A stretch of 35,259 bases of DNA, from the NCBI GenBank assembly GCA_028715605.1, contig JAQURM010000015.1, positions 1 through 35,259 on the forward strand, written 5' to 3'. This DNA is from Desulfovibrionales bacterium. Its GTDB lineage: Bacteria > Desulfobacterota > QYQD01. Under the pieces are notes generated by a model. The model did no database searches and was not told the DNA's origin. It was given only the letters and a program-made list of their open reading frames with translations. Below, one piece after another: positions 1 to 35,259 of the stretch (positions within the stretch are counted from its first letter, which is position 1; each line of letters starts with the position of its first letter). The position numbers and the translations under genes are program-made.

Positions 1-16
1 AAAACGGAGGATTGCC

Positions 17-502
17 ATGGATAAAAGCCAACACGGTAGAAGAAGAGACAAGCTGGTCCAGGAAAAAAGGCACGACACTTACAAAGAATGGGGCAAGTGG
101 CCGGAGCCGACGGTATGTACTGAATGTGGTTCCCTTTTTCAGGACGGGCGTTGGTCATGGGAAAAACCGCCGAAGGAAGCCAATAGGGTGGTCTGCCCTG
201 CTTGTCAGCGTATCGCTGATAACTACCCGGCAGGGTATGTGGAGATCAAGGGTAATTTTTTCAAACAACACCGTGAAGAGCTGCTGAACCTCATCCATAA
301 TGAAGAGGAGTTGGAGAAGGGAGAACACCCCATGGAAAGGATCATGTCCATTGTTGATAAAGACGACCACTCTCTGATTACGACAACCGGAGTGCATATG
401 GCCCGCCGTATCGGGGAGGCGCTGTCCCGGGCCTATCAGGGTGATTTTTCCTTACAGTACGGCGATGCCGAAAAGACTATAAGGGTTTATTGGAGCCGGT
501 AA
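17..502 (+). CDS. BCAM0308-like small zinc-ribbon-type protein
   Basis: A 161-residue soluble protein. The N-terminal third is basic and holds two Cys pairs, VCTECG and VCPACQ, about 30 residues apart, the arrangement of a zinc ribbon. The C-terminal half (MERIMSIVDKDDHSLITTTG onward) is predicted alpha/beta and resembles the nucleic-acid-associated C-terminal part of small proteins annotated as the BCAM0308 family, whose function is not established. The ATG at 17 is preceded by a good ribosome binding site, ACGGAGGA. The stop lies two bases before the RuvX start, so the two are probably translated together. A role near DNA or RNA is inference from the zinc ribbon and the RuvX neighbour. The family assignment is from memory of motif layout and is moderately sure; the gene itself is secure. 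Confidence 0.75.
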   Translation: MDKSQHGRRRDKLVQEKRHDTYKEWGKWPEPTVCTECGSLFQDGRWSWEKPPKEANRVVCPACQRIADNYPAGYVEIKGNFFKQHREELLNLIHNEEELEKGEHPMERIMSIVDKDDHSLITTTGVHMARRIGEALSRAYQGDFSLQYGDAEKTIRVYWSR

Positions 503-504
503 TC

Positions 505-912
505 ATGCGCATTATGTGTCTGGACATAGGTACGAAGACCATAGGCATCGCCGTAAGTGATGAACTGGGCATTACCGCTCAACCGCTGAAGACCTTACCC
601 AGGAAGACCGAAGAGGAAGATATAGATGCCCTGAAAAGGCTTATCAGCGAGTTAAACGTCACGGAAGTGGTCGTAGGGCTCCCTAAAAAAACGGACGGGA
701 GCCTTGGACCAGCGGCGGTTTTGGTTCTGGAATTTGCAGAAAAGTTGAAATCGGCTATTCCGCAACCTATCCACACCTGGGATGAGCGTTTTTCCACAGT
801 GGCAGTTACCAGGACACTTCTTGCGGGTGACGCCAGCCGCGCCAGGCGCAAAAAAGTGGTTAATCACCTGGCCGCAGCCTATATACTCCAGGGTTTCTTG
901 GACAGCAGATGA
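505..912 (+). CDS. ruvX: RuvX/YqgF Holliday-junction-resolvase-like nuclease
   Basis: RNase H-fold protein of the YqgF/RuvX family, a putative Holliday junction resolvase that has also been linked to 16S rRNA 5' end maturation. The start MRIMCLDIGTKTIGIAVSD carries the first catalytic Asp (LDIG). The middle VVVGLPKKTDGSLGP holds the conserved GLP motif. WDERFST gives the conserved DER, and the C-terminal helix with HLAAAYILQGFL carries the last conserved region. An upstream TTG at 490 is in frame, but the ATG at 505 gives the family's usual N-terminus and sits two bases after the previous stop. At 135 residues the length is normal. The stop overlaps the mltG start in an ATGA arrangement; ruvX beside mltG is a common bacterial gene pair. 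Confidence 0.93.
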   Translation: MRIMCLDIGTKTIGIAVSDELGITAQPLKTLPRKTEEEDIDALKRLISELNVTEVVVGLPKKTDGSLGPAAVLVLEFAEKLKSAIPQPIHTWDERFSTVAVTRTLLAGDASRARRKKVVNHLAAAYILQGFLDSR

Positions 913-1958
913 TAAGGATACCTGATCGCATTAGGAAATATGTCAGGTGGCGGGCACTGGTGGGTGTATATGTTGCGCTCTTTCTCGCCTATCAGGTTTT
1001 CACGTTTTTCTATATCCCACCGGAAAGACATGCGAAGTCAAAGGTTATTTATATCCGGCCCAAGACCAAATTTCTGACTATTTCCCGTCAATTGGAAGAC
1101 GAAGGCATTATTAGAAGCAGTTTTAAATTTGCCATATTGGCAAAACTCACCGGGTCAGTCAACCGGATAAGGGCCGGAGAATATGAACTAAGCCCGTCTA
1201 TGCTCCCCTGGGAAGTGCTCAAAAAATTGGCTAGTGGCCGGGTTATTCAGCACATGGTCACTATCCCTGAAGGCTACAACATCTATCAGATCGCCGACAC
1301 ACTCGCTAAAGAAGGACTGGTAAAAAAACAAGAATTCCTGGCCAGGGCCTTTGACCAGGATATTATATCATCCCTTGGAGTTGAGGGGTCAAGTCTTGAG
1401 GGTTATCTCTTCCCGGATACCTATGAATTTTGGAGGGACATGCAGGCGGAAGATGTCCTCCGTAAGATGACAAACCGGTTTAAGAAGATATACTCACAGA
1501 AATATGCAGAAGAGGCTGAAAGGCAAGGTCTGTCTATGCGGGAGGTTATAACTCTGGCCTCCATTATTGAGAAGGAAACCGGTATCCCGGGCGAAAGGAG
1601 ACTTATTTCGGCCGTCTTCCATAACCGTTTGCGTCGCGGCATGCCCTTGCAGGCAGATCCGACGGTTATTTATGGGATACGCGATTTTAACGGCAACCTC
1701 ACCAGAAAAGATCTACGAACACCAACCCCCTACAATACATACATAGTCAAGGGATTACCGCCAGGCCCCATAGCCTGCCCGGGAGAAGCGGCAATTAAAG
1801 CAGCCCTTAATCCTGTAAAAAAAAGGGTTCTGTATTTTGTGTCCAAGAACGATGGTTCACATTATTTCTCAAGCACCCTTGAAGCCCACCAACGGGCCGT
1901 CGCCCTATACCAAAAAAAGCCTGCCTCAGACGTCCCGGCCTCTGACACTACTGATTAG
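909..1958 (+). CDS. mltG: Endolytic murein transglycosylase MltG
   Basis: MltG (YceG-like) cleaves nascent glycan strands at the inner membrane and so sets glycan chain length. The 349-residue protein has one N-terminal membrane segment (about residues 15-33, VGVYVALFLAYQVFTFFYIP), then a LysM-like region (VTIPEGYNIYQIADTLAKEG) and the catalytic YceG domain. The catalytic Glu lies in LASIIEKETG (about residue 220), and the family signatures FHNRLRRGMPLQADPTVIYG and TPYNTYIVKGLPPGPIACPG are present, as is the C-terminal LYFVSKNDGSHYFSSTLEAH block. Length is typical. The start overlaps the ruvX stop by four bases. The last 15 residues are low complexity and end just before a repeat-rich gap. 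Confidence 0.96.
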   Translation: MIRIPDRIRKYVRWRALVGVYVALFLAYQVFTFFYIPPERHAKSKVIYIRPKTKFLTISRQLEDEGIIRSSFKFAILAKLTGSVNRIRAGEYELSPSMLPWEVLKKLASGRVIQHMVTIPEGYNIYQIADTLAKEGLVKKQEFLARAFDQDIISSLGVEGSSLEGYLFPDTYEFWRDMQAEDVLRKMTNRFKKIYSQKYAEEAERQGLSMREVITLASIIEKETGIPGERRLISAVFHNRLRRGMPLQADPTVIYGIRDFNGNLTRKDLRTPTPYNTYIVKGLPPGPIACPGEAAIKAALNPVKKRVLYFVSKNDGSHYFSSTLEAHQRAVALYQKKPASDVPASDTTD

Positions 1959-1979
1959 TTACTATCCGGGAACCCAAGA

Positions 1980-2034
1980 TTTCCGGCCTACGGTCGGCCT
2001 AATGCTGGATAAAGCAATCGGCACTCAGCTATCG
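1980..2034 (+). repeat. Composite dispersed repeat, copy 1
   Basis: Two modules in a row. Module 1 (1980-2002, TTTCCGGCCTACGGTCGGCC then TAA) recurs at 8764-8786 with two substitutions. Module 2 (about 2008-2034, built on AAAGCAATC-GGC and TCAGCTATC-GGC) recurs at 2380-2408 in the same orientation. These are non-coding dispersed repeats of the TCAGCTATCAGC kind that appear several more times in the window. Confidence 0.7.
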
Positions 2035-2051
2035 GCATGAAGCCGGTCCAC

Positions 2052-2118
2052 CGTTCACTGTTTACCGTTTACCGAAAGAAAATGCCGGACAACGGTTAAC
2101 GGATAACGGATAACAAAC
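2052..2118. repeat. Imperfect inverted repeat made of ACCGTTTACCG-like units
   Basis: The left arm contains TGTTTACCGTTTACCG and the right arm (from about 2092) reads CGGTTAACGGATAACGGATA, its imperfect complement. A hairpin could form after the mltG stop, but no T-tract follows, so it does not look like an intrinsic terminator. No gene is seen between 1959 and 2486. Confidence 0.5.
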
Positions 2119-2231
2119 ATGCTGACGGCTGAAAGCGTGAATTCTAACCGTAATTTCCGGATGAAAACTATTTAGTTTTTATTAAGAAACGTCGGGCTTC
2201 ATAAAAATAAAGAGTGAGCCCGGAATCTTTT

Positions 2232-2264
2232 AGCTTGACAAGCTCCAGCCATTTTATATAGAAT
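2232..2264 (+). promoter_or_regulatory. Sigma-70-type promoter with dyad over the -35 box, upstream of cytochrome gene
   Basis: A perfect -35 TTGACA (2235-2240) and a near-consensus -10 TAGAAT (2259-2264) are 18 bases apart, which predicts a transcription start near 2271. The -35 box is embedded in the 13-base dyad AGCTTG-A-CAAGCT (2232-2244), a plausible repressor or activator site. The hairpin CGGGCT/AGCCCG (2193-2198 and 2217-2222) lies just upstream. Predicted from sequence only. Confidence 0.6.
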
Positions 2265-2270
2265 TTGCGA

Positions 2271-2486
2271 AGTGTGTGACTCCGTAACTACCCGGTCTTG
2301 ACAGGTAAGACGCCTGCCTAACTATTTTTAAGGTGATGGTATTCGAGTAATCCGGCCGGGTAAATCAGGCGTCTAAGTAGATAAAGCAATCAGCGTTCAG
2401 CTATCAGCAGTCAGCTTAAGGCTGAGGGCGGGTAGCCTCTTTTGTTTCGTCAGTTGTTGAATTTAACAAGAAAGGAGGTGAAAAAG
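2271..2486 (+). promoter_or_regulatory. Long structured 5' leader of the cytochrome gene, pseudoknot-like
   Basis: The predicted leader is about 215 bases long. Near its 5' end four complementary blocks are interleaved: TACCCGG (2289-2295) pairs with CCGGGTA (2356-2362), and AGACGCCTG (2308-2316) pairs with CAGGCGTCT (2366-2374). The order A-B-A'-B' is that of an H-type pseudoknot. A competing small hairpin, GTCTT (2295-2299) with AAGAC (2307-2311), would break both long stems, so alternative folds are possible. It does not match a riboswitch class I know; GEMM, fluoride and guanidine-III consensus elements were considered. A repeat copy (2380-2408) and a strong ribosome binding site (AAAGGAGGTG, about 2471-2480) follow. 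Confidence 0.4.
2380..2408 (+). repeat. Dispersed TCAGCTATCAGC-type repeat, copy 2
   Basis: Direct copy of the module at 2008-2034 (ATAAAGCAATCAGCGTTCAG followed by CTATCAGC), differing at a few positions. The two copies flank the predicted promoter and structured leader of the cytochrome gene. Confidence 0.7.
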
Positions 2487-2900
2487 ATGAAAAAACTAGC
2501 AATTGTTATGGCTGTAATCGCCTCTTTTTGTCTGGTAGCGGTGGCCTTTGCTGCAGAGCCGGATACGGTCACTATCAGCAGTAAGGCCTATGCCAAACAT
2601 ACAAAGGGCCTGGTAAAATTCACCCACAAGAAACACGCCGTTGATTTGAAGATCGGCTGTACCGACTGCCACCATGTCTATAAAGATGGCAAAAATACCT
2701 GGAAAAAGGGCGACGCGGTAAAGAAGTGCGATAGCTGTCACAGTGTAGCCAAACCCATGGCCCAACTCTCCCCACAGGAGAAGAAGCAAATGGCCTCACC
2801 GGAACTGGCATTCCACAAAAATTGTAAGGAGTGCCACATGGCGGCCAAAAAACAAGGCAAGAAAGCGCCGGTGGCCTGCGGAGAGTGCCACGGTAAGTAA
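2487..2900 (+). CDS. Periplasmic tetraheme cytochrome c3/c7-family protein
   Basis: A 137-residue exported multiheme cytochrome. The start at 2487 is set by the ribosome binding site AAAGGAGGTG and gives a clean signal peptide (MKKLAIVMAVIASFCLVAVA, cut after AFA). The mature part has four CxxCH heme sites: CTDCHH, CDSCHS, CKECHM and CGECHG. Distal His ligands are likely in KFTHKKHA and LAFHKNC, the layout of class III cytochromes c (cytochrome c3/c7). Such proteins shuttle low-potential electrons in the periplasm between hydrogenases or formate dehydrogenases and membrane complexes. The long Lys-rich stretches suit docking to acidic partners. It is a single-gene unit with its own promoter and terminator. 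The exact redox partner cannot be told from sequence. Confidence 0.93.
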   Translation: MKKLAIVMAVIASFCLVAVAFAAEPDTVTISSKAYAKHTKGLVKFTHKKHAVDLKIGCTDCHHVYKDGKNTWKKGDAVKKCDSCHSVAKPMAQLSPQEKKQMASPELAFHKNCKECHMAAKKQGKKAPVACGECHGK

Positions 2901-2926
2901 ATAAATCGGTTTTAAGGACATGAGAG

Positions 2927-2967
2927 CGGGGATTGAGGGGTCTTGCCTCCCAATCCCCGTTTTATTT
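2927..2967 (+). terminator. Intrinsic terminator after the cytochrome gene
   Basis: The GC-rich hairpin has arms CGGGGATTG (2927-2935) and CAATCCCCG (2951-2959) and is followed directly by TTTTATTT. Placement 26 bases after the stop fits termination of the cytochrome transcript. Confidence 0.88.
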
Positions 2968-2978
2968 GACGGCTTCGT

Positions 2979-3129
2979 AAAAAGTCAATTTCTCACGCGA
3001 AGGCGCAAAGACCGCAAAAGAAAGATGAAAATCCAGAAATCAGTGATAAAAGCTTTTGTCATGAGTTCCTGAGTTCCAAATTTTATTCTTTTTGCGGCCT
3101 TGGCAGCCTTGCGTGATATTTGAGACTTT
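2979..3129. repeat. Inverted-repeat (MITE-like) element
   Basis: The left arm (about 2981-3020) contains AAAGTC, TCACGC and CCGCAAAAG. The right arm (about 3088-3129) contains the complements CTTTTTGCGG, GCGTGA and GACTTT in reverse order, with small bulges. Some 65 non-coding bases lie between the arms. It begins with GGCTTCGTAAAAAGTC. No transposase is present, so a small non-autonomous or REP-like element is the likely reading. Confidence 0.55.
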
Positions 3130-3220
3130 GCCATTCCCCTGCAAGCAAAAAAGTAGTGTTTTTCCGGTCTCCTTCTGCTATAAAATCCAGACAGAAAGAG
3201 CTGAAAGCCAAGGGTTATAT

Positions 3221-3258
3221 CCTGACTTCTGAATTCTGACTCCTGTATTCTGTATTCT
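3221..3258 (+). repeat. TTCTGACTCCTGTATTCTG-type short repeat
   Basis: Tandem-like variants of the unit CCTGTATTCTGTATTC end directly before the GlcD-type gene. A second copy sits at 8884-8915, just before threonine synthase. No promoter or ribosome binding site is recognisable inside it. Confidence 0.55.
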
Positions 3259-3266
3259 TTACACAT

Positions 3267-4646
3267 ATGATTTCACCGGCTACATTATCTAAGATCGAAA
3301 ACATCATCGGCAAAAAAAACCTCCTTACCTCTCAGGAGGATCGTATTTGCTATGCCTATGACGCTACCAATCTCTTCCACATGCCGGACGCTGTGGCCAT
3401 CCCTGGAACAGCAGAAGAGATAGAAGCTATTATGCAACTCGCCAACCGGGAAAAATTTCCGGTCACACCCCGCGGAGCCGGAACCGGCATGACCGGGGGC
3501 GCTCTGGCGATAAATGGAGGACTGGTCCTGGCGCTCACCCGGCTTAACCGTATCCTGGAAATTGATACGCAAAACCTGATAGCGGTGGTAGAACCAGGGG
3601 TAATAACCGGTGACTTGCAAAGGGAGGCAGAAAAGGTCGGCCTTTTTTACCCCCCAGATCCATCCAGCCTCAAGTTTTCTACTATAGGCGGAAATGTGGC
3701 TGAATGTGCCGGCGGCGCCCGGGCCGTTAAGTACGGTGTCACTAAAGATTATGTAACCGGTCTGGAAGTGGCGCTGCCCACCGGCGGGATTATTAGGACG
3801 GGTGCGCGCACCCGAAAAGGTGTGGTGGGGTATGACTTAACCAAGCTCTTTGTAGGCTCTGAGGGGACACTGGGAATCATTACCAGGATTATTCTGAAGT
3901 TACTCCCTTTGCCGGAGGCCCGGAAGACCCTGTTAGCTGTATTTGACAGACTGGATACGGCTATGCAGACCGTCTCCGGTATCATCAGCGCCCGAATTAT
4001 ACCGGCGGCTCTGGAATTCATGGATCAGACCGCTATCTCCTGTGTTGAAGACTACCTTCGTCTAGGGCTACCCAGGGAAGCCGGGGCGCTGCTTTTAATA
4101 GAAGTGGACGGCCGTAAAGAGGCGGTAGAAGCGGAGGCAGACACAATCTGCCAACTATGTGAAAAAATGGGGGCCCGCGATATCCGGACAGCCGGAAACG
4201 AAAGCGAAGCAACCCTCCTGTGGCAGGCACGCCGGGCCGTCTCTCCGGCCCTGTTTAAACTTAAACCCCATAAAATAAGCGAAGATATTGTCGTCCCGCG
4301 CAGCCGCATAGCAGAGATGGTTTCCCGCGCTAAGGCCATAGGTACGGAAAACGGCTTAATCGTCCTCTGTTTTGGCCATGCCGGAGATGGTAATATCCAT
4401 ATAAATATTATGATCGACCGGGAAGACAGGGTTGAGTTGCAGAGGGCCCAAAGGGCCAAGGAGCAGATATTCCGAACCGCCTTAGAATTGGGAGGGACAT
4501 TATCGGGTGAGCACGGCATCGGCATAACGAAATCACCCTTTCTGGGGCTTGAACTCAGCCCCCTGGCTGTCGAGACCATGAAGAAGATAAAGGCAGCGCT
4601 CGATCCTAAAAATATTTTAAATCCTGGAAAGGTATTCCCATATTGA
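3267..4646 (+). CDS. GlcD/D-lactate dehydrogenase-type FAD-linked oxidase
   Basis: A 459-residue flavoprotein of the GlcD/VAO family that oxidises 2-hydroxy acids such as glycolate or D-lactate. The N-terminal FAD_binding_4 domain has PRGAGTGMTGGALA and CAGGARAVKYGVTKDYVTG, followed by VGSEGTLGIITR. The C-terminal FAD-oxidase domain has CFGHAGDGNIHINIM and ends with GEHGIGITKSPFL and NPGKVFPY, all family signatures. No Fe-S domain is fused, and no GlcF/LutA-type partner lies nearby, so the electron acceptor is unknown. No clear ribosome binding site precedes the ATG at 3267; the preceding bases are repeat sequence. The stop overlaps the kinase start (TTGA), so the oxidase is co-translated with a two-component system. 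Substrate is not decided by the sequence. Confidence 0.9.
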   Translation: MISPATLSKIENIIGKKNLLTSQEDRICYAYDATNLFHMPDAVAIPGTAEEIEAIMQLANREKFPVTPRGAGTGMTGGALAINGGLVLALTRLNRILEIDTQNLIAVVEPGVITGDLQREAEKVGLFYPPDPSSLKFSTIGGNVAECAGGARAVKYGVTKDYVTGLEVALPTGGIIRTGARTRKGVVGYDLTKLFVGSEGTLGIITRIILKLLPLPEARKTLLAVFDRLDTAMQTVSGIISARIIPAALEFMDQTAISCVEDYLRLGLPREAGALLLIEVDGRKEAVEAEADTICQLCEKMGARDIRTAGNESEATLLWQARRAVSPALFKLKPHKISEDIVVPRSRIAEMVSRAKAIGTENGLIVLCFGHAGDGNIHINIMIDREDRVELQRAQRAKEQIFRTALELGGTLSGEHGIGITKSPFLGLELSPLAVETMKKIKAALDPKNILNPGKVFPY

Positions 4647-6718
4647 GCCGGGAAAACCATAGATCCGCCGGGGCGGGCTTGTCAGCTACAGGGACTTCAA
4701 ATCACCTGGAGCGGACTATAGTTATTATAGCCGTAGTCGTCTTTTTCCCTACTGTCCTCTTCCTACGCTATTTACATGATACCGGGATTACGCTATCAAT
4801 AACAAAAGTATTCCCCCCCCTGCATCTCGTTGCTGAATTTTTAGGTGTATTTGTCTCCATATCCCTTTTTTTGCTGGCCTGGCATACCTATCCCGACCGG
4901 CGGGACACGTTCATATTATCTCTGGGAAATGCCTTTCTGCTGGTTGGCCTTTTGAGCCTGCTCCATATCATGCACTACCAGGAAAGTCTTACCCCTATCA
5001 AAAACAACGGGTTACTAAACAATCCCCTTTGTTTTTATGCTATGGGTCAACTTTTGTTGCCGTTAGGTCTTCTGTTCAGTATATTCGCGGTGGGCAGGAC
5101 ATTTTCGACACGCAGACGTCTTCACTATTTATTAGGAGTTCTCGTTCTCCTCACTCTGATAGTGGGCGCCGGCTCGTACCTGTCGTGCCATAGGCAGATT
5201 CGCCTAGGCGAAAAAGCCCACCAATCTGCCCTCTCGCCAATAAATGCGGACCGCCTTATCAACCGGGATTTCTTGACCGTACCCCTTTACGCCGTGGCTA
5301 TGTACCTCTGCTATAAGAAAAAACTGTTTACCGAATCCAAATCCAATGCCTTATTCCTGGGCGCCCTGGCCCTGCTGGCATACAGCGAGGCCTTGAGCAG
5401 CGGATTATGCTTCCAGTGTGAGGACTGCCCGCTAATAAATCACAATCCCTTTTCTCATTTCTTCATAATCGCGGCTTATGGCACTATCTATTGGGTAGTC
5501 TTTGTCTCATCTATTCGCTATCCGTATAAGACACTTTATGCGGTTAAAGAAGACCTCTCCGAAAAATATCAGGAACTTTCCGCCGCCCTGGAGATGCTAA
5601 AACAATCGGAAGAACGGTACCGCTTGCTGGTTGAAAACTCAAATGACTTGATATACACTCTCGACTCATACAGTCGCATTACCTTTGTAAACCAGAACAT
5701 AAGTGTTTTGACCGGTTATACGCCTGCCGAGTTACGTGGTAAAAGTGTTTTTGACATCCTTACTCCGGAGTCGCAAAAAAAGGCCATAGCGCAGATCAGG
5801 ACGCTGGTGAAGACCAGCCGTGCCCTGGTTGAAGACCTGGAAATACTGGCTAAGAATGGTGGGGGGAAAACCATTATGGTCAATATCCAGCCCATACATG
5901 ACGCCGAAGGTAAGATAACCGGATTTCAGGGTATAGCCAGAGACATTTCCGAACGCAGACAACAACGGGAACAGATGATCCACTCCGAAAAACTGGCTAC
6001 GGTGGGGCTTATTGCCTCGGGTATTGCCCATGAAATCGGTACGCCCTTGAACATTATCTCCGGTAACGCCGAGTTTCTCTTGGCCGACCTTCCTGATCAG
6101 CATCCCATGCGGGAAGAGTTAGAGACCATAATCGATCAGTGCCAGAGGATATCCGACCAGGTTAAGAATCTCCTGGATTTTGCCCGTCCTTCGTCCTTAG
6201 AGTTTGCCCCGTTAAATATAAACGAGATCATTCATGACACCCTCCGCCTTTTAAAACATATGATTAAACCGGGTCATAACATACAACTGAATTTAACCCC
6301 GGACCTGCCGCCCTTAATGGGTGATAAATACAGGCTGCGACAACTATTCACCAATCTCCTTTTGAATGCCTTTCAGTCCATGCCCACGACTGGGTCTTTG
6401 CAAATAAACACCGCTCTATTATCAGCATCCACCGCTTCCAGGATAGAGACGCCGTGTATCTGTATACAGATAAAGGATTCCGGTCGCGGCATTGAAAAAG
6501 AAAATCTAAAATCCATATTTGACCCCTTTTTTACTACCAAGGCCATGGGCCAGGGAACCGGTCTGGGACTGGCCGTTTGCCTGAGGATAGTCAAAGATCA
6601 CGCGGGTGGCATCGAGGTAGAAAGCGAGGTTAATAGGGGCGCTACATTTACAATCCATCTTCCACTGCGTGCACCTCTGAAGGACAGCGGAACGGAGGAG
6701 ACCATTAGCCATGTCTGA
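4643..6718 (+). CDS. MASE3-like membrane sensor histidine kinase with PAS domain
   Basis: A 691-residue kinase. Residues 20-300 hold about seven or eight hydrophobic segments with the MASE3-like signature HTYPDRRDTFILSLGNAFLL. A short loop contains a Cys cluster, CFQCEDC, unusual for the domain and possibly redox- or metal-active. A coiled linker leads to a PAS domain (about 325-430, SEERYRLLVENSNDLIYTLD). The HisKA domain has the phospho-acceptor His463 in IAHEIGTPLN. The HATPase domain has the N box (NLLLNAFQS), DSGRGIEKEN and GQGTGLGLAV. The start is a TTG overlapping the oxidase stop by four bases, and the end overlaps the regulator by eight. It very probably phosphorylates the adjacent NtrC-type regulator. 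The signal is not known; a product or substrate of the oxidase is a guess from context. Confidence 0.9.
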   Translation: MSRENHRSAGAGLSATGTSNHLERTIVIIAVVVFFPTVLFLRYLHDTGITLSITKVFPPLHLVAEFLGVFVSISLFLLAWHTYPDRRDTFILSLGNAFLLVGLLSLLHIMHYQESLTPIKNNGLLNNPLCFYAMGQLLLPLGLLFSIFAVGRTFSTRRRLHYLLGVLVLLTLIVGAGSYLSCHRQIRLGEKAHQSALSPINADRLINRDFLTVPLYAVAMYLCYKKKLFTESKSNALFLGALALLAYSEALSSGLCFQCEDCPLINHNPFSHFFIIAAYGTIYWVVFVSSIRYPYKTLYAVKEDLSEKYQELSAALEMLKQSEERYRLLVENSNDLIYTLDSYSRITFVNQNISVLTGYTPAELRGKSVFDILTPESQKKAIAQIRTLVKTSRALVEDLEILAKNGGGKTIMVNIQPIHDAEGKITGFQGIARDISERRQQREQMIHSEKLATVGLIASGIAHEIGTPLNIISGNAEFLLADLPDQHPMREELETIIDQCQRISDQVKNLLDFARPSSLEFAPLNINEIIHDTLRLLKHMIKPGHNIQLNLTPDLPPLMGDKYRLRQLFTNLLLNAFQSMPTTGSLQINTALLSASTASRIETPCICIQIKDSGRGIEKENLKSIFDPFFTTKAMGQGTGLGLAVCLRIVKDHAGGIEVESEVNRGATFTIHLPLRAPLKDSGTEETISHV

Positions 6719-8072
6719 TGTCCCCTATTCCGTACTCATCGTTGATGATGACGTGCAAATGACCATTATGCTCAGGAAGGTATTAGAAAAAGAAGGTTAT
6801 GACGTGGAAACCGCCCTTGACGGGCAGGACGCCATGGCTAACTCCGCTGTGGGAGATATCGACCTGGTAATCACTGATATCCGCATGCCGGGGATGGATG
6901 GCCTGGAATTCCTAAAAAGGATAAGGGAAAATCATCAGGATGTCCCGGTTATACTTATGACCGCCTTTGGTTCTATCGAGGCCGCAGTGGAGTCCATGAA
7001 AAAGGGGGCTTACCACTACATAGCCAAGCCGTTTAAAACACAGCAATTCCTGTCTGTGGTACAAGCCGCCCTCCGGGAGCGAAGGCTCCAGCTTGAAGTA
7101 GCCGGCTTGCGCCAGGAAATAACGAAAGAGTTTTGTTTCTCAAACATTATCGGGAAAAGCCCGGTCATGCAGGAGTTATTTTCCCTGATCCGACGTGTGG
7201 CCAGGGCCAAAAGCACCGTCATAATCTACGGGAAGAGCGGCACCGGCAAGGAACTCGTGGCCAGGGCCCTGCATTATAACAGTCCCCGTGCGGATAAACC
7301 ATTTGTCGCCTTCAATTGCGCGGCCATACCCGAGACCCTTCTGGAAACAGAGCTTTTTGGTCACGCCCGGGGGGCCTTTACCGATGCCAGGCATGCCAAA
7401 ATGGGCCTTTTTGTCGAAGCAGATGGCGGGACCTTGTTCCTGGATGAAATTGGCGATATGCCTGTTTCCATTCAGGGCAAGTTGCTCCGGGCTATCCAGG
7501 AGAGGGAAATCCGGCCGGTAGGCGCGACGAAAGATATTAAAATCGACGTAAGACTTGTCGCGGCTACACACCATGATCTCCAACAATTACTTAAAGAAGG
7601 GAAAATACGGGAAGACCTCTATTTCCGGTTAAACGTAGTCCCCATAAGCCTCCCGGAATTAAAGGACCGCAAAGAAGACATCCCCCTGCTGGTGAGACAC
7701 TTTCTTAAGAAACATGCCACAGAGAACAACCAAAAGCCGCTTGGTGTCTCAAAAGAAGCGATGCGCATTCTTATGGAATATGCCTGGCCGGGAAACGTCC
7801 GGGAGCTGGAAAATGTCCTGGAACGGGCAGCCATCCTCACCGAAGGCCCCGTGATCCAGACTGAAAACCTGCCCGAGGGTCTTCGCTCAGCCCCCTATGC
7901 GTCCGGCAAAGAAATACCCATAACTTCCAGTTTAGAAAATCTGGAGAAAAAACATATCCAGGATATACTCAACGTAACCCGCGGGAACCAATCGGAGGCT
8001 GCGAAGATATTGGGAATCGATCGCCGCACCCTTTATCGCAAGATAAAGGCCTACAATCTGCATATAACCTAA
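6711..8072 (+). CDS. NtrC-family sigma-54-dependent response regulator
   Basis: A 453-residue protein. The receiver domain (1-125) has the acidic pocket VDDD, phospho-acceptor Asp56 (VITDIRMPGMDG), Thr84 and Lys106. The AAA+ domain has Walker A GKSGTGKE (174-181) and Walker B TLFLDEIGD. The sigma-54 contact loop reads GAFTDA (221-226) rather than the usual GAFTGA, a variant seen in some family members. A Fis-type helix-turn-helix (GNQSEAAKILGIDRRTLYRK) ends the protein. It is the cognate partner of the upstream kinase, with an eight-base overlap. Dyad sites just downstream (8078-8185) are candidate binding sites. The DNA target and physiological role are not shown by sequence alone. Confidence 0.94.
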   Translation: MSDVPYSVLIVDDDVQMTIMLRKVLEKEGYDVETALDGQDAMANSAVGDIDLVITDIRMPGMDGLEFLKRIRENHQDVPVILMTAFGSIEAAVESMKKGAYHYIAKPFKTQQFLSVVQAALRERRLQLEVAGLRQEITKEFCFSNIIGKSPVMQELFSLIRRVARAKSTVIIYGKSGTGKELVARALHYNSPRADKPFVAFNCAAIPETLLETELFGHARGAFTDARHAKMGLFVEADGGTLFLDEIGDMPVSIQGKLLRAIQEREIRPVGATKDIKIDVRLVAATHHDLQQLLKEGKIREDLYFRLNVVPISLPELKDRKEDIPLLVRHFLKKHATENNQKPLGVSKEAMRILMEYAWPGNVRELENVLERAAILTEGPVIQTENLPEGLRSAPYASGKEIPITSSLENLEKKHIQDILNVTRGNQSEAAKILGIDRRTLYRKIKAYNLHIT

Positions 8073-8077
8073 TTTTT

Positions 8078-8185
8078 GGGACAAGTTGTCCCATCAGGGT
8101 GGCAATTTGTCCTGTTCCGCCTATATCATACAATAAGCGCATTATCTAACCAATAAACCCCCCTGCCCCTGTGACATTTTGTCCC
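8078..8185. promoter_or_regulatory. Two related dyad sites, candidate enhancer for the NtrC-type regulator
   Basis: A perfect 15-base dyad, GGGACAA-G-TTGTCCC (8078-8092), and a related site, GTGACATTTTGTCCC (8171-8185), agree at 12 of 15 positions and share TTGTCCCATC at their right ends. Their centres are 93 bases apart. A partial copy, TTTGTCCTG, lies between them. Paired dyads placed about 100-190 bases upstream of a possible sigma-54 promoter are the usual layout of NtrC-type enhancers. Assignment to the adjacent regulator is inference. Confidence 0.5.
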
Positions 8186-8272
8186 ATCGGCCTTACCCCT
8201 CACCACCCCCACCTACTACCGGAAATTGCAACTATCCGGGCAATTGGCCTTCTTTTGAACGAGCACTCATTC

Positions 8273-8287
8273 TGGCATCAAATTTGA
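8273..8287 (+). promoter_or_regulatory. Possible sigma-54 promoter (-24/-12)
   Basis: TGGCAT-N5-TTGA resembles TGGCAC-N5-TTGC with the -24 GG intact but GA instead of GC at -12. It lies downstream of the dyad sites and upstream of the 106-residue ORF. Imperfect match, so tentative. Confidence 0.3.
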
Positions 8288-8305
8288 TACTCTATAAAAA
8301 AGATA

Positions 8306-8405
8306 TTAACCACAGAGAGCACAGAGAAAAGAGAGGATGTTTAAAAAACAAAATAAAGACGGCATACTTGTACATTTTTCGATTCTCTGTGTCCTCTGTG
8401 GCTAA
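8306..8405. repeat. CACAGAG inverted-repeat element
   Basis: The left arm TTAACCACAGAGAGCACAGA (from 8306) and the right arm TTCTCTGTGTCCTCTGTGGC (from 8383, then TAA) are complementary at 21 of 23 positions, with an AT-rich centre of about 55 bases. This is a small non-coding element of a kind common in bacterial gaps. If the sigma-54 promoter is real, the element lies inside the leader of the downstream ORF. Confidence 0.65.
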
Positions 8406-8435
8406 GTTTTGACAGTACAATAAGAGGAGGAGAAA

Positions 8436-8756
8436 ATGCGTAATCATTCTATCCCTGAAAAAATATCGAAAAATAAAACGCTTATGATCTGCTTTTATAA
8501 AGTTGACCAGACAGGTGACCAGATCGATAATATCGGACTATCCGACCATGTCATAAAGATGAAAAAGGCTTACCGCTACCGCGATATCCCCAGACACATA
8601 GAAATGGAAGAAGAAAAGCTCAAGAAGACGGAATGGTGCGAGACCTTCAAGGCCAGGATAGCGCCCCAGGTTTGTATGCTCCGGCAGAAATATGACACGG
8701 CCGGATATTGTAACAAGTGCAAGGGGCCGAAAAAATCAAATACTCCCCATCCGTAA
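8436..8756 (+). CDS. Unknown 106-residue cysteine-containing protein
   Basis: I do not recognise this protein. A strong ribosome binding site (AGAGGAGGAGA) precedes the ATG, which supports expression. No signal peptide or membrane segment is seen. The N-terminal half has mixed hydrophobic and charged residues (LMICFYKVDQTGDQIDNIG); the centre is charged and helical (RHIEMEEEKLKKTEW). The C-terminal third holds WCETFKARIAPQVCMLRQKY and GYCNKCKG, four Cys spaced C-x13-C-x12-C-x2-C that could bind a metal. The last residues are low complexity and run into repeats. It is the first gene after the regulator and its candidate enhancer sites, so it may be the regulator's target. Expression and function are both inference. 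Confidence 0.6.
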   Translation: MRNHSIPEKISKNKTLMICFYKVDQTGDQIDNIGLSDHVIKMKKAYRYRDIPRHIEMEEEKLKKTEWCETFKARIAPQVCMLRQKYDTAGYCNKCKGPKKSNTPHP

Positions 8757-8763
8757 ACTACCG

Positions 8764-8915
8764 TTTCCGGCTTACGGTCAGCCTAAGGCCAGATTCAGGC
8801 TTTCAGCAATCAGCCGCCGGGCTACGGGTTACGAGTTTCGGATTAACAGACTCGTAACTCGCAACCCGAAACGCCCTTCCCGTCTCTTGTATTCTGTCTC
8901 CTGTATTCTGTATTT
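8764..8915. repeat. Composite repeat cluster before threonine synthase
   Basis: TTTCCGGCTTACGGTCAGCC (8764-8783, then TAA) is a second copy of the module at 1980. It is followed by TTTCAGCAATCAGCC, an inverted pair around GGGTTACGAG and CTCGTAAC (about 8823-8858), and a CCTGTATTCTG run (8884-8915) like that at 3221. No gene or terminator with a T-tract is seen in this gap. Confidence 0.55.
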
Positions 8916-8999
8916 TTACCTCCCCTACCCTTTCTTTTTTGCCCTGATTCTGTTAAATTTCAGTAACTAAAAGTATTGAAAAGGCTCAAGGGCAAAAAA

Positions 9000-10391
9000 A
9001 TGCGATACATAAGCACCAGAGGACAAATAAAGCCGGTATCCTTCCGGGAGGCAGTCATTATGGGCCTGGCTACGGATGGCGGACTTTTGCTGCCTGAATC
9101 CATCCCTATGGTAAGCGCCGGAGAACTCAGAAGTTGGGCCAGGCTATCCTATCCGGAACTGGCCTTTAAGGTCATGTCCCTGTTCATCACGGATATCAAG
9201 GCCGACGACCTGAAAAGACTGGTAAAGCGTTCTTACACTGCCTTTGACCACCCGGAGATTACGCCTGTGGTCAAAAAGGACGGGATTTACGTACTTGAAC
9301 TTTTTCACGGTCCAACCCTGGCCTTTAAAGATGTGGCCCTTCAGTTTCTGGGAAATGTCTTTGAATACCTGCTTCTCGAAGGCGGCCGGAAGATGAACAT
9401 CCTGGGGGCTACGTCCGGTGATACCGGAAGTGCGGCTATCTATGGGGTAAGGGGCAAAAAAAACATCAATATCTTTATCCTCCATCCATACAAGCGGGTC
9501 AGCCCTATTCAGGAATTGCAGATGACCACAGTGACCGATGCCAATGTCTTCAACGTCGCCATAAAGGGGACATTTGATGACGGCCAGGCTATCGTCAAGG
9601 CCATATTTAATGACCTCCCATTCAAAGAAACCCACGCCCTGGGGGCTATAAATTCCATAAACTGGGCGCGCGTCCTGGCGCAGATCGTTTACTATTTCTA
9701 TGCCTATTTCCGGGTCAGGGAAGAAACAGACCGCAAAGAGATCAGTTTTGCCGTCCCTACCGGAAATTTCGGGGACATCTTTGCCGGCTATATAGCCAGG
9801 CGGATGATGGGAAAGGGATTTCACAGGCTGGTACTGGCCACCAACGAAAATAACATCCTGACCCGCTTTATTAATGCCGGGGATTATTCTATCGGTAGAG
9901 TAGTGCCGACCGTAAGCCCATCTATGGACATCCAGGTGGCCAGCAACTTTGAACGTTATCTTTACTATTTCTATAATGAAGATGCAGAGCGGGTCAGAGA
10001 GGCCATGAAGGCCTTCAGCAAAGGCGGCCACCTGAAATTTACAGAAGAAGAACATGAAGTTGTCAGGAGGGATTTTGTCAGCCGGAGTGTGGATCAGCCG
10101 ACCACACTTAAAACTATCCGTTCCTTTTATGAAGAAACCGGCTATATTCTCGATCCTCACACGGCGGTCGGGGTAAGGGCGGGGCTGGACCTTCGTGAGC
10201 CGGATGTCCCCATGGTGTGCCTGGCTACCGCTCATCCGGCCAAATTTGGCGAGGCCGTTTTTCAGGCCCTGGGCAGAGAACCGGAACTGCCGCCGGGTCT
10301 GCAGGGCCTTGCGGAACGCGAGGCGCGGTGCGAAGTATTGGAAGCCGATACAGACGTTATCAAGGATTATCTGCACAAAAATGCCGTCTAA
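9000..10391 (+). CDS. thrC: Threonine synthase
   Basis: PLP-dependent enzyme that converts O-phospho-L-homoserine to L-threonine. The start at 9000 gives MRYISTRGQIKPVSFREAV, the standard N-terminus of the long (ThrC type 1) form; an in-frame TTG at 8976 is less likely. The PLP lysine lies in FHGPTLAFKDVALQFLGN. The PLP phosphate is held by LGATSGDTGSAA, and VPTGNFGDIFAGY is the conserved second glycine loop. The C-terminal TAHPAKFGEAV is also typical. At 463 residues the length is normal. The gene stands alone between two repeat clusters, so its regulation is not evident. Confidence 0.96.
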   Translation: MRYISTRGQIKPVSFREAVIMGLATDGGLLLPESIPMVSAGELRSWARLSYPELAFKVMSLFITDIKADDLKRLVKRSYTAFDHPEITPVVKKDGIYVLELFHGPTLAFKDVALQFLGNVFEYLLLEGGRKMNILGATSGDTGSAAIYGVRGKKNINIFILHPYKRVSPIQELQMTTVTDANVFNVAIKGTFDDGQAIVKAIFNDLPFKETHALGAINSINWARVLAQIVYYFYAYFRVREETDRKEISFAVPTGNFGDIFAGYIARRMMGKGFHRLVLATNENNILTRFINAGDYSIGRVVPTVSPSMDIQVASNFERYLYYFYNEDAERVREAMKAFSKGGHLKFTEEEHEVVRRDFVSRSVDQPTTLKTIRSFYEETGYILDPHTAVGVRAGLDLREPDVPMVCLATAHPAKFGEAVFQALGREPELPPGLQGLAEREARCEVLEADTDVIKDYLHKNAV

Positions 10392-10400
10392 GTTACAAAT

Positions 10401-10512
10401 ACGGTATCAGTTTAGCTGTTTGAAAAAGTATTCTTAAATCCCTCGCAACCTCCCTTTTTCAAAGGGAGGAAAAACACCTCCCCCTTTGGGAAAGGGGGGT
10501 GAGGGGGGCTTA
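10401..10512 (+). repeat. About 110-base dispersed element, plus-strand copy
   Basis: Begins CGGTATCAGTTTAGCTG (from 10402), then TTGAAAAAGTATT, then two hairpins: CCTCCCTTTTTC paired with AAAGGGAGG, and CCCCCTTTGGG paired with AAAGGGGGG. The whole unit recurs on the opposite strand at about 31329-31440 with the same flank and both hairpins. Shorter hairpin-only relatives lie at 16793, 17926 and 30386. It fills the gap before the YkgJ-type gene and could act as a transcription pause, but no T-tract is present. Confidence 0.75.
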
Positions 10513-10547
10513 ATCTGTTTAATTGCCGTGGCAATAGGATTGCATAT

Positions 10548-11312
10548 ATGGATAAAAAAGTCTTCCCAGCAGGTATGTCGCCGATTGGTGAGGGGACGTT
10601 TCGATTCGCCTGCCATCCGGGTGTGGCCTGTTTCATGCTCTGCTGTCGCAGAGTTGACCTGCTCCTCTATCCCTACGACATTATCCGCCTGAAAAGTCGC
10701 CTGGGGCTTTCTTCAGACGCCTTCCTGGATAAACATACTATTATGGCCTACCGGGACAATCCTTTCTTCCCGACAGTCACGTTAAAGATGGCCGACAACA
10801 CGGAACGCACCTGTCCCTTTTTAGGTGAGGCCGGCTGCACTATATATGAAGACCGCCCTACGGCCTGCCGTATGTATCCTCTGGAGCGCGCCGTGGATAG
10901 AGGCCTCCCTGAAACCGGACCAAAAGATTATTATTTTGTCCATCGGGCGGAGCACTGCCTTGGTCATAATGAAAGCCGGGAGTGGACGGTGGCGGAGTGG
11001 GTCCGGGATCAGGAGATTGCGACCTTTAATCTTATGAACGACCTTTGGGTAGAGTTTGACACCTTGATCCGGAAGGCGCCGTGGACGCTGGAAAAGAATG
11101 CGGAACAGAAGCGAAAAATGGCCTTTATGGCCTGTTACAACCTCGACGCATTCAGAAGTTTCGTCTTTGAAAGCACCTTCCTCAAAAGATTCAAAGTGCC
11201 CTCCAAGGTCATAAAAAAACTGAGGGCAGACGACGTCGAGCTGATGAAATTCGGCCTTAACTGGCTCAAGTTTTTTTTAGGTCACGAAAATACGTTCGTT
11301 TCCGCCCGATGA
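10548..11312 (+). CDS. YkgJ-family cysteine-cluster protein
   Basis: A 254-residue cytoplasmic protein of the YkgJ/CxxCxxCC family, thought to bind zinc or an Fe-S cluster; the function of most members is unknown. The N-terminal region holds ACHPGVACFMLCCRR, then TCPFLGEAGC and RPTACRMYPLE, the characteristic spaced cysteine set with the CRxYPLE box. The C-terminal half (about 140-254) is helical without recognised motifs and contains WTVAEWVRDQE. An AGGAT sequence precedes the ATG by a suitable distance. The 3' end overlaps the convergent hydrolase gene by 47 bases, so transcripts from the two would be complementary there. Confidence 0.85.
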   Translation: MDKKVFPAGMSPIGEGTFRFACHPGVACFMLCCRRVDLLLYPYDIIRLKSRLGLSSDAFLDKHTIMAYRDNPFFPTVTLKMADNTERTCPFLGEAGCTIYEDRPTACRMYPLERAVDRGLPETGPKDYYFVHRAEHCLGHNESREWTVAEWVRDQEIATFNLMNDLWVEFDTLIRKAPWTLEKNAEQKRKMAFMACYNLDAFRSFVFESTFLKRFKVPSKVIKKLRADDVELMKFGLNWLKFFLGHENTFVSAR

Positions 11313-12090
11313 CAAAGTTCCGAATGGTCTGGAAGTAAGCCTCGCCGCACCTGGTTATAATATCATTGTGGTCTGCGCCCGGCACCACGATGAGCTGCCT
11401 CTTCTTGGCGCCGGCGTAAGACATAAGCACCTCTATGTCGGTTAAAGGGATGAGGGCATCGCGTTGACCGTGGATAATAAGTGTGGGCTTTGTGACCTTG
11501 ACTATGTTTTTGACGTTAATTAGGCCGTCTTCTTCTGATATCCCCAGATCGGAACCTGGAGCACCGATACGCCCCAGAAGGGCAACCGTACTGGCAAAGG
11601 CGCTGTCCAGGATAAGAGCGGCAATCTCATCGTTATAAGACGCTGCCAGTTCAATGGCGGATACGCTGCCCAGGGAACGTCCCATCAATACAAGCGGGCC
11701 GGTTCGGTTGCTTTCCTTTAGAAACCCTTTAATATCCTTATACACAGCATGGGCGTCACGGAGCATGGAGCCGGCCGTAGGTTCACCCGTGCTCTTTCCA
11801 TATCCACGAAAATCAACGGCGATAAAACTAAAGCCGCAGCGATTGTATACAGGCCCAATGTCATCATAGTCGCTGGCTATCTCGCCATTGCCATGAAAAA
11901 AAAGGATATGGGGGGCATCGGGAACGGTGAGGTGCATACGCGCGCCGATCTGTACGCCTCCATCCACAGAGATGAAATGTTCTATGATACCTTCCGGCGC
12001 ATGGTCTGAGTAATCCTTGCGGGGGTGAAATATGTACTGCAAAATCTCAGGCCGGTCCAGCCTGGAAAATTTTTCCTGTAAGGTGTCCAT
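11266..12090 (-). CDS. Alpha/beta hydrolase (serine hydrolase)
   Basis: A 274-residue alpha/beta hydrolase without signal peptide. The oxyanion region reads FFHGNGE. The nucleophile elbow GRSLGS carries the catalytic Ser, Asp lies in HGQRDALIP and His in PGADHND, so the triad is complete. FRGYGKSTGEPT is also typical. The overall pattern resembles the ABHD13/ABHD17-like branch that includes thioesterases, but the substrate cannot be read from sequence. GGGAGA lies upstream of the ATG at 12090. The gene converges on the YkgJ-type gene with a 47-base overlap at the 3' ends. Confidence 0.9.
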   Translation of the reverse strand: MDTLQEKFSRLDRPEILQYIFHPRKDYSDHAPEGIIEHFISVDGGVQIGARMHLTVPDAPHILFFHGNGEIASDYDDIGPVYNRCGFSFIAVDFRGYGKSTGEPTAGSMLRDAHAVYKDIKGFLKESNRTGPLVLMGRSLGSVSAIELAASYNDEIAALILDSAFASTVALLGRIGAPGSDLGISEEDGLINVKNIVKVTKPTLIIHGQRDALIPLTDIEVLMSYAGAKKRQLIVVPGADHNDIITRCGEAYFQTIRNFVIGRKRTYFRDLKKT

Positions 12091-12142
12091 AATGTATATC
12101 TCCCAATATCTTATTTACTTTTAGTAGGTTGACAATAATGAA

Positions 12143-12228
12143 TGTCATTAGTCAATAGTCATTTGTCACTGGTAAAAGGCGGCAATTTCCCGCACCTAAC
12201 CAATGACCGATGACTAATGACCAGTGAC
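12143..12228. repeat. GTCATTAGTC-type inverted repeat
   Basis: The left arm (12143-12172) is made of units such as GTCATTAGTC and GTCACTGG; the right arm (about 12199-12228) carries their complements GACTAATGACCAGTGAC. No coding potential. It sits in the divergent gap between the hydrolase and the formate dehydrogenase operon. Confidence 0.55.
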
Positions 12229-12285
12229 GTTGCCTGTAGTTACTATACTCTAACGGTCATAAATGCAAATACTTTTTACCGCTGT

Positions 12286-12301
12286 AAACGTTCGAACGTT
12301 T
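12286..12301. promoter_or_regulatory. 16-base palindrome upstream of formate dehydrogenase operon
   Basis: AAACGTTCGAACGTTT is a perfect palindrome, and a third GAACG half-site follows at 12302-12306. Its position about 85 bases before the fdh start, in a divergent gap, suggests an operator. No regulator can be named, and no clear -35/-10 pair was found. Confidence 0.4.
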
Positions 12302-12384
12302 GAACGTGTTTTAAGGTTAAGTCTGTCTCATCCCCTGCCGATAGTACATATATAACTGAGAATCCTCCCGTAGAGGAATCACCC

Positions 12385-14412
12385 ATGCATAGCGTCTTAA
12401 CCACCTGCCCTTTCTGTGCCTGCGGCTGCGGATTATATCTGCACGTAGAAAACGGGAGGATAGTGGGTGTCACTCCCAGTAAAAAACACCCCATCTCCCG
12501 CGGCAACCTGTGCGTGAAGGGATGGAACAGTATAGAGCACGTCCGGCATGCGGAGCGGCTGCGCGAACCATTGATCCGAAAAAACGGAAAACTGGTCAAG
12601 ACCGGCTGGGACCAGGCCCTAAAGCGCATCTCCCATGAACTTCTCAGGCTTAAAAAAAATTATGGGGGCGAATCCATAGGCATACTCTCCTCGGCCAAAT
12701 GCACCAATGAAGAAAATTATCTCTTAATGAAGCTCGGCCGCACCATTCTAAAAACCAACAACATCGACCATTGCGCCCGCCTCTGCCACTCTCCCAGCGT
12801 CCTGGGGTTGACCAATGCCTTTGGTTCCGGGGCCATGACCAACTCCATCTCTGAACTGGCCGGGGCCGAGGTCATCCTGGTCACCGGCTCTAACACCACT
12901 GAACAACACCCGCAGATTGCCCGCTTCATATTCGAGGCCCTGGACAAAGGCGCCAAACTGATCGTCATAGACCCCAGACGCATCGAACTCAGCAAATTCG
13001 CCCATATCTATCTAAGACCCCGCCTGGGTACAGACGTAATATGGCTGAACGGCATGATGAAAATCATCCTGGATGAAGGGCTGGTAGATGACTCTTTTAT
13101 CAAGATGCGCACAGAGAATTTCTCAGAATTCAGGAAATTCCTCTCCCGTTTCGACCTAGGCCAGGTGGAGGCGATAAGCGGCATATCTCTGGAAGACCTG
13201 AGACAGGCCGCCAAGATGTATGCCGGCGCCAAAAGGGCCATTATTATATATTCCATGGGGATTACCCAGCATGTTTCCGGCACGGACAACGTGGAGTCCA
13301 TCGCCAACCTGGCCATGATGACCGGCCACGTAGAACAGGAAATTACCGGTGTATTTCCCTTGCGCGGGCAAAACAACGTACAGGGGGCCTGTGATATGGG
13401 CGCCCTGCCCGGAATGCTGAGCGGCTACCAGAGGGTTGATGATCCGGCAGTTCTGGATAAATTTTCACAGGCCTGGAATACCGATCTGCCTACCGCCCCT
13501 GGTTTAAGCAGTGTGGATATGCTCCATGAGACAGGGAGAATAAAGGGGATGTTTATCATGGGAGAAAACTCCATGTTAAGTCATCCGGATATGAAAAACG
13601 TCAGGACTTCCTTAGAAAACCTGGATTTTCTGGCCGTGGCGGATATCTTCCTTACCGAAACCGCGGAAGTCGCAGACGTGGTCCTGCCCGCCGCCGCCTT
13701 TGCCGAGAAAGATGGCACGGTAACCAGTACGGAGCGGCGCATTCAGAGGATGCGAAAGGCCGTCCCGCCCGTCCACCTAGCTAAACCGGACTGGCAGATA
13801 ATTATCGAGCTGGCCCGGCACATGGGATACCCCATGGACTACGAATCTCCGGCCGAGGTCATGGAGGAAATCGCCTTGCTCACCCCCATCTATGGGGGCG
13901 TTTATTATGATCGGCTGGAGACAGTCCAGGGGCTACAATGGCCATGTCCCGATCGCAACCATCCCGGAACGCCATATCTGCACAAAAAATCATTTGCGCG
14001 GGGTAAGGGGCTATTTTCCTGTATCGCTTACCGGCCGCCGGACGAATCACCTGATAAGGAATATCCCTTTGCCTTGACAACGGGACGCGTCTATGAGCAC
14101 TGGCATACCGGCAGTATGACCAGAAGGATATCCATACTGAAACGAGAATGCCCGGAAGGGTTTATAGAAATAAGCCCCGCAGATGCGCGGGCATTGGGAA
14201 TAATAAATGGAGAGCCGGTCAAGGTCATCTCGCCTCGCGGAGAGGTAGTTACCAGGGCCAGATTAGTCGAGGGCCTCCCCGGTAAAATGCTCTTTATGCC
14301 CTTCCACTTCCGGGAAGCCCCGGCCAATGTATTGACCAACAATGCCGTCGATCCCCAGGCCCGGATACCGGAGCTGAAGATATGCGCCGTGCGTCTGGAA
14401 AAGGTGAAATGA
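12385..14412 (+). CDS. Molybdopterin formate dehydrogenase catalytic subunit, Cys type
   Basis: A 675-residue molybdopterin oxidoreductase of the FdhF/FdhA type. It carries one [4Fe-4S] cluster on Cys8, Cys11, Cys15 and Cys43 (TCPFCACGCG, NLCVKG). The active-site motif ARLCHSPSVLG places a Cys (TGC codon) at residue 134 where many relatives have selenocysteine, followed by the invariant His135. Molybdopterin-binding blocks VTGSNTTEQHP, VIDPRRIE and GMFIMGENSMLSHPD follow, and a C-terminal dinucleotide-binding domain includes TTGRVYEHWHTGSMTRR. There is no twin-arginine signal, so it acts in the cytoplasm. AGAGGAA precedes the ATG. It overlaps the next gene, whose product and the third subunit would pass electrons on to NAD(P). 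Formate as substrate is inferred from the CH motif and family; specificity is not proven. Confidence 0.88.
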   Translation: MHSVLTTCPFCACGCGLYLHVENGRIVGVTPSKKHPISRGNLCVKGWNSIEHVRHAERLREPLIRKNGKLVKTGWDQALKRISHELLRLKKNYGGESIGILSSAKCTNEENYLLMKLGRTILKTNNIDHCARLCHSPSVLGLTNAFGSGAMTNSISELAGAEVILVTGSNTTEQHPQIARFIFEALDKGAKLIVIDPRRIELSKFAHIYLRPRLGTDVIWLNGMMKIILDEGLVDDSFIKMRTENFSEFRKFLSRFDLGQVEAISGISLEDLRQAAKMYAGAKRAIIIYSMGITQHVSGTDNVESIANLAMMTGHVEQEITGVFPLRGQNNVQGACDMGALPGMLSGYQRVDDPAVLDKFSQAWNTDLPTAPGLSSVDMLHETGRIKGMFIMGENSMLSHPDMKNVRTSLENLDFLAVADIFLTETAEVADVVLPAAAFAEKDGTVTSTERRIQRMRKAVPPVHLAKPDWQIIIELARHMGYPMDYESPAEVMEEIALLTPIYGGVYYDRLETVQGLQWPCPDRNHPGTPYLHKKSFARGKGLFSCIAYRPPDESPDKEYPFALTTGRVYEHWHTGSMTRRISILKRECPEGFIEISPADARALGIINGEPVKVISPRGEVVTRARLVEGLPGKMLFMPFHFREAPANVLTNNAVDPQARIPELKICAVRLEKVK

Positions 14413-15671
14413 TGACCGATAAACTCATCCTGTACAAAGAACACCTGAACAGCTTCCTGCGCAAGATAACCAAGGGATTTGAACTCATAGCGCCGGTCCG
14501 GAATACCTATGGGGATACGTTATTCGAGGTTATTTCATCTGTAGATGATGTCCGTATCGATCTGACCAATCGACCCATCCTCTCTCCCAAGCGTTTCTTC
14601 ATGCCACAAGTGGAGACACTTTTTGCGTACCGTTATGATAAATCCGGTTATACATTCAAAGATGCGGCAGACAGTACGCCCCGGGTCATTTTCGGCCTTC
14701 GCTCCTGTGACACGCGGGGAATACTCTTTTACGACCTGATCTTTCAGGAAGGCCTGAAGGACAAATATTACCTGGACCGGCGCAAGGATACCATCCTTAT
14801 CAACTTAGGCTGCAATCAGCCCGGAGAAAACTGCTTCTGCAAGAGCGCCCAGAGCGGCCCTTTTTTGACTTACGGCTATGATATCCAGTTAACAGATCTC
14901 GGGGATAGATTCTTTGTGGAGAACGGCCGGCCGCGGGGCCGGGAACTCCTGGCCGGATGGTCTTACTTTTTCCGTCCGGCTACGCAAACGGACATAGACG
15001 CGCAGTATGAGGTAGTCCTGGAATCGGAGGGTAAATTCCGGCACCGCCTCGATTTCGATGCCGCCATAGAAAAACTCATAAACCAGGAGGTTGCGCCGGC
15101 TATATGGGAAGAACTGGGCAGCCGCTGTCAGAACTGCGGAGGCTGTGCCTATGTCTGCCCCACCTGCTACTGCTTCAATATATTCGATAGCCCAGGTTCC
15201 GAGAAAGAAGGGGAACGCCTCAGAACCTGGGATGCCTGCACCTTTGCCGGCTTTAGCAGATTGGCCGGAGGATACAACCCGCGTCAGGATAAGGCCCAAC
15301 GGATAAAAAGGCGCTTTTATCACAAGTTGTTCTATGACAAACAGAAGTATAACATCCCCAGTTGCGTGGGCTGCGGCCGCTGCGCGGACATCTGTTTTGG
15401 CCGTATAGACATGCTCAGCTTCATCCGCCTGATCTGTGAACAGAAAGAGAGGGCGCTTGCCCCCGCCCATCGGAGACTAGGGGAACTGCTCCTTGAGGCC
15501 GGGATCATCAGCCGGAAAGATTTGGATTTGGCAATAGAGAAACAGGCTGCGACCGGGAAGCCCCTGGGCGCTCAATTGGTTGAAATGGGTATGGTGGATA
15601 AGGAGGCGATTGCCAGGGCACTTGGCTGCCAACTGAAGATACCCGGCACAGCAGAAAATATAGAAGACTAA
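14412..15671 (+). CDS. Sulfhydrogenase-beta-like Fe-S subunit with MshEN-like C-terminal domain
   Basis: A 419-residue subunit similar to HydB of sulfhydrogenases and AsrA of anaerobic sulfite reductase. These proteins relay electrons between a flavin subunit and a catalytic subunit. Residues 1-230 form the family domain (IFGLRSCDTRGILFYD, NLGCNQPGENCFCKS). Two [4Fe-4S] motifs follow: Cys239/242/245/249 (CQNCGGCAYVC) and Cys318/321/324/328 (CVGCGRCADIC). Residues about 355-412 (LGELLLEAGIISRKDLDLAI, then EMGMVDKEAIARALG) look like an added MshEN/T2SSE-N domain, known from PilB and GspE ATPases, some of which bind c-di-GMP. This extension is not part of the usual HydB/AsrA layout. The ATG at 14412 overlaps the upstream stop and is preceded by AAGGTG. 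The fusion is visible in sequence; its role is unknown. Confidence 0.85.
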   Translation: MTDKLILYKEHLNSFLRKITKGFELIAPVRNTYGDTLFEVISSVDDVRIDLTNRPILSPKRFFMPQVETLFAYRYDKSGYTFKDAADSTPRVIFGLRSCDTRGILFYDLIFQEGLKDKYYLDRRKDTILINLGCNQPGENCFCKSAQSGPFLTYGYDIQLTDLGDRFFVENGRPRGRELLAGWSYFFRPATQTDIDAQYEVVLESEGKFRHRLDFDAAIEKLINQEVAPAIWEELGSRCQNCGGCAYVCPTCYCFNIFDSPGSEKEGERLRTWDACTFAGFSRLAGGYNPRQDKAQRIKRRFYHKLFYDKQKYNIPSCVGCGRCADICFGRIDMLSFIRLICEQKERALAPAHRRLGELLLEAGIISRKDLDLAIEKQAATGKPLGAQLVEMGMVDKEAIARALGCQLKIPGTAENIED

Positions 15672-15692
15672 GAAGTTCGTAGGGCAACAGAG

Positions 15693-16523
15693 ATGAGCAA
15701 CAATATCTATCTCCCGCATATTGCCGTTATTAAGGATATAAAGGAAGAAACCGGCGATATAAGAACCTTTACCCTGGCGTTTAAGGACAGGGGATTGAAA
15801 AAGTCCTTTTCCTTCCGGCCCGGGCAGTTCATGATGGTCTCCGTCTTTCAGGCCGGTGAGGTCCCGATATCCATAAGCTCTTCCCCTACTCAACCGGGAA
15901 ATTTGCAGTTAAGCATAAAAAAGGCCGGCTCTTTAACCGGGAAGATACATGGACACAAGGTTGGTGATGAGATTGGTCTGCGAGGGCCTTATGGCCGGAG
16001 TTTTCCCGTGGAAAGGCTGATCGGGAAGAATCTGTTGTTTGTGGCCGGAGGCATAGGGCTGGCTCCCTTGCGCAGTCTGATTAACTATGTACTGGATAAG
16101 AGAACGGAATTCGGCCGGGTTACTATCCTGCATGGAGCGAGAACCCCATCCGATATTCCCTTCAGGCATGAACTGTCCCGCTGGCCCAAAGAAAGGGACG
16201 TTAAAGTCCTGGTGACTGTGGATCGTCCGGATTCAAAATGGAGGGGGAGCGTAGGCCCGGTCACTACCTTATGGAACAAGGCCGACCTCTCCGGTCAGGA
16301 CACCCTGGCTATTATCTGCGGCCCACCGGTGATGATCTCCTTTGTAGTTATGGATCTTCTCAAGATGGGATTTTCTGAAGATGATATTATCTCCACCCTG
16401 GAAAGACACATGAAATGCGGGGTGGGCAAGTGCGGGCATTGCAGCATTGGTCACCAACTGACCTGTGTGGACGGCCCGGTCTTTACCTACCGGGAGATGA
16501 AAGAGCTGCCGACAGATCTGTAG
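15693..16523 (+). CDS. Sulfhydrogenase-gamma-like FAD/NAD(P)/[2Fe-2S] oxidoreductase
   Basis: A 276-residue diaphorase subunit similar to HydG and AsrB. The FAD-binding half has FRPGQFMMVSV and GEVPISISSSP. The NAD(P) half has VAGGIGLAPLRSLI and IICGPPVM. At the C-terminus Cys242, 247, 250 and 258 (CGVGKCGHCSIG, then TC) bind a [2Fe-2S] cluster. It would exchange electrons between NAD(P)(H) and the Fe-S subunit upstream, so the three genes together would make a soluble formate:NAD(P)+ oxidoreductase. It starts 21 bases after the previous stop and ends the operon. NAD versus NADP cannot be read from the sequence. Convergent with the restriction-modification gene, with no clear terminator between. 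Confidence 0.9.
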   Translation: MSNNIYLPHIAVIKDIKEETGDIRTFTLAFKDRGLKKSFSFRPGQFMMVSVFQAGEVPISISSSPTQPGNLQLSIKKAGSLTGKIHGHKVGDEIGLRGPYGRSFPVERLIGKNLLFVAGGIGLAPLRSLINYVLDKRTEFGRVTILHGARTPSDIPFRHELSRWPKERDVKVLVTVDRPDSKWRGSVGPVTTLWNKADLSGQDTLAIICGPPVMISFVVMDLLKMGFSEDDIISTLERHMKCGVGKCGHCSIGHQLTCVDGPVFTYREMKELPTDL

Positions 16524-16555
16524 CTGAACCCCTTCTAATCAGAATATTTGTCATA

Positions 16556-19500
16556 TTAAATTGTGTTCTCTATATCTTTATAAAAGCCGTCGATTTCTCT
16601 TTGTATCTCAATAGTCTTCCATATCGCAGTGACAATCCGGCAATAAGTCTGTATCTCATCAAGGGACAGTATCCGTTCCTTCCTATCCTTCAGCCATTTA
16701 TCGCAGACCTGATAACCGCCGATTTGATAAGCCCATACATCAGGGGGAATGCCTTCAAAGTATTGTGCCTTGTTGATGAAAAGGAGACCAAATCCCCCCT
16801 CACCCCCCTTTACTAACGGGGGGATATTGTGAGAAGAATCCCTACTTCCCCTCTTTGGCGAAGAGGGGTTAAGGGGAGATTTTTCGAATAATTCATATCT
16901 CAACTTTTCTACCCTGTTGTCCCCTTTCCCCTGAAATCTTGCAATCGGCGAATCGAGGTCAGCGGATTTAAGCAGGTGCAAGTCAACAAGCCTGTTGCCG
17001 TATTCAGATATTTTCTTGAACAGCTTATAGTCCTTTGTAAACGGCACCCTTGGAAAGTCTATCTTCAGGAACGCTGCATACCTTGTCCTGTATGTCTCGG
17101 CATAAAGAACAGCATAGATGTAATAGAAGATTTCCTCAGGGGAAGGAGTTTTCTTATAGGCTTTTGATAATTCATTAATAACCTTGGCAGATAAGTTAGT
17201 CTTTTTCACTCCATAATCTGCCTTTGGTTCAAACAGCATCAACACGCCGCCAAAGGATCGCTTCACTGGTTTTTCTTTGTCATTGTAAAGATAAAGGGGG
17301 GCTTGTTGTATAATCCCCCTACTGCTCATAAAGGTTCTATTATCTACAATATGTTTGCTCACAAAAAAGTGGCTATAACTCTCTTCCAAGGAAACCTGTC
17401 TCATAAAACATAATGACACATTTTCCAGTAACATGTGTCCCAGCACTTCTTTCCGGGATCGCTCAATGACCGCTTCGTGGTAGAAAATCCATCGTTCATC
17501 GAATGGGCGATACAAGATCTTTGTAATAGTTTGATCCCAGTCAGTGTCCTTGGCAACACTCTCCCTTGCATCTCTCAGCTTCCAGTTAGTTTTATCTTTC
17601 AGCTTATAAGTCTGTTGTATTATTTCATCAGGTAATTTCTTATCCCTGAACTGCGACATTCTTCTACGCAGCCGATCCCGATCAAAATCAATAACGAATT
17701 CATCGCGTGACGTTACGATCCCTACGCTGCTCACCGGAAAGATATCGGTAATCTTCATGTACCTTTCATAAACAGACGACAACTTTTCATCGCGGGGGAA
17801 GAACAGATAGAATTCGGATTTAGGGGAAAGTTTCTTCCATTTGGTTGTTGTAATATCATGCTTATTAAGCCAATTGTATTTCTTTTCTCTGAGCCCCCAT
17901 AGTTCGAAATGGAAAACTTTTGACCCGCCTTTTATCCCCCCCTTGCCAAGAGGGGTTTTCTTGATAAAGATAGCAATAGCAACTCCTTGTTGAATATCAA
18001 AGACATTCTCATCTCTTGACCCGTCAGGACTTTTTTCCTTCTTGAGGCTGTTGCCGTGCAGGTCAAGGATATACATCTCGTCGAAACTCCGCATCAGCGA
18101 CTGACGCATCCCCCTGAAAGTCGGATTATCGAGATAGCTGTGGTTCGTAATAAACCCGAGTACCCCTTGGCCTGCCTGATCGATCTTCCACTGGGCAAAA
18201 CGGATGAACTTAACATAATCGTCCTGAAGCCACTTGGGGTTCTTTTCATTAAGCGGTCTCCCATCGACTTGATAATAAGCCTTAATCTCGCTTGAAATCC
18301 ATTCACCGATATTTGATGAATGTCCCGAATAAGGCGGGTTTCCCAGGATCACGAGTATTGGTTGTTCTTTCTTCACCAGACCGGCCAGATGAGACTCTTC
18401 AGATAATGAGGCCATCCCGGGCAGCTCTGTTTGGGCCACCTCTTCCATTTCGAGCGTATTGGTAAGATAAAGTTTCACTCGGTCATCCCTCTGCAACCTG
18501 TACCCTAATTCTTCCAAAAGGAAAGACATCTTCAAATGCCCGACGGCATAGGGGGCCATCATCAATTCAAAGGCATAGAGGTTTTTCAGGATATGTTCTT
18601 TTATGAAATTCTCCCTGCCTCCCTCTCCGTATTTGGAAACAAATTCATCAATTGCAAGTTTTGCCGCCTCTGCCAAAAAGGTAAGCGTTCCTGCTGCGGG
18701 GTCTAAGACAGTCACGTTCCTGTCTGCAAATCCGTCAGGTTTACTGAACTGCTCTTTAAGGATGTTGTGCAAAGAGCGAACTATGTAGAAAACCACAGGC
18801 TCAGGCGTGTAATACACCCCCCTCATCTCCCTTGTCTTCGGGTCATACGCGGCAAGGAAGGTTTCGTAGAAATGAACGATAGGGTCTTTCCCCTTACCCT
18901 CATGGAAGAATTGATGAAGTATTTTGGTGACATCCGTGAGGGAAAGGATTTCCGAAATATCATCAACAATCCATTCCATCTGCTGAGGGAGGGCGCCTAA
19001 TGAAACAAACTGGAAAACGTCTCTCAATATTCCAATTGTTTGAGGTATGTTGTAATAGGCGAGTTTCCTATTGAAGCCATTTTCTGAACGAGTCCTGGCT
19101 GCAAATAGGCCGTAGGTGATAGTCTGTGCGTAAAGATCCGAGAATTCATCTTCCGTAAGGCCGCTGATAAGATAATCCTTAAAAGCCTTGTAAAATCCCC
19201 GGATAAATCCCTTGCCTGCACTCTGTTCTTCCCTCAGTTCCTGTGCTATAACCTCATCCTTTAAAAAGCGTGTCCTTTTGGCAAGTTCAACGGCAAGGTT
19301 CTTTGCGTCATATACTTTCGGCAATGAAAAGGAAAAAAACTTTTCCAGCAGTTGCAGGAATTCAGGTTCCTTTTCGAGAGGTGGGATAGTTTTTAGCTTA
19401 TGAACTACGTATGGCCTTCCGATGAGGACCTTATCCGTCCTGACACCGTTACGGTAAAGCCTGAACTCAAAGAAATTGGTAAGAATAACATTCGGGAAAG

Positions 19501-19789
19501 TATGCAAGTATCTCTTTAGCTGCTCTGTTTCCTCTATCCTGTCAAGGTCTTCAATAGTAGGGTCTTTAGCCTCAATGTATCCCGTGATATGTTGCTTGCC
19601 GTCCCATACTCTGAAGTCCGGATTGCCCGCTTCCGTCTTTTTGGGAAGAATTGTTATATGAAAATTTTTCTTTCCAATTGAACCGCAATACTCATCAAGA
19701 AGAGATTTCAGGACCTGGTAATAGCTTTCTTCCCGTGCATCCCCCCGTGTGCCGGTATCGGCTATCTGTTTTAAATAGTCTTTAAGCAT
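16556..19789 (-). CDS. Single-chain restriction-modification enzyme (type IIG/ISP-like)
   Basis: A 1077-residue fusion of nuclease, adenine methyltransferase and target recognition parts. A PD-(D/E)xK nuclease motif lies at Asp58, Glu73 and Lys75 (GNPDFRVW, GYIEAKDP). A helical linker leads to an N6-adenine methyltransferase with motif X (GVYYTPEPVV, about 324), motif I (DPAAGTLTFL, 363-372) and catalytic motif IV (NPPY, 484-487). The C-terminal half should hold target recognition. No helicase motifs are seen, so it differs from full type ISP enzymes. Two peptides encoded by dispersed repeats are inserted in frame: a short one near residues 611-622 and about 30 residues near 970-1000. The gene appears lower in GC than its neighbours, which suggests transfer. 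The frame is intact, so it may be active. It defends against foreign DNA. Confidence 0.85.
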   Translation of the reverse strand: MLKDYLKQIADTGTRGDAREESYYQVLKSLLDEYCGSIGKKNFHITILPKKTEAGNPDFRVWDGKQHITGYIEAKDPTIEDLDRIEETEQLKRYLHTFPNVILTNFFEFRLYRNGVRTDKVLIGRPYVVHKLKTIPPLEKEPEFLQLLEKFFSFSLPKVYDAKNLAVELAKRTRFLKDEVIAQELREEQSAGKGFIRGFYKAFKDYLISGLTEDEFSDLYAQTITYGLFAARTRSENGFNRKLAYYNIPQTIGILRDVFQFVSLGALPQQMEWIVDDISEILSLTDVTKILHQFFHEGKGKDPIVHFYETFLAAYDPKTREMRGVYYTPEPVVFYIVRSLHNILKEQFSKPDGFADRNVTVLDPAAGTLTFLAEAAKLAIDEFVSKYGEGGRENFIKEHILKNLYAFELMMAPYAVGHLKMSFLLEELGYRLQRDDRVKLYLTNTLEMEEVAQTELPGMASLSEESHLAGLVKKEQPILVILGNPPYSGHSSNIGEWISSEIKAYYQVDGRPLNEKNPKWLQDDYVKFIRFAQWKIDQAGQGVLGFITNHSYLDNPTFRGMRQSLMRSFDEMYILDLHGNSLKKEKSPDGSRDENVFDIQQGVAIAIFIKKTPLGKGGIKGGSKVFHFELWGLREKKYNWLNKHDITTTKWKKLSPKSEFYLFFPRDEKLSSVYERYMKITDIFPVSSVGIVTSRDEFVIDFDRDRLRRRMSQFRDKKLPDEIIQQTYKLKDKTNWKLRDARESVAKDTDWDQTITKILYRPFDERWIFYHEAVIERSRKEVLGHMLLENVSLCFMRQVSLEESYSHFFVSKHIVDNRTFMSSRGIIQQAPLYLYNDKEKPVKRSFGGVLMLFEPKADYGVKKTNLSAKVINELSKAYKKTPSPEEIFYYIYAVLYAETYRTRYAAFLKIDFPRVPFTKDYKLFKKISEYGNRLVDLHLLKSADLDSPIARFQGKGDNRVEKLRYELFEKSPLNPSSPKRGSRDSSHNIPPLVKGGEGGFGLLFINKAQYFEGIPPDVWAYQIGGYQVCDKWLKDRKERILSLDEIQTYCRIVTAIWKTIEIQREIDGFYKDIENTI
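16793..16882. repeat. C-rich double-hairpin repeat inside the restriction-modification gene
   Basis: Two hairpins lie in tandem: CCCCCCTTTACTAACGGGGGG-type (16796-16824 region) and CCCCTCTTTGGCGAAGAGGG-type (about 16849-16869). They are the same design as the elements at 10401, 30386 and 31329. The copy is read through in frame and encodes about 30 residues (approximately 970-1000) rich in Pro, Ser and Gly. Confidence 0.7.
17926..17960. repeat. Short C-rich hairpin repeat, second in-frame copy in the restriction-modification gene
   Basis: TTTATCCCCCCCTTGCCAAG followed by AGGGG is a short relative of the C-rich hairpin family. It encodes TPLGKGGIKGGS at about residues 611-622 of the enzyme without breaking the frame. 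Confidence 0.5.
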
Positions 19790-19984
19790 GACGCAACCTA
19801 TCGATGATTTCCGGGCCAGCGCTCGTAGTCTCGTTGGTTCTCAGCATGGTTGTTTCGGAGCAATGCTTTTATGGATATGGAGGAATAGGAAGTAGCGTAA
19901 AATCATAGCCTGCATACCGATAATGCGTTAGAATACAAATAAAGGCAAGTGGAAAAAATTAGCTGAGGGCAGGGAGGTCAGGCC

Positions 19985-20938
19985 ATGAACGACAAGAAAC
20001 TATCTCCTAAGGTAGCCGTCATAGGCACAGGAATGGTGGGTTCATCATTTGCGTATGCCCTTACTATCAAGGGTACGGTACGGGAACTGGCCCTTATCAA
20101 CAGGACGCCGGAAAGGGCTGAAGGAGAGGCCATGGACTTAAACCATGGCCTGTCTTTTTTATCGCCGATGAATATACAGTCCGGCGGTTATGAATTATGC
20201 CGGGATGCCCAGGTAGTGGTTATAACCGCCGGCGCCCCCCAAAAAACCGGGGAAACAAGGCTGGACCTGGCTAAAAGGAACGCCGCGGGTATAGAGGAAA
20301 TCGTCCCAAAAATTCTGGAATTTAACCCCTCTCCCATACTTCTGATGGTCAGCAACCCTGTAGATATTTTGACCTATGCGGCCCTTAAGGTATCCGGGCT
20401 TCCTCCCGGCCAGGTAATAGGCTCAGGGACTGTTCTGGATAGTTCACGCTTTCGTTTCCTACTTTCTGGAAATTGCGCTATAGACCCGCGCAGTGTACAC
20501 GCCTATATTATTGGTGAACATGGCGACAGTGAAGTAGCGGTCTGGAGCCGGGTAAACATAGCCGGCATCCCTCTGCACGAATATTGTTCCATCTGTGACC
20601 GCCAGTGCCCAAAGGCTACCAAAGACACCATATTCGAAAATGTTAAGAAGGCTGCTTATGATATCATAACCAAGAAGGGTGCCACTTATTATGCCATAGG
20701 CCTGGCCCTGACACGCATTGTCGAGTCCATCATCAGGGATGAGCATAGCATACTTACGGTCTCCAGCCTGGTCGAAGACTACTATGGCATCTCCAATGTC
20801 TGCCTTTCCCTCCCCAGTATAGTTGGCGCAAGTGGTATTGAAAGAGTAATCACCGCGTCTTTAAGCGATGGAGAAGTCCGCGCCTTGCAGAATTCAGTAC
20901 GAATCCTGCGAGAGAGCCTTAAATCTCTGGGATGGTGA
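19985..20938 (+). CDS. ldh: L-lactate dehydrogenase
   Basis: A 317-residue 2-hydroxyacid dehydrogenase of the LDH/MDH superfamily that reduces pyruvate to L-lactate. The Rossmann motif is VIGTGMVG (12-19). The substrate loop APQKTGETRLDL has Gln86, the lactate-type residue, where malate enzymes have Arg; Arg92 and Arg155 (LDSSRFR) and the catalytic His179 (GEHGDSE) are present. The segment after the second beta strand reads LALINRTPERAEGEAMDLNH: the acidic residue that normally binds the NAD ribose is Asn39, followed by Arg40, which suggests a shift towards NADP. GGGAGGTCAGG precedes the ATG. An upstream TAGAAT (about 19929-19934) is a possible -10 without a good -35. The 3' end faces the minus-strand zinc-ribbon gene. 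Confidence 0.9.
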   Translation: MNDKKLSPKVAVIGTGMVGSSFAYALTIKGTVRELALINRTPERAEGEAMDLNHGLSFLSPMNIQSGGYELCRDAQVVVITAGAPQKTGETRLDLAKRNAAGIEEIVPKILEFNPSPILLMVSNPVDILTYAALKVSGLPPGQVIGSGTVLDSSRFRFLLSGNCAIDPRSVHAYIIGEHGDSEVAVWSRVNIAGIPLHEYCSICDRQCPKATKDTIFENVKKAAYDIITKKGATYYAIGLALTRIVESIIRDEHSILTVSSLVEDYYGISNVCLSLPSIVGASGIERVITASLSDGEVRALQNSVRILRESLKSLGW

Positions 20939-20959
20939 AACTAGAGCTATCCACAATCT

Positions 20960-21136
20960 TTATTCCGGGGCGACCAGTTGAAACCCGCAATTTTCGCAGT
21001 AGAAGAATCCATCCTGGGCCTTCTCTGCGTTATACGTATTCAGATGGCCACAGTTAGGACAAACGATGTACATGTCCTCTTCGAGTTCCTGAACCTCAAA
21101 GTTACCCTCAACATCAGCAGATACCCTTCCTTTCAT
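20960..21136 (-). CDS. Small zinc-ribbon protein, 58 residues
   Basis: A short gene found by reading the minus strand directly: ATG at 21136, stop at 20960. The product starts [20 protein letters not shown] and carries two Cys pairs, VCPNCGH (Cys26, Cys29) and YCENCGF (Cys47, Cys50), the pattern of a zinc ribbon or a small rubredoxin-like site. Its start overlaps the superoxide dismutase stop (ATGA), and GGAGGGATT precedes it, so it is translated as the last cistron of the WrbA-ferritin-SOD operon. No signal peptide or membrane segment is present. A role in the oxidative-stress response is inferred only from the operon. Confidence 0.8.
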
Positions 21137-21747
21137 AATCCCTCCAGTCTCTTATTCACCTCCTCCCAGTTAACAATGTCCCAGAAGGCATCGACAAATT
21201 TGGCCCTCTCGTTTTTGTAATCCAGGTAATACGCATGCTCCCAGACATCAATAACCATGAGTATTTTAAACATCGGATAAACGTTTATATTGTGCTTTTC
21301 CACCTGCATAATAATGGGCCTGTTGGTCTTACGGCAGAAGGTAAGCGCCGCCCACCCGGAGCCTTCTACGCTCACTGCCGTCTGGGTAATTTCCTTTTTG
21401 AACCTTTCAAAACCTCCGAACTCCTTCTCTAGTACCGCTCCTAAAGCGCCACCTGGCTTTCCACCGCCTTTGCCAGCAGGCGCTAAATTGCTCCAGAATA
21501 ATGAGTGCAACAGATGTCCGCCTATGTGGAATGAGAGTTCCTTTAGGGTCGATTTCATATCCGGATCAGCGCCGTCTTTTCTGGCCTTATCCAGCTTCTC
21601 CAGTATGGCATTGGCGCCATTAACGTAGGCCAGATGGTGTTTGTCGTGGTGTATCCTTAGTTGTTCTTCTGATATGTGCGGTTCCAAGTCCCTATATCCG
21701 TAAGGCAGCTCCGGCAGGGTATATAATCTCGATGTTTCCATTGACAT
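21133..21747 (-). CDS. sodB: Fe/Mn superoxide dismutase
   Basis: A 204-residue cytoplasmic superoxide dismutase that converts superoxide to oxygen and hydrogen peroxide. The four metal ligands are visible: His33 ([14 protein letters not shown]), His81 ([12 protein letters not shown]), Asp167 and His171 ([13 protein letters not shown]). [14 protein letters not shown] at the N-terminus is typical. Fe versus Mn cannot be settled by eye; iron is usual in anaerobes. AGGAGGGAT upstream is a good ribosome binding site. It is the third gene of a minus-strand operon after wrbA and a ferritin-like gene, and its stop overlaps the zinc-ribbon start. No signal peptide is present. Confidence 0.94.
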
Positions 21748-21761
21748 CCCTCCTTTATCTC

Positions 21762-22046
21762 TTATTTTGCCAGTTCTTCCTCCACTTCCTTTCTGCCCTC
21801 TTCCAGTTCCTCTACCTGCTCCTTATCTTCTTTTAACAGCAGGGCCTGAAACTCTCCCACGTGCGTCTTTTCCTCTCTGGCAACGTCTAAAAGTATTTTT
21901 TTAAGGTTTTTGTTCTGGGTCAGCGCCGCCATCTGCTCATACAGATTTATGGCATCTAATTCCGCTATTATCGCCGCCCGCAGTATCTCCTTGTCCAGAT
22001 CCTTTGCCTTTACCTTATCCAGATTGATGGGTATCCTTGATAACAT
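21762..22046 (-). CDS. Encapsulated-ferritin-like (EncFtn-type) protein
   Basis: A 94-residue two-helix ferritin-like protein. [20 protein letters not shown] and [12 protein letters not shown] carry Glu29, Tyr36, Glu59 and His62, the ferroxidase pattern of the EncFtn family, which oxidises Fe(II) as a ring of dimers. EncFtn proteins normally store iron inside an encapsulin shell. Here the tail is acidic and helical and shows no recognisable cargo-loading peptide, and no encapsulin gene lies in the window. The ATG at 22046 is chosen because GGGAGGTGAG lies just upstream; a GTG nine bases earlier is part of that site. It overlaps the wrbA end by 32 bases. With SOD and WrbA it fits iron and peroxide control after oxygen exposure. 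Confidence 0.85.
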
Positions 22047-22689
22047 GGGTCTCACCTCCCTTCCCCAAAACCAGATACCTTGTGATCTCGGTTACGTGTT
22101 TGCCCTGAAAACGGGCGATGGCCAGTTCATTTTCAGTCGGATGGCGGCTCCCCTCCGGGCCGGCTATGGTGGAGGCCCCGTAAGGGCTGCCGCCGGAGAC
22201 CTCATCGACAACCAGCAGTCCTTTTTCAGAGTAGGGCACGCCCACTATAATCATCCCGTGATGTAAGAGTGTGGTATGGAAGCTAAGGATGGTTGACTCC
22301 TGGCCCCCGTGCTGGGTGGCCGTGGAAGTAAATACACTCCCTGCCTTCCCAATCAAGGCCCCTCTCCTCCATAACCCGCCGGTCGCATCGAGAAAGGCCC
22401 GCATCTGGGCGCACATCATACCAAAGCGCGTGGGCGTACCAAAAATAACGGCATCTGCTTCGGCCAGATTCTCCATCGTGGCTACCGGCAGATGGGCAAA
22501 CTGCCTCTTGGCCTCGACAGCGCCCATCTTGGCCAGAATCTCATCAGAAAGCGTCTCCGGAACCTGAAAGAGGTTGACCTGCGCGCCCGGCACTTCCCTG
22601 GCGCCTTCGGCAACTGCCTCTGCCAGACGGTACACATGGCCGTACATGCTCCAAAAGATAATATTAATTTTGACGTCTCCGCCTGCCAT
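22015..22689 (-). CDS. wrbA: WrbA-type NAD(P)H:quinone oxidoreductase
   Basis: A 224-residue flavodoxin-fold protein of the WrbA family, which reduces quinones by two electrons with an FMN cofactor and so avoids semiquinone radicals. The FMN phosphate loop is at the start ([20 protein letters not shown]). Later FMN-contact blocks are [19 protein letters not shown] and the family signature [13 protein letters not shown], with [12 protein letters not shown] near the end. The start at 22689 follows AAGGAGGTGA; a GTG nine bases earlier lies inside that ribosome binding site. It is the first gene of the minus-strand stress operon and overlaps the ferritin-like gene by 32 bases. Confidence 0.93.
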
Positions 22690-22968
22690 ATTTGTCACCT
22701 CCTTTATTTACTATTCTCTAACTTCAACTTGTCCTTAGTCAAGGTAAATTGTAAGACCGTTCTCTGATCCAATCCGGAACTGTTACCGGCGGCTAAAAAG
22801 CAAGGTTATTAGGCGTTCTGGTTTAAGATTTTTAAAAATTAACCGATAATATTGGTCTAACAGGAGTTAATCCTATCAGCATCATGGAAAGGAGGGAAAT
22901 TTCTGCGGATATTTACTAACTACCCAGACACGCTATATTTTAATCTTTGTATAGAAGGGAGATGATCC
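22690..22968. other. Divergent regulatory gap between the stress operon and the chemoreceptor
   Basis: No gene is seen. On the minus strand TTGACT (about 22734-22739) with a poor -10 region could start the wrbA operon. Two dyads lie in the middle: ATTTTTAAAAAT (about 22829-22840) and the imperfect ACCGATAATATTGGT (about 22843-22857), which could be sites for a redox or metal regulator. AAGGGAGATGATCC just before 22969 is the ribosome binding site of the chemoreceptor gene. Confidence 0.35.
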
Positions 22969-24885
22969 ATGAAACTATCGTTTTCGAAGTTATCATTTTC
23001 AGGAAAAATTATCGGGCTGATTATAGCTGCCGTTATCGTCGTAAGCGTAGTAATCTTTGGTTCGACATATTATTTCGTATCCAGAGAGTTTAATCAACAA
23101 GCCCAGGGAAACATTATCACTCATGCAGATTCAGTTCAATCATCGCTCGATAATTTAAAAGAAAATATCAGTGGTGTGGCCTACTTGGTAGCCTCCAGGC
23201 CGGATGTGGCATCTGCCATCGAAAATAAGGATACGACCTTTCTCCAGCAGTTGGGCAAGGAAATCATGCAAAAAAACGGCCTGGGGTTTATTACTATAGC
23301 CGATAAGGACGGCAACGTGGTGGCCCGGGGTCACTCTGAAAAAGCAGGCGACAGCGTTCTCAAACAGATAAATGTCAAGAAGGCCCTGGCCGGAGAACCA
23401 TCCGTGGGTATTGAAGAGGGGTCGGTGGTAAAATTTTCTCTCCGGGCTGGATATCCCGTTAAAGCAGGCGACCAACTAGTGGGTTCGGTTACCACAGGCG
23501 CGGATCTTTCTTCTGATAATTCTTTCGTGGATGAGATCAAGAAAAACTTTGGTGTGGAATGCACCATATTTCACAATGATACCCGTGTCTCGACCACGAT
23601 TGAAAAGGAGGGCAAGAGGGCTATCGGAACCAAGATGGACAACTCCGAAGTTATCGAAACGGTCATTAATAAGGGACAGAGATTTCTCAAAAATAATAAG
23701 ATCATGGGTAAGGAATATACCACGGCCTATTGGCCCATCGTCTCTGCCGATGGCAAGGTCAGCGGGATGCTTTTTATCGGTAAAGACCGGGAGTCTATTA
23801 ATCGGGCCTACAGAAATATTATCTGGTCAATCCTGACCTCAGCTTTGATAGTAGGAGCGCTAATGGTTACATTGGGGTTCATCCTGGCTCGTTCCATAAC
23901 CAACCCAATCAATAAGGTTGCCGACTCGCTGAACGAAAGCTCAAATCAGATTGCCCTCGCTTCCCGCGAAGTTTCTGTAGGAAGCCAGAACATGGCGGAG
24001 AGGGCATCCGAGCAAGCGGCATCTCTGGAACAAACCTCTGCCTCCCTCGAAGAGATAGATTCCATGACCAGACAAAATGCAGATAACGCCGGAAAGGCAA
24101 ATAGCATGATGTCAGACACCTCGCTGGTGGTCGAACAGGCCAATACCTCCATGTCTCAATTGACCACCTCTATGCAGGCTATTTCAGAAGCAAGCAATGA
24201 AACGGCCAAGATCATTAAAACCATCGATGAGATTGCTTTTCAGACCAACTTATTGGCCTTGAATGCAGCAGTAGAGGCAGCGCGCGCCGGTGAGGCCGGG
24301 GCTGGTTTTGCTGTGGTGGCCGAAGAAGTCCGTAATCTGGCCATCCGTTCCGCCGAGGCAGCCAAGAACACAGCCAATTTGATCGATGATACAGTCAAAA
24401 AGATTGGCTCCGGGTGCGAGCTGGTTAACAAGACCAATGAGGCATTCTCCAGGGTGGCGAGTAGTTCGAAAGAGATAGGAGAATTGGTAAGCGAAATCTC
24501 CACGGCCTCCCAGGAACAGACCCAGGGTATCGGGCAAATTAGTACGGCTGTGGCCGAAATGGATAAAGTAGTCCAGGCCAATGCCGCCACGGCTGAGGAA
24601 AGCGCCTCGGCCAGTGAAGAACTGAACGCCCAAGCTGCAACTATGAAGGATGTTGTTAGTCAACTGGTGACTCTGGTAGGTGGAACTACCGCGCATGACA
24701 CGTCATCTGTCAAGGATAGGCTGATCGGAATTAAAGAGCGTCCCGGAGCAAACCGTGCCGAAGCCAGGAAGCTCGCCTCTCCTATGCCAAAGAAAGCTAC
24801 CGCCCAACCCAAGGCGCATCCCGGAAAAATCAACCCGGAAGAAGTGATCCCCCTGGACGAAAAACAGAATTTTACGGACTTTTAA
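22969..24885 (+). CDS. Cache-type methyl-accepting chemotaxis protein
   Basis: A 638-residue chemoreceptor. TM1 (about 12-33, [20 protein letters not shown]) and TM2 (about 283-307) bracket a periplasmic domain of about 245 residues with single-Cache features ([20 protein letters not shown], then [20 protein letters not shown]), the kind that senses small ligands. A short HAMP-like stretch ([14 protein letters not shown]) follows. The signalling tip is [20 protein letters not shown], then [13 protein letters not shown]. The tail ends [15 protein letters not shown]; the final NFTDF resembles the NWETF-type CheR/CheB docking peptide. AAGGGAGATG precedes the ATG. A cheW end lies at 35 kb, but no other chemotaxis gene is near. 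The ligand cannot be predicted. Confidence 0.93.
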
Positions 24886-24900
24886 CTTTACAGGAACGTT

Positions 24901-24930
24901 TGCCACGGTCTCTCCGATGGGACCGTGGCA
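24901..24930. terminator. Strong hairpin after the chemoreceptor gene
   Basis: TGCCACGGTC (24901-24910) and GACCGTGGCA (24921-24930) form a perfect 10-base-pair stem with a 10-base loop, 16 bases after the stop. No T-tract follows, so it is either a non-canonical terminator or an mRNA 3' end stabiliser. Confidence 0.55.
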
Positions 24931-24963
24931 GGCATAACCTGGCTTAACAACCACCAAATTTGT

Positions 24964-25225
24964 GGACTTTCCCCAAAAAATCTCAGCAGATTAGGTCAAC
25001 GTGTTAATTTTATCCGATTTTTGCATTCTGGAAATGGAAGCCATCATCCCTTCGCTTCACGGCTTGCGCAGCGACCCTCTCGGAACTAGCAGGTGGGGAA
25101 TGCTTGCCCCTTCCAGCCTCTAACGGGCTGGCTTTCCCCTTCCTGCTCGCCCTCGATGTGTGCCCCGCTGCTCCAGCAAGTTACGCTCAGAAACAATGGC
25201 TTCCATAAAAATGTGGGGAAAGTCC
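24964..25225. repeat. Nested inverted-repeat element, about 260 bases
   Basis: Three nested levels of complementarity are visible. The outer arms are GGACTTTCCCCA (24964-24975) and TGGGGAAAGTCC (25214-25225), 12 of 12. The middle arms are ATGGAAGCCAT (25034-25044) and ATGGCTTCCAT (25196-25206), 11 of 11. The inner arms are AGCAGG-GGGGAA (25088-25100) with TTCCCC-CCTGCT (25134-25147), enclosing CCAGCC-N7-GGCTGG (25113-25131). No ORF of note is inside. It is probably a non-autonomous mobile element; a structured RNA is the alternative. Confidence 0.6.
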
Positions 25226-25238
25226 TGCCAAAATTAGG

Positions 25239-25267
25239 TTGACTTTTTGGTCTGGGCTTTCTAATAT
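25239..25267 (+). promoter_or_regulatory. Promoter of the TetR-menaquinone operon
   Basis: TTGACT (25239-25244) and TAATAT (25262-25267) are 17 bases apart, close to the sigma-70 consensus. The predicted start near 25274 leaves only about ten bases before the ATG at 25285, so the message would be nearly leaderless. No ribosome binding site is visible. Confidence 0.6.
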
Positions 25268-25284
25268 GACCACCTGGTCATATT
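25263..25284. promoter_or_regulatory. Palindromic operator overlapping the -10 box and abutting the tetR start
   Basis: Half-sites AATATGACCA (25263-25272) and TGGTCATATT (25275-25284) are exact complements separated by CC. The site covers the -10 box and predicted start point and ends at the base before the ATG. This is the classic position for autorepression by the adjacent TetR-type regulator. Confidence 0.7.
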
Positions 25285-25944
25285 ATGGATACCGATCTTA
25301 CCCCAAGACAGACCTTCTTTAACCTCCCCCCGGACAAGCAGCAGCGCGTCTTAGAGGCGGCTGTTCAGGAGTTTTCCGAGCGAGGCTACCAGCAGGCCAG
25401 CATTAACACCATAGTCTCCCGACTCAATATCGCCAAGGGATCCATCTATCAGTACTTCGACAGCAAAAAAAGTCTGTTTCTCTTTATCTTCAATCAGGGA
25501 ATTGCCATGGTGCGGCAGATGCTGAAGCATGTTAAAAAGGAGAGTCAGGAAGAAGATTTTTTCACGCGGGTAAGGAAATCCCTTATGGCTGGGGTTGAGT
25601 TCATAGATAAACATCCGGCCCTCTACCGGGTTTATCTCCGTATTCTTTTTGAGCGCGATTCTCCTCTACGGGAAGACTTTCTGCAAACGATAAGGCTTTT
25701 CTCCCGTGAGTACATCCTCTCCCTTTTGGAAGAGGGGCAGGCACGGGGTGAGGTCAGAAAAGACCTGGACCCTGTGTTGGCTGTGTTTATTCTAGACGCG
25801 GTATTGGATAAGTTCCTGCAGAACTATGCCCTGCCCTATCTTGATCCGGCCCTGGAGTTAAACGAGAAAAATGGCCTGGAAGAAAAAATCGACAGCATAG
25901 TGACCATGCTGCGGCAGGGATTCGCCGCGGCAGATGGGATTTGA
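25285..25944 (+). CDS. TetR/AcrR-family regulator of the menaquinone operon (predicted)
   Basis: A 219-residue TetR-family repressor. The N-terminal DNA-binding domain is canonical: RVLEAAVQEFSERGYQQASI, then INTIVSRLNIAKGSIYQYFDSKKSLF. The C-terminal helices (about 70-210) form the ligand-binding and dimer part, which is poorly conserved; the effector cannot be named. A 22-base palindrome overlaps its promoter and ends right at the ATG, so it probably represses itself. The stop is one base before the mqnE start, so mqnE and likely the genes after it come under the same control. There is no ribosome binding site, consistent with a nearly leaderless message. Control of quinone synthesis by a TetR repressor is inference from this layout. 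Confidence 0.88.
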   Translation: MDTDLTPRQTFFNLPPDKQQRVLEAAVQEFSERGYQQASINTIVSRLNIAKGSIYQYFDSKKSLFLFIFNQGIAMVRQMLKHVKKESQEEDFFTRVRKSLMAGVEFIDKHPALYRVYLRILFERDSPLREDFLQTIRLFSREYILSLLEEGQARGEVRKDLDPVLAVFILDAVLDKFLQNYALPYLDPALELNEKNGLEEKIDSIVTMLRQGFAAADGI

Positions 25945-25945
25945 C

Positions 25946-27082
25946 ATGAACATGGATTGGTCGAAAAGAGAACCGTGGTGGCAAGAGATACGTGGTAAGG
26001 TCGAGGCCGGTGAAAGGCTATCCTTTGAAGACGGGCTGAGGCTTTACCAATCAAACGATATCCTGGCCATCGGCGCCCTGGCCAATGCGGTACGCCGCCG
26101 CATGAACGGCGATAAGGCATTTTACATATACAATCAGCACATCAACTATTCCAATATCTGCGTCAATCTCTGCCGTTTTTGCGCCTTCGGCAAGGATAAG
26201 GGCGATTCGGCCGCGTATGAAATGTCCGTTGAGGAGATAGTCGGCAAGATTCAAAGCAGGCGCCATGAGCCGATAACCGAGGTGCACATCGTAGGCGGGA
26301 TACATCCTGACCTGCCTTATCGCTATTATGTGGAGATGATCCGGGAGATCAAAAAGGCACGGCCGGAGATCCACATACACGCCTTTACCGCCGTAGAGAT
26401 CGCCCATCTGGCCAATATCTCCGGACAAAGTATATCCGATACGCTCCGCGACCTGCGCGAGGCCGGGTTAGGTTCGCTTCCGGGCGGTGGCGCAGAGGTC
26501 TTCAGCCCCCGCATAAGGGAACGCCTCTGTCCCAAAAAACTATCTCCGGAAGGCTGGCTGGAAGTGGCCGGGGCCGCGCATCGCCTCGGCATCAAGTCCA
26601 ATGCCACAATGCTCTATGGACATATCGAATCTGCGGAAGAAAGGGTCAGCCATCTTCTGGCCTTGCGCCAGACCCAGGATGAGACCGGCGGCTTCATGGC
26701 CTTTATTCCCCTGGCCTTTCACCCGCGAAACACCGAGCTATCCGAACTCTCTAACACCACCGGCTTTAATGACCTTAAAAATATCGCCGTCGCCCGTCTC
26801 CTGCTCGATAATTTTCCGCACATCAAGGCCTACTGGGTGATGATCGGCCCCAAACTGGCCCAGATCGCCCTTAATTTTGGCGCAGATGATCTGGATGGAA
26901 CGATCATCGAGGAAAAGATCACCCACATGGCCGGTGCGGAGACGGCCCAGGGGATGACCCGCGCGGAACTCCGGCGTTTAATCCATGAGGCGGGATGTAC
27001 GCCGGTAGAACGGGACACCCTGTACAATATCATTAAGCCTTCAGCAATTAACGCTCAGCAATCAGCAGAGAAAGGCTCATAG
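25946..27082 (+). CDS. mqnE: Aminodeoxyfutalosine synthase MqnE
   Basis: Radical SAM enzyme that joins 3-(1-carboxyvinyloxy)benzoate to the adenosyl group of SAM, giving 6-amino-6-deoxyfutalosine in the futalosine route to menaquinone. The [4Fe-4S] motif is Cys72, Cys76 and Cys79 (NICVNLCRFCAFGKDKG). Family blocks YNQHINYSN, EVHIVGGIHPDLPY, SLPGGGAEVFSPRIR and SNATMLYGHIE are present. The start at 25946 is chosen over the in-frame ATG at 25934 because it lies one base after the tetR stop. The last dozen or so residues (SAINAQQSAEKGS) come from a dispersed repeat rather than the enzyme fold. It is the second gene of the predicted TetR operon. Confidence 0.95.
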   Translation: MNMDWSKREPWWQEIRGKVEAGERLSFEDGLRLYQSNDILAIGALANAVRRRMNGDKAFYIYNQHINYSNICVNLCRFCAFGKDKGDSAAYEMSVEEIVGKIQSRRHEPITEVHIVGGIHPDLPYRYYVEMIREIKKARPEIHIHAFTAVEIAHLANISGQSISDTLRDLREAGLGSLPGGGAEVFSPRIRERLCPKKLSPEGWLEVAGAAHRLGIKSNATMLYGHIESAEERVSHLLALRQTQDETGGFMAFIPLAFHPRNTELSELSNTTGFNDLKNIAVARLLLDNFPHIKAYWVMIGPKLAQIALNFGADDLDGTIIEEKITHMAGAETAQGMTRAELRRLIHEAGCTPVERDTLYNIIKPSAINAQQSAEKGS

Positions 27083-27100
27083 CTGATAGCTCATAGCTGA
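27040..27100 (+). repeat. TCAGCAATCAGC-type repeat across the mqnE stop
   Basis: TCAGCAATTAACGCTCAGCA (27041-27060) followed by ATCAGC is the same repeat kind as 2008 and 2380. It spans the mqnE stop (27080-27082) and continues as AGCTGATAGCTCATAGCTGA in the mqnE-mqnC gap, so it encodes the tail of MqnE. Confidence 0.6.
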
Positions 27101-27130
27101 TGCTTACTTACATATCATCGAGGCCCGGCA

Positions 27131-28186
27131 ATGAATTACGATTCGTGGCACAGAAAAATAGACCATAATGAAAGGTTCTCAAAAGAAGAGTCCCTGGCGC
27201 TTTACAACCATGCGGATCTCCTTGCCCTTGGAGAACTGGCCGATCTGAAACGCCGTCTTCTTAACCCCAAAAAGCTGGTTACCTACATCATTGACCGCAA
27301 CATCAATTATAGTAATATATGCATTTCGGGCTGCCGTTTCTGTGCCTTCTTTAGAGAAGATGGGGCACAGGGAGGCTATGTCCTGACCAAGGAAGAATTG
27401 GCCCGAAAAATAGAGGAAACCCTTTCTCTGGAAGGCGTACAGATACTCCTTCAGGGCGGCTTGCACCCTACCCTGCCCTTTTCTTTTTATGAAGAGATGC
27501 TCGCCTTTATCAAAAGTGAGCATCCTATACATATACATGGGTTTTCGCCTCCGGAGATTGTGCACATGTCCCGGCAGTCAGGGCTGGGTATAGGCCAGGT
27601 ACTGCGACGGCTGCGCGCGGCCGGCCTCGACTCTATTCCAGGCGGAGGCGCGGAAATATTGGTGAACAGGGTAAGACAGGCCGTGTCGCCCCGTAAATGC
27701 TCAGCAGATGAATGGCTGGCAGTTATGGAAGAGGCGCATAAACAGGGGGTTAAGACTACGGCTACCATGATGTTCGGCCATGTAGAGACTATCGAAGAAC
27801 GCATCGAACACCTTATGCGCATCAGAGAACTTCAGGATAAAACCCATGGGTTCACAGCCTTTATCCCCTGGCCTTTCCAGCCGCATAATACCCGTATAAC
27901 CGTCGATCCCGTGGGCGGCGTCGAATACCTGCGTATGCTGGCTGTTTCCCGGATCGTCCTGGATAATATCCCCAATCTACAGGCCTCCTGGGTTACCCAA
28001 GGGCCGAAGGTGGCACAGGTGGCCCTTGCCTTTGGCGCGAATGACTTCGGCAGTACCATGATCGAGGAAAATGTGGTGGCCGCCACCGGCGTCTCTTATC
28101 AGTTGAGCGAAAAGGAGATCAGGCGAATCATTACTGATGCCGGCTATGAGCCGGCCCGCAGAAATATGGCCTATGAATTTATTTAA
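27131..28186 (+). CDS. mqnC: Cyclic dehypoxanthinylfutalosine synthase MqnC
   Basis: A 351-residue radical SAM enzyme that closes the second ring, turning dehypoxanthinylfutalosine into its cyclic form. The cluster motif is Cys64, Cys68 and Cys71 (NICISGCRFCAFFRE). Conserved blocks are DRNINYSNIC, ILLQGGLHPTLPFSFYE, SIPGGGAEILVNRVR, TTATMMFGHVETIEERI and GFTAFIPWPFQP, the last of which separates MqnC from MqnE (FIPLAF in the neighbour). It follows mqnE after a 48-base repeat-containing gap without a promoter, and the next gene overlaps its end. MqnB, which makes its substrate, is not in the window. Confidence 0.95.
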   Translation: MNYDSWHRKIDHNERFSKEESLALYNHADLLALGELADLKRRLLNPKKLVTYIIDRNINYSNICISGCRFCAFFREDGAQGGYVLTKEELARKIEETLSLEGVQILLQGGLHPTLPFSFYEEMLAFIKSEHPIHIHGFSPPEIVHMSRQSGLGIGQVLRRLRAAGLDSIPGGGAEILVNRVRQAVSPRKCSADEWLAVMEEAHKQGVKTTATMMFGHVETIEERIEHLMRIRELQDKTHGFTAFIPWPFQPHNTRITVDPVGGVEYLRMLAVSRIVLDNIPNLQASWVTQGPKVAQVALAFGANDFGSTMIEENVVAATGVSYQLSEKEIRRIITDAGYEPARRNMAYEFI

Positions 28187-29474
28187 GCCATCAGCCATCA
28201 GCTATCAGCTATCAGCCCGGAAGGTAGCCGCAGGCTTCAGCCTGCGCAAGTCATCAGCAGTCAGCGCTCAAGTAAAAATCCACCGTGCCAGATGGGTCTT
28301 TCCTGTCTCTTCAGCGCCGGTTAGTGACGGCGCGGTTGTGGTTGCCGATGGCCGTATAGAGGCCGTGGGCCGGTTTAAGGACCTCAAAGGCGCTTATAGC
28401 GGCGGCGTAGTTGACCATGGAGAGGTAAGCATCCTGCCAGCCCTGGTCAACGCCCATACCCATCTTGAACTTGCCGCCCTGCGCGGACGCATATCCGGAA
28501 AGGATGGTTTTGTTGACTGGATCAGGGGGCTTATTAAAGTGCGGGAAGAGATTCCGCCGGCTGAAACAGAAAAGGCAATAACCAATGAACTTGCGGCCAT
28601 GCGCCGGCGTGGCGTCGGCCTCATTGGTGACGTAGGCAATACCCGGATGGCTTATGAGTTATGCCGAAAACAAAGGGAAAATATCGTTTTTTTTCGCGAG
28701 TTCCTGGGCCTTAACCGGGAGAAGACGGCAAGGGCCAAAGAGATGCTGGCAGAAGCCGGTAAATCTCATGAGACCGACAATGCATTCCATGTGGCCGCCC
28801 ATGCCCCATACACCGTCTCTGCCGAACTGTTTTCGGCCCTCAAATCGTGGGCCAATAAGCGCGGTAAGATGCTCTCCGTGCACCTGGCCGAATGCCCGGA
28901 GGAACAGGAACTCTTTGCGCATGGAAACGGAGCATTGAAAGACCTGCTCCGAGAGCGTTCAGCGTGGGATGATGATTTTATTCCGCCCGGGAAAAGCGCG
29001 GTATCATATCTCGACAAACTTGGCGTCCTGGACAGTAACACGGTCTGTGTACATCTCGTACACCTGTCAGAGGAAGATATGGAAATCCTGGCTGCCCGCA
29101 GGGTAAAATGCTGCCTCTGCCCCAAGAGTAATCTCTTTCTCAACGTCGGCTTCCCGAAGGTGGAAAAGATGCTCGCCTATGGGCTGTATCCGGCCCTGGG
29201 TACGGATAGCCTGGCCAGCAATGAGAGTCTCAGCATCTTAGAAGAGATGGCGGCCGTCAGGAAACACGTACCCGGCCTGGCCCCGGAAAAAATACTGGAG
29301 ATGGCCACCCTGAACGGCGCCCGGGCCCTTGGCCGGGAAGACCGGCTGGGCAGTCTGACGCCGGGGAAAGAAGCCGGGATGCTCTCTGTCCCGGCCGGCG
29401 GAGAAGGCAGCCGGGAAGCGCTTGAAGGCATAATAGCCGGCGCCGCGACTATACCTGTACGTTGGATACATTAA
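28173..29474 (+). CDS. Aminodeoxyfutalosine deaminase (amidohydrolase family)
   Basis: Amidohydrolase that removes the amino group of aminodeoxyfutalosine to give futalosine, inferred from its place between mqnC and mqnA. Metal ligands lie in LVNAHTHLEL (His95, His97 from this start), HAPYTVS, HLAECPEEQE and GTDSLASNESL. The recognisable fold begins only at VKIHRARWVFP (about residue 34). The residues before that are encoded by dispersed repeats (28188-28269), and no ATG, GTG or TTG lies in frame after them. ATGs at 28137, 28146 and 28173 are all possible starts; 28173 gives the smallest overlap with mqnC (14 bases). A related enzyme such as SAH or adenosine deaminase is the alternative, but the context favours menaquinone synthesis. 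Confidence 0.82.
   Translation: MNLFKPSAISYQLSARKVAAGFSLRKSSAVSAQVKIHRARWVFPVSSAPVSDGAVVVADGRIEAVGRFKDLKGAYSGGVVDHGEVSILPALVNAHTHLELAALRGRISGKDGFVDWIRGLIKVREEIPPAETEKAITNELAAMRRRGVGLIGDVGNTRMAYELCRKQRENIVFFREFLGLNREKTARAKEMLAEAGKSHETDNAFHVAAHAPYTVSAELFSALKSWANKRGKMLSVHLAECPEEQELFAHGNGALKDLLRERSAWDDDFIPPGKSAVSYLDKLGVLDSNTVCVHLVHLSEEDMEILAARRVKCCLCPKSNLFLNVGFPKVEKMLAYGLYPALGTDSLASNESLSILEEMAAVRKHVPGLAPEKILEMATLNGARALGREDRLGSLTPGKEAGMLSVPAGGEGSREALEGIIAGAATIPVRWIH
28188..28269 (+). repeat. Repeat cluster spanning mqnC stop and deaminase N-terminus
   Basis: CATCAGCTATCAGCTATCAG (from about 28195) is followed by the hairpin GCAGGCT-TC-AGCCTGC (28230-28245) and ATCAGCAGTCAGCGCTCA. It is the TCAGCTATCAGC family again. 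The run stays open in the deaminase frame and encodes most of its first 33 residues. Confidence 0.65.
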
Positions 29475-29485
29475 AAGGAACAAAA

Positions 29486-30334
29486 ATGGATCAGATTAGA
29501 ATCGGCAAATTCAGTTTTATTAACACCAGCCCCATATATTACCCACTCGAACACATAGTAGGCTTAAACGGCTTTCAGGTGATAGAGGGATCTCCTTCGG
29601 AACTAAACGCCCGCTTTTTCCGCGGGGAATTGGACATCAGCGTCATATCCTCACAGGAATACGGTCTCCATGCGGAAAGATACCTCCTCCTCCCTGAACT
29701 GGCCATTGTCTCGCAGGGAACGGTCAAAAGCGTGCTCTTTTTCAGCAAATATCCGCTTAAGGCCCTCAGCGGGCGCCGCATCCTTATAACTGAGAAGTCA
29801 CAAACCTCGGTAGCTCTCCTGAAGATTATCCTGGAAGAATTTTATGAGGTATTCCCCATCTATGAGACAGGCGACCTGTCCGCGAAAGACGTCCATGCCC
29901 GGGAAGTGGCCGGCTTTCTGGCTATAGGCGACGAGGCCTTGCGGTTTCGTATCGAGAGTCAGGAGCCTTACATTATCGACCTCGGCGAGACCTGGAAGAA
30001 GTTTACCGGCCTGCCTTTTGTATATGCGGTGTGGGCAGTGCGCCGAGAATTCTATAATCAGTTTCCGCAGAAGGTATGGGAGGCCTGCCGCCTCCTTAAA
30101 CAGTCACGGGATAAGGGCCTTAAGACCCTGGAAAAGATCGGAGGCCGCTTTGCTCCACATATCCCCATGTCCAAGGAGGCCTGCCTGGCCTACCTGCGAA
30201 CCCTGTGTTTTGACTTAACTCCGGAGGCGCTGGAGGGAATGAGGCTGTTCTTCCGCTATCTGGTCAAACGCGGTGAATATCCTTCTCCGGTGGACATAGA
30301 ATTTATACCGCAACTAGACAGGATAACGGCCTGA
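29486..30334 (+). CDS. mqnA: Chorismate dehydratase MqnA
   Basis: MqnA removes water from chorismate to give 3-(1-carboxyvinyloxy)benzoate, the first step of the futalosine pathway. The 282-residue protein has the periplasmic-binding-protein-like fold of the family, with IRIGKFSFINTSPIYYPLE at the start, SELNARFFRGELDISVISS, the ligand-loop SQGTVKSVLFFSKYPL and KFTGLPFVYAVWAVRRE. The start at 29486 follows AAAAGGA; the in-frame TTG at 29462 overlaps the previous gene and is less likely. It lies 11 bases after the deaminase stop. Although it is the first enzyme, it is encoded fourth among the operon's enzymes. Confidence 0.95.
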   Translation: MDQIRIGKFSFINTSPIYYPLEHIVGLNGFQVIEGSPSELNARFFRGELDISVISSQEYGLHAERYLLLPELAIVSQGTVKSVLFFSKYPLKALSGRRILITEKSQTSVALLKIILEEFYEVFPIYETGDLSAKDVHAREVAGFLAIGDEALRFRIESQEPYIIDLGETWKKFTGLPFVYAVWAVRREFYNQFPQKVWEACRLLKQSRDKGLKTLEKIGGRFAPHIPMSKEACLAYLRTLCFDLTPEALEGMRLFFRYLVKRGEYPSPVDIEFIPQLDRITA

Positions 30335-30352
30335 ATGTCAGATAAAACACTC

Positions 30353-30369
30353 GTGTCTCAAAGAGACAC
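30353..30369 (+). other. Small perfect hairpin after mqnA
   Basis: GTGTCTC-AAA-GAGACAC, a 7-base-pair stem with a 3-base loop, 18 bases after the mqnA stop. There is no T-tract. It precedes the C-rich repeat in front of menG and may be an mRNA processing or pausing site. Confidence 0.4.
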
Positions 30370-30385
30370 AAAGAACAATGAAAAC

Positions 30386-30526
30386 AATCCCCCCTCACCC
30401 CCCTTTGGTAAGGGGGGGATATGTTAAGTCCTCTTTTGGAAAAAAAGGGGAGTCCGTCAAATCCCCCCTTGGGAAAAGACGGGAGACCATCAATTCCCCC
30501 TTTGGAAAAGGGGGATACAGGGGGAT
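30386..30526 (+). repeat. C-rich multi-hairpin repeat across the menG start
   Basis: CCCCCCTTTGGTAAGGGGGG (from about 30399), a middle hairpin built on CCCCCTTGGGAAAAG, and CCCCCTTTGGAAAAGGGGG (30496-30514) are successive units of the same hairpin family as 10401, 16793 and 31329. The right two thirds is in frame with menG and supplies its only ATG start and about 30 residues. Confidence 0.75.
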
Positions 30527-31230
30527 TCTCTGGTGAAAAGAAAGCCTTTGTAGAAAAAAAGTTTTCTTCGATTACTTCGCGCTACGATTTCCTCAACTCC
30601 CTGCTGAGTCTAAATATTGACCGTTACTGGCGATGGGTGACCGCCCGTGAATTAGACAATTATACGGAAGGACCAATCCTCGACCTCTGCGCCGGCACAC
30701 TGCCCTTAAGCCTTAGTATAGCCGGACGCAGGCCCGAACGATATGTATTAGCCCTTGATTTCTGCCGGGATATGCTGGCCTACGGTCGCAACAGACTAAA
30801 TGGACAGGCAGCAGGCCGACAAATTATTCCGATTTGTGCAGACGGCGAAGAAATCCCCTGTCGTAATGAGAGCTTTTCCGGGATTACCGTGGCCTTCGGG
30901 GTACGTAACCTGAGCAATCTGGATAAGGGTTTAAAGGAGATGTGGCGCGTCCTCCGGCCCGGCGGGAAACTCGTCATCCTTGAGTTTTCCCGCCCTAAAA
31001 ATCCGATCATGCGGCCGCTCTATTTCTTTTACCTGGGACAAATCCTGCCTCGTATAGGTGGCTGGATATCAGGAGATGAAGAGGCCTACCGTTATCTGGC
31101 GACTTCCATCCGTCAGTTCTGCTCACCCGAAGAACTGGCACAAAAGATGGAAGCGGCCAGCTACATAAAGGTGGCTTATCGCCCGCTCACAGCCGGAATA
31201 GTGACTTTATACACGGGAGAAAAACCTTGA
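30421..31230 (+). CDS. menG: Demethylmenaquinone methyltransferase MenG/UbiE
   Basis: SAM-dependent C-methyltransferase for the last step of menaquinone synthesis. From residue 41 the protein is typical of UbiE/MenG: FVEKKFSSITSRYDFLNSLL, SAM motif I LDLCAGTLPLSLS, then ADGEEIPCRNESFSGITVAF, FGVRNLSN and RVLRPGGKLVILEFSRP. The first 35 residues (MLSPLLEKKGSPSN and on) are encoded by a dispersed C-rich repeat and are not part of the family. The only in-frame ATG is at 30421; in-frame TTG codons at 30436 and 30502 are alternatives, the latter giving 242 residues, closer to the family length. None has a clear ribosome binding site. The real start is therefore open; the enzyme identity is secure. 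Confidence 0.88.
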   Translation: MLSPLLEKKGSPSNPPLGKDGRPSIPPLEKGDTGGFSGEKKAFVEKKFSSITSRYDFLNSLLSLNIDRYWRWVTARELDNYTEGPILDLCAGTLPLSLSIAGRRPERYVLALDFCRDMLAYGRNRLNGQAAGRQIIPICADGEEIPCRNESFSGITVAFGVRNLSNLDKGLKEMWRVLRPGGKLVILEFSRPKNPIMRPLYFFYLGQILPRIGGWISGDEEAYRYLATSIRQFCSPEELAQKMEAASYIKVAYRPLTAGIVTLYTGEKP

Positions 31231-31328
31231 TATTCAATGCGGAGAACATAAAGAGACATCTCAAATTTGAAATTTGGTAACACGTTAGCTGTCTTAAAAG
31301 GGCTAGTCATCCAGAAAACGGCAACTCA

Positions 31329-31440
31329 AAAATCCCCCTTAATCCCCCTTTTTCAAAGGGGGAAGCGCTTCTCCTCCCTTTGGAAAAGGGAGGTTGGGAG
31401 GGATTTTAAAATACTTTTTCAACCAGTTAAACTGATACGA
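31329..31440 (-). repeat. About 110-base dispersed element, minus-strand copy
   Basis: On the minus strand it reads CGTATCAGTTTAACTGGTTG, AAAAAGTATT, then CCTCCC-type and CCCCCTTTG-type hairpins, matching the plus-strand copy at 10401-10512 across flank and both hairpins. The rest of the menG-ubiD gap (31231-31519) shows no gene. Confidence 0.75.
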
Positions 31441-31519
31441 AAATTGAGATTTGAAATTCTTCTCTTTGCGTACTCTGCGGTAAACAGTACATTTCGAGCG
31501 CTAAAATGGGAGGATCACC

Positions 31520-32962
31520 TTGGGCTACAAAAATCTGCAGGAATTCATCCGCCTTCTGGAAAAAGAAGGTGAAATAAAGAGAATCACTGAACCGGTCAGC
31601 CCCTATCTGGAGATTACCGAGATCACGGACCGCGTCTGCAAAAAGGGCGGGCCTGCCTTACTCTTTACTAATGTAACCGGCCATGACATGCCGGTCCTGA
31701 TGAACGCCTTTGGATCATACCGGCGCATGTGCCTGGCCCTTCAGGTCTCTAATTTCGAAGAAATCGGGAAAGACATCCTGACCTTCCTGGAGGCCGAAGC
31801 CCCGGATACCTTAATCAAAAAGCTCAAGATGATACCAAAGCTCAAGCGGCTGGCCGATATGTTCCCAAAGATGGTGAGCAAGGCCCCCTGCCAGGAAGTG
31901 ATAATAAAAGATAATATCGACCTTAGACGCCTTCCGGCGCTGCACTGCTGGCCTAAGGACGGCGGACCTTTTATCACCCTTCCTCTGGTCTTTACCAAAC
32001 ACCCCGAGACCGGCGTGCGTAACTGCGGGATGTACCGCATACAGGTCTTTGACGCCACCACCACCGGTATGCACTGGCACACCCACAAGGGCGGGGCCCA
32101 GCATTACCGCGTAGCCGAAAAACGCGGCGAGCGGCTGGAAGCGGCGGTAGCCATCGGCGCAGACCCGGCTACCACTTATGCGGCCACGGCCCCTCTGCCG
32201 GAAGACATCGACGAGATGGTCTTCTCCGGCTTTCTCCGTTCCGAACCGGTCGAACTGGTGCAGTGCCTTACCGTCGATCAGCAGGTGCCGGCCGAAGCGC
32301 AGATTATCCTTGAGGGCTATGTAGAGCCGGGCGAAAGACGCATGGAAGGCCCGTTCGGCGACCATACCGGCTATTATTCACTGGCGGATAAGTATCCGGT
32401 CTTTCATGTCACCTGTGTCACGCACCGCAAAGACGCCGTCTATCCGGCGACCATCGTGGGCCGGCCTCCCATGGAAGACTGCTACATGGCCAAGGCCACG
32501 GAGCGCATCTTTCTGCCGCTGATAAAAAAACAACTGCCGGAAATCGTGGATATGAACCTCCCCCTGGAAGGTGTCTTCCACAACCTCGCCTTCATCTCTA
32601 TCGATAAGCGCTACCCGGGGCACGCCCGCAAGGTGATGCACGCCCTCTGGGGGATGGGCCAGATGATGTTCACCAAGATTATAGTCATCTTTGACCGGGA
32701 AGTCGATGTCCAGGACCTCTCACAGGTCCTCTGGCGTATCGGCAACAACATCGATCCGCGGCGGGACACGGTTATTACCGATGGGCCGGTGGATGCCCTG
32801 GATCATGCCTCACCCCTGCCCCACTATGGCGGGAAGATGGGCATCGATGCCACGCGCAAGTGGCCGGAGGAGGGATTTGAACGCGACTGGCCGGAGGTCA
32901 TTGAAATGGATGAGGCCGTGAAAAAGAAAATTGATGCCATCTGGGAGAAGCTGGGTTTATGA
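31520..32962 (+). CDS. ubiD: UbiD-family decarboxylase (MqnL candidate)
   Basis: A 480-residue prenylated-FMN-dependent decarboxylase of the UbiD family. In futalosine organisms a member called MqnL removes the carboxylate of prenylated 1,4-dihydroxy-6-naphthoate. Family signatures seen are LHCWPKDGGPFITLPLVFTK, TGMHWHTHKGGAQHY, AIGADPATTYAATAPLP and RMEGPFGDHTGYYS, the last with the catalytic acidic residue, and the C-terminal RDWPEVIEMD. The start is a TTG at 31520 supported by GGGAGG six bases upstream; no better start is available. The stop overlaps ubiX, whose product makes its cofactor. Assignment to menaquinone rather than an aromatic acid is from the neighbours. Confidence 0.92.
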   Translation: MGYKNLQEFIRLLEKEGEIKRITEPVSPYLEITEITDRVCKKGGPALLFTNVTGHDMPVLMNAFGSYRRMCLALQVSNFEEIGKDILTFLEAEAPDTLIKKLKMIPKLKRLADMFPKMVSKAPCQEVIIKDNIDLRRLPALHCWPKDGGPFITLPLVFTKHPETGVRNCGMYRIQVFDATTTGMHWHTHKGGAQHYRVAEKRGERLEAAVAIGADPATTYAATAPLPEDIDEMVFSGFLRSEPVELVQCLTVDQQVPAEAQIILEGYVEPGERRMEGPFGDHTGYYSLADKYPVFHVTCVTHRKDAVYPATIVGRPPMEDCYMAKATERIFLPLIKKQLPEIVDMNLPLEGVFHNLAFISIDKRYPGHARKVMHALWGMGQMMFTKIIVIFDREVDVQDLSQVLWRIGNNIDPRRDTVITDGPVDALDHASPLPHYGGKMGIDATRKWPEEGFERDWPEVIEMDEAVKKKIDAIWEKLGL

Positions 32963-33537
32963 CGGCATATCCACCTAAACGTTACATCGTGGCCCTGACC
33001 GGGGCGAGCGGCATGCCCTACGCCGTAACGCTTCTGCAGAAATTAGCGGCGCAAAATGTGGAAATACACGGCCTCGTGTCCGCGGCCGGGGCCCAGGTAT
33101 TGAAGCTGGAAACCGGTCTTTCTACCTCAGAGGTCAGCCGGTACATGACCAGGCTCTACGACGAAAAAGATTTTGCCGCGCCGGTAGCCAGCGGGTCTTT
33201 CCCCCATGACGGCATGATCGTTATCCCCTGCACCATGGGGACACTGGGCGCCATAGCCAACGGCATATCAAACAACCTTATCCATCGGTCTGCGGATGTG
33301 ACCTTAAAAGAAGGCCGAAGACTTTTATTGATTTTGCGGGAGACCCCGCTAAACAGGATACATATAACCAATATGCTGCGCCTGGCGGAGGCCGGAGCGA
33401 CCATCATGCCGGCCATGCCCGGATTTTATCATCACCCCGCGAGTATTGAAGAATTGGTCGCCATGTTCGTGGACAGAATCCTGGATGTCCTCGGCCTGCC
33501 CGATCCGGAGGCCAAAAGGTGGGGTATCGACCCATGA
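32959..33537 (+). CDS. ubiX: Flavin prenyltransferase UbiX (MqnM candidate)
   Basis: A 192-residue UbiX enzyme that joins a dimethylallyl group to reduced FMN, giving the prenylated FMN cofactor needed by UbiD. The N-terminal FMN motif is IVALTGASGMPYAVTLL. The second signature ASGSFPHDGMIVIPCTMGTL and the C-terminal MPAMPGFYHHPASIEELV are all characteristic. Length is normal. It overlaps ubiD by four bases (ATGA) and ubiA by four, so the three are translationally coupled. That coupling supports a shared role in menaquinone ring finishing. Confidence 0.96.
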   Translation: MTAYPPKRYIVALTGASGMPYAVTLLQKLAAQNVEIHGLVSAAGAQVLKLETGLSTSEVSRYMTRLYDEKDFAAPVASGSFPHDGMIVIPCTMGTLGAIANGISNNLIHRSADVTLKEGRRLLLILRETPLNRIHITNMLRLAEAGATIMPAMPGFYHHPASIEELVAMFVDRILDVLGLPDPEAKRWGIDP

Positions 33538-34382
33538 TACGAAAGACCCATACCTTCCTGGAGATGATTAAATTCGAGCACACCATCTTTGCCCTGCCCT
33601 TTGCCTTCATGGGGGCCTTCCTGGCGGCGGGCGGCGTGCCGGAGCCGGCAAAATATCTCTGGATCCTTTTGGCCATGGTCGGCGCGCGTACGGCGGCTAT
33701 GGGCTTTAACCGTATAATTGACCTCCCCTATGACCGCAAAAATCCCCGCACCGCAAGCCGGGCCCTGCCTCAAGGTGTGATAAAGGTCAAAGAGGCCCGG
33801 CTCTTTGTGATCATGGCCTCTTTGCTCTTCTTCTTTGCGGCCTATAAGCTAAACCGGTTGACATTTATGCTGTCCCCCCTGGCCCTGGCCATAGTCCTTG
33901 CTTACTCTTACACCAAACGATTTACCTGGTTGTCGCATATATTCCTGGGTCTGGCCCTGGGCATTGCCCCCACCGCCGGCTGGATCGCCGTTAAAGGGGC
34001 GCTCGACGCTGCGCCTCTTATCCTGAGCGCCGGGGTCATATTCTGGGTGGCAGGTTTTGACACCATTTATGCCTGTATGGATTTCGAATTTGATCGCCGC
34101 GAAGGGCTGCACTCGATACCCTGCAAATTCGGCAAAGAAAGGGCGCTTGCTTTTGCCGTAGGATTCCATATCCTGGCTTTTTTATTCTTTCTCTATACCG
34201 GCATTATGAGCGGGTTAGGGTGGGTCTATTATGCGGGCATCGCCCTGACGGCGATGGCTATGGCGCTGCAACATATATTTGTTACGCCCAAAGACCTTTC
34301 AAAAATCAACCTCTCCTTCTTCACCATGAACGGCATAATCAGCATTACCCTCTTTCTGGCTACATGGGCCGCCCTTTCTTGA
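33534..34382 (+). CDS. ubiA: UbiA-family prenyltransferase (MqnP candidate)
   Basis: A membrane prenyltransferase of 282 residues with about eight or nine membrane segments. The two Asp-rich motifs that bind Mg-prenyl diphosphate are NRIIDLPYDRKNPRT and DTIYACMDFEFDRREG. In futalosine organisms the UbiA-type MqnP attaches the polyprenyl chain to 1,4-dihydroxy-6-naphthoate. The ATG at 33534 overlaps the ubiX stop; an in-frame GTG at 33519 is possible, but the ATG gives the usual N-terminus (RKTHTFLEMIKFEHTIFALP). It ends the operon and converges on a PsiE-family gene. Confidence 0.93.
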   Translation: MIRKTHTFLEMIKFEHTIFALPFAFMGAFLAAGGVPEPAKYLWILLAMVGARTAAMGFNRIIDLPYDRKNPRTASRALPQGVIKVKEARLFVIMASLLFFFAAYKLNRLTFMLSPLALAIVLAYSYTKRFTWLSHIFLGLALGIAPTAGWIAVKGALDAAPLILSAGVIFWVAGFDTIYACMDFEFDRREGLHSIPCKFGKERALAFAVGFHILAFLFFLYTGIMSGLGWVYYAGIALTAMAMALQHIFVTPKDLSKINLSFFTMNGIISITLFLATWAALS

Positions 34383-34490
34383 TATAACAGTACGCAGATT
34401 TCCGCGGATATTCACAGAAAAATAAAATTGTGGAAGCAGGAGTCTGTTCTGGATTGTCGCTGGATTTTGCCCCTGGATTCCCGCTTCCTG

Positions 34491-34925
34491 TCATATTTTT
34501 TCCACTTTTGCGGCCAGATAATAAGCAAAAACCAGACACAGAATTACCAGGGCGCTAAGCCCAATCTCCCAGAGCCGTTCCACCTGAACGTGCTCCACAT
34601 GTGATAGCTCGATCTCGACCAGAAGTATCCGCCGAACCGAGGCTATGATTCCGATGGAAAGAAAAGGTTCCAGGGTAAATCTCTGCTTCTTAAGGAAACG
34701 GATAATGGTCCAGAAAAGCTCAAGGATAATCAGGGCCAGGAGCACATCATTCACCAGGCTGATTATGGCAGTGCGGGATGGATGAGCAAGATTGGTAATC
34801 CCGTAATACATGATGAAGCCGCAGGCGATAAGCAGTAAAAGACCTGCCAGCACGTGAAAGGCAATGTCCGCATGAACAAGTAATCGTCTGATCTTTTCTT
34901 TCAGATCCGGCCTTGATTCTTCCAT
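34491..34925 (-). CDS. PsiE-family membrane protein
   Basis: A 144-residue inner-membrane protein with four predicted membrane segments: about 20-40 (IAFHVLAGLLLLIACGFIMY), 55-78 (IISLVNDVLLALIILELFWT), 88-106 and 120-140. The pattern and the short charged C-terminus resemble phosphate-starvation-inducible PsiE, whose biochemical function is unknown. It lies convergent with ubiA, and no Pho box was recognised upstream. The family assignment is moderately sure and the reading frame is clear. Confidence 0.8.
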   Translation of the reverse strand: MEESRPDLKEKIRRLLVHADIAFHVLAGLLLLIACGFIMYYGITNLAHPSRTAIISLVNDVLLALIILELFWTIIRFLKKQRFTLEPFLSIGIIASVRRILLVEIELSHVEHVQVERLWEIGLSALVILCLVFAYYLAAKVEKI

Positions 34926-35021
34926 ATCAGCGCCTTTTTATTAACTTGTCTCACATGCGTATCCTGATATTTATGATATAGTTATGCCATACAAATCCCC
35001 CAAAGAAAAGCAATAAAATAA

Positions 35022-35079
35022 GGGCAGAGCAAGGAACCGGTGTAGTCGTGTTATTCTATTCCAGTTCCCTACCCTGCCC
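35022..35079. terminator. Terminator hairpin downstream of cheW, possibly bidirectional
   Basis: On the minus strand GGGCAG-GGTA-GGGAAC is complementary to GGTTCC-TTGC-TCTGCCC with one small internal mismatch, and it is followed by TTATTTTATT, a T-rich tail. It lies 11 bases after the cheW stop. On the plus strand the tail is AAATTTT, so weak termination that way is possible. The gap 34926-35021 holds nothing else recognisable. Confidence 0.7.
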
Positions 35080-35089
35080 AAATTTTCGT

Positions 35090-35259
35090 TTATATATTAG
35101 CGCACTCCTCGGCGGGACTCCTCATCGGCGAATCGGCTCCTTTACCGGCCGCGCCTTGCAGCAGCATTATATCTTCAGCCGCGATTATCCGGTTGATGTC
35201 CAGGATGATAGTAAAACTCTCGCCCTGTCTGGCCATGCCCTGGATAAAATCCGTTCCAA
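35090..35259 (-). CDS. cheW: CheW chemotaxis coupling protein, C-terminal fragment
   Basis: The 3' end of a minus-strand gene that runs off the window. Translation gives GTDFIQGMARQGESFTIILD, then INRIIAAEDIMLLQ and a stop at 35090. The LDI(N/D)RI-(L/I)xxE-E pattern is the usual end of CheW, the scaffold that links chemoreceptors to the CheA kinase. A tail of about 20 residues (GAAGKGADSPMRSPAEECAN) extends past the usual end. Only about 55 residues can be seen, so a CheV or CheA C-terminal domain is an alternative. Confidence 0.7.
   Translation of the reverse strand, partial: GTDFIQGMARQGESFTIILDINRIIAAEDIMLLQGAAGKGADSPMRSPAEECANI

Follow-up and report, generated by a model that had tools for sequence, protein, structure and literature searches.

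In Geobacter, which carries 17 GEMM-I riboswitches (PMC8835794), riboswitch signalling through cGAMP controls extracellular metal respiration (PMC6456294). Among repetitive palindromes, the GTAG-tagged REP super-family includes tail-tail dimers whose GTAG ends face inwards (PMC3733652). Together with orphan cis-regulatory motifs of the 5'-UTR, these are the described systems closest to the locus that we analysed here, which lies ahead of a cytochrome gene in a window of 35,259 nucleotides (contig JAQURM010000015.1, assembly GCA_028715605.1), itself part of a 2.56-Mb Desulfovibrionales genome. An earlier note on this DNA had proposed a strong promoter followed by a pseudoknot-like regulatory RNA leader. 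The features to which we refer throughout are the following.

2224-2262, + strand: conserved promoter block AATCTTTT (five-species alignment; 11/12 consensus)
2263-2285, + strand: predicted transcription start region and leader 5' end, differing between species in sequence and, through indels of 8-9 bases, in length
2286-2307, + strand: 5' third of the core, which includes the stem A 5' strand (2289-2295); 5 changes vs 8.2 expected
2300-2322, + strand: REP-like palindrome, hairpin H1 (GACAGG-loop-CCTGCC, 2300-2305/2313-2318), akin to the dispersed repeat GACAGGCGAGACGCCTGTCCTAC
2307-2376, + strand: near-invariant 70-nt leader element, a predicted three-way junction (constraint in columns 23-89; shuffle z)
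2308-2316, + strand: P1 5' strand AGACGCCTG, paired without mismatch and invariant in 5/5 species
2321-2326, + strand: P2 5' strand (partner 2335-2340, loop 2327-2334; 100% of cells paired)
2335-2340, + strand: P2 3' strand, pairing with 2321-2326
2341-2346, + strand: P3 5' strand (partner 2356-2361; 96.7% of cells paired)
2356-2361, + strand: P3 3' strand, doubling as the stem A 3' strand, the two pairings being mutually exclusive
2366-2374, + strand: P1 3' strand CAGGCGTCT, pairing with 2308-2316
2377-2437, + strand: unconserved spacer holding a dispersed repeat (a MITE-like insertion in relative G002)
2438-2486, + strand: conserved RBS-proximal block (TTGTTGAATTTAACAA and AAAGGAGGTG; alignments)
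2487-2900, + strand: cytochrome c3 gene (four CxxCH motifs, 137 aa)

Results

The gene downstream of the leader was expected to encode a multiheme cytochrome, and its 137-residue product is indeed a cytochrome c3 (Pfam PF02085, E 2e-13) with all four CxxCH motifs. Cytochrome c3 is commonly a periplasmic electron carrier in sulfate reducers. Upstream, mltG (909-1958) is followed by the intergenic stretch that holds the promoter and the core, and a glcD-like gene begins downstream at 3267; the order mltG, promoter, core, cytochrome, glcD-like is the same in the relatives, as far as their contigs extend. Several neighbours were recorded in passing. A MITE-like element (TAGTTACTATCCGGGAAC ... TTTCCGGATGAAAACTA, 1956-2170) sits directly 3' of the mltG stop codon, and a relative of it with the same terminal inverted repeats is found in the G002 leader, between core and RBS. 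Immediately 3' of the glcD-like gene, 4643-8072 encodes an AtoS-like histidine kinase and an AtoC/NtrC-like sigma-54 response regulator, and 14382-15668 encodes a sulfhydrogenase/AsrA-like beta subunit in which residues 365-415 form a C-terminal, MshE-related cyclic di-GMP-binding domain (NF053729).

Each of the five sequenced species of the genus has the promoter and leader, and their five genomes are all those available for its class; in every one the element lies between the predicted promoter and the start codon of this same cytochrome c3 gene. Three blocks are kept, namely the promoter, the core and the 50 bases nearest the RBS; sequence changes, indels and repeat insertions make both the linker 3' of the promoter and the spacer 3' of the core variable. 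Against a neutral rate of 0.37 changes per site on the tree of the five species, estimated from 248 four-fold sites in the cytochrome and glcD-like genes only, core columns 1-22 (2286-2307) are nearly neutral (5 changes vs 8.2 expected, P 0.19), whereas columns 23-89 carry 4 changes vs 24.9 expected (P about 2e-6) and columns 39-91 a single change vs 19.7 expected (P 3e-7). The constrained unit is thus about 2308-2374 rather than the whole 100-base block, and the alignments indicate that the leader is under strong selection. The RBS-proximal block includes a near-palindrome, TTGTTGAATTTAACAA, that is conserved in 5/5 species.

No true homologue of the core was returned from outside the genus by BLAST or by two covariance models run over 395 genomes of the phylum, with all class members; the hits were REP palindromes or chance matches. 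Nor was the core found, with filters off, at 16 cytochrome loci taken from other, more distant lineages; viral contigs held no exact match to it, and within each genome it is single-copy with up to 3 mismatches allowed. Within the reach of these searches, the element appears limited to one gene in one genus.

The promoter block shows 1 change in 36 columns where four-fold sites across the five species predict 13, and judged by this conservation the promoter is real. Its -35 box, TTGACA (2235-2240), had been paired with a -10 box TAGAAT (2259-2264) at a spacing of 18, a combination that is present and scores 11/12 against consensus. The -10 assignment calls for a correction: TAGAAT becomes TAGACT or TAAAGT in relatives, while TATATA(G/A)A (2255-2262) within the region TATATAGA is conserved, so TATAGA (2257-2262) at a spacing of 16 is an equally likely -10. 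The dyad noted over the -35 box, AGCTTGACAAGCT (2232-2244), is likewise real and invariant within the genus, but no regulon emerged for it, its genome-wide matches (22 vs 26 for the control) staying at background.

Two interleaved complementary blocks had been described in the leader, and both are where they were said to be: a 9-bp block (2308-2316/2366-2374) and a 7-bp block (2289-2295/2356-2362), the sole perfect Watson-Crick stems of at least 7 bp in 2271-2385. In 5,000 dinucleotide shuffles, a post hoc test, any 9-bp stem arose in 1.4%, interleaved 7+7 stems in 0.4% and interleaved 9+7 stems in 0.04% (2/5,000). One other 115-base segment within the first 9 kb has a comparable interleaved pair, and the minimum free energy (MFE) of the whole segment 2273-2385 is ordinary (z -0.96). 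Comparison among species does not bear out the H-type pseudoknot that these blocks had suggested. Stem B (the 9-bp block, P1 below) is intact and invariant in 5/5 species, but the outer stem A (the 7-bp block) is mismatched at 1 pair in G002 and at 2 in G003, and its 5' strand (2289-2295) falls in the near-neutral 2286-2307. The competing hairpin, GTCTT (2295-2299) with complementary AAGAC (2307-2311), can pair in the window but is broken in G002 and G003.

The constrained core probably folds instead, on thermodynamic prediction, as a nested three-way junction of P1, P2 and P3, a conserved structure that differs from the pseudoknot named before. In 5/5 species the junction is the MFE fold of the 70-nt segment, with P3 slightly shifted in the window species, and in 4/5, all but G004, it is also that of the 91-nt core. 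The 70-nt fold is more stable than its shuffles (z -2.0 to -3.6 in the five species); over 21 pairs and 105 cells, 99% are paired, a figure for which shuffle controls were uninformative. P2 shows one compatible change, from U-G to C-G in G002, and P3 loses its tip pair (2346/2356) only in the window species. We also considered a small ORF within the core (ATG GTA TTC GGG TAA) and rejected it, as it has four codons, a Shine-Dalgarno sequence too close to it and a non-synonymous change in the window.

Covariation among relatives, which had been put forward as a check, gave 0 compensatory changes in the 18 pseudoknot pairs and 0 in the 21 junction pairs, at identities of 92-99% that leave almost no power. 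An absence of such changes in relatives was the outcome that the earlier note had named as refuting its proposal. Compensatory changes are lacking in every model because the sequences are too alike, and a protein that binds DNA or RNA could then equally account for the conserved sequence. A block conserved as DNA, serving as a regulator site downstream of the promoter with an incidental RNA fold, would fit both this conservation of primary sequence without covariation and an imperfect tandem, CGGGTAATCCGGC / CGGGTAAATCAGGC, at about 2344-2370. We consider this unlikely, since the core, even at up to 3 mismatches, has one copy per genome and thus defines no regulon, and since its fold beats shuffles in 5/5 species.

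P3 and stem A share a strand, as do H1 and P1, so that the window and G004 leaders can adopt an alternative fold of stem A, H1 and P2, which is the MFE fold of the window's 113-nt leader and of the 91-nt core of G004. Near-invariance across 70 nt with loops and junctions included, the presence in the window of two folds that exclude each other at similar energy, and the GEMM-I precedent in Geobacter (PMC8835794, PMC6456294) all speak for a riboswitch in which the three-way junction would be the aptamer and stem A with H1 the other state, the ligand being, for example, heme or a second messenger. Stem A, however, is weakened in G002 and G003, and riboswitch classes usually range more widely than one gene in one genus. 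Rfam 15 gave no family at gathering score, the sole match (P26, E 2.5) lying outside the core; no GEMM motif was among its matches. The one terminator-like match in the window is at chance level and none is conserved. The RBS, which lies about 80 to 240 nt past the core across a variable spacer, has no evident pairing partner, as judged from this variable distance and from single folds. With neither a conserved terminator nor an RBS partner, and with the distance variable, a ligand-gated platform is unsupported; a riboswitch is conceivable, but one without a visible expression platform, and we hold it to be improbable.

The distance from core to RBS differs between species because the spacer accommodates insertions of about 120-150 bp. 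In the window the spacer holds a dispersed repeat, AAAGCAATCAGCGTTCAGCTATCAGC (2380-2415), with about 18 further matches in the genome and a similar copy at 2010-2035. That promoter and core are conserved and the spacer to the cytochrome is not would also be expected of a free-standing small RNA acting in trans from its own promoter, with the cytochrome read through or separately promoted. Such an RNA should have a promoter and a terminator of its own, and here the promoter is present but no terminator 3' of the core is convincing in G000, G002 or G003. Moreover, the RBS-proximal block lacks a separate conserved promoter, and linkage to the cytochrome is 5/5, which makes this explanation doubtful.

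The arms of the leader resemble a palindrome, GACAGGCGAGACGCCTGTCCTAC, that is dispersed in these genomes. The leader matches it at 18/23 positions in the window and 20/23 in G002-G004, against 17/23 for the best of 20,000 mononucleotide shuffles. In addition, 2360-2374, which includes the P1 3' arm, resembles an inverted half copy (GTAAATCAGGCGTCT vs GTAGGACAGGCGTCT, 12/15); this half is the weaker evidence, since 9/15 positions are fixed by complementarity. With one mismatch allowed, the 15-base centre of GACAGGCGAGACGCCTGTCCTAC has 5-26 matches per genome in seven genomes (control patterns 0-5). Its copies occur as singlets and as inverted dimers, the latter in the genus and in G130, and on the other strand it begins GTAGGACAGGCG, resembling the published GTAG-tagged REP super-family. 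Y1 transposase genes were found in 7/7 genomes searched. One of these, a Y1-type gene (PF01797) in G002 (C11:1792-2058, within C11:1732-2429, locus L088), lies among GACAGGCGAGACGCCTGTCCTAC copies, with which it forms a probable RAYT-REP pair. The palindrome also accounts for matches in the homologue searches: the two genomes from another family that were hit by the first covariance model both contain it, as does the four-copy repeat that the second model hit in G130. The weak matches in G077 and G109 were rejected as core homologues, the part they share being the dispersed palindrome.

P1 and H1 seem, on these sequence resemblances, to derive from a GTAG-type REP palindrome by exaptation. That a palindrome can form pairs within itself or with an inverted copy would explain the pairing of both H1 and P1, and the interleaving and alternative hairpin noted before would have a simpler source in this similarity plus the inverted half copy. 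The same resemblance, along with the inverted dimers, the Y1 genes in all these genomes and the Y1 gene among REP copies in G002, might point to a REP/REPIN-type relic of mobile DNA without present function, whose inverted arms mimic RNA structure. That explanation is disfavoured by constraint far beyond neutral, by a middle of 36 nt that is not REP-like and by fixation of the same copy at the same site in five species, and we regard it as very unlikely.

Discussion

What survives of the regulatory RNA leader first proposed is a conserved promoter with a constrained, foldable leader in 5/5 species; the pseudoknot and the competing hairpin are not supported. We tentatively favour, at somewhat short of even confidence, a promoter and three-way-junction leader of REP descent with long-range cis action on the cytochrome mRNA. 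In this model, a sigma-70-type promoter (2224-2262) would give the cytochrome c3 mRNA a leader of about 215 nt. The constrained core (2307-2376) would fold as a three-way junction in which P1 closes the 6-bp hairpins P2 and P3, with P1 and the competing H1 as apparent relics of a GTAG-type REP palindrome and its inverted half copy. The REP-derived arms would have been fixed upstream of the cytochrome in the ancestor of the genus and retained for a function. Since the distance from core to RBS is not preserved, with mobile repeats inserted between them, action at a distance is most likely, rather than RBS masking; the leader may be a cis-acting 5' structure that governs how long the mRNA lasts or to which a protein binds. 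Of these, mRNA stability is a function that we infer largely by exclusion. The chief competitors of this model are an RNA acting in trans and a site acting as DNA.

The leader is a credible new control element, a probably structured 5' leader specific to the genus. If functional, it would add a regulatory RNA to cytochrome c3 and offer a traceable case of a repeat palindrome becoming leader RNA, with a narrow reach of a single gene in a single genus. The bolder proposal, that a mobile REP palindrome has been domesticated into a new class of regulatory leader RNA, a switchable three-way junction controlling a cytochrome c3 in a bacterial class of one genus, strikes us as unlikely.

Like the c-di-GMP and cGAMP riboswitches of the GEMM-I class in Geobacter, this leader too would be structured and would control an electron-transfer gene; it differs from them in being a three-way junction with no Rfam match and no terminator. 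With GTAG REP/REPIN elements, associated with RAYT/TnpA_REP, it shares arms (GACAGG..GACGCCTG(T/C)C and the inverted GTAAATCAGGCGTCT) that resemble the palindrome of the genus, GTAG-like ends that would point inwards in the manner of tail-tail dimers (PMC3733652), and genomes in which Y1 transposases are present. In contrast to such elements, its tags are degenerate (YAAC and GTAA in place of GTAG/CTAC), its core is single-copy rather than dispersed, though the related palindrome is multicopy, its 3' copy is only a half, its spacer is not REP-like, and the whole is constrained in the leader. Orphan cis-regulatory 5'-UTR motifs resemble it in their conserved leader fold and narrow range, with the difference that the arms here can be traced to a repeat family.
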